Virus record (IMG/VR): IMGVR_UViG_3300002223_000004 | Span: 1 to 43,193 of that record | Direction: 5' to 3' (one strand) | Origin: a virus | Length of the DNA stretch: 43,193 nt | In this document: one piece after another, positions 1-43,193 of the stretch | Layout of the letters: every line of letters starts with the position of its first letter | Numbering within the stretch: position 1 is the first letter of the stretch | Notes under the pieces: generated by a model | Databases searched by the model: none | Told to the model about the DNA's origin: nothing | Seen by the model: only the letters and a program-made list of their open reading frames with translations | Program-made: the position numbers and the translations under genes

Positions 1-72
1 TTTGGTCGAGCCTGTACAGGGCGATTCATTCGGGTTTTAATATGCCAATTTTACGCCAATTCAATATACCAG
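1..72. repeat. Terminal redundancy, left copy
   Basis: These 72 bases are identical to 43122-43193. They span the end of the adaptor gene and the start of the nozzle-like gene, so both genes read continuously once the ends are joined. This is the normal sign of a circular or circularly permuted genome written with a short assembly overlap. A true short direct terminal repeat is less likely because the repeat lies inside coding sequence and not beside the terminase genes. Confidence 0.95.
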
Positions 73-1439
73 CGCTCCAATTGAAGTTGAGCCCTCTTGC
101 GCAACCAGAAGGCGGGATACTTCATGCATTAAATGTCAAAAGAGACGTAATCGGAGGTTTCAAAAAAAGATCAGGCTATACTACACTTTTATCGGCAATT
201 GATAACGGCCAGATAAATAGTTTGTGGAGTTGGCAGCAAAACGACGGAGGTGTTTTTCTTTACAGATCGTCGGGGTCTATTCTTTACCATTCTATTGCGG
301 GAACGGGTGCTTGGACTATATCTGGTAACGGAACAATTACTTCGGGGAGCCAGGTTCATCACGGAGTAACCGCAGACACTATGCTTGTAAGCCAACACGG
401 GGGCACTACAAGACATACCACAAATGGTACGGGATTTACAGATACAACAGGTGCGCCAACTGAGGCTTTGGGATTTGAGGAGTATCAGGGCAGAATATGG
501 GCACTAGGTACCGCAAGTAATGCTTTTTTCAGTGAAGTTGGAACACCTACTACATGGACAGCAACAGATGATTTAAATGTACCAGGCGCAGGCAGGCTAA
601 ATTCAATTTTTAAAGCAAGTGATAGGCTAATATTTGGCAAGACTTCAGGCAAAATGTTCAGGTATGACGGATTTAGTTTGGTTGATTTATCCACAAATTT
701 GTCTCCAAGCTCACCATTTTCGACGGGCGAAGTTGAAGGATATAAATTATATCTTACAAGGCAGGGCTATTATGGTTATGGAGGCGGTTTTCCTGAAATT
801 ATCTCAAACCCATTAGAAAGACTTGTTTACAATAGTTTGGGTTCAGGAATACCGGGCGCCAGATTTGATGACGCACCGGGAATTGTTTACAAATATGATT
901 ATCTTAATTCAATAGTGGGTACGATAACTGATAATCTAATAGGTGAAACTTACGCAAATCCAACCTTTAAATATGATTATCAATTAGACGAATGGAGTGT
1001 ATGGAAATTTAATAACCATCCTACGGCGTTAGGAACTTATGAGGATGCGGGTGGAAATGAACAACTTATCTGGGGTGATTTAAACGGACAGGCGTATCAG
1101 TTTTCGGGAACAGCAACAAGCGATAACGGGGCGGCAATTCCAAGCGGTTTAGTAGGTTTTATTCATGGAGGTAGTTTGGAAGAAAAAGACTGGAAGTATA
1201 TAAGAGGATTATTTAATCCCGGATGCCGTGCGATGATTAGCTTTGCGATAAGCGATACTTTTACACCAAGAACGCTTAACTGGAAAGATATAGGTGATGC
1301 GGTAGACGGAGTTGTTGAGTATCGTTTTCCTTCAGGCACACGAGGAATATTCTTATTCTGGAAGATATATGAGAGTAGCCGCGACCAGCCATGGGAATTT
1401 TATGGTTTTGAAGTTGAGGTTGAACTTGTATCGCATTAA
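42..1439 (+). CDS. Tail nozzle / stabilization-like protein
   Basis: A 465-residue protein starting 1 nt after the stop of the adaptor gene (read across the circular junction). It is rich in Gly, Thr, Tyr and Trp with many short beta-strand segments, as expected for a beta-propeller virion protein. Its place directly after the adaptor and before candidate ejection proteins matches the nozzle or stabilization protein of podoviruses (P22 gp10 / T7 gp12 type), which closes the short tail. There is no signal peptide or membrane segment. The assignment rests on context and general composition; no catalytic motif is present. It could alternatively be another tail-tube component. Confidence 0.6.
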   Translation: MPILRQFNIPALQLKLSPLAQPEGGILHALNVKRDVIGGFKKRSGYTTLLSAIDNGQINSLWSWQQNDGGVFLYRSSGSILYHSIAGTGAWTISGNGTITSGSQVHHGVTADTMLVSQHGGTTRHTTNGTGFTDTTGAPTEALGFEEYQGRIWALGTASNAFFSEVGTPTTWTATDDLNVPGAGRLNSIFKASDRLIFGKTSGKMFRYDGFSLVDLSTNLSPSSPFSTGEVEGYKLYLTRQGYYGYGGGFPEIISNPLERLVYNSLGSGIPGARFDDAPGIVYKYDYLNSIVGTITDNLIGETYANPTFKYDYQLDEWSVWKFNNHPTALGTYEDAGGNEQLIWGDLNGQAYQFSGTATSDNGAAIPSGLVGFIHGGSLEEKDWKYIRGLFNPGCRAMISFAISDTFTPRTLNWKDIGDAVDGVVEYRFPSGTRGIFLFWKIYESSRDQPWEFYGFEVEVELVSH

Positions 1440-1440
1440 T

Positions 1441-1941
1441 ATGGACTATTCACACCTAAACTTAAATTCAAGGATGCAAAAAGTCGGAAGTTTACCTGAG
1501 AGAGTTAAATTTACCGACTCGGTGAGTTTCGAGTCTTTATTCGAGCCGAGGTCGAAATCTTTAAGAGCAAGTAGTTTTGTGCAAAATTCAGGAGTTGGAA
1601 CGGCAAGTGGTTCATTTGATACTGCCACTTCGGTAACGATTACAGCAAGATACACAAACGAAAATCAGGGTGGACTTAGAACTTTTGGGATTCCTTTTAT
1701 CGCAGTTTATACGGGAACTACGGCGGTTGCTAATAATCAAATTTATCCGAGATTTGGGACAATAGCTAATGATCTGTACTCAATTCATTCAGGATTTGAT
1801 TACCGTGGGTGGAATGGAGTTGATACGGTTTTTAGAATTAATATAGAAAACAATTCGGGAACAACAAGTTCAATTTATGCGGAAGTACAATGGAAAAAGG
1901 CCAATTATTTGGGAGAGACTGAAGCATTATCAGGTACATGA
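1441..1941 (+). CDS. Hypothetical virion protein (166 aa)
   Basis: Not recognised. The ATG at 1441 follows the upstream stop by one base. An upstream in-frame extension into the nozzle-like gene exists but would overlap it by about 130 nt, so the ATG is preferred. The sequence is beta-rich (Gly, Thr, Ser, Val) without transmembrane segments or cysteines. Its position between the nozzle-like protein and the ejection proteins suggests a tail or tail-fibre component. The last four bases overlap the next gene as ATGA. Confidence 0.6.
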   Translation: MDYSHLNLNSRMQKVGSLPERVKFTDSVSFESLFEPRSKSLRASSFVQNSGVGTASGSFDTATSVTITARYTNENQGGLRTFGIPFIAVYTGTTAVANNQIYPRFGTIANDLYSIHSGFDYRGWNGVDTVFRINIENNSGTTSSIYAEVQWKKANYLGETEALSGT

Positions 1942-2156
1942 GAAAAAAAATAGTTATTAAATATAAAGATGGAAAAGTATTTTTAAATGATGGAATCGGT
2001 ATGCGTATTAATAATCTAAAACCAGAAATAGAAATAGATGTATCGGAAGATGAATTTCAAAAGATAAAAAACAATCCCAAAGAAATTGATAAATTGACTA
2101 AAGACAAAAAAAATATTAACATAAAGACATCGGATATATTCGACAATAGTGAATAA
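1938..2156 (+). CDS. Small charged hypothetical protein (72 aa)
   Basis: Starts within an ATGA overlap with the upstream gene, so it is probably translationally coupled. The product is short and highly charged, rich in Lys, Asp and Ile, with no cysteines or membrane segment. No family is recognised. Its 3' third contains the -35/-10 elements and first hairpin of regulatory module A (2094-2183), so part of this coding sequence is under double constraint. Confidence 0.6.
   Translation: MRKKIVIKYKDGKVFLNDGIGMRINNLKPEIEIDVSEDEFQKIKNNPKEIDKLTKDKKNINIKTSDIFDNSE
2094..2122 (+). promoter_or_regulatory. Module A promoter (sigma70-like)
   Basis: TTGACT (2094-2099), 17-nt spacer, TAACAT (2117-2122), lying inside the end of the upstream CDS. 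Seven bases after the -10 comes the hairpin at 2130, so transcription should start at or next to that hairpin. The -10 alone is mediocre. The call is supported by the same geometry at 19925, 29471 and 39365. Confidence 0.55.
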
Positions 2157-2183
2157 GAGGCACACATAATGTGTGTCTTTTTT
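2130..2183 (+). terminator. Module A: +1 hairpin, linker and intrinsic terminator
   Basis: First hairpin TCGGA-TATA-TTCGA (2130-2143), then linker CAATAGTGAATAAG, then a stem closing around the TAA at 2167-2169 (arms about 2157-2166 and 2170-2179) followed by a run of six T. The T-run ends 6 nt before the ATG at 2190, which has no Shine-Dalgarno sequence. Expression of the next gene would need readthrough or an upstream transcript. Confidence 0.65.
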
Positions 2184-2189
2184 ATTTAA

Positions 2190-3062
2190 ATGCCACAATA
2201 TTACAACTTACCTGAACAGTATGGGGGAATGAACCTGTACGATATTCAAAATAAAACGGGTCAACCTTTCAGAGCCGATGTTCTAGCTGGTTTTCTTGGT
2301 GTTGACCCAAGACAAGCCTTAACTTCGGGGCAGAGCTTTAGTTATTCAAGGAATGATCCGAGAAGTGCAGAACAGCAAGCGCTACAAAAACTATTTACTC
2401 CGGGTATTGCTCCCGAAGTCAAAGCAGCGCAGGACTTCGCAGCACAGCAACAGCAAACATTACAAGGCGCTAAAACTGAGGCGGTTGGTACACTTGAAAG
2501 CGGTAAGGCACCACTTAAACAAAGATACGATGATATTATAGCGAGTATTAAGGGGACGGCAGACGTGAGAAGGGAAGAAATAGGCGCTGCCACAGCTGAA
2601 AGTTTTGGCAAACGTGGGATTCCTTTAACTTCAGGAATTTACGGCCAGGAGTTACAAAAAGGTTACAGGCCTGTAGATGTAGCACAAGCCAGCTCACTAG
2701 CGGGTGTTGGTTTACAAGAGCAACAGGGAATGAATGAAATTAATAGTGCGATAGCCAGTATTCAATCGACTACAGGCCTTAATCAAGTACAGGCGGCAAT
2801 ACAACTATACCAAATCGGCCAACAAGCACAACAATTTGGCCTTACATTTGAAGAGGGTATAAGACAATTCAACGAATCACTTAAACAGGAAAGAGAATTA
2901 TCTCAGCCACAACAACAGCAAGATCCTTTCGCACAATATAAAGTTTTGGGTGAAGGTCAATCTATTTTTGACCTAAGCACGCTTCAGAATTTGTTTAAGA
3001 ACCCTAAGACTTATAAAGGAACAAGCGGTGGCGGTGGATTTAATGAAGGTGATTACGACTAA
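2190..3062 (+). CDS. Candidate internal virion / ejection protein (290 aa)
   Basis: Not assignable to a named family. The protein is rich in Gln and Ala (several QQQ runs) with long predicted helical stretches, and ends in a Gly-rich tail. Such Ala/Gln-rich helical proteins directly after tail genes and before the lysis genes are typical of podovirus ejection (internal virion) proteins, which leave the capsid with the DNA. The start has no evident ribosome-binding site, and a terminator hairpin lies immediately upstream. Only 2 nt separate its stop from the next gene. Confidence 0.5.
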   Translation: MPQYYNLPEQYGGMNLYDIQNKTGQPFRADVLAGFLGVDPRQALTSGQSFSYSRNDPRSAEQQALQKLFTPGIAPEVKAAQDFAAQQQQTLQGAKTEAVGTLESGKAPLKQRYDDIIASIKGTADVRREEIGAATAESFGKRGIPLTSGIYGQELQKGYRPVDVAQASSLAGVGLQEQQGMNEINSAIASIQSTTGLNQVQAAIQLYQIGQQAQQFGLTFEEGIRQFNESLKQERELSQPQQQQDPFAQYKVLGEGQSIFDLSTLQNLFKNPKTYKGTSGGGGFNEGDYD

Positions 3063-3064
3063 TT

Positions 3065-4483
3065 ATGGAACCAATACCTATTCAATTCACAAACAAAAAG
3101 ACAGGGCAGGTGCTTAAGTTCAATACCCCACAGGAGGCATTGGACTACGGATTTAGTCCGGAAAAAGTACAATCTAAACTTGAAGCCACGAAAAAGGTAC
3201 AGACGACAGTAGAAACAGGTGACCCTTTTGCTTTTGAGACACAACAGGCAGTTTCCCTGCAACAAGCAAAGGCCGCAGCAGAAGAGGAGACATCCAGAAT
3301 GTCAGCCCAAAAAGAAAAGGCAACAACAATTGGTCTAGTAGACACTATTCTTGAAAGGGATACGGGTGCAATAACTGGTGTGCGAAATCCTTTTAAATAT
3401 CTAACCGGAGAAAATCAGTACACCAAAAATTTAGTAGATCAATTAACTTCCAGTTTGTCGGTAGATGCGAGAGAGAAGATGAAAGGGACGGGGCAAATAT
3501 CCGACTTTGAGTCTAAATTATTAGCAAAGTCTGTTTCTGCTCTAAACACAAATTTATCAAATAAAGATTTTCAAACAGAACTAAACAGAATTAGAAATAT
3601 ATTAAGTGATAAAGAAGCAGATGCAGGATTAGAAGAAGGTGGGGGAAAGGGGATAATTGAAAGTTTATTGTCTCCTCTAATAACTACAGCCGGAAACGTC
3701 GGTGCTTTAGGACAAGTTGGGCTGTCAAGTTTAGTGGGTAAGTTTAATCCACAAGCTGGTGCACAATTAGCTCAAGAAGGACGGGGTGTTATTGGAGGGG
3801 AACTTGCCAAGAGACAAAGAATGGCTTCAGAGCAACCACTTCAAGCGGTTGGTGAACAAGCTGGTGCTTCTGCGGAACTAGCACTGCCCAAACTATTAGG
3901 TATGGCTGGTAGAGTTCCTGCGGTAGCGAAAGCAACCGGTGCAGTTAAAGGTGTAGCAGGTAGAGCAGTACCAAGCACAATTAAAAACATTCTTAATCCG
4001 ATTGGGGCACTTGGTGAATCAAGAACTGCTGCCGGTGCTACGGCTGAAGCGGGTGGTAAGGCATTATCTAACGATAAAATTCTCAAAGGTGTTACAGAAA
4101 AAATAGCCAAGTCCGGTATTACAGAAAGCAAAAAGAAAGCCGCTATTCAAATAGCCGAAAACGCTTTTAAGAAAGGTGGCAAGACAGGAATACAAGAATC
4201 TATTGGCGAGTTTTCAAACGCCGTGGGTTATACAAAAGGGGGTTCAGCTCTGCGCTCTGCGGAAGGACAATATGCAGTCGCTCTTAGGAACACGCTTAAA
4301 GAAATATGGCAAAAGGAATCTCCGGAAGTTTTAAAGATAACAGGACAAATGGCAAAGACATTCCAAGTACAAAAAGGTGTTGGGAAAACATTAAGGAATG
4401 TTGGTGCTTTAGCAGGAGGAATAGGTGGGGCTCTTTATTTAAAAGATTTGCTATCGGGTAGAGGTAGGAGTGATAATGATTAA
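3065..4483 (+). CDS. Candidate internal virion / ejection protein (472 aa)
   Basis: A 472-residue protein with a Lys/Gln/Glu-rich N-terminal half and an Ala/Gly-rich C-terminal half. The latter contains several moderately hydrophobic helices (around residues 200-310 and 445-460) that could insert into or cross a membrane. Together with the preceding gene it fits the pattern of large, helical, membrane-active ejection proteins encoded downstream of tail genes in short-tailed phages. There is no lytic transglycosylase motif and no long tape-measure-like repeat. The role is inferred from composition and position. Confidence 0.5.
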   Translation: MEPIPIQFTNKKTGQVLKFNTPQEALDYGFSPEKVQSKLEATKKVQTTVETGDPFAFETQQAVSLQQAKAAAEEETSRMSAQKEKATTIGLVDTILERDTGAITGVRNPFKYLTGENQYTKNLVDQLTSSLSVDAREKMKGTGQISDFESKLLAKSVSALNTNLSNKDFQTELNRIRNILSDKEADAGLEEGGGKGIIESLLSPLITTAGNVGALGQVGLSSLVGKFNPQAGAQLAQEGRGVIGGELAKRQRMASEQPLQAVGEQAGASAELALPKLLGMAGRVPAVAKATGAVKGVAGRAVPSTIKNILNPIGALGESRTAAGATAEAGGKALSNDKILKGVTEKIAKSGITESKKKAAIQIAENAFKKGGKTGIQESIGEFSNAVGYTKGGSALRSAEGQYAVALRNTLKEIWQKESPEVLKITGQMAKTFQVQKGVGKTLRNVGALAGGIGGALYLKDLLSGRGRSDND

Positions 4484-4612
4484 AGCAACCTATTTCTATA
4501 AATCTTTATTCCTGTGTAAATATGATAAGCAATATAAAACACCCAAGAGATAATCACAGACATTATTAGAATAAAAGCTATCCATAACATACCCATATTA
4601 TAACTCAATCGT

Positions 4613-5023
4613 ATGAATAATTCAAAAAAATTTGTGCTAATAACAGGTGAAAAGAATGTTAACTGGAAAGGTAAAAATGTTGGCTATGGTACATTACATA
4701 AATGGGTTGAAAGAAGGCTCGGAATATCGGGTACTTGTGAAGGTTGTGATAAAAGAAAATTAAGCGGCCATCAAATACATTGGGCAAACTTATCCGGAAA
4801 GTATAAAAGAGATACAAACGATTGGAAAAGGCTTTGTGCTTCTTGTCATGCTTTACATGACGGCCGAAGTAAAAAAATTTACTACAAAGGTATTGAAGAT
4901 TCTCCATCTAATTGGTCTAAGTTTTTGAAAATGAAAAGACGCATCCTTTGTTCAAGAATCTATAAATACAATTGGGACATAGAAAAAGCCTTTTTTACAC
5001 CGATAAGAACCCATAATTATTAA
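4613..5023 (+). CDS. HNH homing endonuclease (WAN-SG-YKRD family)
   Basis: A 136-aa protein with a zinc-type HNH core: CEGC near residue 38, then WANLSGKYKRD, then CASCH. The C-terminal part (NWSKF..., YNWDIEKAF) is a small DNA-binding module also present in the endonuclease at 41526-42035. The gene sits between the ejection and lysis genes with about 130 nt of AT-rich leader and no Shine-Dalgarno sequence. The arrangement is that of a free-standing homing endonuclease. It is one of three clearly paralogous HNH genes here (with 5988 and 41526). Confidence 0.85.
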   Translation: MNNSKKFVLITGEKNVNWKGKNVGYGTLHKWVERRLGISGTCEGCDKRKLSGHQIHWANLSGKYKRDTNDWKRLCASCHALHDGRSKKIYYKGIEDSPSNWSKFLKMKRRILCSRIYKYNWDIEKAFFTPIRTHNY

Positions 5024-5039
5024 AAATCAAGTTTTACCA

Positions 5040-5360
5040 ATGACTATGCCGAAAAATCAAATAAGACAGATAAGAAGCGATCACGACACGCTTGTGCGCT
5101 TAGACGAAAAGTTTAATTTATTTACGCAACAATACGCTCTTGATATGAAAGAGCTTAAAGACGGAATGTTTGTGAGAATAATAACTTTAGAAAACAAAGT
5201 TGACTTAATAGAGCTTTCGCACTCGGGGTTTGACCCACAAAAAACGGTACAGGAGTTTTTGGTTTGGAAAGACAGACTAAGAATAGTAAGTTGGTTATTA
5301 GCGCCGATTTATATAGCAGTAATAGGCCTTATTGTAGATAGGTTTTTTGGAATGTTTTAA
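5040..5360 (+). CDS. XhlA-like coiled-coil/TM protein, lysis region
   Basis: A 106-aa protein with a helical, probably coiled-coil N-terminal two thirds and one hydrophobic segment near the C-terminus (around residues 80-102, WLLAPIYIAVIGLIV) followed by a short basic/aromatic tail. This topology matches XhlA-type holin-associated proteins. It directly precedes, and overlaps by TAATG, the CHAP endolysin. A second in-frame ATG two codons downstream is an equally possible start; neither has a clear Shine-Dalgarno sequence. It may be a holin or holin accessory. Confidence 0.55.
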   Translation: MTMPKNQIRQIRSDHDTLVRLDEKFNLFTQQYALDMKELKDGMFVRIITLENKVDLIELSHSGFDPQKTVQEFLVWKDRLRIVSWLLAPIYIAVIGLIVDRFFGMF

Positions 5361-5995
5361 TGACAAGACAACAATTAAGTAAAAGGGTTGACGACTTTAT
5401 AAAAAAGTATTCGGGTAAAACCAAAGGCTACCCGATAGACTCTAGTTTTAATGGAGAGTGCCTTTCTATTGTCAAACTCTATATTCAAGAAGTGTTTGGA
5501 ATTAACGCCCCTCCAAGCGGCTCTAATTCAGCTTACGGCTATTGGGCAAACTTTCCCAGCCCGTTACCGACAATATTTAACAAAGTACAAAATACCCTTA
5601 TGGGAGTTCCTAGAAAGGGCGACATACCTATTTGGAATACAAGTGCTGGAGGAGGGTTCGGACATATTGCGATATTTACTTCAGGTGATGTAAACGCTTT
5701 TACCAGCTTTGACCAGAATTGGAATGGCAGACAAGCACACCTGCAACCTCATGATTATACGAACATAGTTGGTTGGTTAGAGCCAAAGTTAGACAAAAAT
5801 GCTACAATTCCACCAGAAGAAGATATGCCAATTAATGACCAAACTTTGATTCACATAGGTGGCGACTTTGGGATTTTAGAAGTACAGGCGATACGTTCTT
5901 TACTTTCTGATATGAAAAGAGATTTAGATAATACAAAAAAGGAACTCCAGGAAATAAAAAATGAAATTGATTTGATTTACAAAGACCATGTGTAA
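5360..5995 (+). CDS. CHAP-domain endolysin (peptidoglycan hydrolase)
   Basis: A 211-aa protein. Residues about 1-145 form a CHAP (NlpC/P60-like) domain: the nucleophile Cys in NGECLSIVK, the His in GFGHIAIF, and the downstream DQNWNG and WLEP segments. Such enzymes cleave amide bonds in peptidoglycan for lysis. There is no signal peptide, so export needs a holin. The C-terminal 50 residues form a coiled coil. Part of it (IRSLLSDMKRDL) resembles the start of the coiled-coil protein encoded just beyond the HNH gene at 5988, suggesting the original gene was longer and has been interrupted. Confidence 0.85.
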   Translation: MTRQQLSKRVDDFIKKYSGKTKGYPIDSSFNGECLSIVKLYIQEVFGINAPPSGSNSAYGYWANFPSPLPTIFNKVQNTLMGVPRKGDIPIWNTSAGGGFGHIAIFTSGDVNAFTSFDQNWNGRQAHLQPHDYTNIVGWLEPKLDKNATIPPEEDMPINDQTLIHIGGDFGILEVQAIRSLLSDMKRDLDNTKKELQEIKNEIDLIYKDHV

Positions 5996-6515
5996 TTGCA
6001 TAAACCATGTCCAAAAATCTTGTAAAACTTGTGGTGAGAAGTTCGAGGTTTGCAAATCAATGGTCAGTAGAAGATTCACTTGTAGTAGAGAGTGTAGAAA
6101 AATGCCAGAACACGTTAAGGAGGCAATTATAAAAGCTAATACGGGGAGAATCCCCTGGAATAAAGGAATGAGGGGTTGGCAATCCAATAATGCACTAGGG
6201 GAATGGAGAGAAGCTGGGGGAACTCTCAAGGGTAGAAAAGTTCCTTGGATGGAAGGTAAAAATAATCCAAAATGGACAGGCAGATATCCTAAATATAGCA
6301 CTTTACATACGTGGATAAGGAATAAAATGGGCAAAGCCAAATTTTGTGTAGTTTGTGGAGAAAAGGAGAAGAACTTTGAATGGGCCAATTTATCTGGCAA
6401 ATACAAGAGAGATGAGAAAGACTTTATATCATTGTGTGTAAAATGCCACCGACTTTGGGATTCTAATCGTTTGCCCATAAATTTAATGGAATGGAGGGAA
6501 CGTGTCTACGCTTGA
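5988..6515 (+). CDS. HNH homing endonuclease with NUMOD3-like region
   Basis: A 175-aa protein. An N-terminal zinc-finger-like part (CKTCGEKF, CSRECRK) leads into a NUMOD3-like segment (residues about 40-60), then a linker and the HNH core CVVCGE, WANLSGKYKRD, CVKCH. It overlaps the end of the endolysin by 8 nt, and its own 3' end contains the GTG start of the next coiled-coil gene. This tight position between two similar coiled coils indicates insertion into, or at the edge of, an ancestral endolysin gene. Confidence 0.85.
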   Translation: MCNCINHVQKSCKTCGEKFEVCKSMVSRRFTCSRECRKMPEHVKEAIIKANTGRIPWNKGMRGWQSNNALGEWREAGGTLKGRKVPWMEGKNNPKWTGRYPKYSTLHTWIRNKMGKAKFCVVCGEKEKNFEWANLSGKYKRDEKDFISLCVKCHRLWDSNRLPINLMEWRERVYA

Positions 6516-6804
6516 ACAATTAGAAAAGTTAAGGAGTATTTTAAATGACCAAAAACGAGATCTTACCGCATTAACAAACTCTGTTAGAACTCTTAGCGAA
6601 ACTATTAGTGAAAATAGAAAAGAGATTGACCGCCTTACTCAAGAACTTGCGAAGGCGAGAGAGGGGATTCAAATACTTAGCGAGGATAGAGAAAAACTTA
6701 CAAAGAAAGTTGAAGAACTTCTAGGACAGGTAGCTTCAGGAGAACCAATTTTTAATAATTCTATAGCGAAATTACTTTATCAACTAGCTAAAAGCTTAGG
6801 ATAA
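6502..6804 (+). CDS. Coiled-coil protein, possible detached endolysin C-terminus
   Basis: A 100-aa protein almost entirely coiled coil, with heptad-spaced Leu/Ile and many Lys/Glu, and a short hydrophobic C-terminal helix. The GTG start is supported by GGAGG just upstream, a ribosome site that lies inside the HNH gene. Residues 10-21 (LRSILNDQKRDL) parallel the C-terminal coil of the CHAP endolysin (IRSLLSDMKRDL). It may therefore be the original downstream part of the endolysin, now translated separately, or an independent lysis accessory. Confidence 0.6.
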   Translation: MSTLEQLEKLRSILNDQKRDLTALTNSVRTLSETISENRKEIDRLTQELAKAREGIQILSEDREKLTKKVEELLGQVASGEPIFNNSIAKLLYQLAKSLG

Positions 6805-6809
6805 TAAAT

Positions 6810-7004
6810 CTGAGAAAAAACAATGTCAAATACCCTATCGAAATCGCAATTGAGAAATTCTTTATAGAATTGCGAAGATTTGTACGTAGATCAGGTAATT
6901 TTTTCTTTGAAATACCGAAAAAGAAAATGGATAAGTATATTTATTTGATGGAAACACTAGCATGGTTACTTTTAACAGCAGCATTAATTTTTAGAATGAG
7001 ATGA
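6810..7004 (+). CDS. Small membrane protein with possible CTG start (64 aa)
   Basis: An open frame between the coiled-coil gene and the holin candidate. It is closed upstream by a stop at about 6788. The only sensible initiator is CTG at 6810, preceded at a normal distance by AGGA; no ATG, GTG or TTG occurs until residue 43. The product has a basic amphipathic N-terminal part and a C-terminal hydrophobic segment (TLAWLLLTAALIF). Its stop lies 9 nt before the next ATG. It may be a lysis accessory, but the non-standard start keeps confidence low. Confidence 0.35.
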   Translation: MRKNNVKYPIEIAIEKFFIELRRFVRRSGNFFFEIPKKKMDKYIYLMETLAWLLLTAALIFRMR

Positions 7005-7013
7005 GGTGATATT

Positions 7014-7226
7014 ATGAAAGAAAGTAAAAGATTTACACTAAATTCTTTTGATTTCAAAAGATCTTTTAAGAATGCACTAATTTTTGCTACGCCGGCACTC
7101 TTAGTTCTTTTTGCTGATGTAACTAAATCTTTACCTGAATGGTTTGAAGGCCCATGGCTTTTAGTTTTACTTTGGTTAGTAAACTGGTTAACAGATTTAT
7201 TGCGTAAGTTTTTGCAAGGCAGGTAA
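7014..7226 (+). CDS. Holin candidate (70 aa, two TM)
   Basis: The ATG follows a good ribosome-binding site (GAGGTGAT). The 70-aa product has a basic N-terminus, two hydrophobic segments (about residues 23-38 and 46-62) separated by a short turn with Pro and Trp, and a basic C-terminal tail. Size, topology and location at the end of the endolysin region fit a small class II-like holin. No sequence family is recognised. The transcript appears to end at the hairpins just after its stop. Confidence 0.55.
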   Translation: MKESKRFTLNSFDFKRSFKNALIFATPALLVLFADVTKSLPEWFEGPWLLVLLWLVNWLTDLLRKFLQGR

Positions 7227-7276
7227 TTCTCCACAAAAAAAGTGGAGACTCAGGAAAGCCCTAATTCTCCACTTTT
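7224..7276 (+). terminator. Terminator with competing hairpin (attenuator-like)
   Basis: The 11-bp direct repeat TAATTCTCCAC occurs at 7224-7234 and 7262-7272. GTGGAGA at 7242-7248 can pair with either TCTCCAC copy. The upstream pairing gives a 7-bp hairpin with an A7 loop. The downstream pairing gives AAAAGTGGAGA/TCTCCACTTTT, an 11-bp stem ending in T4. The two are mutually exclusive. The larger stem is likely the terminator of the lysis operon, and being nearly symmetric it could act on both strands. Confidence 0.6.
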
Positions 7277-7283
7277 AACATCC

Positions 7284-7312
7284 TTGATATTTTAGTGATA
7301 TGTCGCTATAAT
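7284..7312 (+). promoter_or_regulatory. Near-consensus promoter of HNH-AP2 gene (leaderless)
   Basis: TTGATA (7284-7289), 17-nt spacer, perfect TATAAT (7307-7312). The expected transcription start falls on or beside the A of the ATG at 7319, and no Shine-Dalgarno sequence is present. The mRNA should therefore be leaderless. Confidence 0.75.
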
Positions 7313-7318
7313 TAGTTA

Positions 7319-7819
7319 ATGAAAACAATTCCATTAACACAAGGATACTTCACGAAAGTTGATAATGAGGACTACGAAAAATTTGCTTCAATAAGATGGC
7401 ATGCGGCCTTTGGTGCAGATAGTAAACCAAGAGCATGCAGAAAAACAGATTTAAATGGCAAAAAGGTAACACAACACCTCTCTCGTGTAATAATGGAAGC
7501 AAAAAAGGGAACTAATGTAGATCATATTAACCATGATACATTAGATAATAGAAAATCAAATTTGCGATTTTGTAATCCAAGCGAAAATCAAGCAAATATG
7601 ATTAAACCAAAAAACAATACTTCAGGATATAAAGGTGTTTGCTGGAATAAAATGGCTCACAAATGGCAAGTTAATATCTGTAAAGATTGTAAAAGATATT
7701 ATTTTGGACTTCATAAATCGAAGAAAAAAGCAGCCAGAGTTTATGATGATGCTGCAATTAAGATGTTTGGAGAATTTGCAAAGTTAAACTTCCCTAAAAG
7801 AAAAAGTCCAGACAATTAA
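7319..7819 (+). CDS. HNH endonuclease with C-terminal AP2 domain
   Basis: A 166-aa protein. The N-terminal half holds the HNH nuclease core (VDHINHDTLDNRKSNLR, residues about 70-86) and the C-terminal half an AP2 DNA-binding domain (SGYKGVCW, then GLHKSKKKAARVYDDAA). This is a standard free-standing phage homing endonuclease architecture. It carries its own strong promoter and a leaderless start, independent of the lysis operon upstream. The stop codon lies in the loop of a perfect 10-bp hairpin. A divergent paralog is at 13325-13819. Confidence 0.88.
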   Translation: MKTIPLTQGYFTKVDNEDYEKFASIRWHAAFGADSKPRACRKTDLNGKKVTQHLSRVIMEAKKGTNVDHINHDTLDNRKSNLRFCNPSENQANMIKPKNNTSGYKGVCWNKMAHKWQVNICKDCKRYYFGLHKSKKKAARVYDDAAIKMFGEFAKLNFPKRKSPDN

Positions 7820-7833
7820 TCTGGACTTTCTCG
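7803..7833 (+). terminator. Hairpin over HNH-AP2 stop codon
   Basis: A perfect 10-bp inverted repeat, AAAGTCCAGA (7803-7812) and TCTGGACTTT (7820-7829), with a 7-nt loop holding the TAA stop of the HNH-AP2 gene. The T tract is short (TTTCT), so it is either a modest terminator or a 3'-end-protecting hairpin. Confidence 0.5.
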
Positions 7834-7975
7834 GCGCCTTCGAGTGAACTTTGTCTTTGATTGCGACAAAGTATTCCACAGCTCCGGCGTTACCTAGTAT
7901 TGCATTTATACCAAAGAAAAAGCAAGTATTGACTTTTGGTCGCCACTTGCTTAATCTAAGTTAAGATTTAACTAT
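7830..7975 (+). other. Structured intergenic region between two HNH genes
   Basis: About 145 nt with no credible ORF. It contains a perfect 8-bp hairpin ACTTTGTC/GACAAAGT (7848-7855 with 7865-7872), a short CTCG/CGAG hairpin just before it, a CTCCGGCGTTACCTAG segment resembling the one after the other HNH-AP2 gene (13848-13863), and an 8-bp inverted repeat (7920-7952) overlapping the next promoter. It may be leftover mobile-element sequence or a small structured RNA. Confidence 0.35.
7920..7957 (+). promoter_or_regulatory. Promoter of HNH gene with overlapping inverted repeat
   Basis: TTGACT (7929-7934), 17-nt spacer, TAATCT (7952-7957), ahead of the ATG at 7976 with no Shine-Dalgarno sequence. 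The inverted repeat AAGCAAGT (7920-7927) / ACTTGCTT (7945-7952) brackets the -35 and touches the -10. It could be an operator or simply a hairpin terminating upstream transcription. Confidence 0.45.
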
Positions 7976-8749
7976 ATGTCTATTTTACCCCAAAAGAGCA
8001 ACAAACTTCAACAGCCACTTAGGTTAAAAGCAATTATTACCTCAGTTAGAAGCCGGACATACTTTTCTAAGTGTATGACTTGTGGTAAAAAATTCTCCTA
8101 TTTTCCAAGCAATCATACGGGCAAATATTGCTCAAAACAGTGTTGCTATAAATCATCGGAGTGGAAAATTAAACAGAGACTTGCAAAAATTGGCAGAAGA
8201 CATTCTTTAAAAACACGATTGAAAATGAGTTTGGCTAAAAAAGGAAGAATGTTTTCAAATGAACACAAAAAGAATTTATCTTTATCGCAGAAAGGAACAC
8301 AAAGATTAACAATAAGAGGAAAAAATCATTGGAATTGGAAAGACGGAAAAACCGAAAAACTTAGAGGGACTAGAAGAGGGAGAAAATTTAGAGTATGGAG
8401 AACTGGTGTTTTATTGCGAGACAATTATGCTTGTATTTTTTGTGGAAGTAAAAAAAATATTTGTGTAGACCACATTGTTCCATTTGCCTCGATCTTATAT
8501 GAAGCAAATATATTAAAAACAGATGGCGCCTTATATAGTATTAACAATGGTAGAACTCTTTGTAAAAAATGTCATTTAGCAACGCCGACTTATAATTCAA
8601 AACTAGAAAATCAAACAGAATATAAATACATGTTTTTATTAGAAAAACTATGGAAACAAACTAAAAGTAATGATATAGAATTTGAAACTTTTTATCGCCA
8701 GCAAACCGAGAGGTTTATTGATATTATAAAGGAGAAATTACATGAATGA
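7976..8749 (+). CDS. HNH homing endonuclease with NUMOD3-like repeats
   Basis: A 257-aa protein. It has an N-terminal zinc-binding segment (CMTCGKKF, CSKQCC), then NUMOD3-like basic helices (residues about 70-105), then a C-terminal HNH nuclease (CIFCGS, VDHIVPF, NNGRTLCKKCH). This is a DNA-binding array followed by a nuclease, as in intron-encoded and free-standing homing endonucleases. It overlaps the methyltransferase gene by 8 nt, and the ribosome site of the methyltransferase (AAGGAG) lies inside its 3' end. Its own promoter is at 7929-7957. Confidence 0.87.
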   Translation: MSILPQKSNKLQQPLRLKAIITSVRSRTYFSKCMTCGKKFSYFPSNHTGKYCSKQCCYKSSEWKIKQRLAKIGRRHSLKTRLKMSLAKKGRMFSNEHKKNLSLSQKGTQRLTIRGKNHWNWKDGKTEKLRGTRRGRKFRVWRTGVLLRDNYACIFCGSKKNICVDHIVPFASILYEANILKTDGALYSINNGRTLCKKCHLATPTYNSKLENQTEYKYMFLLEKLWKQTKSNDIEFETFYRQQTERFIDIIKEKLHE

Positions 8750-9722
8750 ACTTCAGGTCATAGATGTTTCCAAGGATATTCTTGTAAGCGGATTTGTATT
8801 ACATAAGTATGGAATTGAAGCCAGTGGCGAACCAACTTTTGAACAATGGTTAGAATGTGGAGACTTTGTTAAAAAGGTTAATAGTGCTAACCACTTTTGG
8901 ATAGGTGATTGGATAAACTATGGTGAACACAAGTGGGGGGAAATCTATTCTCAAGCGTTAGATGAAACCGATTTTGAATATCAAACATTAAGAAATGATA
9001 AGTGGGTAGCAAACGAGATACCTTTGTCTTGGCGCCAAGACAATTTAAGATATAGCCACGCATTGATAATTGCATCTTTGCCACAAAAAGAAAAGGAATA
9101 TTGGTGTAACAAACTAAAAGATGAAAAACTTACCGTAGATGAATTAAAAGAGCAAATAAAAGAAAAAAGAAAGAAAGAATTACCAGAACCTAAAACTCCA
9201 GTAGGTAAATATCAAACAATTATAATTGATCCCCCATGGCCGGTTGAATATATGCACCTAAAAATGCGACCTCACCAAGTTTTAATGGAGTACCCAACAA
9301 TGACGGTAGAAGAAATTAAGAATTATAAAGTTGTTAAAGATATTGCGGACGATAATTGTAATTTGTTTATATGGACTACGCATAAATTTTTACCAGATAC
9401 TTTCGAGATATTAAAAGAATGGGGTTTTGACTATCATGTTTGTTTGACTTGGGACAAAACTAATGGCCGTTCATTATTTGGGTTTAACCGCAGAACAGAA
9501 TTTTGTTTATATGCACATAAAGGAAAGATAACGGTCAATCAAAGGGGAAAATTTATAGATACTATATTTGTAGAAAAATTAAGAGAACATTCCAGAAAGC
9601 CGGATATCTTTTATCAGATAATTAAAAATAATACACCAGAGCCGAGAATCGATGTTTTTAGTAGAGAAAAAAGAGACGGCTTTGATCAGTGGGGAAACGA
9701 GGAGGACAAATTTAATGGGTAA
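8742..9722 (+). CDS. MT-A70-type DNA adenine methyltransferase
   Basis: A 326-aa protein. Residues about 150-310 form an MT-A70-like Rossmann methyltransferase with the catalytic DPPW motif at residues 163-166 and a typical LFIWTTHKFLP strand-loop. These enzymes transfer a methyl group from S-adenosylmethionine to N6 of adenine. The N-terminal domain (1-135, with WIGDWINYGEHKWG and YQTLRNDKWVA) is the DNA-binding-like domain often fused to phage and plasmid MT-A70 enzymes. A likely role is protecting phage DNA from host restriction. The next gene overlaps by 8 nt. Confidence 0.85.
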   Translation: MNELQVIDVSKDILVSGFVLHKYGIEASGEPTFEQWLECGDFVKKVNSANHFWIGDWINYGEHKWGEIYSQALDETDFEYQTLRNDKWVANEIPLSWRQDNLRYSHALIIASLPQKEKEYWCNKLKDEKLTVDELKEQIKEKRKKELPEPKTPVGKYQTIIIDPPWPVEYMHLKMRPHQVLMEYPTMTVEEIKNYKVVKDIADDNCNLFIWTTHKFLPDTFEILKEWGFDYHVCLTWDKTNGRSLFGFNRRTEFCLYAHKGKITVNQRGKFIDTIFVEKLREHSRKPDIFYQIIKNNTPEPRIDVFSREKRDGFDQWGNEEDKFNG

Positions 9723-10230
9723 TCAAGAATGGAAAGATGATATAGGTTTTTCGATCGCAATGAATAAATATATTGATGAAATATACAAAGAGATATATCC
9801 AGTTAAGGCAATCACAAGACTTACAAGAGAAACTACACCCCACATACTAGATAAACACTTCCACATAGACACAATCCTGCAATTAGAAAACGGAATGCAA
9901 ATAACCGCACAAGAAAAAATAAGACGAAAGAAATATATAAAATTTCAGGACTTTACTCTTGAATATATGAGTAATCAATTCGGAACTCCAGGTGAATTTA
10001 CTAAACTTTGTACTGATATTTACTTTTATGGATATGGAGAACCAGAGGAAGGAATAGTATGTGCCTATGTTTTTAAGCCAATAGATGTAAAAAACGCAAT
10101 TATAAATGGAGAACTTTTGGGAACATTAGAACAGAACCAATATCACTCAACAGCAAATTTTTATGCTTATCCTTTTAACCAATTCAAAGACGAATGGTTT
10201 ATTTATAAAAGACCGTATAAAGACAATTAA
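9715..10230 (+). CDS. Hypothetical protein, possible PD-(D/E)XK fold (171 aa)
   Basis: The ATG at 9715 has a strong ribosome site (GGAGGACAAA upstream) and overlaps the methyltransferase end. The protein has a His-Ile-Asp strand, then an Asn-Gly turn and ITAQEKIR (residues about 49-70). This D...(Q)EK spacing is compatible with a PD-(D/E)XK nuclease core. The remainder is rich in Tyr and Phe, with repeated FYGYG-type strands. A nuclease paired with an adenine methyltransferase could be a modification or restriction pair, but this is inference from a short motif and position. Confidence 0.4.
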   Translation: MGNQEWKDDIGFSIAMNKYIDEIYKEIYPVKAITRLTRETTPHILDKHFHIDTILQLENGMQITAQEKIRRKKYIKFQDFTLEYMSNQFGTPGEFTKLCTDIYFYGYGEPEEGIVCAYVFKPIDVKNAIINGELLGTLEQNQYHSTANFYAYPFNQFKDEWFIYKRPYKDN

Positions 10231-10521
10231 CAATCATAACCATGAAGTATTACGTAACACTTAAAGTATAAAGGAGCTACCTATCGCATATCCGAAGCTC
10301 GTCTCAACGGAAAGGGACTATAAACTAACCGAAGCGGATGCAAGGGGGTGACGCTACTCAAACACAGCGATACAGCGTTTATATTTGTACGTTAAACCGC
10401 AATTCGGCATAAGCGCGTGAGCTCGTAAGCAGCCGTTTGTAAAAACAAATACCAATCTAAAAAAAAGACAAACCTTATCCTCCTATAAGGGGCTCTTCTA
10501 TCTAAACTAGCGATTATCATT
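10231..10521 (+). other. 291-nt gene-free segment, GC-richer than surroundings
   Basis: No intact gene is seen here. The middle (about 10270-10440) is visibly richer in G+C than its neighbours and has pairing potential: GAGCT/AGCTC (10274-10300), TATCCG/CGGATG, ACGCT/AGCGT (10351-10378) and TTTGT/ACAAA near 10440. A CCTTAT/ATAAGG hairpin lies at 10473-10490. One frame reads protein-like (KLTEADAR, then KPQFGIS) but is cut by two TGA codons. It may be a structured RNA or the remains of a helix-turn-helix gene. No tRNA pattern was found. Confidence 0.35.
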
Positions 10522-10749
10522 ATGATCTGTAATATACCTTATTGTAATAATAGACTAGATAAACTTTGTTATCGGATACAAAAGAATAATACAAAGCATC
10601 TAGTTGGTTTTTGTGTTTTACATGGTTGGCGTTATTTAGAATTTCGGTCAAATTTAGATATCCCGGTAATTCTAACTAAACTTAAAAGTAAAATTAAAAA
10701 CGGCGTGCGAATAATTAAAGATGATGGTATGCAGCAAGAATTATTATGA
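10522..10749 (+). CDS. Small Cys-containing hypothetical protein (75 aa)
   Basis: A 75-aa protein with four cysteines and a histidine in the first half (CNIPYC, then C and CVLHG), which could bind a zinc ion, followed by a Lys/Ile-rich helical tail. No Shine-Dalgarno sequence is obvious. It overlaps the next small gene as ATGA, opening a chain of short genes (10522-11676) typical of a phage early region. No family is recognised. Confidence 0.55.
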   Translation: MICNIPYCNNRLDKLCYRIQKNNTKHLVGFCVLHGWRYLEFRSNLDIPVILTKLKSKIKNGVRIIKDDGMQQELL

Positions 10750-10898
10750 ATAAATACCAAATATTAACTAAGATAGCCGAGTTAATTAAAAAGTGGAAAA
10801 ATAATGTGCCGGAAAAAGATACAAATATGTGGTGGCGTTGGCGTGCTGATCAATTATTGTATCAGGCACTTAAAAGAAAATTAAAAACGACGAAATAA
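10746..10898 (+). CDS. Small basic hypothetical protein (50 aa)
   Basis: Begins in an ATGA overlap with the preceding gene and ends in a TAATG overlap with the following one, so it sits in a tightly coupled string. The 50-aa product is basic and helical with a Trp cluster (MWWRWRADQ). No known domain. Confidence 0.5.
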   Translation: MNKYQILTKIAELIKKWKNNVPEKDTNMWWRWRADQLLYQALKRKLKTTK

Positions 10899-11065
10899 TG
10901 TATAAAAGAAAACCAATGTTTGCTGATTGGGGTTATGGCGAAACAAGGGCAAACAAAGTTATTAAAGCTCTTCAAAGAAAATGTCCTGTATGCGGTAAAG
11001 GTTTCTCTATTTTCGAGCCACGCTTAAAATACCACAAGAAATGCAAGATTAAAGTTGGGGGTTGA
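10898..11065 (+). CDS. Small zinc-finger-like protein (55 aa)
   Basis: A 55-aa protein with CPVCGKGF followed by a C-terminal HKKC, a C-X2-C...H-X3-C arrangement suited to one zinc ion. It is basic overall, so nucleic-acid binding is plausible. It starts in a TAATG overlap. Its stop codon overlaps the -35 box of the promoter for the next gene (11062). Confidence 0.55.
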   Translation: MYKRKPMFADWGYGETRANKVIKALQRKCPVCGKGFSIFEPRLKYHKKCKIKVGG

Positions 11066-11090
11066 CAGCAAAGACTTAATAGACTATACT
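11062..11090 (+). promoter_or_regulatory. Strong promoter, TTGACA-N17-TATACT (leaderless RHH)
   Basis: Perfect -35 TTGACA (11062-11067), exactly 17 nt, then TATACT (11085-11090). The ATG at 11099 is 8 nt beyond the -10, so the transcript has a leader of at most one or two bases. It probably drives the early genes from 11099 onward. Confidence 0.85.
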
Positions 11091-11098
11091 TCTACTTA

Positions 11099-11251
11099 AT
11101 GAATACAAAAAGAGTTACTTTTAGATTAGATCCTGATTTACGCGAAGCACTTGAGGATGCTAAGTGGAAAGAGAAAACTTCAATGAATGACTTAGTTAAT
11201 AGAATTTTAAGAGAATACTTTGAAAGGAAAATCCATGAAAATAAAAGCTAA
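11099..11251 (+). CDS. Ribbon-helix-helix (CopG/Arc-like) regulator
   Basis: A 50-aa protein with the RHH pattern: an N-terminal strand of alternating basic and hydrophobic residues (KRVTFRLD), helix 1 (DLREALEDAKWKE), a TSMNDLVNRIL turn-helix 2 and a basic tail. Dimers of such proteins place the strand in the DNA major groove. Its own strong promoter sits directly before the ATG, so autoregulation by binding there is plausible. It is probably translated from a leaderless mRNA. It overlaps the following gene by 17 nt. Confidence 0.8.
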   Translation: MNTKRVTFRLDPDLREALEDAKWKEKTSMNDLVNRILREYFERKIHENKS

Positions 11252-11390
11252 AGATTTAAAACCGGTAACTAAACAAGACAAACTTTTAAAGCACTTACTG
11301 GATACCAAAAGGGATCAAGCTAATATAACTTACGACAAAAGCATAGACGGACTTAGAAAGTCAATGGTTGAAAGGGAGAATTATGACTAA
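11235..11390 (+). CDS. Small charged hypothetical protein (51 aa)
   Basis: The ATG is preceded by AAGGA inside the end of the RHH gene. The 51-aa product is very rich in Lys and Asp and predicted helical. Its stop overlaps the start of the next gene by 8 nt. No family is recognised, and the short early-gene setting is the only clue. Confidence 0.5.
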   Translation: MKIKAKDLKPVTKQDKLLKHLLDTKRDQANITYDKSIDGLRKSMVERENYD

Positions 11391-11676
11391 TTTAAAATAT
11401 TTCGACAATATCAGTAAAGCTATTCTGAAAGCACAAGAGAAACTTGGAAAAGATGCAACACTTTCTTACTTGGAAGGTTATATAAGCTCGCTTAAAAGAA
11501 TAAAAGACTTACACGAAAAATTTGACAATGCAAGGCAGTATGTAGACTTCAACATTAAAGAAGGTGTTTTTAATGAAAGCGATTGGGAGAATTTATCAAT
11601 GAATGATTTTATTAAGAAAGCTGAATATGAAATGGAGAGAGCCGATTTTTATGCCAATGATTATGTACAAGATTAA
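11383..11676 (+). CDS. Hypothetical helical protein (97 aa)
   Basis: The ATG at 11383 follows AAGGGAG at good spacing and is preferred to an upstream in-frame TTG at 11368. The 97-aa product is a charged, helical protein with Tyr/Phe-rich faces (YLEGYISSLKRIKDLHEKF) and no cysteines. No family is recognised. It overlaps the lytic transglycosylase gene that follows. Confidence 0.55.
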   Translation: MTNLKYFDNISKAILKAQEKLGKDATLSYLEGYISSLKRIKDLHEKFDNARQYVDFNIKEGVFNESDWENLSMNDFIKKAEYEMERADFYANDYVQD

Positions 11677-12220
11677 TTACACCAAAAATCTACACTATTT
11701 AATTATCTTTATTTTATTTGTTGCATTTTTGGGATTTGATCACAAATTACTTGAAAACTCACAATTAAGTGAAGTATCTGCATCAACATTAGCCGTTGAC
11801 CCCCTCCCCTCTTCATTACCTGGGCAGGTAAAACAATTAGGTAGCGGGGAGGGCGAGTCAACGGTCACTTTAACGCCTACACCTAGCTTAGAATTGATTA
11901 AGGAAAGTCACAGCATAGAAGAAATAGCTGAGGAAGTATTTAATGACGACGCTAATTTAATGTTAGCCATAGGTAAAGCTGAAAGCGGGCTTGATCCAAA
12001 CAAATGCCATATAGACGAAAATGAATATTCATGCGGCTGGCTGCAGATAAATTTGAGAGCACATTTTGATAAAGTTCCCGGCGAAACTTTCGAAGAAAAA
12101 GCCGAATATTTAAAAGATTCAAAACACAACGCTTTAGTAGGTAGGTTTATTAAAGCCACAAGCGGATTAAGAGCTTGGAGTGTATACACAAATGGTTCTT
12201 ATGAGGATTTTTTAGAATGA
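11651..12220 (+). CDS. Signal-anchored lytic transglycosylase (SLT-like)
   Basis: About 190 aa. A hydrophobic N-terminal segment (YLIIFILFVAFLGF) after a basic start is a signal peptide or anchor. A Ser/Thr/Pro linker (residues about 35-75) leads to an SLT-type domain: AIGKAESGLDPNK contains the catalytic Glu, and CGWLQINL is the conserved downstream strand. Such enzymes cut the glycan strand of peptidoglycan. ATGs at 11651, 11657 and 11663 are all possible starts. It lies among early genes, away from the lysis region. Confidence 0.75.
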   Translation: MPMIMYKINYTKNLHYLIIFILFVAFLGFDHKLLENSQLSEVSASTLAVDPLPSSLPGQVKQLGSGEGESTVTLTPTPSLELIKESHSIEEIAEEVFNDDANLMLAIGKAESGLDPNKCHIDENEYSCGWLQINLRAHFDKVPGETFEEKAEYLKDSKHNALVGRFIKATSGLRAWSVYTNGSYEDFLE

Positions 12221-12231
12221 GGTGATTGAAT

Positions 12232-12765
12232 ATGAGCGTAAATATTCACGGAAAAGAATACATCACTGTAGCTGAAAGAGTGCAACAAGCACATAACGAA
12301 AAAGCCTTCGAGAAACTCGAAACTAAAGTTTTAAGTCACAATCCAGTTGTTATCAAAGCCATAGTTACCATTAAAGGATTTACTTACACTGGCATAAGTG
12401 CGGCTAATCCAAACAAAGCCATAGAAAAACAATCTCCTTACGAAGTAGCCGAGACTTCCAGTGTTGGCCGTGCTCTGGGTTTTGCCGGATACGGAATAAT
12501 TGAGGGAATAGCAAGTGCCGACGAAGTAAAAAAAGATGAACAAAGCGATCCGATAATGGAAGTCACAAAAGGAATGGGTAGTGATAAGCCGGCAAGTGAA
12601 GGCCAAAGAAAAATGATATTTGCGGTAGCTAAAGAATTAGGTTTTGACGCCGACAAGACAAAAGAAATAGTCAAGACTAATTTCAACTTAGATAGTTTTA
12701 ATGACTTAACTATAGCTCAAGCAAAAACGGCAATAGAGGGTTTTCTTAAAAAGGCAAAGAAATGA
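12232..12765 (+). CDS. Candidate single-strand annealing / recombination protein
   Basis: The ATG at 12232 follows GAGGTGAT. In the 177-aa product, residues about 65-85 (ETSSVGRALGFAGYG) match a motif common in phage annealing or ssDNA-binding proteins. The C-terminal 55 residues (ASEGQRKMIFAVAKELG... LTIAQAKTAIE) are the helical tail often found on phage recombination proteins. Its position just before a NinG-like gene supports a recombination role. Exact family membership (ERF, Rad52-like or other) cannot be decided by eye. Confidence 0.55.
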   Translation: MSVNIHGKEYITVAERVQQAHNEKAFEKLETKVLSHNPVVIKAIVTIKGFTYTGISAANPNKAIEKQSPYEVAETSSVGRALGFAGYGIIEGIASADEVKKDEQSDPIMEVTKGMGSDKPASEGQRKMIFAVAKELGFDADKTKEIVKTNFNLDSFNDLTIAQAKTAIEGFLKKAKK

Positions 12766-12965
12766 AAATTAAGACAGAAGAGCTTACACAAATAAAGAAA
12801 ACTAAAAGTGTCGAAATTGACGCAAACGAAAACTTGGTTCTTATAAGGATGGTTGATTCCGGCCAAACCATAACCATACCAGTGTCCAAAGTGTTTCAGG
12901 TTCATCGAGGGTTAATCAGCTATATTCAAAAATACTATCGTAAACATGCTAAGAAAACCAAGTAG
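12762..12965 (+). CDS. Small hypothetical protein (67 aa)
   Basis: Starts in an ATGA overlap with the annealing-protein candidate. The product has a strand-rich centre (NLVLIRMVDSGQTITIPVS) and a strongly basic C-terminus. It could bind nucleic acid. It overlaps the NinG-like gene by 20 nt. No family is recognised. Confidence 0.5.
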   Translation: MKIKTEELTQIKKTKSVEIDANENLVLIRMVDSGQTITIPVSKVFQVHRGLISYIQKYYRKHAKKTK

Positions 12966-13347
12966 AAAAGGACTTATAACCAAGTTAGACGAATTAGTAA
13001 GCAAGATCGTACGTTTACAAGAAAAAGAATGCGTAATTTGTCACTCTAAAGAAAAATTAGGCAATAGTCATTTATTCAGTAGAAAGAATTTAAGTCTAAG
13101 GTGGGACATCAGACCAAATGGAAATTGTCATACTAATTGTTGGGGTTGTAATTTCCGGCATTCGAGTAGAGACTCATATCCATATTTTAACTGGTACATT
13201 ACAAAGTTCGGTAAAGATAAATTCGATGAATTACACGCCGAATGGGTTGGGGTTAGTATTATAAAGCAGTTTCAGCTAGAGTTACTTCGAGACAACTTAC
13301 GGGTGGTTTTAGAACAAATGCAAAATGAGGAAAATAAAACTTACTAA
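12946..13347 (+). CDS. ninG: NinG-like recombination protein (Rap family)
   Basis: A 133-aa protein with the NinG/Rap signature: CVICHSKE, a SHLFSRKNLSLRWD segment (cf. GHFFSR...LRF in NinG), then NCHTNCWGCN and a following WYITKFGKDKFDEL helix. Lambda Rap/NinG is a branch-specific recombination nuclease with an HNH-like zinc core. The final residues (KQFQLELLRDNL, coded at 13261-13320) are repeated almost identically at the end of the HNH-AP2 gene downstream, but with different codons. The C-terminus shown here may therefore be a copy acquired when that endonuclease inserted. Confidence 0.7.
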   Translation: MLRKPSRKGLITKLDELVSKIVRLQEKECVICHSKEKLGNSHLFSRKNLSLRWDIRPNGNCHTNCWGCNFRHSSRDSYPYFNWYITKFGKDKFDELHAEWVGVSIIKQFQLELLRDNLRVVLEQMQNEENKTY

Positions 13348-13819
13348 AAATAAAGTTGCATTAGTTGATGATAAAAACTATCAATGGTTATCAGAGTTTA
13401 AGTGGTCTTTCGATGGAAGATACGCAGTTAGGGCTACTTATCGTAAAAACGTATACACAAAAATATATATGCATCGTTTGATACTAAAGGTACCAGTTGG
13501 TTGTGAAGTAGATCATATAAATAGAAATAAACTGGACAATAGAAGTTCTAATTTGAGAATGGTTACGAGAAGTCAAAACTCATTTAATAAGCCATTACTT
13601 AAAAGTAATACATCTGGTTACACTGGTATTCGGTGGCATAAACAGGCAAAAAGATGGCAAGCATATATAAATGTAAATTACAAACAATACTCACTTGGTC
13701 TTTTTACTAATATTCTATTAGCAAATCGAAAACGAGAAGGTTTAGTTAAGCAATTTCAACTTGAATTATTAAAAGATAATTTAACTGCAATTTTAAAAGA
13801 ATTAGAGTCTGCCGGCTAA
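13325..13819 (+). CDS. HNH-AP2 endonuclease fused to a NinG-like tail
   Basis: A 164-aa protein starting inside the NinG-like gene. Residues about 50-80 hold the HNH core (CEVDHINRNKLDNRSSNLR), and residues about 95-135 an AP2-type domain (SGYTGIRWHKQAKRWQAY, then YSLGLF). The last 25 residues (KQFQLELLKDNL onward) do not belong to AP2. They repeat the C-terminus of the NinG-like protein. This suggests that the endonuclease gene split the 3' end of its neighbour, which kept function through a duplicated, synonymously different end upstream. Confidence 0.85.
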   Translation: MRKIKLTKNKVALVDDKNYQWLSEFKWSFDGRYAVRATYRKNVYTKIYMHRLILKVPVGCEVDHINRNKLDNRSSNLRMVTRSQNSFNKPLLKSNTSGYTGIRWHKQAKRWQAYINVNYKQYSLGLFTNILLANRKREGLVKQFQLELLKDNLTAILKELESAG

Positions 13820-13863
13820 TGCTGGTCGGAGCGTCATAACTCCAACACTCCGGCATTAGCTGG
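13812..13863 (+). promoter_or_regulatory. Long hairpin before zinc-ribbon gene
   Basis: CCGGCTAATGCTGG (13812-13825) pairs with CCGGCATTAGCTGG (13850-13863) over 14 bp with two G-T wobbles. The 24-nt loop contains an inner GGAG/CTCC stem. It starts within the end of the HNH-AP2 gene and stops just before the ribosome site GGGAGG of the next gene. There is no T tract, so it is more likely a regulatory or processing structure than a terminator. Confidence 0.5.
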
Positions 13864-13872
13864 GAGGCCCTA

Positions 13873-14085
13873 ATGAAAGAAAAACCGAATTATCAATTAC
13901 TGTGGGAGGATAAATGCCCCGTTTGTGGTGTTGTCTGGAGCATGAATCACAACTATTCATTCAGTCCAAGAGAATACTATTGCAAGCGTTGTAATTTCAG
14001 AATAAGCGAAACTCTTTATAGAGAAATTAAAAACTTAGGAAATGCGGCCGAGATGAAAGAGAAACTGAGAAAAAAATGGAAATAG
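13873..14085 (+). CDS. Zinc-ribbon protein (70 aa)
   Basis: A 70-aa protein with two CxxC knuckles (CPVCG near residue 15 and CKRCN near residue 37) separated by about 20 residues, the layout of a small zinc ribbon, followed by a basic helical tail. The start is supported by GGGAGG upstream. No specific function is evident. It is the last gene of the early block before a stretch of tiny ORFs. Confidence 0.65.
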   Translation: MKEKPNYQLLWEDKCPVCGVVWSMNHNYSFSPREYYCKRCNFRISETLYREIKNLGNAAEMKEKLRKKWK

Positions 14086-14212
14086 TTTACTTAGCCAGTT
14101 CTGAAAAGAATGTTTGGAAGAAGGTGGAGAATTGTAAACGGTATCAGTAAAAGTGCCTACTCAATATGAAAAATTTAATCCTATTGAAACGGTTAAAGGG
14201 CGGTGAAACGAA
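14086..14212 (+). other. 127-nt stretch with only tiny ORFs
   Basis: No convincing gene. A 24-codon ORF (14076-14150) overlaps the end of the zinc-ribbon gene. A 15-codon ORF (14166-14213) ends as ATGA on the next start. Neither has clear supporting features. The last bases carry the ribosome site (GGGCGGTGAAACGA) for the secreted protein at 14213. Confidence 0.4.
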
Positions 14213-15160
14213 ATGAAGAAAATATTAATTGGTATTATAGTTTTGGCGGGTTTGTTTTTACTTGCAAAAACTATCTTTGCGAGTTTATCAGGATATACGG
14301 CTTCAGAATTTGCGCAATTTTGTGCAGACAATCCATTGACTTGTAAAAAAGTGGATATAAATGAGCAATGGGGAATTGTTTCTTGTCCGAGTGACGACCA
14401 GACTGTTGGGTCAACTTATGTTCATGCAGGAAACATAGGACAAGGCGGAAGTGCGGTTTATTTGTTGCCACATTTCCCACCATTTGTTCATTTTTATCTT
14501 AATGAGGGCAACTCAGTAAAAGTAATATCTGGTTCTAATACAATAAGTTGGATTGGTGTTGTGTGTCAGAGTCCTGAACCGACGGCTACTCCGACGCCGA
14601 CAGAAGAACCGACCCCTACTCCGACTGAGACGTTGACTCCTACTCCGACACCAACTCCTACGGAAGAACCGAAGGAAGTTTGTGAGGACGAGGAAGCATT
14701 AAATTTTGGCGAGGAGGGTGATTGTGAGTATGAGGAAGTAACTCCAACGCCTACTCCGACACCAGAAGAACCACAAGAACCGGAAGGTAGTATTGAACTT
14801 ACTCCTGCTGGTGCTCCGACTTGTGTAGGGGTTGATTTTGTGTTGCTTCCTGCAAATCCTATTGTTAAAAGATCAGGAGACAATGCTCTTTTGCAATGGC
14901 AACCAACTCAAGGTAGCGAGGCGGTATTTTATTACCGAGAAGTAGGTAATCCTTCAAACGCACACTCGCTTCCGAATCCAGTTCCTAATGACGGAGTTGA
15001 AGACAACTTCCATTTATTAGGTTCTACGGATTGGGAGTTTGGATTCCAACAGAAAGACGGTTGTGCTTTCTCTGGAATAGTGTGGGTAGTTGACGGCGCA
15101 GTAACGTATCAGGAGTTCTATTTGCCGGCTTATGATTTGATAACCGGTGAGTGGTTGTAG
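14213..15160 (+). CDS. Secreted protein with Thr-Pro repeat linkers (315 aa)
   Basis: It has an N-terminal signal sequence or anchor (MKKILIGIIVLAGLFLLAKT). Residues about 28-120 are a Cys-containing globular part. Residues about 121-195 are two linkers of PTPT repeats interrupted by a short acidic Cys-flanked segment (CEDEEALNFGEEGDC). A C-terminal beta-rich domain has two more Cys. Such linkers are common in surface proteins of Patescibacteria and some other lineages, so this may be host-derived cargo displayed on the infected cell. No enzyme motif is seen. Its codon and base use (many C-rich PTP codons) differs from neighbours. Confidence 0.65.
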   Translation: MKKILIGIIVLAGLFLLAKTIFASLSGYTASEFAQFCADNPLTCKKVDINEQWGIVSCPSDDQTVGSTYVHAGNIGQGGSAVYLLPHFPPFVHFYLNEGNSVKVISGSNTISWIGVVCQSPEPTATPTPTEEPTPTPTETLTPTPTPTPTEEPKEVCEDEEALNFGEEGDCEYEEVTPTPTPTPEEPQEPEGSIELTPAGAPTCVGVDFVLLPANPIVKRSGDNALLQWQPTQGSEAVFYYREVGNPSNAHSLPNPVPNDGVEDNFHLLGSTDWEFGFQQKDGCAFSGIVWVVDGAVTYQEFYLPAYDLITGEWL

Positions 15161-15167
15161 GTTGATA

Positions 15168-15256
15168 ATCGGGATTGGGTTGTCGAAGTGTCTCAGTCCC
15201 GATACTTGAGCTTATGATTATTTTTCTACTGCTTTTGGTAAAGACTAGAAATAATC
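15168..15256 (+). promoter_or_regulatory. Two tandem inverted repeats after secreted-protein gene
   Basis: ATCGGGA (15168-15174) pairs with TCCCGAT (15197-15203). Then GATTATTT..CTA (15216-15228, with two extra T) pairs with TAGAAATAATC (15246-15256). The 100-nt gap holds no ORF. The structures could end the upstream transcript or protect its 3' end, although no clean T tract follows either stem. Confidence 0.4.
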
Positions 15257-15260
15257 TTAA

Positions 15261-15386
15261 ATGAAAAAGAGAATAAAAAAAATAACCTATTACCCGAAAT
15301 CTTTTCAGGAAGTTTGGAACGCTGTTATGCAATACTTGCGTGAAGGGAAAATAGATATTTATATTGAAATAAGCCAACTTAAATAA
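15261..15386 (+). CDS. Small basic hypothetical protein (41 aa)
   Basis: A 41-aa product with a basic N-terminus (MKKRIKKITYYP) and a helical middle (FQEVWNAVMQYLREG). It ends 20 nt before the GmhA-like gene. There is no clear Shine-Dalgarno sequence. Composition is coding-like, but without homologs this remains tentative. Confidence 0.4.
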   Translation: MKKRIKKITYYPKSFQEVWNAVMQYLREGKIDIYIEISQLK

Positions 15387-15406
15387 CTTATTACCAAAGA
15401 GAGAAT

Positions 15407-15862
15407 ATGAAAATAGAAACGCTTGCTCAACATTGTATAGATGCGATTAAGAGTGGAAATAAAATAATAGTTTGTGGTAATGGAGGTAGTGCAGCCCAAA
15501 GTCAGCATTTTGTCGCAGAGCTTGTTGGTAAATATCAACACGAAAGAAGGGCTCTACCAGCATTATCTTTGACTGTAGATACAAGTATTCTGACTTCAAT
15601 AGCAAACGACTTCAGCTTTGAAATGGTATTTGTGAGGCAACTAGAGGCACTGGGTAAAAAGGGAGATGTTTTTATAGGAATATCAACTTCGGGGAAATCT
15701 AGAAACATTAATTTAGCCTTAGATTGGGCAAGGAAAAACGGTTTAGTAGTTTGTGACTTTGAACGAGCGGGCGACTCGACAACCGAAATTCAGGAAAACC
15801 AGTTGGTCGCACTTCACGAAGTTGCGGAGATTATTGAAAACTATTTCGTTAACAATAAATAA
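15407..15862 (+). CDS. gmhA: Sedoheptulose-7-phosphate isomerase (GmhA-like SIS)
   Basis: A 151-aa SIS-domain protein. CGNGGSAAQSQHFVAELVG aligns with the GmhA phosphosugar loop and the first pair of zinc ligands (His, Glu), IGISTSGKS is the second sugar-phosphate loop, and IQENQLVALHE carries the Gln/His pair near the C-terminus. GmhA converts sedoheptulose-7-phosphate to D-glycero-D-manno-heptose-7-phosphate. The protein is about 40 residues shorter than bacterial GmhA, mainly by trimming before the last helix. It heads a run of sugar genes. The ribosome site is AGAGAG. Confidence 0.8.
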   Translation: MKIETLAQHCIDAIKSGNKIIVCGNGGSAAQSQHFVAELVGKYQHERRALPALSLTVDTSILTSIANDFSFEMVFVRQLEALGKKGDVFIGISTSGKSRNINLALDWARKNGLVVCDFERAGDSTTEIQENQLVALHEVAEIIENYFVNNK

Positions 15863-15863
15863 C

Positions 15864-15968
15864 ATGGGATTTAAAATTAATAAATCTAGGGAAAAAACCG
15901 CAAGATTTTGTTCTGGAGAATGTAGATTGAGTTGGTTCAGTGGTTTAAATAGGAGGGCATTTATATGA
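15864..15968 (+). CDS. Tiny Cys-pair protein (34 aa), tentative
   Basis: A 34-codon frame between gmhA and the HAD gene, closing with an ATGA overlap. It contains FCSGECR, the kind of half zinc finger seen in the N-termini of HNH endonucleases, so it may be a remnant of one. The AGGAGG near its 3' end is the ribosome site of the next gene. It may not be a functional protein. Confidence 0.3.
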   Translation: MGFKINKSREKTARFCSGECRLSWFSGLNRRAFI

Positions 15969-16231
15969 ATATTTGTTTCGATACTGATGAGTGTTTGGTT
16001 GATGGCGGCAAACCAATACCGGCGAATGTTGAACTTTTAAAATTATTATCCAAAACACACAAAGTGTTTATATGGTCGGGAAATGGTTTTGTCCACGCTT
16101 TTGATGTCGCAAAAAAACTTTACTTATTAGAAGTAATTAGTGGTGTATTGAATAAATATTCGACATTTGTCCCAGAGATAGCGTTTGACAACCAAGAAAT
16201 AGATTTAGGCAAAGTAAACATAAAGCTATGA
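15965..16231 (+). CDS. Small HAD-like phosphatase (88 aa)
   Basis: The N-terminus ICFDTDECLVDGG is a HAD motif I (DxD nucleophile and acid). FIWSGNG fits motif II, and FDNQEIDLGK near the C-terminus fits the acidic motif IV region. At 88 aa it lacks a cap domain. In heptose pathways a HAD phosphatase (GmhB) removes the 7-phosphate after the kinase step. This protein is much smaller than GmhB but sits exactly between gmhA and the kinase, so that role is plausible. It overlaps the kinase gene as ATGA. Confidence 0.6.
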   Translation: MNICFDTDECLVDGGKPIPANVELLKLLSKTHKVFIWSGNGFVHAFDVAKKLYLLEVISGVLNKYSTFVPEIAFDNQEIDLGKVNIKL

Positions 16232-17145
16232 AATATTTGTGTGAGGCTCCAGTCAGAATTAGTTTATTTGGATCGGGAAGTGATGTTGGAGAATACGCAT
16301 CTAAATATGGCGGTGTTTGTATAAATATGGCGATAAATATAAGGCAAAGGTTTATTTTAGGAGATGATGAAAAAGTAGATTTTGGTTATTTAGAGAATAC
16401 CAATCCTAAATTTTATGAGGCATTTTTTAAAGAGATTTATAGACCAAACTACTTTTTACAAGAGTTTGATGGATTTATACATAGCGGTTTAGGCACATCA
16501 GCATCAGCCGCGGTTTGTTTGGTGGCCGGACTATCTAAATTAAAAGGAGAAAAACTAATAAGGTACGAAATAGCTGAGAAGGCATGGGATATAGAGGTCA
16601 ATAAGTTAAATTTATTCGGAGGTAAGCAGGATCAATTTTGTGCGACATTTGGCGGGTTTAATTTAATGAAATTCAATGATAGGGTTGAGATACAAAGTAT
16701 TCATAGAGAAGTGGCAGAAAAAGTCACAGAGAATTTATTATTGTTTGATACAAGGATAAGACGCAAAAACCCCAAACTTCAGGAGAATCTAAAAACAATA
16801 TCTAGTGGGCAAAAACAAGCACTTGATATAATTAAGAACCTAGCAAATGATGCTTACCACAGAATTTATAAAGGCGATATAAAAGGATTAGGCAAATTAT
16901 TAGACGATACATGGAGATACAAAAAGCAAAGCAACAATGTGACCACGCCGGAAATTGACACAATCTATTACAAAGCAAGAGATTTAGGTGCTTATGGGGG
17001 TAAATTGTGCGGTTCAGGAGGTGGAGGTTACATGGTATTTATAGTTCCTATGGAAAAACAAGAATACTTTAAAAACCAAATAGGTCTTGAATGGGTAGAT
17101 CATGGTGGTATAGATTGGAATGGAGCAACAACACGATTTATATGA
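16228..17145 (+). CDS. hddA: Heptose-7-phosphate 1-kinase (HddA-like GHMP kinase)
   Basis: A 305-aa GHMP kinase. It has an N-terminal substrate segment (APVRISLFGSGSDV), the phosphate-binding loop GLGTSASAAV (around residue 88) and the C-terminal GGKLCGSGGGGYM motif. The closest match by eye is HddA, which phosphorylates D-glycero-D-manno-heptose-7-phosphate at C1 in GDP-heptose synthesis. Related kinases act on fucose or mevalonate, but the adjacent GmhA and nucleotidyltransferase favour heptose. Start and stop are both coupled by ATGA overlaps to the flanking genes. Confidence 0.8.
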   Translation: MKYLCEAPVRISLFGSGSDVGEYASKYGGVCINMAINIRQRFILGDDEKVDFGYLENTNPKFYEAFFKEIYRPNYFLQEFDGFIHSGLGTSASAAVCLVAGLSKLKGEKLIRYEIAEKAWDIEVNKLNLFGGKQDQFCATFGGFNLMKFNDRVEIQSIHREVAEKVTENLLLFDTRIRRKNPKLQENLKTISSGQKQALDIIKNLANDAYHRIYKGDIKGLGKLLDDTWRYKKQSNNVTTPEIDTIYYKARDLGAYGGKLCGSGGGGYMVFIVPMEKQEYFKNQIGLEWVDHGGIDWNGATTRFI

Positions 17146-17687
17146 AGGCTTTGATTTTATCGGCGGGGAGAGGTACACGGCTTGGCAAATTAACAAAAGA
17201 AATACCAAAGCCGATGATAACTGTGGGCAATTACCCTGTATTAGAACATTTAGTTTTTCACCTATCAAAGTTCGGCATTACACAGATTATGGTAAACTTA
17301 CATTACAAACCCGAAGTTATTATGAATTACTTTGGTACAGGACTTCTTTACTCTTACGAACCGACGCTTCTCGGCGAGGAGGGAACAATACAATCACTTA
17401 AACACTGGTTATTTACCGATTACACGGTAGTTATGAATGGCGATACATTAACTGATATAGATATTGGTCAAATGTTCAGGTGGTCGCAAGGTAAAAATAT
17501 AATTAGTATGGACGGAAATATTTATACTGGTACAAAAATAATAAGTCCAAGATACTTTTTTGGCGAGAAAGAATTTGTCAAATATTATGATCCTACTATG
17601 TATTGGAAAGATATAGGTACTTTTTCTGGCCTAAAGTCGGCTAGAGATTATTATGAAAAAATTCATAATTTATCTGCAAGCAATTAA
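17142..17687 (+). CDS. hddC: Sugar-1-phosphate nucleotidyltransferase (HddC-like)
   Basis: The ATG at 17142 overlaps the kinase stop. The 181-aa product starts with LILSAGRGTRLGKLTKEIPKP, the NTP-binding signature, followed by a VMNGDTLTDIDI acidic metal site and a WKDIGTF segment near the end. It would join a nucleotide to heptose-1-phosphate (GDP in the HddC pathway, although nucleotide choice cannot be read from sequence). It is shorter than typical HddC, lacking some of the middle sugar-binding region. The next gene starts right at its stop. Confidence 0.78.
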   Translation: MKALILSAGRGTRLGKLTKEIPKPMITVGNYPVLEHLVFHLSKFGITQIMVNLHYKPEVIMNYFGTGLLYSYEPTLLGEEGTIQSLKHWLFTDYTVVMNGDTLTDIDIGQMFRWSQGKNIISMDGNIYTGTKIISPRYFFGEKEFVKYYDPTMYWKDIGTFSGLKSARDYYEKIHNLSASN

Positions 17688-18038
17688 ATGAAGAAGTTTA
17701 TTATTTGTTCTACTTGCGAGGTGAGCGGTCAAGAAAATGCAAAAGATGTAATGCTTCGCTCAAGAATGGGCGATAAATATTTATCGTTAAAAATGAGGGG
17801 CGGTATTGAGTTACTTGGTGAAATACGTGATGACGGCACAATTCTAGTTAAAAGAGGTAATGATAGGTATACGGTAATACAAGGTAGTGAATTTACAATA
17901 CTCTGTTCAAGATGTTGTCAACCAGTTTTTAGAAGGGAGGTAAATGGAACGCTACAAATCAGCGAGTACCGGTTCGCATGGGCTGTTGGGGGAAGCCTTA
18001 GTCAGTCGGTTGGAACAAGCGAACAACAAAGTATTTAG
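17688..18038 (+). CDS. Zinc-ribbon-like hypothetical protein (116 aa)
   Basis: It has an N-terminal CSTC and a later CSRCCQP pair, a two-knuckle zinc-binding pattern bracketing a beta-rich segment (GGIELLGEIRDDGTILVKRG). The reading frame runs 95 nt into the SDR gene. The protein-like part ends near the SDR start, so the last 30 residues may be an incidental extension. No function is recognised. Confidence 0.5.
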   Translation: MKKFIICSTCEVSGQENAKDVMLRSRMGDKYLSLKMRGGIELLGEIRDDGTILVKRGNDRYTVIQGSEFTILCSRCCQPVFRREVNGTLQISEYRFAWAVGGSLSQSVGTSEQQSI

Positions 18039-18732
18039 ATTGGGTAGGGATGGTGTTATACCTGAAGGTCTAAATGTTGTATTTGATTGTGCCGCATTCG
18101 GTAATCTAGCAGGCCATAGGGGTGATCCTAAAGAAATATACAAAGCTAATCTGATGAGAGTGATAACCGAAATGGATTACCTGGATGATAAAACGAAGTA
18201 TATCTACATAAGCTCAAGTTCTGTTGCAAGGCCGACTCAAATTACTTACTCATTAAGCAAAAAGGCCGCCGAAGAATTTTTGCAGATACAAGATAAAAAG
18301 ATAGCAATAGTTAGGCCGTTTAGCATGACAGGTATAGGCGACCAGCCCGAACACTTAATTCCTACGCTTATTAGATCTTGTTTAAAAGGCGAGGAAATGC
18401 CATTTGTACCAGAGCCTCACCACGACTACATAGATGTGGATGATGTTGTGGATGCTTTGTTGATAATTGCGGATAAAGGATTATTTGAAGGCGAGGTATA
18501 TCAAGTAGGCAGAGGCAAAAGCTACTCAAATCAAGAGGTAAGAGAAATGGTTGAAAATGCAACGGGTAAGAAAGCCAATGTACAATTAGTAGAGAGCATG
18601 AGGTCATACGACAGCACGGATTGGGTAAGCGATAACACAAGAATATGGAGTTTGGGCTGGAAGATAACTAAATCACTCGAACAAACTATTCAGGAAATGG
18701 TGAATTATGCACGAAAGAATATTACAGATTAG
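17944..18732 (+). CDS. NAD-dependent epimerase/dehydratase (extended SDR)
   Basis: The start is fixed by AGGGAGG just upstream. The 262-aa extended SDR has a nucleotide-binding TGSHGLLGEAL glycine motif near residue 9, ISSSS strand, and the catalytic TYSLSKKAA (YxxxK) around residue 98. It also has VRPFSMTG and a C-terminal sugar-binding part. Such enzymes epimerise, reduce or dehydrate NDP-sugars. Following the GDP-heptose genes, it probably modifies the activated heptose. The exact reaction is not readable. The 3' end overlaps the transketolase gene by 26 nt. Confidence 0.75.
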   Translation: MERYKSASTGSHGLLGEALVSRLEQANNKVFRLGRDGVIPEGLNVVFDCAAFGNLAGHRGDPKEIYKANLMRVITEMDYLDDKTKYIYISSSSVARPTQITYSLSKKAAEEFLQIQDKKIAIVRPFSMTGIGDQPEHLIPTLIRSCLKGEEMPFVPEPHHDYIDVDDVVDALLIIADKGLFEGEVYQVGRGKSYSNQEVREMVENATGKKANVQLVESMRSYDSTDWVSDNTRIWSLGWKITKSLEQTIQEMVNYARKNITD

Positions 18733-19270
18733 TAAGGATGAACAGTTAAGCCACGTGGGTAGTTGTCTTGGCATGGCTAAAGTTCTTGAGGAGATTTATC
18801 AAATTAAACAACCAGAGGATATCGTTATCCTAGACGCTGGCCATGCACATTTGGCACACTTGGTAGCTCAAGAGAAATATGAAGACAAAGAAATCAAACT
18901 ACCATTGCATGATATCCACTGTAATTTAGAGGATGGGTGTGAGGTGGCAACGGGCAGTTTAGGAAGCGGGGCGGTGATAAGCCTGGGCAGGGCAGTAGGC
19001 AACCCCGATAGAGATGTTTATTTGGTTCTTTCAGACGGCGGGGCTATGGAGGGGTCGGTTTGGGAAGCGTTAAGACTAAGGACTGACTTGGGAATCAACA
19101 ATTTAAAAATATTTATCAATTGCAACGGATACGGGGCATTAGACCCAATAGACACCGACACTCTTGAGGCAAGGTTAAAAGAGTTTTGTTCTGACATTGA
19201 AGTAAGAAGAACCAATAGTGATTTTGGTAGTTACAGGGGTGTTGCAAGCCATTATGGAAAGATTAACTGA
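18707..19270 (+). CDS. Transketolase, N-terminal (ThDP-binding) subunit
   Basis: The 187-aa product corresponds to the first part of transketolase. It has an HVGSCLGMAKVL active-site segment, ATGSLGSGAV, and the thiamine-diphosphate/metal motif (SDGGAMEGSVWEAL followed by NCNGYGA). Full transketolases have about 270 residues here, so this is a compact version. Together with the next gene it forms a split transketolase. Transketolase makes sedoheptulose-7-phosphate, the substrate of GmhA, which ties it to the upstream heptose genes. An alternative is a role in making a branched or keto sugar. Confidence 0.78.
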   Translation: MHERILQISKDEQLSHVGSCLGMAKVLEEIYQIKQPEDIVILDAGHAHLAHLVAQEKYEDKEIKLPLHDIHCNLEDGCEVATGSLGSGAVISLGRAVGNPDRDVYLVLSDGGAMEGSVWEALRLRTDLGINNLKIFINCNGYGALDPIDTDTLEARLKEFCSDIEVRRTNSDFGSYRGVASHYGKIN

Positions 19271-19772
19271 AAAAGAAAGATACGATTCAATGCGGGGCTG
19301 GTGGGGTTATGAGCTGCACGGGAAGATGGCAGATGACGATAGATTGTATGTGGTCACGGGAGACTTAGGTTTTGGCCTGTTTGATTATATAAGACGAGAT
19401 TTTCCTGACAGGTTCGTCAATACGGGTGCTGCAGAGCAAGCGATGATGGGCATAGGAATAGGATTAGCGCAAGAGGGGAAGATACCGATAGTTTATTCAA
19501 TAACCACATTTTTAATTTATAGGCCATTTGAACTTATCAGAAATTATGTAAATCATGAGAATTTACCCGTTAAGTTGGCAGGAAGCGGCAGAGGAGCTGA
19601 AACTTATGCCCATGATGGGTTTAGCCACAACGCAACCGATATACCTCAAATAATAACTGCAAGTTTTCCGAACATAATTCAGTTTTATCCTGATACCAAA
19701 GAAGAAATACCACAATTAATGGACAAGTTTCTATATAATGACAAGCCAAGTTTTATTTCTCTTAGAAAATGA
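19254..19772 (+). CDS. Transketolase, C-terminal (pyrimidine-binding) subunit
   Basis: The ATG at 19254 overlaps the N-subunit by 17 nt. The 172-aa product carries the pyrimidine domain: TGDLGFGLFD, then NTGAAEQAMMGIGIGLA with the catalytic Glu that activates thiamine diphosphate, and GRGAETYAHDGFSH. It lacks the third transketolase domain, which is dispensable for catalysis. Split two-subunit transketolases occur in some bacteria, archaea and sugar gene clusters. It ends in an ATGA overlap with a small gene. Confidence 0.78.
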   Translation: MERLTEKERYDSMRGWWGYELHGKMADDDRLYVVTGDLGFGLFDYIRRDFPDRFVNTGAAEQAMMGIGIGLAQEGKIPIVYSITTFLIYRPFELIRNYVNHENLPVKLAGSGRGAETYAHDGFSHNATDIPQIITASFPNIIQFYPDTKEEIPQLMDKFLYNDKPSFISLRK

Positions 19773-19942
19773 ATCTAAGGAGTTCAGCAAACAGACAAGG
19801 CAAGGTAGTTACTGAAATTATACATTTTTCCGATGGTTCTAAAAAAACCATTGAAGGGATAATAACTAACACAATACGGCAAGGCAAAATAAAGTGGGAT
19901 GCGCATTCTTTAATAACGCATAAATTGACTACAAACGAATAA
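19769..19942 (+). CDS. Small hypothetical protein (57 aa)
   Basis: The ATGA overlap with the transketolase subunit makes this the last cistron of the sugar operon. The 57-aa product is beta-rich (VTEIIHFSDGSKKTIEGIIT, positions about 14-33). Its last codons overlap the -35 box of module B (19925-19930). No family is recognised. Confidence 0.5.
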   Translation: MNLRSSANRQGKVVTEIIHFSDGSKKTIEGIITNTIRQGKIKWDAHSLITHKLTTNE

Positions 19943-19953
19943 AATTGTATTAT
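19925..19953 (+). promoter_or_regulatory. Module B promoter, TTGACT-N17-TATTAT
   Basis: TTGACT (19925-19930), 17 nt, TATTAT (19948-19953). The following hairpin begins 7 nt after the -10, as in modules A and D. It sits just upstream of the terminase/portal block. Confidence 0.65.
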
Positions 19954-19960
19954 TTACTTA

Positions 19961-20016
19961 TCGGACACATCCGACAATGGCAATATAAGAGGTGCAGGAA
20001 TGCATCTCTTTTTTTT
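19961..20016 (+). terminator. Module B: +1 hairpin, linker and intrinsic terminator
   Basis: Hairpin TCGGA-CACA-TCCGA (19961-19974), linker CAATGGCAATAT, then AAGAGGTGCA and TGCATCTCTT enclosing a GGAA tetraloop (19987-20010), followed by T8. Transcripts from the module B promoter would be about 55 nt unless RNA polymerase reads through. The ribosome site of the next gene lies just past the T-run. Confidence 0.75.
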
Positions 20017-20033
20017 GAAAGCAGGTGAGGTAT

Positions 20034-20300
20034 ATGAAATATGTAACACAAGAAGAATTTGATCAACTCCTAAAAGAAAAAGTTAAAAGAAACGAAATGC
20101 GTGAATTAAGCCAAAGCGAAGAAAGAGACCCCGAAGTAATTAATAATTATGGAGTTTATGTTGAAGAATTAGGCAAAGAATATAAAGTCGGCAAAGAACC
20201 AGAAGTAGTTAAACCAAAGTTTGTACCAGAAGTTAAGAAACCTGTGGTTAAAGTGGTTAAAAAGGAGGGAAAGCGTGGCAAAAGTAGGAAGACCAAGTAA
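20034..20300 (+). CDS. Charged hypothetical protein before terminase (88 aa)
   Basis: The ATG at 20034 follows AGGTGAGG at close spacing. The product is extremely rich in Lys, Glu and Val with a basic C-terminal tail, largely helical or disordered. It overlaps the small-terminase gene by 26 nt. No family is recognised. As first gene of the packaging operon, it may be a packaging or DNA-binding accessory. Confidence 0.5.
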   Translation: MKYVTQEEFDQLLKEKVKRNEMRELSQSEERDPEVINNYGVYVEELGKEYKVGKEPEVVKPKFVPEVKKPVVKVVKKEGKRGKSRKTK

Positions 20301-20643
20301 ATACAAAGAAGAATATTGTGATAAGGCAATAGAAGTAATGAAGCGTGGTTTTTCAAAAGAAGCCGTAGCTGGGCATTTGGATATTACCAAAGATACGCTA
20401 TATCGTTGGGTTAAAAAACATAAAGAATTTTCATACGCCATAAAAAAAGGAGAAGAATATTCAAGGGTATTTTGGGAAGAATTGGGCATTGAAATGGTAA
20501 CAGCAGGACAGGGAAATCCAACGGCTTGGATATTTAACATGAAGAATAGATTTGGCTGGAAAGATAAACAAGAAATTACAGGAGAGGATGGCGCTCCACT
20601 CGGTGTGGTGGTGCTTCCAAGTGTAAATGATAAAAAAGAATGA
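20275..20643 (+). CDS. terS: Terminase small subunit
   Basis: The GTG start at 20275 is supported by AGGAGGG. The 122-aa product begins GRPSKYKEEYCDKAIEVMKRG, then SKEAVAGHLDITKDTLYRWVKKH, a helix-turn-helix typical of small terminases. A helical oligomerisation region follows and contains NPTAWIFNMKNRFGWKDK, a segment common in this family. The subunit recognises phage DNA and hands it to the large subunit. It overlaps the large-subunit gene by 17 nt. Confidence 0.85.
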   Translation: MAKVGRPSKYKEEYCDKAIEVMKRGFSKEAVAGHLDITKDTLYRWVKKHKEFSYAIKKGEEYSRVFWEELGIEMVTAGQGNPTAWIFNMKNRFGWKDKQEITGEDGAPLGVVVLPSVNDKKE

Positions 20644-22096
20644 GAATATTATATGGCAACCACATAAAGGTCCGCAGACTGAAGCACTAACAAGAAACGA
20701 GTTTGAAATATTATACGGCGGTGCAAGGGGTGGGGGAAAGACGGATGCCGGAATGGCATGGTTACTAAGGCACATTAACAATCCTCGATATAGAGCGCTA
20801 ATCATAAGAAAAAACTATGATGATTTATCCGATTGGGTAGATAGGGCAAGGCAAATGTATAGAACAACCGGAGCAGTATTTGCCGGCAAGCCGGTTGAGA
20901 TTAGATTCCCAAGAGGTGCGGTATTTAGAGCAGGCCATTTAAAAGACCCGAGCTCTTTTGAGAAATATTTAGGTCAGGAATATCAGCGCATGGTTATAGA
21001 AGAGTTAACCTTAATTCCAAGCGAAGAGTTGTATCAGAAGTTATTATTTTCTTGCAGATCAACTATAGATATTAAACCGCAAGTGTTTTGTACAACTAAT
21101 CCTGGTGGCCCGGGACACGCTTGGGTAAAAGATAGATTTATAGATATTGTTCCTTGGGGTACGCCTTACACATATTCGGCTAAAATAGAGAACCCGATAA
21201 CCGGTAAAATGGAAATGATAAGCAGATCAAGAATATTCATTCAAGCAATGGTTGAAGACAATCCAACGCTTATTGAAAACGATCCGGGATATTTACTCAT
21301 GTTAGATAATCTAAAAAACACCAACATGAGTCTTTATAAAGCATGGAGGCATGGCGATTGGGATGTTCCGATGGGCCAGGTGTTTGCAGAGTTCAGGCGC
21401 GATACTCATGTGATTAAACCATTTGAAATACCTGATAATTGGGTATATTATGGCGCGATTGATTTAGGTTGGAATAAGCCAATGAGTGCAAGTTGGTATA
21501 CAGTTAACCCTGACGGTAGGACATTTTTGGTTAAAGAGTATTACGGCAATTCATTGTGGTTTGAGAAACTATTTGGCAAGCCAATGACCGCACGAAGAAT
21601 AGCAAGAGTCTTAAATGCGACAAGTAAGAAAATGGGTGTGAAGGTTGATTACTGGGTAGGAGACCCGGCAATGTGGAATAAGATATTATTAGGTAAGGAT
21701 AAAGACTTAACCGAGGGCGAAAGCTACGCCGAGATAATGATTGACGCAGGACTTAATTTGATTAGGGGCGATAATGATAGAGCCAACGGTTTGGCAAGAT
21801 ATCGCGAGGCATTGAGTTTAGCGCCGGATGGACTACCTTGGTATCAATTATTTGACGGGTGCAGGGATTCAATACGAACAATACCCTCTTTGGTGTATGA
21901 TGAAACAAAAGTCGAGGATGTAGACACGGATGGCGATGACCATTGTTATGATAGAGACAGATACTTTTTTATGAGTAGACCGGGACTGCCAACCAAGAAA
22001 GGTAAAGAGAAAACAAAAATGCAAGAATTTAAAGAAGGCGCAATTAAAAGAATGAGGGGTGAGCTATATGGCGAAGAAATCTACGAAAACTTATAA
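20627..22096 (+). CDS. terL: Terminase large subunit (ATPase-nuclease)
   Basis: A 489-aa protein. The N-terminal ATPase has Walker A GGARGGGKT (residues 31-39), Walker B RMVIEEL (121-127) and the coupling motif CTTNPGG (155-161). The C-terminal RNase H-like nuclease has acidic residues in AIDLGW, VGDPAMW and DGDDH. It powers DNA packaging and cuts concatemers. Length and motif order are complete. The neighbouring portal supports the call. The next gene starts 29 nt before its stop. Confidence 0.93.
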   Translation: MIKKNENIIWQPHKGPQTEALTRNEFEILYGGARGGGKTDAGMAWLLRHINNPRYRALIIRKNYDDLSDWVDRARQMYRTTGAVFAGKPVEIRFPRGAVFRAGHLKDPSSFEKYLGQEYQRMVIEELTLIPSEELYQKLLFSCRSTIDIKPQVFCTTNPGGPGHAWVKDRFIDIVPWGTPYTYSAKIENPITGKMEMISRSRIFIQAMVEDNPTLIENDPGYLLMLDNLKNTNMSLYKAWRHGDWDVPMGQVFAEFRRDTHVIKPFEIPDNWVYYGAIDLGWNKPMSASWYTVNPDGRTFLVKEYYGNSLWFEKLFGKPMTARRIARVLNATSKKMGVKVDYWVGDPAMWNKILLGKDKDLTEGESYAEIMIDAGLNLIRGDNDRANGLARYREALSLAPDGLPWYQLFDGCRDSIRTIPSLVYDETKVEDVDTDGDDHCYDRDRYFFMSRPGLPTKKGKEKTKMQEFKEGAIKRMRGELYGEEIYENL

Positions 22097-22481
22097 AAGC
22101 GATTATCCGGTAGATGAGTTAAAGATAAGTAATGCTCTTCAAAGAGGCGAATACTTATTAGAGAGCGCATCTTTACCTGTTGTCGTAATAGGTGAGGTAG
22201 CAGAAAGACTTTACAATCACAAAAAGCTAGATATTAATGAGGTCGAGTTCGGTATCAAAGAAAGGCACATGAGCAAATACGCCGAGAGTACGCTAAAGAC
22301 TATGGCTGGCAAAGATTGGAGGAAAGGATTTGACCATGAAGGCGTAAAGATATATTTCAGAGTTATTAAGCAAGATAGAGGATTACTTGAAAGACCTGAC
22401 CAAGCCGCATTCTGGGGCGGAGTTTATAAAGTACCGAATCCATTTGAGAAATACTACAGAATGAGAGGGCTAGTTAAATGA
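22068..22481 (+). CDS. Hypothetical protein between terminase and portal (137 aa)
   Basis: The ATG at 22068 follows GGGGTGAG inside the terminase gene. The segment VVVIGEVAERLYNHKKLDIN recalls the first strand and helix of nucleotidyltransferase-fold proteins, but no clear catalytic Gly-Ser and Asp pair is visible, so this is only a weak structural guess. The rest is mixed alpha/beta. It ends in an ATGA overlap with a membrane protein gene. Confidence 0.45.
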   Translation: MAKKSTKTYKSDYPVDELKISNALQRGEYLLESASLPVVVIGEVAERLYNHKKLDINEVEFGIKERHMSKYAESTLKTMAGKDWRKGFDHEGVKIYFRVIKQDRGLLERPDQAAFWGGVYKVPNPFEKYYRMRGLVK

Positions 22482-22735
22482 CTGAAATCGCATTAGTTTT
22501 AGTTATATTTGGTTTATTAGGTCTATTGGGCTTCCAAGACTATAACAATAGAAAAGAGCGCAAGAGCCTGGTTAATGCTTTAAAAAGTAAAGACGCAACC
22601 GATTACGCTAACTTAGAATTAGCCGATAAAACTAATATAGAAGTTAAGAAACCGAAAGAAGAACCAATTGCAATAGAAGATTTAGACGATGACGATTTTA
22701 ATAAGTTTGTATTAGAAAATGCCAAAACCAAGTAA
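22478..22735 (+). CDS. Single-TM small protein (85 aa)
   Basis: One N-terminal membrane segment (ALVLVIFGLLGLLGF) is followed by a basic stop-transfer cluster (NNRKERK) and an acidic C-terminal half. It would sit in the membrane with its tail in the cytoplasm. It overlaps the portal gene by 17 nt. The role is unknown. Confidence 0.55.
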   Translation: MTEIALVLVIFGLLGLLGFQDYNNRKERKSLVNALKSKDATDYANLELADKTNIEVKKPKEEPIAIEDLDDDDFNKFVLENAKTK

Positions 22736-24947
22736 TTACGAGACAAGCACAATTCAAACCGAGCATATGGGTCAGGCGGTAGATGAGATGATGAAAGCCG
22801 CCGAGGGTACAAGGCGTGGTTTTGAAAGAAAATGGTACGATAACAACTTCTTCTTTGATGGCTATCACTTCAGATACGTTAGCAGGACTCAAAACAAGAT
22901 AATAGACTTAACCAAGGAAAGCGAGCTATATCATGGCATACGCGCAATACCTAAAGCCTCACGCCAATTAGAGGGCATAGTTAATTTATTGGTAAGTAAC
23001 GACTATGTAGCCAAGATTTATCCTGAAAGAGTAGATAAGACGCAATTTCCTTCAGTACCACAACAAGACCCGCAGACAGGCCAGATGGTAGAGGCAGAGA
23101 ACCCCCAATACAAGGAAGCGGTTGAGAAAGCCAAAGAGCAAGCCAAAAGAGTAGGTTATTGGTTAGAGGAAGAAATGGGCGATCAGAATCAAGACTTAAA
23201 GACCAAGATAGCATTTGCAGGACTTTTGGCAGGGAAACATTCAATAAGCTACATCCAGGTATGGCCTGACGCTATTCATGAAAAGATAAAAACAAGAGTA
23301 AGAGATGCATTTGATGTTTACTTATTAGGAGACATGAATGAGATAGAGGATTGTCCTTTTGTGATAATAGGCAAGCCAAGAAATATTGCCGAGATTAAAG
23401 CAGACGACAGGTTTGATAAAGAGCAAAGAGATTCAATCAACCCCGATAATAGGCAAGCGTCAAGCGAGATTAAAGCCGCCTATATGAGTGTAAGATATGG
23501 TAAAGAGTTTTCAGATGATAGGAGCGCGACAGTCATTCAAAAAGAGGCTTATGTCAAAGAGTATTTAAATAATGAGAATTTCAAAAAGATTAAGAAGCAA
23601 AAGAATGGCCAGCAAATATTAGAGGACAGAGATTACGGGGATATAGTCTATAGGCAGGTATTCTCGGCAGGCAATATTTGGTTAAGAGATGAGTATATTG
23701 ATTTAAGAAGCTATCCATTAGTTGATGTGAGGTTTCAATACGGGCCTTTGTATCAAACTTCACCCATTGAGAGATTTATACCATCTAATAAAAGCATGGA
23801 CGTGATAGTTTCAAGAATTGAAAGATACGCCAATGCGTTTCCACTAGGGGTTATCGCTAAACGCCAGGGTGAGCAATATAATATTAGTAACATTCCAGGA
23901 GGTCAGCAGGTTGAATATAAAAGCGTACCGCCGATATTTCAAAATATAGGCAATCTACCGCCGTTTCTTTTTAACTATTTAGGATTATTGGATAACTTCA
24001 TATCCGAGCAAGGGGTTACAACTTCAACTATGGGTAATCTACCAAAAGGCGTTAAGGGCTGGCAGGCAATAGAGAGCTTAAAAGAGAGTGAATACGCTAA
24101 TTTAGTTATGCCGGATAGGATGATGAAGCGCACCATAAGAATGGTTGCCGAGAAGTTCATCGAACTAGCCGATCAATACTTCGTTACACCGCAAAGCGTA
24201 TATCATGAAGAAAAGGGCGAGCCTGAATACTTTGATGTAATAGGGGCAACAGCGCTGGATAAAAGGAAAGAGCTTAAAGTCGAACCGGAGGAGGATGTCA
24301 TTCCTATTACCAGAAAATACAATGTAAAGATTGAAGTACAAAAAGGCATGGCCTATACACGGGAGGGCCAGAAAGAATACGCACGTCAATTAGGTGAATA
24401 CTTAATTCAATTAGTACAACTAGGTATAGTACCCCCACAAGCTGTGACACTATTTATTGAAAACTTATTAGAAGCATTTGAGTACGGTCCTGCGGGTGAC
24501 TTTATGGAGGCGATGAATGAGTATCAAGACGAAGGTATGTTAAGTGAGGATCAGATGAATAAGATAAAGATAGCAGTAGTTGAGGTTTTAAAAGACGCAG
24601 GAGTGGTAGGACCTGAAGCGGATGAAAAACTAATTGACTCCACGAAAATAGGAGTGGTTGAGGCGCTTCGCGATACGGGTTTAATAAACAAAGACAACTC
24701 AGGCGGCTTGGAAGAAGAGAAAGTAAGGGAAGAGATGGAGTTAAAAAGAGAAAAGCACGAGGTAGAGATAGTAAGAGGCGAAGATAAAGCACAAATCGAA
24801 AAGGCAAAGGCCATACAGGACATGACCTTAAAAGAAAGACAAGCTATGGAAAGCTCACAAATGAAGAAAGAAATGGCTAAACACCAAATGAAGATGTCTG
24901 AAAAGATGGCAAATAAACCAAAGAAAGGGGGCGGTGAAGATGCCTGA
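22719..24947 (+). CDS. Portal protein
   Basis: A 742-aa protein directly downstream of the terminase, the usual place and size of a podovirus (P22-like) portal. It is hydrophilic, mixed alpha/beta, with a long stem-like middle (RMMKRTIRMVAEKFIELADQ around residue 465) and a Lys/Glu/Met-rich helical C-terminal barrel-like tail (residues about 655-742). Portals form the dodecameric DNA channel and the connector to the tail. No motif is catalytic. The call rests on size, order and composition. Its stop overlaps a small basic gene. Confidence 0.8.
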   Translation: MPKPSNYETSTIQTEHMGQAVDEMMKAAEGTRRGFERKWYDNNFFFDGYHFRYVSRTQNKIIDLTKESELYHGIRAIPKASRQLEGIVNLLVSNDYVAKIYPERVDKTQFPSVPQQDPQTGQMVEAENPQYKEAVEKAKEQAKRVGYWLEEEMGDQNQDLKTKIAFAGLLAGKHSISYIQVWPDAIHEKIKTRVRDAFDVYLLGDMNEIEDCPFVIIGKPRNIAEIKADDRFDKEQRDSINPDNRQASSEIKAAYMSVRYGKEFSDDRSATVIQKEAYVKEYLNNENFKKIKKQKNGQQILEDRDYGDIVYRQVFSAGNIWLRDEYIDLRSYPLVDVRFQYGPLYQTSPIERFIPSNKSMDVIVSRIERYANAFPLGVIAKRQGEQYNISNIPGGQQVEYKSVPPIFQNIGNLPPFLFNYLGLLDNFISEQGVTTSTMGNLPKGVKGWQAIESLKESEYANLVMPDRMMKRTIRMVAEKFIELADQYFVTPQSVYHEEKGEPEYFDVIGATALDKRKELKVEPEEDVIPITRKYNVKIEVQKGMAYTREGQKEYARQLGEYLIQLVQLGIVPPQAVTLFIENLLEAFEYGPAGDFMEAMNEYQDEGMLSEDQMNKIKIAVVEVLKDAGVVGPEADEKLIDSTKIGVVEALRDTGLINKDNSGGLEEEKVREEMELKREKHEVEIVRGEDKAQIEKAKAIQDMTLKERQAMESSQMKKEMAKHQMKMSEKMANKPKKGGGEDA

Positions 24948-25083
24948 AGGAAAACCATACCCAAAAGGTAAAAAGTCATTTATTAGTAGAAAGATTAGAA
25001 AGTTAATGAAGGAAGGCAAAAAGAAGAGTCAGGCGGTTGCGATAGCTTTGGAAATGAGTCGAGAACGTAAAAAGAAAAGCTAA
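24940..25083 (+). CDS. Small basic protein after portal (47 aa)
   Basis: Starts 8 nt before the portal stop, with GGGGGCGGTG upstream as ribosome site. The 47-aa product is very basic with a KKSQAVAIALEMSRE helix, a pattern I associate with short conserved proteins next to phage portal genes. It may bind DNA or act during assembly. The LAGLIDADG gene promoter begins right at its stop codon. Confidence 0.6.
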   Translation: MPEGKPYPKGKKSFISRKIRKLMKEGKKKSQAVAIALEMSRERKKKS

Positions 25084-25112
25084 TTTACTTTTGCAATGGC
25101 ATGACATACAAT
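25084..25112 (+). promoter_or_regulatory. Promoter of LAGLIDADG gene (leaderless)
   Basis: TTTACT (25084-25089), 17 nt, TACAAT (25107-25112), with the ATG at 25119 exactly 6 nt beyond the -10. This is the same geometry as the HNH-AP2 promoter at 7284 and close to that of the intein-nested gene at 38361. No Shine-Dalgarno sequence. Confidence 0.6.
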
Positions 25113-25118
25113 AAATGT

Positions 25119-25601
25119 ATGAAGCTAACAAAAGTAGAAAAAGCATATTTGGCAGGAATAATAGATGGTGAGGGATGTATTTCAATTCATAAACAGTTAG
25201 GTACGAGACAATTAAGAAAAAGGCATATTTTATATATTCATATTGCAAATACTGACGAAAAATTGATGCAATATCTTTTAAATAAAGTTGGAGGGAATGT
25301 ATCAAGAAGACAAGTAAAAAAGAAATGGAAGATAAGTAGAGTATGGAGAATTGGTGATAATAAAGCAAAAGAGTTATTAAAACAAGTTTATCCATATTTA
25401 ATTTTAAAGAGAAAACAAGCCAAAATTGGTTTTGAATTAAGAGAAACTTATAACAATAATGAAAGGTTTACGGAAAAAGATAATCATGCCAAATTTGGTT
25501 ATCTTAGGACACAAATATTGAAAGATGAAATCTATGAACAAAGAGACAAATTGTTTAAACAGATGAAAAAATTAAACAAAAAGGGCGCTGGACATGGCTA
25601 G
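25119..25601 (+). CDS. LAGLIDADG homing endonuclease, free-standing
   Basis: About 160 aa, with one LAGLIDADG motif (YLAGIIDGEGCI near residue 10), so it should act as a homodimer. The C-terminal YPYLILKRKQAKIGFEL helix is shared with the nested endonuclease at 38398 (LPYLVIKKERLKLVIKW), and both begin their core with LTK...YLAG. They are paralogs. It is inserted between portal-region genes. The ATG at 25119 is preferred, but an in-frame ATG at 25101 lies inside the promoter. Confidence 0.88.
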   Translation: MKLTKVEKAYLAGIIDGEGCISIHKQLGTRQLRKRHILYIHIANTDEKLMQYLLNKVGGNVSRRQVKKKWKISRVWRIGDNKAKELLKQVYPYLILKRKQAKIGFELRETYNNNERFTEKDNHAKFGYLRTQILKDEIYEQRDKLFKQMKKLNKKGAGHG

Positions 25602-25613
25602 GAAAGGAAAATA

Positions 25614-25865
25614 ATGGCTAAGAAAAGACTAGTAATACTTCGTTATGAGTTTGAGTGGGACCCTAATGAATTGTGGACTCGTAAGAGTGAGTTTGACCAA
25701 TTCATAGGTAAGGCTTTTGGTGCAATAAATGTAGATAGCGAATTTATAGATTTCATAGGTGTAGTTAATGAGGCAAGAATAAGACTTACAAGGAAAGAAG
25801 AACCACCCAAACCGGTAGACAAAAGAAAACTTAAACCTGTTAATGTTTCAGGAAAGGGTAAGTAA
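25614..25865 (+). CDS. Hypothetical protein (83 aa)
   Basis: The ATG follows AGGAAAGGAAAATA. The product has a strand-rich N-terminus (KKRLVILRYEFEWDP), an acidic helical centre and a basic Pro/Lys tail. It overlaps the large repetitive protein gene by TAATG and is likely coexpressed with it. No family is recognised. Confidence 0.5.
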   Translation: MAKKRLVILRYEFEWDPNELWTRKSEFDQFIGKAFGAINVDSEFIDFIGVVNEARIRLTRKEEPPKPVDKRKLKPVNVSGKGK

Positions 25866-27616
25866 TGGCAAAAACTGATACACAACACAATGCGGCAATA
25901 GACGCTAATAAATACCCTACTTTAACCGTAACTTCAGGCACACCAGGTACGGCAGATACCACAGGTACAGCAGATATTGTTAGAGTGGGAGGTAATCCTG
26001 CAACGGGCGCAATGTATGTTCAGGATTTATCGGGAGCCTCTGGAACTACAAACGTATCTGTTGTTAATGGGACTATTAATAGACTGCATGATGCAGGTAC
26101 TTTAGGTTCAATTGCTAATGTAGGTGTAATTCACACAGCGGGTACAGTTAGTGCTTTACCAGATTTGCCTGGTGGAACAGTTGATCTTGTAACAAGAATA
26201 GGAAATATCGGGACGATTGAAAGTGGAACAGTTACGACTACTCTGGCTCTTAATAGCGGAACTATTACTACTATTGCAGCTGGAACACAAAATACTTTAG
26301 GGACGGTTGGTGTAGTGAATAATCTTGTCACGGGAACTATTGCGGCACTAACTGCGATGTCCGTGGGTACTGTTGGAGGTAAAGCCGCCAGTGGTGCGGC
26401 TGCAGTGGCAAATCCTATACTTATGGCAGGAACAGACGCAGGAGGAACTGTCTATGCGCCATTAGTTACGAGTGCTGGTGTTTTATCAACAAGTGCGTCT
26501 CTTGCTCTTAATACGGGAACTATTACAACAATAGCAGCAGGTACACAGAATACGTTAGGTACTGTTGGTACTGTAATAGGTCAAGGTACGTTATCTAATG
26601 TCGGTTCAGTAAATACAATTACAACAGTATCTAATCTAACTAACGGAACTGTTCGTGTAAGTGTTGGTACGATTGTGGTTGGAACGATGGTTGGTCAACA
26701 AGCTAACGCTGGTTCGCTAACAACTAATCCTATTTCTGTTGCTGGAACAGATGCAGGAGGAACGCTTTACGCATTTTTAACAGATACAGCAGGACATTCT
26801 AAAACAGATGTTATTACAGGAACTCTTCAGGCTGCGGGTACAGTAACAGGGGTTGGAGTTGTCACTTCGATTACAAATGTAGTTGCGGGAACCTTGCTTA
26901 ATTCGGGGACTACGACTGGTGTGGGAGTTGTATCAAATCTTACAAACGGTTCAATAAACATTTTAACAGGCACTATTCAAAGCTCTGGAACCACGACAGG
27001 AGTAGGAGTAGTTTCAGGTTTAACTACAGGAACGGTAACAACTATTGTTGCCGGTACTCAAAATACACTTGGAACTGTGGGTATTGTAAATAGTTTACTA
27101 TCTCAAACTGCGGGAACGCTTAATACGTTAGGAACTGTTGGGGTTCTAAATAGTCAGGCTGCTGGTACGCAGCAAACCCTTGGAACTGTAGGTGTTGTTA
27201 ACAATATAGTTACTGGTACTCTTGCGGCTATTACTTCGGTAACCAATCTTGCTGCAGGGACTATTCAGCTCAATCAGAAACCAATTAATTTAGGAACTCC
27301 TTTTACAACTTACGGAACGACTAATGCAGCAGTTTGGGGAACTATAATTGCCGCTTCAGGTGCTGGAACTAAACAGTACGTTGAAAATGTGGATATTGTG
27401 GTTCATTCTGGTACGGTTGATGTTGCTATAACTAATATCGGTGTAGGGGGATCAACAGGAGCAGGAGTAATGGCAAGAGGACAATTTCCTCCTGGTGGAG
27501 GTTTACAGAGGTCATTTTTTCCTCCAGTCGCAAGCGGGACAAACGGTACACTTTCTTATTGGTTAGGAGGAGCTGGGACAGTATCTATTGATATAGTTTA
27601 TTGGCAAGGAGTATAA
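25865..27616 (+). CDS. Repetitive Gly-Thr-Val virion protein (583 aa)
   Basis: Residues about 90-470 consist of degenerate repeats of the type TTIAAGTQNTLGTVGVVNNL, with Gly-Thr at regular intervals, as in a beta-helix or beta-solenoid fibre. The C-terminal 120 residues are non-repetitive and may be a trimer cap. It lies between portal and capsid genes, so a head fibre or tail-associated fibre is likely. A 15-residue unit (VSNLTNGTVRVSVGT) recurs in the protein at 40037 with different codons. There are no enzymatic motifs. Confidence 0.6.
   Translation: MAKTDTQHNAAIDANKYPTLTVTSGTPGTADTTGTADIVRVGGNPATGAMYVQDLSGASGTTNVSVVNGTINRLHDAGTLGSIANVGVIHTAGTVSALPDLPGGTVDLVTRIGNIGTIESGTVTTTLALNSGTITTIAAGTQNTLGTVGVVNNLVTGTIAALTAMSVGTVGGKAASGAAAVANPILMAGTDAGGTVYAPLVTSAGVLSTSASLALNTGTITTIAAGTQNTLGTVGTVIGQGTLSNVGSVNTITTVSNLTNGTVRVSVGTIVVGTMVGQQANAGSLTTNPISVAGTDAGGTLYAFLTDTAGHSKTDVITGTLQAAGTVTGVGVVTSITNVVAGTLLNSGTTTGVGVVSNLTNGSINILTGTIQSSGTTTGVGVVSGLTTGTVTTIVAGTQNTLGTVGIVNSLLSQTAGTLNTLGTVGVLNSQAAGTQQTLGTVGVVNNIVTGTLAAITSVTNLAAGTIQLNQKPINLGTPFTTYGTTNAAVWGTIIAASGAGTKQYVENVDIVVHSGTVDVAITNIGVGGSTGAGVMARGQFPPGGGLQRSFFPPVASGTNGTLSYWLGGAGTVSIDIVYWQGV
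26270..27210 (+). repeat. Degenerate intragenic repeats coding Gly-Thr units
   Basis: At least four near-copies of a unit coding A-GTQ(N/Q)TLGTVG occur, around 26278, 26537, 27050 and 27160. Intervening GTxxxVGVVxxLT units also recur. The DNA varies mainly at third codon positions, so the repeats are maintained at protein level and not by recent duplication. Confidence 0.7.
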
Positions 27617-29476
27617 ATGGCAAAGATAGACCAAGCAAAACTCTCCAATGTTTTAACGAATAAGTACTCAGTTAAGGATGAAACCTTCAGCCATGAAGTT
27701 AAAGATAACCCGAAGGACAGGGTGACTGTCGAGGTGGGGGACGTTAAACAACCAGACGAGTTTTACCCTCAAGTAAAAATAAACCGTTGGGGCACGAGTG
27801 AAGATACTAATGAAGTAAATTTCTCCATACGCTTAAAAGAAGATGACTACTCTGGGGCTACTGTAGAAACAATTGGCGAAGTAATCAAATGGTCTAAGGG
27901 AGAACGGGAAGTCCACTTCTACGACAAACCTGAACTAGACGAGGGTGGCTATGAGTTTGAAGTTATCTTAAAAGAAAAACCAGTTTCAAATGTTTTGGAG
28001 TTTACTGTCCAAACTAAAGAACTGAACTTTTTCTATCAACCCCCACTTACTCAACAGGAAATAGACGAAGGAGCAGAAAGACCCGAAAACGTAGTAGGTT
28101 CATATGCTGTTTATCACAAAACTAAAGGTGTAATGAATGATGAATCAGGAATGGAATATAAGGTAGGTAAAGCACTTCATATCTATAGGCCGAAAGTAAC
28201 AGACGCTAATGGAGACAGTGTTTGGGGAAAATTGAACATTGATGAGCAAAACGGACTTTTGACAGTAACCATAGACCAAACGTGGCTTGATAATGCAATA
28301 TATCCAGTAATAGTTGACCCTACATTTGGATATTCAGATGTCGGTGGTACTACACAGTCAACCGCAGCAAACGATGGTGTAGTTTACAATGTATCTATTC
28401 CTGAAAATGGAACCACAATAAGATTAACAATTAGAATTGCTGCTGAAACAGATGATAATATTAAAGGTTTAATTTATGTTGATTCTGGAAGTGATGTCGG
28501 CGCAAGACAGTCGGTTGGAGATGCGGTTTTAGCTAATACCGCAAATACTTGGTATAATTCAGCAGTATCAACATCACTTACCACTGGAAGTTGGTATTTA
28601 GGTGTTGTTTGTGAAACTAATACAACTACAGTTCCTTATGATACTGGTGTTACAAATGTAGCAAAACTTCATACTTCGTTAGGTTATGCAGATCCTACTA
28701 ATCCCTGGCCCACTGAGACAGATACAAATCATACGAATAGACAATATTCTATTTTTGTCACTTACACAAAAACTGGACTTGGTACTCCATTAGTACAGTC
28801 GAGATTTATTGTACAACAAGGCGCCACAGGAACCACACTATCAGTACCTTTTACATCAAGTCTAACTGGAGGGAATTTAGCTGTGGTTGGAATAACTCAT
28901 GTTACTTCAGCAGTAGCAACAGTAACTGACAACTTGTCAAATACATATACAAAAGCTGTAGGAATAGCAGCTGGTACAGGAGCACCATTTGGAATATCTG
29001 AAATTTGGTATGCCAAAAATATTACAGGTGGTGTTGGAACTGTGACGGTTAACATTGGAGGATCAAACAATCTTAGTGTTTCTATAAATGAGTTTTCTGG
29101 TTATGATACTACTACACCTTTAGATGGTACAAATGCAGGAACATCCGCAAGTGGAACTTTAGTTACGCCTGGTGCCGTTACACCAAGCGCTGATAATGCA
29201 TTGTTTTACAGCATTGGAGAGGATTATAATGGTTCAGCACAAACGGTTACTGCAAATTTGGGTACGTTGGTAGATTATCATGTTGGCAACGGAAATAACT
29301 TTGAAAGATTCTATTCACAATATTTTAAACAGTCAACTGCCGCCGCTGGTACTGCAAGTTTTACTTTACCGGGTACATCTAAATACACATCTGCCGTATC
29401 TGTATTTAAAGCGGCTGTAGGTGGGGCGGAGCCAACCATTTCAAATTGGAAAAATCTTTTAGGTGTTGGTTTGTAA
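27617..29476 (+). CDS. Large virion structural / fibre-like protein (619 aa)
   Basis: The 619-aa protein has an N-terminal mixed domain with DNAIYPVIVDPTFGY (around residue 230), a phrase recurrent in environmental phage and bacterial surface proteins. Two beta-rich, Ser/Thr/Gly-rich domains follow, resembling jelly-roll or carbohydrate-binding modules. It may be a receptor-binding or decoration protein. The stop overlaps the -35 of module D. No enzyme residues are recognised. Confidence 0.55.
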   Translation: MAKIDQAKLSNVLTNKYSVKDETFSHEVKDNPKDRVTVEVGDVKQPDEFYPQVKINRWGTSEDTNEVNFSIRLKEDDYSGATVETIGEVIKWSKGEREVHFYDKPELDEGGYEFEVILKEKPVSNVLEFTVQTKELNFFYQPPLTQQEIDEGAERPENVVGSYAVYHKTKGVMNDESGMEYKVGKALHIYRPKVTDANGDSVWGKLNIDEQNGLLTVTIDQTWLDNAIYPVIVDPTFGYSDVGGTTQSTAANDGVVYNVSIPENGTTIRLTIRIAAETDDNIKGLIYVDSGSDVGARQSVGDAVLANTANTWYNSAVSTSLTTGSWYLGVVCETNTTTVPYDTGVTNVAKLHTSLGYADPTNPWPTETDTNHTNRQYSIFVTYTKTGLGTPLVQSRFIVQQGATGTTLSVPFTSSLTGGNLAVVGITHVTSAVATVTDNLSNTYTKAVGIAAGTGAPFGISEIWYAKNITGGVGTVTVNIGGSNNLSVSINEFSGYDTTTPLDGTNAGTSASGTLVTPGAVTPSADNALFYSIGEDYNGSAQTVTANLGTLVDYHVGNGNNFERFYSQYFKQSTAAAGTASFTLPGTSKYTSAVSVFKAAVGGAEPTISNWKNLLGVGL

Positions 29477-29499
29477 AACTTGAAATATTGTTGTATTAT
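29471..29499 (+). promoter_or_regulatory. Module D promoter, TTGTAA-N17-TATTAT
   Basis: TTGTAA (29471-29476) includes the stop codon of the upstream gene. After 17 nt comes TATTAT (29494-29499), then 7 nt to the +1 hairpin. It drives, or is attenuated before, the scaffold and capsid genes. Confidence 0.55.
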
Positions 29500-29506
29500 T
29501 ATTTTA

Positions 29507-29561
29507 GCTAGATATTAAACTAGCCAATAGCGAACAAGGGCGCCAACAAGCGCTCTTTTTT
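29507..29561 (+). terminator. Module D: +1 hairpin, linker and intrinsic terminator
   Basis: Hairpin GCTAG (29507-29511) / CTAGC (29520-29524), linker CAATAGCGAACAAG, then AAGGGCGC (29536-29543) paired with GCGCTCTT (29550-29557) and T6. The linker matches that of module A at 12 of its first 14 positions. Confidence 0.7.
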
Positions 29562-29633
29562 GTTGGTACCAGCCATTCACGGCTGGAACTATCACTCCCG
29601 CAAAGGGTGGTGGAGGGAAGGAGGTGAATAGAT

Positions 29634-30338
29634 ATGGCTGATGATTTCTTTAAAGATAAAGAAGAAGAAAAGGAAGAGCCTGAAAAACTAAAAGTAGGCG
29701 AGAGCGAATTTACACCTGAAGAGCTTGAAGAGTTAGTAGGTAAAGCCAAATCCGTTAAGGATTTTGAAGAGAAGCAAGGTCAAAGCTGGGAGGATGTAAC
29801 TAAATCTTGGGGTAAAAGAGGCGAAAGGATAGGCGAATACAAGAAAGCAGAAGAAGAATTAAAAGCAAGACTTGAAAAACTTGAAAACCCGCCAACTAAA
29901 GAAGTAGTTGACCAGGAGAAAGTTAAAGAACAGGTCTTAGCCGAAGCCAAGTCTTTAGGAATAATAACCAAAGAGGACTTAGAAACATACTTTAACGAGC
30001 AATATCAGACAAGGCGCGCAGGTGAAAAGCTTTACTCAAGCGTTAATAAAGTAATAAGAGTAGCGAAAAAAGAAGGCACGCCTGAAGTAACGCCTGAGAA
30101 ACTTTTAGAATACATGGCAGATCCAAGTAATCCTAAAGACCCGCAGAAAGCATACAACGATATGTTCTCTAAAGAGCTTGATGATATAAAGCAGAAAAAA
30201 ATAATGAGCATAAAAAGACAAGAATTTATAACAGAGGAGGGAATGACAGCCGGTTCAAAACAACCGGAGGTTAAAGTACCCCAAAACCAAGAGGAACTCA
30301 AGCAGAGCTTATTAGAACATTTATCTGCCTCTGAGTAG
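29634..30338 (+). CDS. Capsid scaffolding protein
   Basis: A 234-aa, highly charged protein (Glu/Lys-rich), helical throughout, encoded immediately before the major capsid protein with an excellent ribosome site (AAGGAGGTGAATAG). These are the hallmarks of phage scaffolds, which guide procapsid assembly and then leave. No protease motif is visible. The Gln/Leu-rich C-terminal helix (EELKQSLLEHL) may be the capsid-binding end. Confidence 0.8.
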   Translation: MADDFFKDKEEEKEEPEKLKVGESEFTPEELEELVGKAKSVKDFEEKQGQSWEDVTKSWGKRGERIGEYKKAEEELKARLEKLENPPTKEVVDQEKVKEQVLAEAKSLGIITKEDLETYFNEQYQTRRAGEKLYSSVNKVIRVAKKEGTPEVTPEKLLEYMADPSNPKDPQKAYNDMFSKELDDIKQKKIMSIKRQEFITEEGMTAGSKQPEVKVPQNQEELKQSLLEHLSASE

Positions 30339-30358
30339 AAGGACGGTGATTTAATTTT

Positions 30359-31615
30359 ATGCCAATGTTATTAAGTAACGCATCAAGCGCCTTAAAGGAG
30401 ATACTATTACCTTTTATCCAGAATAACTTTCCTAAGCAAACCATTTTATTGGACACGCTTAAAAGGAATTCTAATATAAACTACATTAACGATGAGTTTG
30501 TAGCTTCACTCTGGACATCACGTCACGGGGGAGTTTCAAACTTAGCAGATGACGGTAATAACGTTCTATCTTCTTCAGGTAGGCGTTTGACGAGAGGCAC
30601 AGTGCCTGTTGAGAGTGTGACAGGTGCGTTCGATATTTCTAAACTAACTATCGATGCGACCAAAACATCTAAGGGAGCTGTTGCTGACATGCTTGCTGCA
30701 CAGGGTACTACCCTAGCAAGCGATTTTGGTAGACATTTGAATAGACAGTTTTACGGAGACGGAGTCGGTGTTGTTTCTCAGGTGAGAACAACCGGAGGTT
30801 CCGTTGGAGCTGGTACTGCAGCACTTGAACAACCGGATTCCAATTTGGATGACGGACGTTCAATCGACTGGTATGGAACTATTAACGGAGATGTTTCTCC
30901 TACTAAATATATCCATCAAGATGCCATTTTGGGTATCGGAACCGGTGGAGCTGATTTAGGTACTGTTTCTTCAGTTACCGGAACTTCTGTTGTTATGACA
31001 GGAGGTCCCGCAATTGTCGCAAGTGATTCTGTTTATTTGATGGATGGTTCAGGTGAAGGTGCGGGTACGTCCGAATTTTTAGGAATGAGGGCTGCTTTGT
31101 CATCTACAACTGGAACTTCCACTTATGCAGGTGTTGCCAGAAATACTACAGGTTGGGCTCCGCAATTCGGGTCAAGCTCTGAGGCTTTGACTCTTTCCAG
31201 AATGGAAGCTGCTTATATAAGCGCAAGAGAGTTCTCCGCAATGGAGGATAAGTTTGCAATTTTTGTAAACAAAACTCTTTATCAGAAATACGGAGATATC
31301 CTGACCGCCATGAGGCGTGAGGTCAATAGAACCGAACTCACTGGTGGCTGGACTGGAATTGACTTCGCCGCAGGAGCAGGAAAAGTCGCGGTATTTCTTG
31401 ATTACGACGTCCCCGATGGGGAAGTGTTAGTCGTAAACTTGAATAGCTGGACAATCTGCGAGGTTGAACCTATTAACTGGATGGAAGATCCCAATAGTGG
31501 AGCACTTCTAAGACTGCAAAATACTATTCAATACCAAGCTGTTTTGGTTTGGTTTGCGAATCTATTTTGTTTAGCACCAGCAAGCAACGCACGTGAGACC
31601 AGGAAGTCTGATTAA
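30359..31615 (+). CDS. Major capsid protein (HK97 fold, probable)
   Basis: A 418-aa protein following the scaffold. It has an N-terminal helical arm, an acidic E-loop-like part (SRHGGVSNLADDGNNVLSSS), a long domain with a Gly/Thr-rich insertion (residues about 180-280), a spine-helix-like segment (SRMEAAYISAREFSAMEDKF) and a late ALLRLQNTIQYQAVLVWFANLFC strand region typical of HK97-type capsid C-termini. No transmembrane or enzyme motif. The frame ends in ARETRKSD, which looks abrupt. A +1 frame continues with protein-like sequence (see 31593). Confidence 0.8.
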   Translation: MPMLLSNASSALKEILLPFIQNNFPKQTILLDTLKRNSNINYINDEFVASLWTSRHGGVSNLADDGNNVLSSSGRRLTRGTVPVESVTGAFDISKLTIDATKTSKGAVADMLAAQGTTLASDFGRHLNRQFYGDGVGVVSQVRTTGGSVGAGTAALEQPDSNLDDGRSIDWYGTINGDVSPTKYIHQDAILGIGTGGADLGTVSSVTGTSVVMTGGPAIVASDSVYLMDGSGEGAGTSEFLGMRAALSSTTGTSTYAGVARNTTGWAPQFGSSSEALTLSRMEAAYISAREFSAMEDKFAIFVNKTLYQKYGDILTAMRREVNRTELTGGWTGIDFAAGAGKVAVFLDYDVPDGEVLVVNLNSWTICEVEPINWMEDPNSGALLRLQNTIQYQAVLVWFANLFCLAPASNARETRKSD

Positions 31616-31670
31616 CGATGTTTTGGCCGATTTGAACATTGATGAGTGGAAACGTAAATCGAACACATAA
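31593..31670 (+). other. Short out-of-frame coding-like segment after capsid gene
   Basis: In the +1 frame relative to the capsid gene, a GTG-initiated 25-codon frame (GSLINDVLADLNIDEWKRK) looks protein-like. Just beyond it, a third frame opens (KFTETINQIGFQELIREQ) and leads without a stop into the gene at 31742. This 126-nt stretch may hold a minor frameshifted capsid C-terminus, a decayed gene, or an extended start of the next protein. Confidence 0.3.
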
Positions 31671-31741
31671 AATTTACCGAGACCATAAATCAAATCGGCT
31701 TTCAGGAGCTTATTAGAGAGCAGGCTAATAAGTTCCTTAAA

Positions 31742-32098
31742 ATGATAGACCCTAAAGACTACCAATATGTAAATGTTGATCCCGATCCTAATTTTGATGC
31801 GGAAAGAAACAAAAGAATTATCGCCGAGACGATAGAAGATAACGACAAATTAAGAGCTAAAAGACAAAGGGAATACGGGAGTAAAATAAGAGAACGCTCA
31901 GAGGCATTAGCTACTTATTTAGACGATACAGTTAAGGGTAAAACAAGCTCAGACGTTGAAAAATACTTTGGCGCTCATGAATTAGCTCGCTTAAGGGGAG
32001 AAGAGATAACAGGTATACTAAGGGCTAAACTAAGTCATGGGAAGATCAAAGAGGCGATCAGCAAGGCGAAAAGTATATCGCCGCCTAGACTGGAATGA
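31742..32098 (+). CDS. Hypothetical head-region protein (118 aa)
   Basis: A charged, helical 118-aa protein (Arg/Lys/Glu-rich) between capsid and the beta-helix-like protein. The ATG at 31742 has no Shine-Dalgarno sequence. The frame stays open and protein-like about 25 codons further upstream, so the true start could be a non-ATG codon near 31720 or earlier. It may be a head-completion or decoration protein. It overlaps the next small gene by 62 nt. Confidence 0.5.
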   Translation: MIDPKDYQYVNVDPDPNFDAERNKRIIAETIEDNDKLRAKRQREYGSKIRERSEALATYLDDTVKGKTSSDVEKYFGAHELARLRGEEITGILRAKLSHGKIKEAISKAKSISPPRLE

Positions 32099-32186
32099 GT
32101 TAGCTGACATAGCTGGTTTAGATGTAAGACAAAAAATACAAATTAGACGATATATGATTAAAAAGAAATATCGTGACTGGAGGTGA
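32037..32186 (+). CDS. Small, very basic protein (49 aa)
   Basis: A 49-aa protein beginning GRSKRRSARRKVYRR and ending in another basic cluster, with a short helix (LDWNELADIAGLDVRQK) between. It suggests nucleic-acid binding. It starts within the preceding gene in another frame and ends 6 nt before the next start, whose ribosome site (GGAGGTGAG) lies over its last codons. Confidence 0.5.
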   Translation: MGRSKRRSARRKVYRRLDWNELADIAGLDVRQKIQIRRYMIKKKYRDWR

Positions 32187-32192
32187 GATATT

Positions 32193-33221
32193 ATGAGAGA
32201 TCAATTTAGAAATCTTAATACTTACAAGATTGATCCATTAACCGAGATCAGAAATGCTGGTATTGTTACCAATGGTCAGGTGTTTTGGGTTTCAAGCGTA
32301 GCAGATTCCGATCACAGAGATAGGACAAGCGCTATGGGACGCAAAGTTGTCAAAGAAAGCCTTCAAGCCGCAATTGACGATGCCGAAACAGATCAAAACG
32401 ATTATGTTTTGGTTGTCCCTACCGATGGTGGTACAGCACGAGACTTGGGTACGGCAGTTGACGTAAATGAAGACAGACTTCATATATTAGGAGTAGGCGC
32501 AAAACCTGCACCTCAGTATTACAATGGCCTTACCTTTAGAGGTTATGTTGCAGCTACAGGTATTGACACCGAGCTTATGAATATAACCGGTGCAGGAGTT
32601 GAAGTCGCAGGACTTAAACTTCTAGGTACATCAGGAACAGCAGACTTGGGTACTATTACCGCTTTGGTAAGAGTAGGAACCGCAGCAAGCGGAACTCCGC
32701 ACGATCTTTATTTCCACGATAACCATGTGGAGAACGACCAAGCGGCAGCAGACAACGGAACCGCGTTTATTGTAAACGTAGTTGGTGATGTTGGAGGCGG
32801 TATTCAAGGACTAAGGTTTGAGAATAACTGGCTCGGTAACTGGCAATGGGCGCCTGCGGCTGTAGTTAATACAGGAGGTACAGCAGGGCCAACAGGTATG
32901 GAGTTCAGAAACAACACCTTTGTTATTGATGCACAAGCAGTTGGCGATGACTTTGTAGTTATCGGAACTGGGGTAAGGCGCTACACGCTATTTGAAAACA
33001 ACAAGTTTATTAACTTGGCAGCGGGTACGGCTTCGGCATCAGCGCTAACGGGTGCAGTTTTAGCTGACCATCCTGTTTTATCGTCTTACGATATTCTTAT
33101 CAATGCGACACAACTGGGAACAGATACAGAGGTATTTGTCGCACCAGCGTCATCCGGTACGAGAGCCGCTATCTACAACACAGGTATTGCTATCGGCACT
33201 GCGAGCTTAGTAGCAGCTTAA
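32193..33221 (+). CDS. Beta-helix-like virion protein (342 aa)
   Basis: A 342-aa protein with repeating short strands and Asn/Gly turns (FHDNHVEN, FENNWLGN, FRNNTFVID, FENNKFINL), the pattern of a right-handed parallel beta-helix of the pectate-lyase type. It lacks an obvious catalytic site. Located after the capsid genes with a strong ribosome site, it is probably an abundant capsid decoration or surface protein that might bind polysaccharide. Its stop is 3 nt before the next promoter. Confidence 0.6.
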   Translation: MRDQFRNLNTYKIDPLTEIRNAGIVTNGQVFWVSSVADSDHRDRTSAMGRKVVKESLQAAIDDAETDQNDYVLVVPTDGGTARDLGTAVDVNEDRLHILGVGAKPAPQYYNGLTFRGYVAATGIDTELMNITGAGVEVAGLKLLGTSGTADLGTITALVRVGTAASGTPHDLYFHDNHVENDQAAADNGTAFIVNVVGDVGGGIQGLRFENNWLGNWQWAPAAVVNTGGTAGPTGMEFRNNTFVIDAQAVGDDFVVIGTGVRRYTLFENNKFINLAAGTASASALTGAVLADHPVLSSYDILINATQLGTDTEVFVAPASSGTRAAIYNTGIAIGTASLVAA

Positions 33222-33224
33222 AAC

Positions 33225-33293
33225 TTGCAATAGTTTTTCTGTTGTTGCTATAATGGTGGCAGGCAGGTTGGCAAGTGGGCTTGTCCTGCCACC
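33225..33293 (+). promoter_or_regulatory. Extended -10 promoter followed by 9-bp hairpin
   Basis: TTGCAA (33225-33230), 18 nt, TGC-TATAAT (33246-33254; perfect -10 with extended TGN). Immediately after it, GGTGGCAGG (33255-33263) pairs perfectly with CCTGCCACC (33285-33293). The ATG at 33302 follows with no Shine-Dalgarno sequence. Unlike modules A-D there is no T tract. The hairpin probably stabilises or regulates the mRNA of the chaperonin/glycosyltransferase operon. Confidence 0.7.
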
Positions 33294-33301
33294 ACACTTG
33301 C

Positions 33302-33973
33302 ATGGATGATAAGAAACTAGAATTTCACGGCATCTTCTTTGTGCCTCCTATAACCGAAAATTTTATCGGACATCAATGTTCAGAGATTTGGCGAGACAAT
33401 GTCTATGCACCTTTCTTACAAGGTAAAAGTGGATTAACCATAGTAGATTTGGGTAGTAATATAGGACTTACTACTTATTACTTTTCACAATTTGCCGATA
33501 AAGTTTATTCAGTAGAACCCTCAAAAGAACATTTCCAAACTCTCACAAGAATGCTCACGTTTAATAACATTCAAAATGTAGTCCCGATAAATAAGGCAAT
33601 TTACATTAAAAGTGGAAAATTATCGCTTTACCACGATGTTAAAAACAAAACCATGTATAGTTTGCACTCCGCAATAGGGAGTGCTAATAAGTTTATAAGC
33701 GAGGAGGTTGAAGCTATTACGCTCGGCGAGCTGTTTAAAGAACACGATATTAAGCACGTTGATTTTATGAAGTGCGATATCGAAGGGAGCGAGACGGAAT
33801 TGTTATCTTCTACTAGTTTTATGGATGTAGCGGACAAAATAAGCACAATTGTAGTAGAAAGACACGACTGGGCAGGCAGACAACCCCAACAATTAGTAGA
33901 TGCGCTTAAAAACGCAGGGTTTAACGTAGGCCAAGTTTCAACAAGCGCGGATTTGTTAGTAGGTACTAAATGA
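33302..33973 (+). CDS. FkbM-family methyltransferase 1
   Basis: The ATG at 33302 is preferred to an upstream in-frame TTG inside the hairpin. The 223-aa product has the SAM-binding motif VDLGSNIGLTTYYFS (around residue 50), YSVEPSKEHF (motif II acidic residue) and VDFMKCDIEGSE, the FkbM hallmark. FkbM enzymes O-methylate sugars or glycolipid/peptide hydroxyls. It is first in a six-gene chain joined by ATGA overlaps, leading to chaperonins and glycosyltransferases, so sugar methylation is likely. Confidence 0.82.
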   Translation: MDDKKLEFHGIFFVPPITENFIGHQCSEIWRDNVYAPFLQGKSGLTIVDLGSNIGLTTYYFSQFADKVYSVEPSKEHFQTLTRMLTFNNIQNVVPINKAIYIKSGKLSLYHDVKNKTMYSLHSAIGSANKFISEEVEAITLGELFKEHDIKHVDFMKCDIEGSETELLSSTSFMDVADKISTIVVERHDWAGRQPQQLVDALKNAGFNVGQVSTSADLLVGTK

Positions 33974-34722
33974 AAAAAAGAAAGATTAAACACGAACTTT
34001 TAAACGGCGGTAAAGAAACCGAGATTCACTATCCGATTAAAGATGATGAGTTTGACAACCAAGTTGAAGAGATATTTGTTAATGGGAATTACGGCTTCCA
34101 TTTACCGAAAGATGGTGTTTATATGGATTTAGGAGCCAATGTAGGAATGGCTACACTTTACTTTGCCAACTTCGCTAAAAAGATTTACGCGATTGAGCCA
34201 AACCCCGACATATATGAGGCATTAGTAGAAAACACGAAACACTTAAAAAATGTAGAAACATTCAATGTAGCTTGGGCAAACGGAACGGGCAAAGAGTTTC
34301 TTTACGGAACTAAGTTGGGTGATTTACCTCAAACTTTTTGGGATAGAGGTTCGAATAAAGGAACAAGCGCAATAGTCGTTGATTGCATAACACCGAAGGA
34401 CTTTTGGAAGGATAATAAAATAGGCCATATTGACTTATTGAAAGTAGATATCGAGGATGCGGAATATATTATATTTCCAAGTGATAACTTTGGTGAGATA
34501 ACAAAAGATATAGACGCAATAATAGGTGAGGCACACTTTGGGGTTAATGGGGGCTTTCCTGAGATAATACCGGAACTTCTTAAACCGTGGGGCTACAAAA
34601 CTACTTTTCCTAAACTCAAAAAACACAACTATAGAAGATTTTTTAAGTACACGGATTTACTTAAAGGCATGACAAAAGAATACCTACATGATAGCGATAC
34701 TATATTTTTAAGTAAGAAATGA
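33970..34722 (+). CDS. FkbM-family methyltransferase 2
   Basis: A 250-aa protein. MDLGANVGMATLYFANFAKKI is the SAM-binding loop, YAIEPNPDIYEAL motif II, and IDLLKVDIEDAEYIIF the FkbM acidic motif. It is a paralog of the preceding gene with moderate similarity, so the pair may act successively on one sugar or on two positions. Both ends are ATGA overlaps (with methyltransferase 1 and groES). Confidence 0.82.
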   Translation: MKKRKIKHELLNGGKETEIHYPIKDDEFDNQVEEIFVNGNYGFHLPKDGVYMDLGANVGMATLYFANFAKKIYAIEPNPDIYEALVENTKHLKNVETFNVAWANGTGKEFLYGTKLGDLPQTFWDRGSNKGTSAIVVDCITPKDFWKDNKIGHIDLLKVDIEDAEYIIFPSDNFGEITKDIDAIIGEAHFGVNGGFPEIIPELLKPWGYKTTFPKLKKHNYRRFFKYTDLLKGMTKEYLHDSDTIFLSKK

Positions 34723-34973
34723 TAAATCCGTTTCCGAAATATTTACTAGTACTTCCGATTAAGGAAGAACAAATGACTTCGGGGGGCATTGCATTGCCTG
34801 AAATCTCGCAAGACAAACCGATGAAAGGCGAAGTTGTCGCTATCGGTGAAAAAATAAAAAATGTAAAAGTTGGGGATATTATTGTGCATAAAAAGTGGAT
34901 AAATGAAACTTATAAACATGAAGGCACAGAATATATATTTGTCAGGAAAGAAGATTTGTTAGCAAAGTTATGA
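34719..34973 (+). CDS. groES: GroES-like co-chaperonin
   Basis: An 84-aa protein, slightly shorter than bacterial GroES (about 95). It starts NPFPKYLLVLPIKEEQ, has the mobile loop with TSGGIALPE (the IAL tripeptide that binds GroEL), then GEVVAIGE and VKVGDIIVHKKW, and ends VRKEDLLAKL. All conserved GroES strands are present. It is coupled by ATGA overlaps to the FkbM gene before and groEL after. Phage co-chaperonins usually help fold the capsid protein. Confidence 0.92.
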   Translation: MINPFPKYLLVLPIKEEQMTSGGIALPEISQDKPMKGEVVAIGEKIKNVKVGDIIVHKKWINETYKHEGTEYIFVRKEDLLAKL

Positions 34974-36550
34974 GCAGATTTCCTATAAAAATTGTCTCTG
35001 GAACTAACGCTAGAAAGAAATTGCTGGAAGGAATAAATATTTTGGCCGATGCAGTTTCTAGCACATTAGGCCCTCGTGGTCGAAATGTGGCTATTAATCA
35101 ATCAAACGGCGCACCAAGAATAATTCATGACGGAGTCGGTGTAGCTTTACGAATTGACTTGTTTAATGAGTTTGAAGATATGGGCGCACAACTCTTAAAA
35201 GAGGCGGCTATCAAAACAAACGATATCGCAGGAGATGGTACTACAACTGCAACCATACTTGCACAATCGCTAATCAGTAAAGGTTTGGAAGATATTACGG
35301 CAGGCAAAAACCCCATGACCTTAAAGGCCGAGCTTGAAGAAGCTACTAAGTTACTTTTAAAAGAATTAAAGAAATTATCACGTCCTGTTGATAACGACAA
35401 GGAGGTTGAGCGTGTAGCTACAATTGCTTCAGCAAACCCCAAACTTGGTAAGATGGTGGCTAGCGCGATTAAAAAGGTAGGTAAAGACGGAGTGATTGAC
35501 GTTGAACGGGGTAATAAGGCCGAAACTGAAATTGAGTATAAACAAGGCATGGAGATAGACAGGGGCTACAAATCGCCTTATTTTGTAACTAATAAACAGA
35601 CAGTTGAGGCGGTAGTTGATGATCCTTACATTCTTCTTACAAATAAAAAGATAAATCACAGCCAACCGGAGTTGGTGCCTTTTATGGAGAAGTTTTTAAA
35701 GGTAAGCAAGAACTTAGTAATTATCGGTGAGGTTGAGGAAGAGGCACTAGCCACTTTAGTTGTTAATAGACTAAAAGGAATATTGAATGTAGTAGCAATT
35801 CAACCACCAGCGTTTGGCGACAGGCAAATAGATGAGTTGGAGGACTTGGCTATATTAACGGGCGGTACTGTAATAAATGTGGATTCAGGTAGAAAACTTG
35901 ATAGTGTTGAAATTGAAGAATTGGGCCGTGCTGATAGCGTTAAATCTGATAGGGATAAAACTACAATTCTAGGTGGTAAAGGAAACTCTGCGCTAATTAA
36001 AGAATACACTGATAAGTTAAAAGAACAGATTAAGAGAGGTAACACCGAATATGATACAGGAATTAAAAAGCAACGATTGGCTAAAATGATGGGTGGGGTT
36101 GCAATAATTAAAGTAGGTGGGATTACCGAAGTTGAGCTGGATGACAAACGGGAACGCGTTATAGACGCTGTTAGAAGCGCGCAGGCATCAATTGAGGAGG
36201 GAATAGTAGCAGGAGGGCAGGTAGCTTATTTGGTGCTCTCACAAGGCGACTGGTGGCCTGATACTTTGGGTGCTCAAATACTGCGTGAGGCTATCAAGAA
36301 GCCATTTAAAATCTTAATGGAGAATACGGGTTATGACTACGCCGAGGCATTAGGTAAAATAACACCGATTGAGTACCCCAAAGCGATAGATGTAATGGAT
36401 GGAGAGGTTAAGGATATGATTGAGGCAGGAGTAATTGATTCAGCATTAGTAGCTAAAAGTGCGGTAGAAAACGCGGTAAGTGTGGCGGGGATGGCTTGGA
36501 CGCTTTCTTGTATGATTAGTGAACCCTATCAGAATAAGGAAACAAAATGA
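34970..36550 (+). CDS. groEL: GroEL-like chaperonin
   Basis: A 526-aa protein of near full GroEL length. Conserved parts are STLGPRGRNV (33-40), the ATP-binding GDGTTT (88-93), and the intermediate-domain catalytic Asp in IDAVRSAQASIEEGIVAGG. The apical domain is present (residues about 190-370). The C-terminal GGM tail is absent; it ends in QNKETK. It should form a folding chamber with the phage GroES. Phage-encoded GroEL is uncommon and a complete GroES-GroEL pair more so. It overlaps the neighbours by ATGA on both sides. Confidence 0.94.
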   Translation: MSRFPIKIVSGTNARKKLLEGINILADAVSSTLGPRGRNVAINQSNGAPRIIHDGVGVALRIDLFNEFEDMGAQLLKEAAIKTNDIAGDGTTTATILAQSLISKGLEDITAGKNPMTLKAELEEATKLLLKELKKLSRPVDNDKEVERVATIASANPKLGKMVASAIKKVGKDGVIDVERGNKAETEIEYKQGMEIDRGYKSPYFVTNKQTVEAVVDDPYILLTNKKINHSQPELVPFMEKFLKVSKNLVIIGEVEEEALATLVVNRLKGILNVVAIQPPAFGDRQIDELEDLAILTGGTVINVDSGRKLDSVEIEELGRADSVKSDRDKTTILGGKGNSALIKEYTDKLKEQIKRGNTEYDTGIKKQRLAKMMGGVAIIKVGGITEVELDDKRERVIDAVRSAQASIEEGIVAGGQVAYLVLSQGDWWPDTLGAQILREAIKKPFKILMENTGYDYAEALGKITPIEYPKAIDVMDGEVKDMIEAGVIDSALVAKSAVENAVSVAGMAWTLSCMISEPYQNKETK

Positions 36551-37296
36551 AAAGAAAACCCGTAGTTTGCTTTACCATTGCCGATCACAATAATGTTAAG
36601 TGGGCGTTAATGCTTGAAAAGAGCCTGAGAAAATTCCACACTAAACAGGAGCTTCCCTTAGAGATAATAGCGGGGCACATTCTTGACAATGCTCTAAAAC
36701 AAGATAGTCAATTTTTCTATCGAGCGAAACCAGTTGTTGCCAGTCAACTAATTGAAAATTACGAAGTTGTAATCGGAGCAGATGCCGATAGTATTATCAC
36801 CGCGCCGATTAACGAAGCGTGGGAGGGGGATTTTGACGTTAAACTGGTTTTAAATAGTAATCCACGAGAACACAAAGCATATCCTGTTGGCGTGTGGGAC
36901 ATTGACCCCATACACGAATACGTTAATTGTGGCTTTGTGTCTATGCGCTCAAAAGAGTTCGTTGACCATTGGCACAGGCTTTGCTATTCACCAAGATTTG
37001 AAAGATATCCCATGCGGGAGCAGGATTTTTTAAACATAATAGTTCACTATGGAAACTATAACTGTCAGTTATTAGAGAATACTGATCAGTTTTGGGGTTT
37101 AAGTTCAAAGGGGTATTGGGCTGATATCAAGTTAGACAAAGATAAATTAATTTTACCCGCTAATGATGAATGGAATAAAAACGATAGGATAATTCGCGTT
37201 ATCCATTGGGGTGGCGGCAACGATCCAAATAAAATGAATTTCAATACACGATTCCAGCCTGAAGTGGCTAAGTTTCTAAATGATTTAGTTAAATGA
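36547..37296 (+). CDS. GT-A fold glycosyltransferase
   Basis: A 249-aa protein. The VVIGADADSIITAP segment (around residue 78) holds the DxD motif that binds the nucleotide-sugar metal. NCGFVSMRSKEFVDHW, REQDFLN and the late VIHWGGGNDPNKMNF are typical of GT8/GT-A enzymes, where the last His contributes to metal binding. There is no signal or TM segment, so it acts in the cytoplasm. It is ATGA-coupled to groEL and to the intein-containing glycosyltransferase. The likely donor is the NDP-heptose made by the 15.4-19.8 kb genes, by inference. Confidence 0.78.
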   Translation: MKRKPVVCFTIADHNNVKWALMLEKSLRKFHTKQELPLEIIAGHILDNALKQDSQFFYRAKPVVASQLIENYEVVIGADADSIITAPINEAWEGDFDVKLVLNSNPREHKAYPVGVWDIDPIHEYVNCGFVSMRSKEFVDHWHRLCYSPRFERYPMREQDFLNIIVHYGNYNCQLLENTDQFWGLSSKGYWADIKLDKDKLILPANDEWNKNDRIIRVIHWGGGNDPNKMNFNTRFQPEVAKFLNDLVK

Positions 37297-39395
37297 AAAG
37301 ACGTGACTTAAAAATAATATGGCACAGTAATAGCGTAAATGTTAATAGTGGTTACGCAACCTTTAGTAGGGATTTATTATTTAGGTTACTCAGGGATGGC
37401 TGGAATGTGGCAAATATAGGCTTTTTCGGAGTGGAAGGATATCACACATTTATGAATGGTGAAGATCTTATTGACGATAGATTTAAAGGATTAAAATTAA
37501 AGGTTTATCCTAAAATGAACGACCCTTACGGATCGGATGCTTTAGTTAGCCATTCAGCAGATTTCGGCGCTCATGTTGCTTTTGCGATGTTGGATATCTG
37601 GACGATTCAACCGCAAGCACTTCAAGAATTAAATAACAATGGAACTAAATTCATACCATACTTACCGATTGACCAAGAACCTATTTACACACCGATATTA
37701 AGTAATTTAAACCATGCTTATAAGATAATTACTTTCGCGAAATACGGCCAGAAACAACTTCAGAATGCGGGATATACTTCAACTTTAATCTTAGAAGGAG
37801 TGGATACTGAGATATTTAAACCAATGGATAAAGCAGAATGTAGAAAAGAGCTTGACTTACCGCAAGAGAATTTCTTTTTTGGAATGATAGGTGCTAATAA
37901 AGAAAATCCGCCAAGAAAGGGTTATCAAGAGGCTATTGAGGCTTTTAAAATGTTTTTAGACAAACATCCAGAGGCGAGAATGTTTTTCCACACTCAACAA
38001 GTTGCGCCAGGAGGCTTTCCCATACTTGAGTTTGGTAAGTATCTTAATATCCACGACAAGATGTACTTTTTAAATCCTTATAAGAGTTCTTTTGCGTCAG
38101 ACTCACACAAGATAGCGAGAGAAATAAACACTTTTGATATTCTTCTACACCCTTCACAAACCGAAGGCTTTGGACTTTTACCGGTTGAAGCTCAGTCGTG
38201 TTTTCCTGAAGAGATTAAAGTTTCTATGGATAATATATTATCTGGACAAGTAAGAAAATTTACTGGTGAGTTGGTTGAAATAAAAACCAGCAGAGGAACC
38301 ATCAGGTCAACACCAGAACATCCGTTCTATACAGATAATGGGTGGGTTAAAGCGGGAGAATTGACCAAAGAGTATCACCTATTGTATAATAACGAACATG
38401 ACAAGAGGGGCGTTTACAAAGGAAGAATCAAGGAGGTTTTTGAGTCTCTATCGAGAACATACACTAGAGGAAGTGGCAAGAATCATGAACAGGACATACA
38501 GTTCAGTTCTATGGCACAAAAAAAAGGCGGGCTATCGAAAAACAATGAAAGAGAGATTGAAAATGAAAAAAGTAAAGCTAACAAAGATAGATTTGTCGTA
38601 TTTAGCGGGGATGATAGACGGAGACGGCCAAGTCACAATAAGAAAAATGAGTGGTGGGAAATGGAAACCCTTAATATCAATAACAAACGATTCAGAAACA
38701 TTGATGAATTGGTTAAGACAAAAAATACCAACGAAATCTTCCTATATAGAAAAAAGGGGGTTGAGGGAAAATGGTCAAATGGGTTATTTGTTTCATATAA
38801 CAGGGATTTCTTATCTCAATTTTTTCAAGGATATTTTGCCTTATCTGGTGATAAAAAAAGAGAGATTGAAACTAGTAATCAAATGGACAGAAATGAGACT
38901 AAAACAAGGAAACAACGAACCAGCAAATTCAGAGAAATTTCTAACGATAGTGAAAACGATAAGGCATTTGAACTCGTCAAAATTGAGAGCATACAAAGAA
39001 GTACAGTAAAAAATCTGCTAGTTTATAATTTTACAACAAATAGCAATGTTTATCTGGCAAACGGGTATCTCGTTCATAATTGTGGAGTCCCGCCGATTGT
39101 AAATAATTGCCACTCACAACCTGAGATGATAATTGATGGCAAAACGGGTGAGATTTGCGAAATAGGTAAAGGTTGGTTTAGAAATATGAGCGCTTATGTT
39201 TATCCCGCTGACGTTAATTCTTTATACGACAAAATGGAAACTTTATACGCTAAAGTAAAAGACGAAAAAACAAGAAAGCAGATCGCCAAAGACGCCAGAC
39301 AAAATGTACTAGATAATTACAATATCGAAAAAGTGGCCGATAAATTCATTAGTTTCTTGGAAACTTTACAAGACGAGATTCTTCCTATAAAATAA
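37293..39395 (+). CDS. GT-B (GT4-like) glycosyltransferase interrupted by intein
   Basis: A 700-residue precursor. The exteins (residues 1-302 and 597-700) join to a 406-aa GT4-type enzyme: N-terminal acceptor domain, FFGMIGANKENPPRKGY start of the donor domain, and HPSQTEGFGLLPVEAQS|CGVPPIVNN, the EX7E-type donor-binding motif. The intein (residues 303-596) sits inside this active-site motif, directly before the conserved Cys-Gly. The enzyme should be inactive until splicing. It is last in the ATGA-coupled operon. The gene remains one open frame over 2.1 kb. Confidence 0.88.
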   Translation: MKRRDLKIIWHSNSVNVNSGYATFSRDLLFRLLRDGWNVANIGFFGVEGYHTFMNGEDLIDDRFKGLKLKVYPKMNDPYGSDALVSHSADFGAHVAFAMLDIWTIQPQALQELNNNGTKFIPYLPIDQEPIYTPILSNLNHAYKIITFAKYGQKQLQNAGYTSTLILEGVDTEIFKPMDKAECRKELDLPQENFFFGMIGANKENPPRKGYQEAIEAFKMFLDKHPEARMFFHTQQVAPGGFPILEFGKYLNIHDKMYFLNPYKSSFASDSHKIAREINTFDILLHPSQTEGFGLLPVEAQSCFPEEIKVSMDNILSGQVRKFTGELVEIKTSRGTIRSTPEHPFYTDNGWVKAGELTKEYHLLYNNEHDKRGVYKGRIKEVFESLSRTYTRGSGKNHEQDIQFSSMAQKKGGLSKNNEREIENEKSKANKDRFVVFSGDDRRRRPSHNKKNEWWEMETLNINNKRFRNIDELVKTKNTNEIFLYRKKGVEGKWSNGLFVSYNRDFLSQFFQGYFALSGDKKREIETSNQMDRNETKTRKQRTSKFREISNDSENDKAFELVKIESIQRSTVKNLLVYNFTTNSNVYLANGYLVHNCGVPPIVNNCHSQPEMIIDGKTGEICEIGKGWFRNMSAYVYPADVNSLYDKMETLYAKVKDEKTRKQIAKDARQNVLDNYNIEKVADKFISFLETLQDEILPIK
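38361..38390 (+). promoter_or_regulatory. Promoter inside intein for nested endonuclease
   Basis: TTGACC (38361-38366), 18 nt, perfect TATAAT (38385-38390). The ATG of the nested endonuclease (38398) is 7 nt past the -10, predicting a leaderless mRNA. These bases also code the end of intein block B and the adjoining linker (ELTKEYHLLYNN). The arrangement matches the promoters of the other endonucleases at 7284 and 25084. Confidence 0.75.
38398..39009 (+). CDS. LAGLIDADG endonuclease nested out of frame in intein
   Basis: A 203-aa protein in the +1 frame relative to the intein. Residues about 1-48 form a Myb/HTH-like DNA-binding region (TKEESRRFLSLYREHTLEE). The core begins LTKIDLSYLAGMIDGDGQV (around residue 60) with one LAGLIDADG motif, followed by NDSETLMNWLRQKI and ILPYLVIKKERLKL. 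It resembles the free-standing endonuclease at 25119. It has no Shine-Dalgarno sequence but its own promoter. Its stop lies just before intein block F, so it occupies exactly the slot of a conventional in-frame endonuclease domain. Confidence 0.88.
   Translation: MTRGAFTKEESRRFLSLYREHTLEEVARIMNRTYSSVLWHKKKAGYRKTMKERLKMKKVKLTKIDLSYLAGMIDGDGQVTIRKMSGGKWKPLISITNDSETLMNWLRQKIPTKSSYIEKRGLRENGQMGYLFHITGISYLNFFKDILPYLVIKKERLKLVIKWTEMRLKQGNNEPANSEKFLTIVKTIRHLNSSKLRAYKEVQ
39365..39393 (+). promoter_or_regulatory. Module C promoter, TTTACA-N17-TAAAAT
   Basis: TTTACA (39365-39370), 17 nt, TAAAAT (39388-39393), inside the end of the glycosyltransferase gene. The +1 hairpin starts 6 nt later. It is upstream of the tail/fibre block. 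Confidence 0.55.
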
Positions 39396-39399
39396 ATTA

Positions 39400-39458
39400 C
39401 TACATAAGATGTAGGCAAGAGAGGTAATAAGCACTCCGAAAGGGGTGCTATTTTTTTT
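39400..39458 (+). terminator. Module C: +1 hairpin, linker and intrinsic terminator
   Basis: Hairpin CTACAT-AAG-ATGTAG (39400-39414), linker GCAAGAGAGGTAATA, then AGCACTCC-GAAA-GGGGTGCT (39430-39449; 8 bp with a GNRA tetraloop) and T8 (39451-39458). The ribosome site GGAGGTGAG of the next gene follows directly. Confidence 0.78.
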
Positions 39459-39471
39459 GGAGGTGAGTTTA

Positions 39472-39810
39472 ATGATTTATCAACTTAAACAAGGAACACT
39501 AACAGTAGCACTTTCAGGAACCGTAGCAACAGGTCAGGAAATTCTAGACGGAGAGCTAAGCCACATTGTTGTCAGGGTTCCTGCACTTACAGGAACAGGC
39601 ACAATTACAGTTAGGGGAACGGATAGTCTTGGAGGGACAATTTATCCTTTAACTACTATTACAGAAGCTACCGTAAATAGTGTTGCGCCTATCGGCACAC
39701 CTACACATTTTTCAGGAACTCTTTACTTTAGAGTTGAAGAAACAAGCGGAACACAGGATGCTGCTGCAGATATACTTTACAACCTTTACTACGCAACCAA
39801 ACACGGTTAA
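39472..39810 (+). CDS. Beta-rich virion protein (112 aa)
   Basis: The ATG at 39472 has GGAGGTGAG upstream. The 112-aa product is Thr/Gly/Val-rich with alternating strands (GTLTVALSGTVATGQEIL), no cysteines, resembling small decoration or tail proteins. It overlaps the next gene by TAATG. Same cluster as the fibre-like proteins at 40037 and 40587. No specific family. Confidence 0.55.
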   Translation: MIYQLKQGTLTVALSGTVATGQEILDGELSHIVVRVPALTGTGTITVRGTDSLGGTIYPLTTITEATVNSVAPIGTPTHFSGTLYFRVEETSGTQDAAADILYNLYYATKHG

Positions 39811-40040
39811 TGCCAAAAAACGCAAAGATTATAGATTACAAACCAAGCAACGAAGGAATAATCGACTATAAGCCTCAAAACGAGGCTGTACTTGATTACA
39901 AGCCAAGAAATGAAAATATTGCACCGGATACAACAGACCAGTTATACGAAGTAACTTTAGGTGCTGGGATGTTAATAGGATTAGGCCCGCACATAACTTA
40001 TTCTAGTGATATAGATATAATAACGCCAAAATCAAAATGA
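39810..40040 (+). CDS. Small protein with tandem 11-residue repeats (76 aa)
   Basis: The N-terminal half has three tandem repeats of (I/V)(I/L)DYKPxNEx (about residues 7-39). The C-terminal half contains a short hydrophobic Gly-rich segment. Such repeats may be flexible binding units on a tail or head fibre. It begins in a TAATG overlap and ends in an ATGA overlap. Its function is unknown. Confidence 0.55.
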   Translation: MPKNAKIIDYKPSNEGIIDYKPQNEAVLDYKPRNENIAPDTTDQLYEVTLGAGMLIGLGPHITYSSDIDIITPKSK

Positions 40041-40564
40041 CAATCGGAATTAACGAAGGAACAGCCACAAATTTAAAATCTACTACAGACACAGGCGAAG
40101 AAATAAGCCACGTAAGACCCGATGGCGGCACTGTTGGTGTTGTAAGTAATTTAACCAATGGTACTGTTAGGGTTTCAGTAGGCACGGTAACTACAGGTTC
40201 TTTAACGGATATAGCCAACTTACATGCGGGCACGATTCTTACAATCGGCCAAAGACACGCAGACGCTTTTGCAACCGTGGTTTCAACAGGAACAAACACT
40301 CTCGGAACAATCAGGGCAGGGGTGGCAGGATCAGCAATATATGTTACCGACCTTGTAATATCGGCGGGTTCTGCAACTAATGTGGAAATAGCATCAGGGG
40401 GAACTTCGACTGGAATTTTAGGAACACTTTACTTGGCTGCAAATGGCGGGGCTGTAATGAATTTTACAACACCAATAAGGACGGCTTCGGGTTCTGCATT
40501 AGTCTATAAACAATCTGCGGCGGTCTCTCCTTTAAGTATAACCTGCGGGGGTTATATTGACTGA
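40037..40564 (+). CDS. Gly-Thr-rich virion protein, paralog of 25865 repeats
   Basis: A 175-aa protein. Residues about 35-75 contain VSNLTNGTVRVSVGT, identical at protein level to a stretch in the repetitive protein at 25865, but the DNA differs at most synonymous positions. The remainder (ISAGSATNVEIASGGTSTGILGTLYLAANGG) looks like a small beta-barrel. The pair may share an assembly partner or a common fibre module. It is likely a virion component. Confidence 0.55.
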   Translation: MTIGINEGTATNLKSTTDTGEEISHVRPDGGTVGVVSNLTNGTVRVSVGTVTTGSLTDIANLHAGTILTIGQRHADAFATVVSTGTNTLGTIRAGVAGSAIYVTDLVISAGSATNVEIASGGTSTGILGTLYLAANGGAVMNFTTPIRTASGSALVYKQSAAVSPLSITCGGYID

Positions 40565-40586
40565 AATTTGGGTTATATAGAATAAT

Positions 40587-41522
40587 ATGTTTGATAAACG
40601 TTTTTTTATAGACAATCAAAGATTTCTACTTTTCTTTGCTAATACTCAATATGGTAAAAGCATCTTAGGTCACGGGCTGGATCATATTGATTTAATTCTT
40701 CCAAATGCCGTATTTCAAAAACTAGACAAAAATACTTATAAAGCAGAGTTCAGGACACACGATAAATACTCCAAAAGGCTCTTTTGCGAATACAAACCGA
40801 TTTGGAAAGCATTTCATTGGTTTGATATGGTTGTTGCAAATGTATTTATTCCAAGATTAAATTTAGGATTTGATTCATTAGAAGTTAACCCCAATGCCGA
40901 TCCAGAAAGTACGTCTGTTGATGGCAGAGCCTTTAGAGACGCTGTTGACGAAGCGTGGGCAACTATACACGATTCTACCGGAACCGGCGCGCAAGACAGT
41001 GGTGGCCAAATTCAACATATATACTTAAGATCAAGTACAACTTCAAACCAATGGGGAAACTTATATCGAAGTTTTTATTTATTTGACACATCACCTTTGA
41101 GCGCAGGCGCAAGTATAAGTGCAGCAACATTAAGTGTTTGGGTTGCTTCTGTTACATCACAATTTGGGGGTGCAATGGGAATTGTCACTACAAATCCGGC
41201 ATCAAATACCGCGCTTGCGGCGGGGGATTACACCACTTTTGGAAGCGTAAGGCAGGCAAGCGATATCACCATCACAAGTTTAACGACCAGCGCATATAAT
41301 GATTGGGCTCTGAATGCCACCGGATTAGGAAATATAAGTAAAACAAGTATAACCAAGTTTGGTTCAAGGACAAGTTTCGATATTGACAATTCCCCTCCAG
41401 CTTGGGCTTCTGCTCAAGACAGTGGCGTTACGGCCGATTATGCGGAAGGAACTAATGATCCTAAATTAGTAGTTACTTATACGGTGGGCACACCCTTTGA
41501 TTTAACGAGTAAATATTGGTAA
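40587..41522 (+). CDS. Fibre / surface-binding virion protein (311 aa)
   Basis: A 311-aa protein. The N-terminal 100 residues are unusual (aromatic and charged). The rest resembles a DNRLRE-type beta-sandwich (YRSFYLFDTSPLSAGASISAATLSVWV; key residues 158-185) ending DPKLVVTYT, common in secreted and phage tail proteins that bind polysaccharide or protein surfaces. A tail fibre or receptor-binding role is likely from its position before the adaptor. The ATG has no Shine-Dalgarno sequence. Confidence 0.55.
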   Translation: MFDKRFFIDNQRFLLFFANTQYGKSILGHGLDHIDLILPNAVFQKLDKNTYKAEFRTHDKYSKRLFCEYKPIWKAFHWFDMVVANVFIPRLNLGFDSLEVNPNADPESTSVDGRAFRDAVDEAWATIHDSTGTGAQDSGGQIQHIYLRSSTTSNQWGNLYRSFYLFDTSPLSAGASISAATLSVWVASVTSQFGGAMGIVTTNPASNTALAAGDYTTFGSVRQASDITITSLTTSAYNDWALNATGLGNISKTSITKFGSRTSFDIDNSPPAWASAQDSGVTADYAEGTNDPKLVVTYTVGTPFDLTSKYW

Positions 41523-41525
41523 ACC

Positions 41526-42035
41526 ATGTCGTTTAAAAAAGGAAAACTAAATATAAATTGGAAGGGCGGTAAGCCAAATTGTTTAGATTGTGGAAAAAAA
41601 TTAGCAAGTAGACAATCTAAAAGATGTAATTCTTGTGGACAAAAAGGTAAGAACAATTCTGGTAAGGGGAAAAATAGTCATAAGTGGAAGGGTGAAAATG
41701 CTAGATATGAAACAAAACACCAATGGCTATACAACAATTTTGGACAACCAAACTTTTGTGAAGCATGTGGAGCAGATAATGCGTCGATATTTGATTGGGC
41801 TAATATAAGTGGGGAATATAAAAGAGATAAAAAAGACTGGATAAGATTATGTAGGATGTGTCACTGGAAGTATGACAATAAAACAAAGTTATATTCTTAT
41901 ATGGGAATACAAGATGGTTTGACTAACTGGTCAAAATATTTCGGTATTAAAAGAAGCACACTATATATGAGAGTAGAAAAATATAATTGGGACATGGGAA
42001 AAGCATTACATACATCAGTGGAAGGGGGGAATTAA
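41526..42035 (+). CDS. HNH homing endonuclease (WAN-SG-YKRD family)
   Basis: A 169-aa protein. An N-terminal zinc segment (CLDCGKKL, CNSCGQ) leads to a basic linker, then the HNH core CEACGA, WANISGEYKRD, CRMCH, and a C-terminal NWSKYFGIKRSTLYMRVEKYNWD helix pair. It is the closest paralog of the gene at 4613 and related to 5988. It lies between the fibre and adaptor genes. The next gene's ribosome site (AAGGGGGG) is inside its 3' end. Confidence 0.87.
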   Translation: MSFKKGKLNINWKGGKPNCLDCGKKLASRQSKRCNSCGQKGKNNSGKGKNSHKWKGENARYETKHQWLYNNFGQPNFCEACGADNASIFDWANISGEYKRDKKDWIRLCRMCHWKYDNKTKLYSYMGIQDGLTNWSKYFGIKRSTLYMRVEKYNWDMGKALHTSVEGGN

Positions 42036-42036
42036 T

Positions 42037-43161
42037 TTGTCACTCATTAGAAGCAGAAATTTATTACACTTAAATATTCCTTACACCCGCCTTCGGGAAA
42101 CTGAAGCGGCGGGCACTACTTCATTGCGAGTACAAAACACCGAAGGATTAACTACAGGTTGGGGTATTCAAATAGGCGGTGTCGGACACGAACAAACTGA
42201 GGTTGTAATAGGTACTAACTCAAATGGAACGACAATAACTTCACCCGCAACTACTTACGAACACCCTGAAGATACTCCTATCTACTTTATTAAATACAAT
42301 CAAGTAGTTTTTGAAAGAAGCACGGCAGGTACTACGGGCACGGCAACCCCAATGACTAATGGCACAGTTACTTATCAACCTAATGATTTCTTTACAGTAT
42401 TCGATGACACAAGTGGATCTTCTACTTACGGATATAGGACTTATTTCAGAAATTCGGTTTTAGCAGTCAATTCAACTGAAAGTGATTGGACTACTTTTGC
42501 GGGACATGACTTTTATTCACTTGGAAAAATGCGCGACAGAATGAAAAGAAAACTTTGGAACTCAACTTACTTAGAAGATCAGGACATAGACGATTGGATA
42601 AACGAATGTAAAGACAAAATGGCCAATAAAGTAACCTCGGCCAATGAGGATTACACAATGGGTACGGTTAATGTGGGTTTCGGAACTGATGGACTTGGAA
42701 CTATCACACAAGCGGACTTTACTTTTCCAAGACGTGTTTGGATAACTTATAACGGATCGGATAAATTTGTATCGACTAAATTCGGAATAAATGATATTAC
42801 GCCTAATCAAATCTATTCAAGTTCGCATCCATATCATGCTTGGATTGATAACAATGTATTTGTAGTTGAACCCGAAGGTCCGGGAACTGCTGAGATCGTT
42901 TATCAAAGATTTGGTACAACAATGGTAAACGATACGGATATTTTACCAGTGCCAATGAGAAGCTATACGGATATATTTGTTGACTATTGTAAAAGTCAGG
43001 CTAAAAGCAAGGACGGCAAAGAAGAAGAAGCACAGATTATTTTACAAAGAGTTGGAACAGCGGTTGATGATTTCGCACTTAATATTGCGCCAAGAGATCG
43101 CACGGGCGTAACACTTGTCGATTTGGTCGAGCCTGTACAGGGCGATTCATTCGGGTTTTAA
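42037..43161 (+). CDS. Head-tail adaptor (connector) protein
   Basis: A 374-aa protein with a TTG start after AAGGGGGG. The N-terminal 150 residues are a beta-rich immunoglobulin-like insertion. From about residue 165 a helical adaptor core follows (LGKMRDRMKRKLWNSTYLED, then DDWINECKDKMANKVTS), and a beta/helical end (SYTDIFVDYCKSQAKSKDG) completes a gp6/gp11-type connector of podoviruses that bridges portal and nozzle. The adjacent nozzle-like gene at 42 supports this. The stop is at 43161, inside the terminal repeat. Confidence 0.7.
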   Translation: MSLIRSRNLLHLNIPYTRLRETEAAGTTSLRVQNTEGLTTGWGIQIGGVGHEQTEVVIGTNSNGTTITSPATTYEHPEDTPIYFIKYNQVVFERSTAGTTGTATPMTNGTVTYQPNDFFTVFDDTSGSSTYGYRTYFRNSVLAVNSTESDWTTFAGHDFYSLGKMRDRMKRKLWNSTYLEDQDIDDWINECKDKMANKVTSANEDYTMGTVNVGFGTDGLGTITQADFTFPRRVWITYNGSDKFVSTKFGINDITPNQIYSSSHPYHAWIDNNVFVVEPEGPGTAEIVYQRFGTTMVNDTDILPVPMRSYTDIFVDYCKSQAKSKDGKEEEAQIILQRVGTAVDDFALNIAPRDRTGVTLVDLVEPVQGDSFGF

Positions 43162-43193
43162 TATGCCAATTTTACGCCAATTCAATATACCAG
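43122..43193. repeat. Terminal redundancy, right copy
   Basis: Exact copy of bases 1-72. Joining the ends gives one uninterrupted adaptor-to-nozzle gene pair. Confidence 0.95.

Follow-up and report, generated by a model that had tools for sequence, protein, structure and literature searches.

A phage operon of chaperonin and transferase genes whose last gene probably carries a homing intein with an endonuclease gene in a second frame

Introduction

What does a phage of 43 kb do with a chaperonin pair set in one run with methyl- and glycosyltransferase genes, and what does the last gene of that run encode? The window considered here (the whole 43,193-nt stretch of IMG/VR virus record IMGVR_UViG_3300002223_000004) holds such a run, in which the original prediction recognized six genes coupled by ATGA overlaps behind one strong promoter, the last of them a plain GT-B glycosyltransferase. 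The positions and couplings of these genes are as described. The last gene is not, since it appears to contain an intein with a nested out-of-frame endonuclease gene that had been missed. We consider it very likely that the account as a whole is correct, namely that of a chaperonin/transferase operon into the last gene of which a homing intein with a dual-frame endonuclease has inserted.

Organization of the Operon

Six genes, FkbM, FkbM, GroES, GroEL, GT8-like and GT-B, occupy positions 33302-39395, between a promoter-like site and a terminator-like hairpin.

33225-33254, plus strand: operon promoter-like site, TTGCAA-18-TATAAT with TG ahead of the second hexamer, 10/12 matches
33302-33973, plus strand: FkbM-family methyltransferase 1 (Pfam PF05050, 6.9e-14; PHROG 8156; same-place homologue in L255 and L265)
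33970-34722, plus strand: FkbM-family methyltransferase 2 (Pfam PF05050, 5.4e-15; ATGA at 33970-33973)
34719-34973, plus strand: GroES co-chaperonin, a short form of 84 aa (Pfam PF00166, Cpn10, 1.8e-18)
34970-36550, plus strand: GroEL chaperonin, 526 aa (Pfam PF00118, Cpn60, 4.1e-53; PDB group I chaperonins up to 7e-137)
36547-37296, plus strand: probable GT-A glycosyltransferase (DAD motif; weak support via homologues)
37293-39395, plus strand: GT-B glycosyltransferase precursor, 700 aa, intein-split, 406 aa once spliced (Pfam Glycos_transf_1, 5.8e-11)
39430-39449, plus strand: terminator-like hairpin closing the operon

All five junctions within the operon are ATGA overlaps when the coordinates are re-read. 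Such coupling is in itself ordinary, but the run of five exceeds the genome background, since only 6 of the 51 junctions elsewhere read ATGA (5/5 vs 6/51, Fisher p = 1.2e-4). The predicted location in the virion region also holds, with the operon following the major capsid gene at 30359-31615 (PHROG major head protein), whose product has no match among GenBank phages. The single strong promoter stands only in part: a promoter-like site does precede the operon, but the strongest site of the region lies inside the intein (11/12 matches vs 10/12).

The GroES and GroEL products are predicted to form a group I chaperonin pair. Besides their Cpn10 and Cpn60 domains, alignment shows that GroES retains a TSGGI mobile-loop-like stretch and that GroEL, which is without a GGM tail, retains the stretches GDGTTT, RGYxSPYF and ALATLVVN, which we take to be its ATPase and apical residues. 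The GT-A protein is probably GT8-like, although this call is weak: it has no Pfam match of its own, its profile matches LgtC weakly (0.063), and of its homologues in L254 and L255 (45-49% identity) the one in L254 matches the Pfam family Glyco_transf_8 at 6.8e-6.

The Operon in Related Phages

Gene order in relatives, the check proposed for the original prediction, favors a real functional module. In the IMG/VR contig L255 (GroEL 55% identical) the major capsid gene is followed, as in the window, by FkbM, FkbM, GroES, GroEL, GT-A and GT-B; four of the junctions are ATGA and the remaining one is an overlap of 8 nt. L265 (GroEL 61% identical) keeps the order from the capsid gene through both FkbM genes and GroES to GroEL, inside which the contig stops, and L254 (57% identical) starts at groEL and continues with GT-A and GT-B. 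Among the head genes of phage ctf1B273, too, groEL has a glycosyltransferase gene on either side. A full chaperonin pair had been thought unusual in a phage, but groEL alone is not rare, being carried by 259 phage records in GenBank. The linkage to methyl- or glycosyltransferase genes is kept in the three contigs as far as they extend and is absent at most other phage groEL loci: the tight cassette occurs in only 3 of 80 IMG/VR groEL loci (L255, L265 and L254), and no such neighbors were found beside groEL of cthkR962 or of the Flavobacterium, Vibrio and Bacteroides phages examined. The link is thus a feature of a lineage and not a rule. Scans of IMG/VR with single GT-B, GroEL and nested proteins gave no match beyond one contig from this same phage.

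Phages EL and AR9 likewise carry a GroEL-family gene (PMC7185714, PMC9598537); the present case differs in its added GroES gene, in the 43-kb size of the phage and in the capsid-proximal cassette with methyl- and glycosyltransferases. Pontimonas phage phiPsal1 and Microcystis phage Mae-JY09 have a homologous GT-B gene behind the capsid gene, as here, accompanied in phiPsal1 by a methyltransferase gene, but chaperonin and intein are both absent from their glycosyltransferase loci.

The chaperonin and transferases probably work jointly on a virion or surface component, because relatives also have the operon behind the capsid gene. The operon may have a role in virion glycosylation. The more specific proposal, that the chaperonin folds a capsid or fiber protein which the neighboring enzymes then glycosylate and methylate, is a tentative one, less likely than not. 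It draws on the placement of the operon directly behind the capsid gene, with order kept in relatives, and on the transferase genes after the capsid genes of phiPsal1 and Mae-JY09; phage groEL, however, mostly occurs away from such neighbors, and the chaperonin could instead serve the enzymes themselves or replace that of the host.

A Predicted Intein in the GT-B Gene

The GT-B reading frame is interrupted by an insert that carries the features of an intein, with a further gene inside it.

38199-39080, plus strand: predicted intein, 294 aa (Pfam PF14890, Intein_splicing, 38.3 bits, cut-off 35.8), with splicing parts at about 38199-38394 and 38966-39080
38361-38390, plus strand: intein-internal promoter-like site, TTGACC-18-TATAAT, 11/12 matches, 7 nt before the nested ATG
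38398-39009, plus strand: nested homing-endonuclease gene (predicted), +1 frame, 203 aa (PHROG 5046, 5.8e-16)

All class 1 motif residues are present (Cys1, TPEH as the block B TxxH, a terminal VHN and Cys+1), and the Cys1/TxxH/terminal HN/+1 pattern is invariant in 36 inteins, although the first block is shorter than usual. The insert also matches PDB inteins by phmmer. An AlphaFold model is confident for only part of the fold, with strands at pLDDT >90, and the top Foldseek matches to it are all inteins, with probability near 1 but with an E of 0.008 and partial alignment. Homologues of the GT-B protein that lack the insert are found in L254, L255, Mae-JY09 and phiPsal1, and the empty-site junctions read EAQS|AGV in L255, EAQA|SGK in L254 and EAQA|CGC in Mae-JY09. 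When the GT-B protein is spliced in silico, it gives a single alignment to that of Mae-JY09 across the junction (2.6e-55). Motifs, splicing domain and intein-less homologues together identify the insert as a predicted class 1 HINT intein. The GT-B gene would be translated straight through it, and, judging from the motifs and empty alleles, the HINT domain would excise itself and join GFGLLPVEAQS to CGVPPIV, which would restore the enzyme's conserved donor-binding motif. A group I or II intron is ruled out, with no Rfam match within the window and a host frame open through the insert, as is a split intein with a free-standing endonuclease, given that GT-B is one unbroken 700-aa reading frame.

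A Putative Nested Endonuclease Gene

Pfam finds no endonuclease in the in-frame translation of the intein. The endonuclease is instead encoded in the +1 frame, which rules out a canonical endonuclease-bearing intein. The nested protein has an N-terminal HTH followed by an I-CreI/I-MsoI-like LAGLIDADG domain (residues 60-198, about 38575-38991), matches I-CreI and I-MsoI proteins in the PDB at 1.2e-12 to 1e-6 (phmmer), and keeps an intact LAGLIDADG motif, LAGMIDGDG; its Pfam LAGLIDADG_3 score of 20.7 bits falls just below the cut-off of 22.5. Motif and full-length domain similarity thus point to an I-CreI-like LAGLIDADG homing endonuclease. A single-sequence AlphaFold model of the protein (pLDDT 52) was set aside.

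Across the nested gene the host frame has no stops where 18.7 are expected (20,000 synonymous randomizations, minimum 7), whereas the third frame has 36; among freestanding relatives, used as a control, the frame equivalent to the host frame has a median of 10 stops per 100 codons. The GT-B intein that L171 has at the same site also contains a nested HTH-LAGLIDADG gene, homologous to that of the window (30% identity over 188 aa, 6e-22), while for its linker in the intein frame BLAST finds no significant match. Because the window phage has no close differing relative, the case for selection on its nested gene rests on stop avoidance and on the distant L171.

These observations suggest a separate +1-frame gene, placed where the endonuclease domain of a canonical intein would lie, with the intein frame over it kept stop-free and encoding only a disordered linker. 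The endonuclease would be made separately, here probably from the intein-internal promoter and leaderless or nearly so. Near-consensus sites of this kind are scarce, the intein site being one of only four when both strands of the genome are counted. A point against the account is that the nested ATG at 38398 lacks a clear Shine-Dalgarno sequence. Family membership and the existence of empty and occupied alleles further suggest that the endonuclease would cut intein-less alleles, repair of which would copy the whole element.

Dual-Frame Inteins in Other Phages

The architecture recurs in a set of 67 nested ORFs, grouped in 25 clusters and lying in both alternative frames (+1 and +2), and their nucleases belong to three superfamilies, LAGLIDADG, DUF559/Vsr-like and HNH. 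Cultured phages of Vibrio, Pseudomonas, Corynebacterium and Acinetobacter carry such inteins, in host genes for which the annotation gives no more than helicase, terminase or hypothetical protein. Among 63 complete phage inteins picked by splicing motif only, 17 have a recognizable out-of-frame nuclease and about as many have one in frame. L056 and L122, with strong stop tests and no recognized nuclease, are included in the 67 ORFs as unassigned and excluded from the 17 of 63. Several candidates were not counted, including L065, L095, L112, L128 and L160 (left out for a weak stop test, for want of a nuclease domain, or on both grounds) and a nested HNH match in Aeromonas phage AhSzw-1 with no host gene over it. 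Chance open frames are real in high-GC contigs, and the opening over 100 codons in L173-L175 and L180 is due to chance alone. When one nested DUF559 protein was used to scan genomes, no cellular relative appeared.

As judged from sequence, the dual-frame design recurs in unrelated inteins with nucleases of three superfamilies. It is likely, if less firmly so than for the locus itself, that dual-frame inteins are a major phage class in which the endonuclease left the splicing protein by a move of frame, independently in at least three nuclease superfamilies. They have apparently been overlooked, though a preprint on actinobacteriophage inteins with non-canonical architecture may cover part of this ground.

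Two other readings of the window were weighed. Frameshift errors are possible in metagenome contigs and inteins with in-frame LAGLIDADG or DUF559 are common, so two compensating assembly indels might make an ordinary intein look frame-shifted. Such errors would not yield a stop-free host frame over the nested gene, and the same layout is seen in dozens of independent assemblies and several cultured phages; moreover, the end of the nested gene overlaps the last splicing block, where its residues 180-198 match I-CreI while the other frame encodes conserved splicing sequence. A second contig has the identical sequence, possibly from the same population. This reading can hardly be right for the window, and for the class it is refuted by the independent genomes and by selection in Vibrio phages. 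A programmed ribosomal frameshift fusing the splicing domain to the endonuclease is very improbable. An A8 run near 38517, read by eye, does lie in the overlap, but it sits past the conserved HTH part, so that a fusion there would lose the HTH, and the product would be without the C-terminal splicing half. The nested gene has its own ATG with a strong promoter-like site just ahead, nested genes occur in both frames, and in the examples from Vibrio and Pseudomonas, where expression would proceed from internal ribosome sites, a GAGG stands 6-9 nt ahead of an ATG.

Selection and Mobility

In 24 helicase inteins host codon position 3 takes 70% of substitutions in the splicing part, while in the nested part host position 1 (position 3 of the nested codons) takes 49%; the nested protein is the better conserved in 155 of 155 pairs. 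Between Vibrio phages 1.088.O and 1.027.O, 32 of the 37 nested-region substitutions fall at host position 1, giving 6 amino-acid changes in the nested protein where random placement gives 25.5, and 31 in the host frame where it gives 25.3. Selection in this pair acts on the hidden frame. In related Vibrio phages one helicase site is found empty, with a nested-form intein or with a 150-aa mini-intein; phages 1.285.O and 1.024.O have a helicase free of any insert, and 1.088.O and 1.027.O bear the nested intein.

The nested gene of the window might nonetheless be a dead remnant in an intein that alone is active, as the missing close pair for a selection test and the sub-threshold Pfam score would allow. 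We judge this very unlikely in view of the strong purifying selection on the sister element in Vibrio phages, the L171 homologue with the same two domains, the near-consensus promoter-like site, and a frame intact over the full I-CreI-like length with its motif kept.

Comparison with Known Systems

Split inteins with a free-standing endonuclease between their halves are known as 'fractured genes.' The element described here likewise has its endonuclease as a separate gene between two splicing halves, but host gene and intein are unbroken in one frame and splicing is predicted in cis. I-CreI and I-MsoI, which the nested protein matches over 135-140 residues, are intron-encoded enzymes; unlike them, the nested protein has an HTH fused at its N-terminus and its gene lies in an intein. 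With canonical inteins the element shares HINT motifs, insertion at a conserved site, the position of the endonuclease in the splicing domain (compare PMC6801210) and the logic of homing, but the endonuclease would be a separate protein from another frame, with only a linker in the host frame.

The closest precedent for a nested endonuclease in a stop-free insertion is the ShiLan domain, a phage insertion open in the host frame with an HNH homing endonuclease in another frame (Arsenault, Gosselin and Gogarten 2025, PMC11855218). Its disjunct distribution suggests homing, it has no obvious ribosome site or intein motifs, and it is believed to remain within the methylase; inteins are described there as bearing the endonuclease as a protein domain (PMC11855218). 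The window insert is similarly stop-free with its endonuclease out of frame, and the lack of an obvious ribosome site and a disjunct distribution suggestive of homing are common to both. Unlike ShiLan, the elements described here are inteins with splicing domains, have LAGLIDADG and DUF559 nucleases besides HNH, and occur in many host genes.

Implications

The conserved module of chaperonin, methyl- and glycosyltransferase genes behind the capsid gene offers a defined place to ask what use a small phage has for a chaperonin of its own. It is a premise of intein searches and of phage annotation that the endonuclease is one of the intein's domains. Here it is encoded by a second gene that shares the intein's bases, and for that reason annotations name no more than a helicase, terminase, glycosyltransferase or hypothetical protein. 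Inteins tallied as endonuclease-free may therefore carry one in another frame. Dual-frame inteins would offer another path linking full inteins with mini-inteins. They would also form a clear set of long genes overlapping on the same strand, with one of the two frames evolving as a linker that is close to neutral. If the dual-frame reading is true, the nuclease is expressed independently of the splicing protein, and any host-frame stop that disrupted the nested gene would also kill the host gene. With empty, nested-endonuclease and mini-intein alleles available in cultured Vibrio phages, homing, expression and loss can be put to a direct test.

Operon Conservation and Genome Context

The original prediction placed two FkbM methyltransferase genes, groES, groEL, and GT-A and GT-B glycosyltransferase genes in a single operon at 33302-39395, and the gene coordinates bear this out, every junction from 33970 to 37296 being a 4-nt ATGA overlap. 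Coupling of this type exceeds background (5/5 junctions in the operon vs. 6/51 in the rest of the genome), and the operon has a promoter-like site at its 5' end and a terminator-like hairpin at its 3' end. Pfam families include two FkbM methyltransferases, Cpn10, Cpn60, and GT-B; the GT-A assignment is based on homologs (GT8). A groEL gene is not very unusual in phages, with 259 GenBank phage records having one, mostly without methyl- or glycosyltransferase neighbors of the window type. In ctf1B273, two glycosyltransferase genes flank a groEL. Among 80 groEL loci retained from a wider IMG/VR scan, the cassette occurs in three, the closest relatives (GroEL identity 55-61%), and gene order, proposed earlier as a check, is kept in these as far as the contigs reach. 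One (L255) has the order MCP, FkbM, FkbM, GroES, GroEL, GT-A, GT-B, with four ATGA junctions and a fifth of 8-nt overlap; another (L265) carries the cassette up to the contig end, inside groEL; and the third (L254) has GroEL, GT-A, and GT-B. Given its retention in these three relatives, the operon is a conserved module within its lineage, the biochemical role of which we infer. In L254 a short groEL-like ORF (100-348) ahead of the full groEL (640-2232) looks like a partial duplication of the groEL start.

The window is a complete 43-kb phage genome, although classed as linear, and is probably circularly closed, since its ends (1-72 and 43122-43193) form an identical 72-bp repeat and a contig from the same phage (IMGVR_UViG_3300025010_000649) spans the end junction. 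Other genes include an MT-A70 methyltransferase (8742-9722), a GHMP-family kinase of the sugar-kinase type (16228-17145) that may belong with the sugar genes, and, close to the genome end, a weak match to HNH endonuclease PHROGs (41526-42035).

An Intein with a Nested Endonuclease Gene

The 700-aa GT-B frame (37293-39395) contains an Intein_splicing domain above the Pfam cut-off, and a second gene lies within the intein in another frame:

38199-39080, GT-B host frame: 294-aa intein, starting with Cys at 38199, with TPEH, ending in VHN at 39080, then Cys
38398-39009, +1 frame: nested ORF, 203 aa

In silico removal of the intein yields a 406-aa GT-B that aligns over its full length to that of Microcystis phage Mae-JY09 (2.6e-55), the spliced junction being EGFGLLPVEAQS joined to CGVPPIV, where homologs have EAQACG. 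Both L255 and L254 lack an insert at exactly this site, and their next residue is Ala or Ser, not Cys. AlphaFold predicts confident strands at intein residues 20-64 and about 257-294, with mostly low confidence between 64 and about 257, and every top Foldseek match is an intein. An intein-like domain whose first block is shortened just as in the window intein is present in a MuF-like gene of Gordonia phage Vivi2 (L050), and PHROGs such as 15127 (head protein) seem to include intein sequence.

Residues 60-198 of the nested protein match I-CreI and I-MsoI (1.2e-12 and 1e-10 for engineered I-CreI-type and I-MsoI entries; about 1e-6 for wild-type I-CreI), and its N-terminal part resembles a helix-turn-helix. 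Across the nested gene the host frame is free of stops, compared with a mean of 18.7 and a minimum of 7 in 20,000 synonymous-codon randomizations of the nested protein; the third frame has 36. Codon usage gives near-equal support to both frames over the nested gene, and the flanks differ. A TTGACC-18-TATAAT site, one of only four promoter-like sites of this quality genome-wide, stops 7 nt short of the nested ATG; this predicted internal promoter would yield a leaderless or nearly leaderless message. A free-standing LAGLIDADG endonuclease at 25101-25601 (PHROG 5046, 2.5e-25) is 30% identical to the nested one and is a possible source or cousin of it.

Dual-Frame Inteins as a Class

The arrangement recurs. 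Another GT-B gene (L171) has an intein at the same site as the window, and nested in it is a homolog of the window endonuclease gene that shares both domains; the nested proteins are 30% identical (6e-22), and the host-frame linkers give no significant BLAST match. Out-of-frame nested LAGLIDADG genes are also found in GT-B genes L170 and L172 and in a further protein family (L176, L177). Upstream of position 2692 in L170, TGGTATAAT and GGAG precede the double ATG of the nested gene, a second case in which the splicing domain contains a predicted promoter and ribosome site.

An IMG/VR scan with a HINT block-B pattern returned 41 loci, most with a long +1-frame ORF within a helicase-gene intein, the hidden protein having zinc fingers and a DUF559 (Vsr-like) domain, presumably of the PD-(D/E)XK type. 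A second, looser scan, biased by its search pattern, gave 63 distinct complete inteins among the matches listed, 17 of which carry an out-of-frame nuclease: 13 DUF559 in +1 (11 by Pfam, two by alignment) and four HNH_3 in +2. The same listed set has in-frame matches to LAGLIDADG_3 in 11 inteins, to DUF559 in 5, and to HNH in a few. The full set of 67 nested ORFs yields 25 clusters at a 50% identity threshold and can be sorted into five groups between which no similarity is detectable. Two of these groups (L056 and L122), from radical-SAM gene inteins, show no match to a known nuclease family; over their long out-of-frame ORFs the host frame shows stop avoidance (P 0.0003). The interrupted genes encode SNF2/DEAD helicases, terminases, GT-B, and radical-SAM proteins, among others.

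Cultured phages also carry such elements. The DUF559 form occurs in Corynebacterium phi673, Vibrio CP-T1, Pseudomonas MR14, Vibrio 1.088.O, and 104E43.1, in genes whose annotation reads helicase, nucleoside triphosphate hydrolase, or hypothetical protein, the endonuclease being unannotated; the HNH form, in +2, lies within an annotated terminase gene of Acinetobacter phage Highwayman. GAGG lies 6-9 nt upstream of an ATG in the nested frame in CP-T1, MR14, 1.088.O, and 104E43.1, and in the first two it comes from splicing-domain Asp-Glu-Val codons. A search of openly available literature found no published report of an intein with an endonuclease in another frame, and the arrangement may be new; the closest published case, the ShiLan phage insertion, has an out-of-frame HNH but no splicing domain (PMC11855218).

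Selection and Mobility

Across 24 helicase inteins, 70% of substitutions in the splicing part fall at host codon position 3, compared with 49% within the nested part at host position 1, which corresponds to nested position 3, and protein identity is higher in the nested than in the host frame in 155/155 pairs. The cleanest pair, Vibrio 1.088.O and 1.027.O, has 37 nested-region substitutions; host position 1 takes 32 of these and host position 3 takes none. As a result the nested protein differs by 6 amino acids, where 25.5 are expected under random placement (no trial of 2000 gave so few), and the host-frame product by 31, where 25.3 are expected; beyond the nested gene, 7/8 changes are at host position 3. 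Thus in these relatives the nested frame is a constrained gene under purifying selection, and the host frame there is near-free save for stops.

The helicase site of this pair is, in related Vibrio phages, empty (1.285.O, DE then Ala), occupied by a 356-aa nested intein, or occupied by a 150-aa mini-intein (K389, K459), the exteins sharing 75-83% identity with the empty allele. The PS65A.1 helicase (L336) has two inteins: one in the P-loop, which has an in-frame endonuclease-like part, and a mini-intein of 150 aa that occupies the motif II site, the place of the nested-endonuclease intein in relatives. In the GT-B and Vibrio helicase systems alike, all occupied alleles have the +1 Cys and empty alleles lack it, as expected if the Cys is brought in by the element or if splicing depends on it.

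We consider it likely that the nested gene is expressed on its own and its enzyme cuts the empty allele, that repair copies intein and endonuclease together by homing, and that splicing keeps the host enzyme functional. Host-frame stops are purged because the nested gene sits in an essential open frame, and the host-frame linker may otherwise be free to drift.

Follow-up and report, generated by a model that had tools for sequence, protein, structure and literature searches.

A phage intein with a predicted LAGLIDADG homing endonuclease gene overprinted in its +1 frame

The glycosyltransferase gene of a phage was found to contain an insert that is very probably a mobile intein, with its homing endonuclease encoded by a separate gene overprinted on the intein in the +1 frame; protein splicing, expression of the nuclease and DNA cleavage are inferred. 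Judged by sequence comparison, both frames are kept open under selection, the splicing residues are present, the predicted I-CreI-like fold and its motif are intact and the layout recurs in ten relatives. The usual arrangement, as the preliminary description of this DNA had said, is an in-frame fusion, with the endonuclease translated as part of the intein (PMC3943268).

The intein and the gene within it

The stretch of DNA analyzed here (the window) is IMG/VR virus record IMGVR_UViG_3300002223_000004, 43,193 nt in length. It carries a 72-bp direct terminal repeat (positions 1–72 are the same as 43122–43193), and a second IMG/VR contig, 3300025010_000649, is identical to it over 9,901 bp and crosses the end junction; this contig may share reads with the window and thus possibly provides no independent confirmation. 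Given the repeat and the contig across the junction, the phage genome looks complete, circular or terminally redundant, at ~43.1 kb. No nucleotide similarity to the window was found among phage records. Elsewhere in the genome, a 583-aa protein of repeated GTV/NNLVTGT-like motifs (25865–27616) is probably a virion structural protein. The features discussed below are as follows.

37293..39395, plus strand: GT4 glycosyltransferase gene with intein, 700 aa (Pfam Glycos_transf_1 E 5.8e-11; PHROG glycosyltransferase 1.6e-21)
38199..39080, plus strand: intein, 294 aa, inserted at EAQS^CGVP (Pfam Intein_splicing, PF14890, E 1.5e-9)
38199..38462, plus strand: N-terminal Hint part with Cys1 and TPEH, its last ~22 codons shared with the endonuclease gene
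38361..38390, plus strand: sigma-70-like promoter TTGACC-N18-TATAAT (11/12), ending 7 nt before the ATG at 38398
38398..39009, plus strand: predicted homing endonuclease gene, 203 aa, +1 frame relative to the intein
38398..38529, plus strand: N-terminal helix-turn-helix (HTH) part (model helices 8–20, 23–29 and 34–44; weak Sigma70_r4 and D5-like PHROG matches)
38569..38991, plus strand: single-motif LAGLIDADG domain, I-CreI-like (phmmer aa 58–198; Foldseek I-CreI E 4.5e-8)
38602..38628, plus strand: LAGLIDADG motif (LAGMIDGDG) from alignments, acidic catalytic residue retained
38961..39080, plus strand: C-terminal Hint part with blocks F and G and HN at 39075–39080; 38961–39009 double-coded with the endonuclease C-terminus

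The glycosyltransferase consists of an N-extein (37293–38198) and a C-extein (39081–39392) on either side of the 882-bp insert, and its frame runs without interruption over 700 aa. A split intein, that is a fractured gene, was rejected as a reading since the host gene is one continuous ORF. Uninterrupted homologues are present in phages Mae-JY09 and phiPsal1, in which EAQACG is continuous. The preliminary description had placed an intein with Cys1, TPEH, His-Asn and an extein Cys in this gene, and all four are located where it put them: Cys1 (TGT) at 38199–38201, TPEH at 38310–38321, HN at 39075–39080 with the terminal Asn at 39078–39080, and the extein Cys at 39081. The Pfam Intein_splicing match lies in the host frame, is above the cut-off and falls into two halves on either side of the endonuclease region. 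An AlphaFold model of the intein has a Hint core with pLDDT values of 85–97 at most of residues 1–88 and 255–294 and a middle below 50. Its top Foldseek matches are inteins with E-values of about 1e-3, which are modest because of the disordered middle, and the block F region deviates from the commonest consensus. We take the element at 38199–39080 to be an intein, which its residues predict to be capable of splicing.

The middle of the intein had been described as low-complexity. There is indeed no in-frame endonuclease in it, but the segment is the off-frame reading of the endonuclease gene and has no low-complexity sequence of its own. Nor does the gene fill exactly the gap between blocks B and F, as had been proposed. 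It overlaps both Hint edges, such that intein residues ~67–88 and ~255–270 are double-coded, and a few dozen residues would therefore be functional in both frames. We also rejected a canonical endonuclease-containing intein, since the endonuclease is not in frame and instead occupies the +1 frame with its own start.

The 203-aa ORF is present as first described. Compared with PDB chains it matched I-CreI and I-MsoI (natural I-CreI ~1e-6, best chain 1.2e-12). Its AlphaFold model has a mean pLDDT of 87.8 and the α-β-β-α-β-β-α topology of the LAGLIDADG fold, and the top Foldseek matches of the model are I-CreI structures. The sequence similarity and the predicted fold thus point to an I-CreI-type LAGLIDADG homing endonuclease that would cleave DNA and, as the 203 residues contain one LAGLIDADG motif only, should act as a homodimer. 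The window also encodes a freestanding LAGLIDADG paralogue (25101–25601) that is 34% identical, in which TACAAT is found 6 nt upstream of an internal ATG at 25119.

Two open frames in a family of eleven elements

How the intein frame stays open can be read from the codons of the endonuclease gene. A host-frame stop forms when a T-ending endonuclease codon precedes AA, AG or GA. Of the 47 such sites at which a synonym ending in T was available, none has T (0/47), as compared to 34/97 at the remaining sites of this gene and 41% over the rest of the phage genome. It is this avoidance that keeps the intein frame free of stops. When synonymous codons were resampled, ~19 host-frame stops were expected in the window and none is observed (P(0) ~5e-12). 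Over the same region the third frame is interrupted by 36 stops, and in 37 other genes of the phage no alternative frame stays open for more than 95 codons. Over all 11 members of the family described below there are no host-frame stops against ~137 expected, with P(0) per member ranging from 2e-3 to 5e-12. Chance is excluded as the source of the long double-open frame, in keeping with the earlier remark that two such frames would be unlikely to arise by chance.

Relatives were sought in viral and genomic collections with an alignment of the endonuclease; single-sequence scans of viral contigs were insufficient and produced nothing beyond the identical contig. Each distinct endonuclease (n=322) was then examined for a long open frame overlying it on the same strand. 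The overprinted layout was found in 11 of the 322, all at one frame offset, and the other sense offset in 0/322. Besides the window, the members are eight viral contigs (L013, L016, L017 and L174–L178), a Bathyarchaeota MAG (L093) and a Terraquivivens MAG (L094). The first HMM was built from six overlapping members, which rank at its top by construction since it was trained on them; L174–L178 were outside the training set, and an unbiased view is given by ranking with the window sequence, whose best matches are mostly within inteins at the same offset. A search of 398 genomes from the phylum of the Bathyarchaeota member recovered only the two members that were already known. The search for homologous inteins with the same offset that the preliminary description had called for thus led to ten, in other exteins and other organisms.

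The Pfam Intein_splicing profile matches the window, L013, L093, L094, L176, L177 and L178 past its cut-off, reaching 1e-15 among the relatives, and Hint matches are weaker in L174, L016, L017 and L175. Cys1 and the terminal HN are present in 11/11 members, the +1 residue being C or S, and the block B His is replaced by Asn in L013 and L176. In L016, L017 and L094 the endonuclease overlap extends to within 3–4 residues of the intein end. The 11 elements occupy six insertion sites in three extein families (GT4, DUF2201 and DUF5131), and intein-less homologues of GT4 sites a and b occur in phages Mae-JY09 and phiPsal1.

GT4 site a: window, L174, L175, L177
GT4 site b: L013, L176
GT4 site c: L094
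DUF2201 metallopeptidase/VWA site d: L016, L017
DUF2201 metallopeptidase/VWA site e: L178
DUF5131 site: L093

By these sequence features the 11 members appear to be a recurrent family of mobile elements that was previously overlooked. Long in-frame ORFs in L061, L227, L272 and L051 were considered as in-frame ancestors and set aside since they contain no Hint domain. In a separate phage contig (L258, IMGVR_UViG_3300033141_005269), four or more HTH-LAGLIDADG genes are interspersed with interrupted ATPase/DUF2201-like genes, the latter of the same family as the exteins of L016, L017 and L178.

The recurrence bears on two readings that do without an overprinted gene. The exact window sequence is known from one or two non-independent contigs only, which would leave room for an assembly or sequencing artefact in which two indels displaced an ordinary in-frame endonuclease domain, a refuting outcome that had been raised from the start. 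Two local indels are ruled out, however, because ten further records of viral and archaeal origin have the same offset; codon choice that avoids intein-frame stops cannot come from indels, and the second contig is identical. We regard an artefact as scarcely credible. Alternatively, the insert might be an RNA intron that splices itself and harbors an endonuclease ORF, the Hint-like host frame being accidental. I-CreI itself is intron-encoded and, outside inteins, the nearest relatives of the endonuclease are either freestanding or in interrupted genes, but Rfam intron matches, including a group I core, were found in 0/11 loci, while the strength of the Pfam matches in relatives, the conserved Cys1 and HN^C/S and a host frame open under selection all argue against an intron, making it highly improbable. 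An overprinted, non-fused endonuclease, as first proposed, accounts for the +1 frame and for the ten relatives that share it.

The two frames are constrained in different ways. Within the endonuclease, codon position 3 varies more than positions 1 and 2. Host-frame identity over the overlap is at or below the level expected from the endonuclease protein and openness alone in the pairs window–L174, L093–L178 and L013–L176; it is borderline for window–L175 and in excess in the two closest pairs only. As it is explained in distant pairs by the endonuclease and openness, the host-frame middle would be mainly filler. From sequence comparison and modeling, the endonuclease frame is the conserved one in the overlap, and the intein frame is predicted to be disordered filler except at the double-coded Hint ends. 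Relatives in which only one frame is conserved had been named as evidence against overprinting; what is observed is that both are conserved, the endonuclease frame through its sequence and the intein frame by staying open and at the Hint ends. These data also speak to whether the +1 ORF is a decayed passenger, no longer used in an intein that splices. Endonuclease activity is commonly lost in inteins and several members have no expression signals, but the catalytic motif and fold are intact in 11 divergent members, changes at position 3 exceed those at positions 1 and 2, and the endonuclease sequence is conserved where the overlapping intein-frame sequence is not. Decay is thus a very unlikely explanation.

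In a tree of 56 endonucleases the 11 members cluster and a single origin is not rejected (AU p=0.28); once four long-branch rows were removed, they fell on one side of one weakly supported branch. Monophyly of the overprinted endonucleases is thus weakly supported by the sequences. Endonuclease clades tend to follow the insertion site, with support of 100/96 for three of the four site-a members, 94/88 for site b and 100/99 for site d, as would be expected if each endonuclease recognizes its own site; L177 (site a) lies outside the group of the other site-a endonucleases. Distances between endonucleases correlate with those between Hint domains (r=0.69, P=1e-4), which suggests that the two move together. 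As to ancestry, a freestanding or intron-type HTH-LAGLIDADG gene probably entered a small intein out of frame, at the place usually taken by the endonuclease.

Expression signals and a model for homing

The window has a near-consensus sigma-70-like promoter just upstream of the endonuclease ATG, which calls for some caution in that TATAAT also encodes host-frame YN, a pair recurrent at the same point in relatives. L175 has TTGACG-N17-TATAAT, likewise 11/12 and ending 7 nt before the ATG, and the host-frame residues over its -35 differ from those of the window. Each of these two promoters is matched by 0.13% of random positions. When a shared promoter or Shine-Dalgarno site was sought across the family, a promoter was seen in the window and L175 and more weakly in L174, and none in the others, two of which come from archaea, to which sigma-70 rules are not applicable. 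No Shine-Dalgarno site was seen before the window ATG at 38398. The whole window contains three plus-strand 11/12 sigma-70 sites, each followed after 6–8 nt by an ATG that lacks a Shine-Dalgarno site (38398, 7319 and 11099), the other two lying within 7284–7319 and 11062–11099; their positions suggest that this phage has leaderless genes. The sequences thus suggest a leaderless mRNA for the endonuclease in the window and L175.

In 11/11 members a start codon lies at the same point, just before the HTH, and upstream of it the nearest stop in the endonuclease frame is 6–87 nt away (33 nt in the window and 6 nt in L178). This arrangement weighs on programmed +1 ribosomal frameshifting, by which the endonuclease would be made as a fusion to the N-terminal half of the intein rather than by internal initiation. 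All 11 members are at the offset that a +1 shift would reach and most have no visible Shine-Dalgarno site, as frameshifting would predict. The offset is, however, also accounted for by common descent and, in most members, by the fewer stops expected in this frame; moreover, the upstream stop leaves little room for a conserved shift site, and the promoter lies 7 nt before the start in the window and L175. As the endonuclease frame opens only so shortly before a commonly placed start codon, we consider frameshifting unlikely.

In the model that we favor, an intein with a separate, overprinted endonuclease gene, the precursor glycosyltransferase would be translated through the whole insert, and the Hint halves would fold around a disordered filler peptide of ~165 aa. 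The intein would then splice out and restore the glycosyltransferase. The endonuclease would be made separately by internal initiation, in the window and L175 on a leaderless mRNA transcribed from a promoter of its own, and would dimerize and cut intein-less alleles at the extein insertion site. Repair would copy the whole 882-bp insert, completing homing. As the nuclease gene is enclosed in the DNA of the splicing element, the two would be inherited jointly without being fused as proteins.

Known systems and implications

The nearest precedent is the ShiLan domain (2025), a hidden out-of-frame HNH insertion in which the authors find no splicing domain and which they conclude is not an intein (PMC11855218). 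As in the family described here, the ShiLan endonuclease gene lies in another frame of an insertion that is open in the host frame, the phage distribution is patchy and there is no clear ribosome-binding site. The two differ in that the ShiLan nuclease is an HNH enzyme without a splicing domain, whereas our family combines a LAGLIDADG endonuclease with the two halves of a Hint domain and with splicing residues, and it extends to archaea and three extein types. The same paper cites, for overlapping frames, a preprint by Gosselin et al. (2025) on actinobacteriophage inteins of "non-canonical architecture"; going by the citing paper's description, these may be related layouts, and part of the overprinted-intein idea may already have been described there. 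Canonical mobile inteins such as PI-SceI resemble the window intein in having the endonuclease in the slot between the Hint halves and a conserved extein site, but theirs is an in-frame domain, whereas the window has a separate overprinted gene with one LAGLIDADG motif and an HTH. I-CreI and I-MsoI are intron ORFs without an N-terminal HTH. The window endonuclease is like them in fold, motif and sequence and differs in having the HTH and in overlapping an intein in another frame.

Nucleases antisense to inteins were also observed. In Gordonia phage Vivi2 (L011), an intein in a MuF head protein, a relative by its Hint domain, has a 291-aa ORF on the minus strand (~3103–3942) with HTH domains and a VSR-like PD-(D/E)XK match (MTES_1575), relatives of which occur in 127 phage records. 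Five further phages were inspected (L341–L345; Salmonella, Haemophilus, Pseudomonas, Klebsiella and E. coli), and each has an ORF on the strand opposite a MuF-type intein gene and in register with its codons, with no TTA, CTA or TCA codon and mostly with a GAGG-like site before its ATG. An antisense nuclease is thus found in the MuF inteins of 6/6 phages inspected. With these besides the sense family, overprinted intein endonucleases seem to have arisen at least twice. We lean towards the view that overprinting is a general means, so far overlooked, by which inteins carry a separate endonuclease, with at least two origins (sense +1 LAGLIDADG and antisense MuF). Antisense ORFs over endonucleases in contigs with major-capsid-like genes were set aside from the sense family as a different matter; in these eight AT-rich viral contigs (L219, L022, L267, L058, L204, L028, L032 and L319) a LAGLIDADG gene lies opposite an open frame that enters a major-capsid-like 3′ part, and L319 alone has a group I intron match, a weak one (E 0.0015).

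In the textbook intein, the splicing and nuclease functions reside in a single chain and are expressed at one level. With an overprinted gene the two are uncoupled: the nuclease could be produced early and freely, whereas splicing of the intein is still required. Stops have to be avoided in a gene that functions, and this would also lock the nuclease sequence in place, which changes what the homing cycle leads one to expect of endonuclease decay. Intein surveys that read one frame miss such mobile elements. The family provides natural examples of long gene overlaps in which constraint is clearly divided between the two genes, as well as new putative single-motif meganucleases whose target sites can be inferred.
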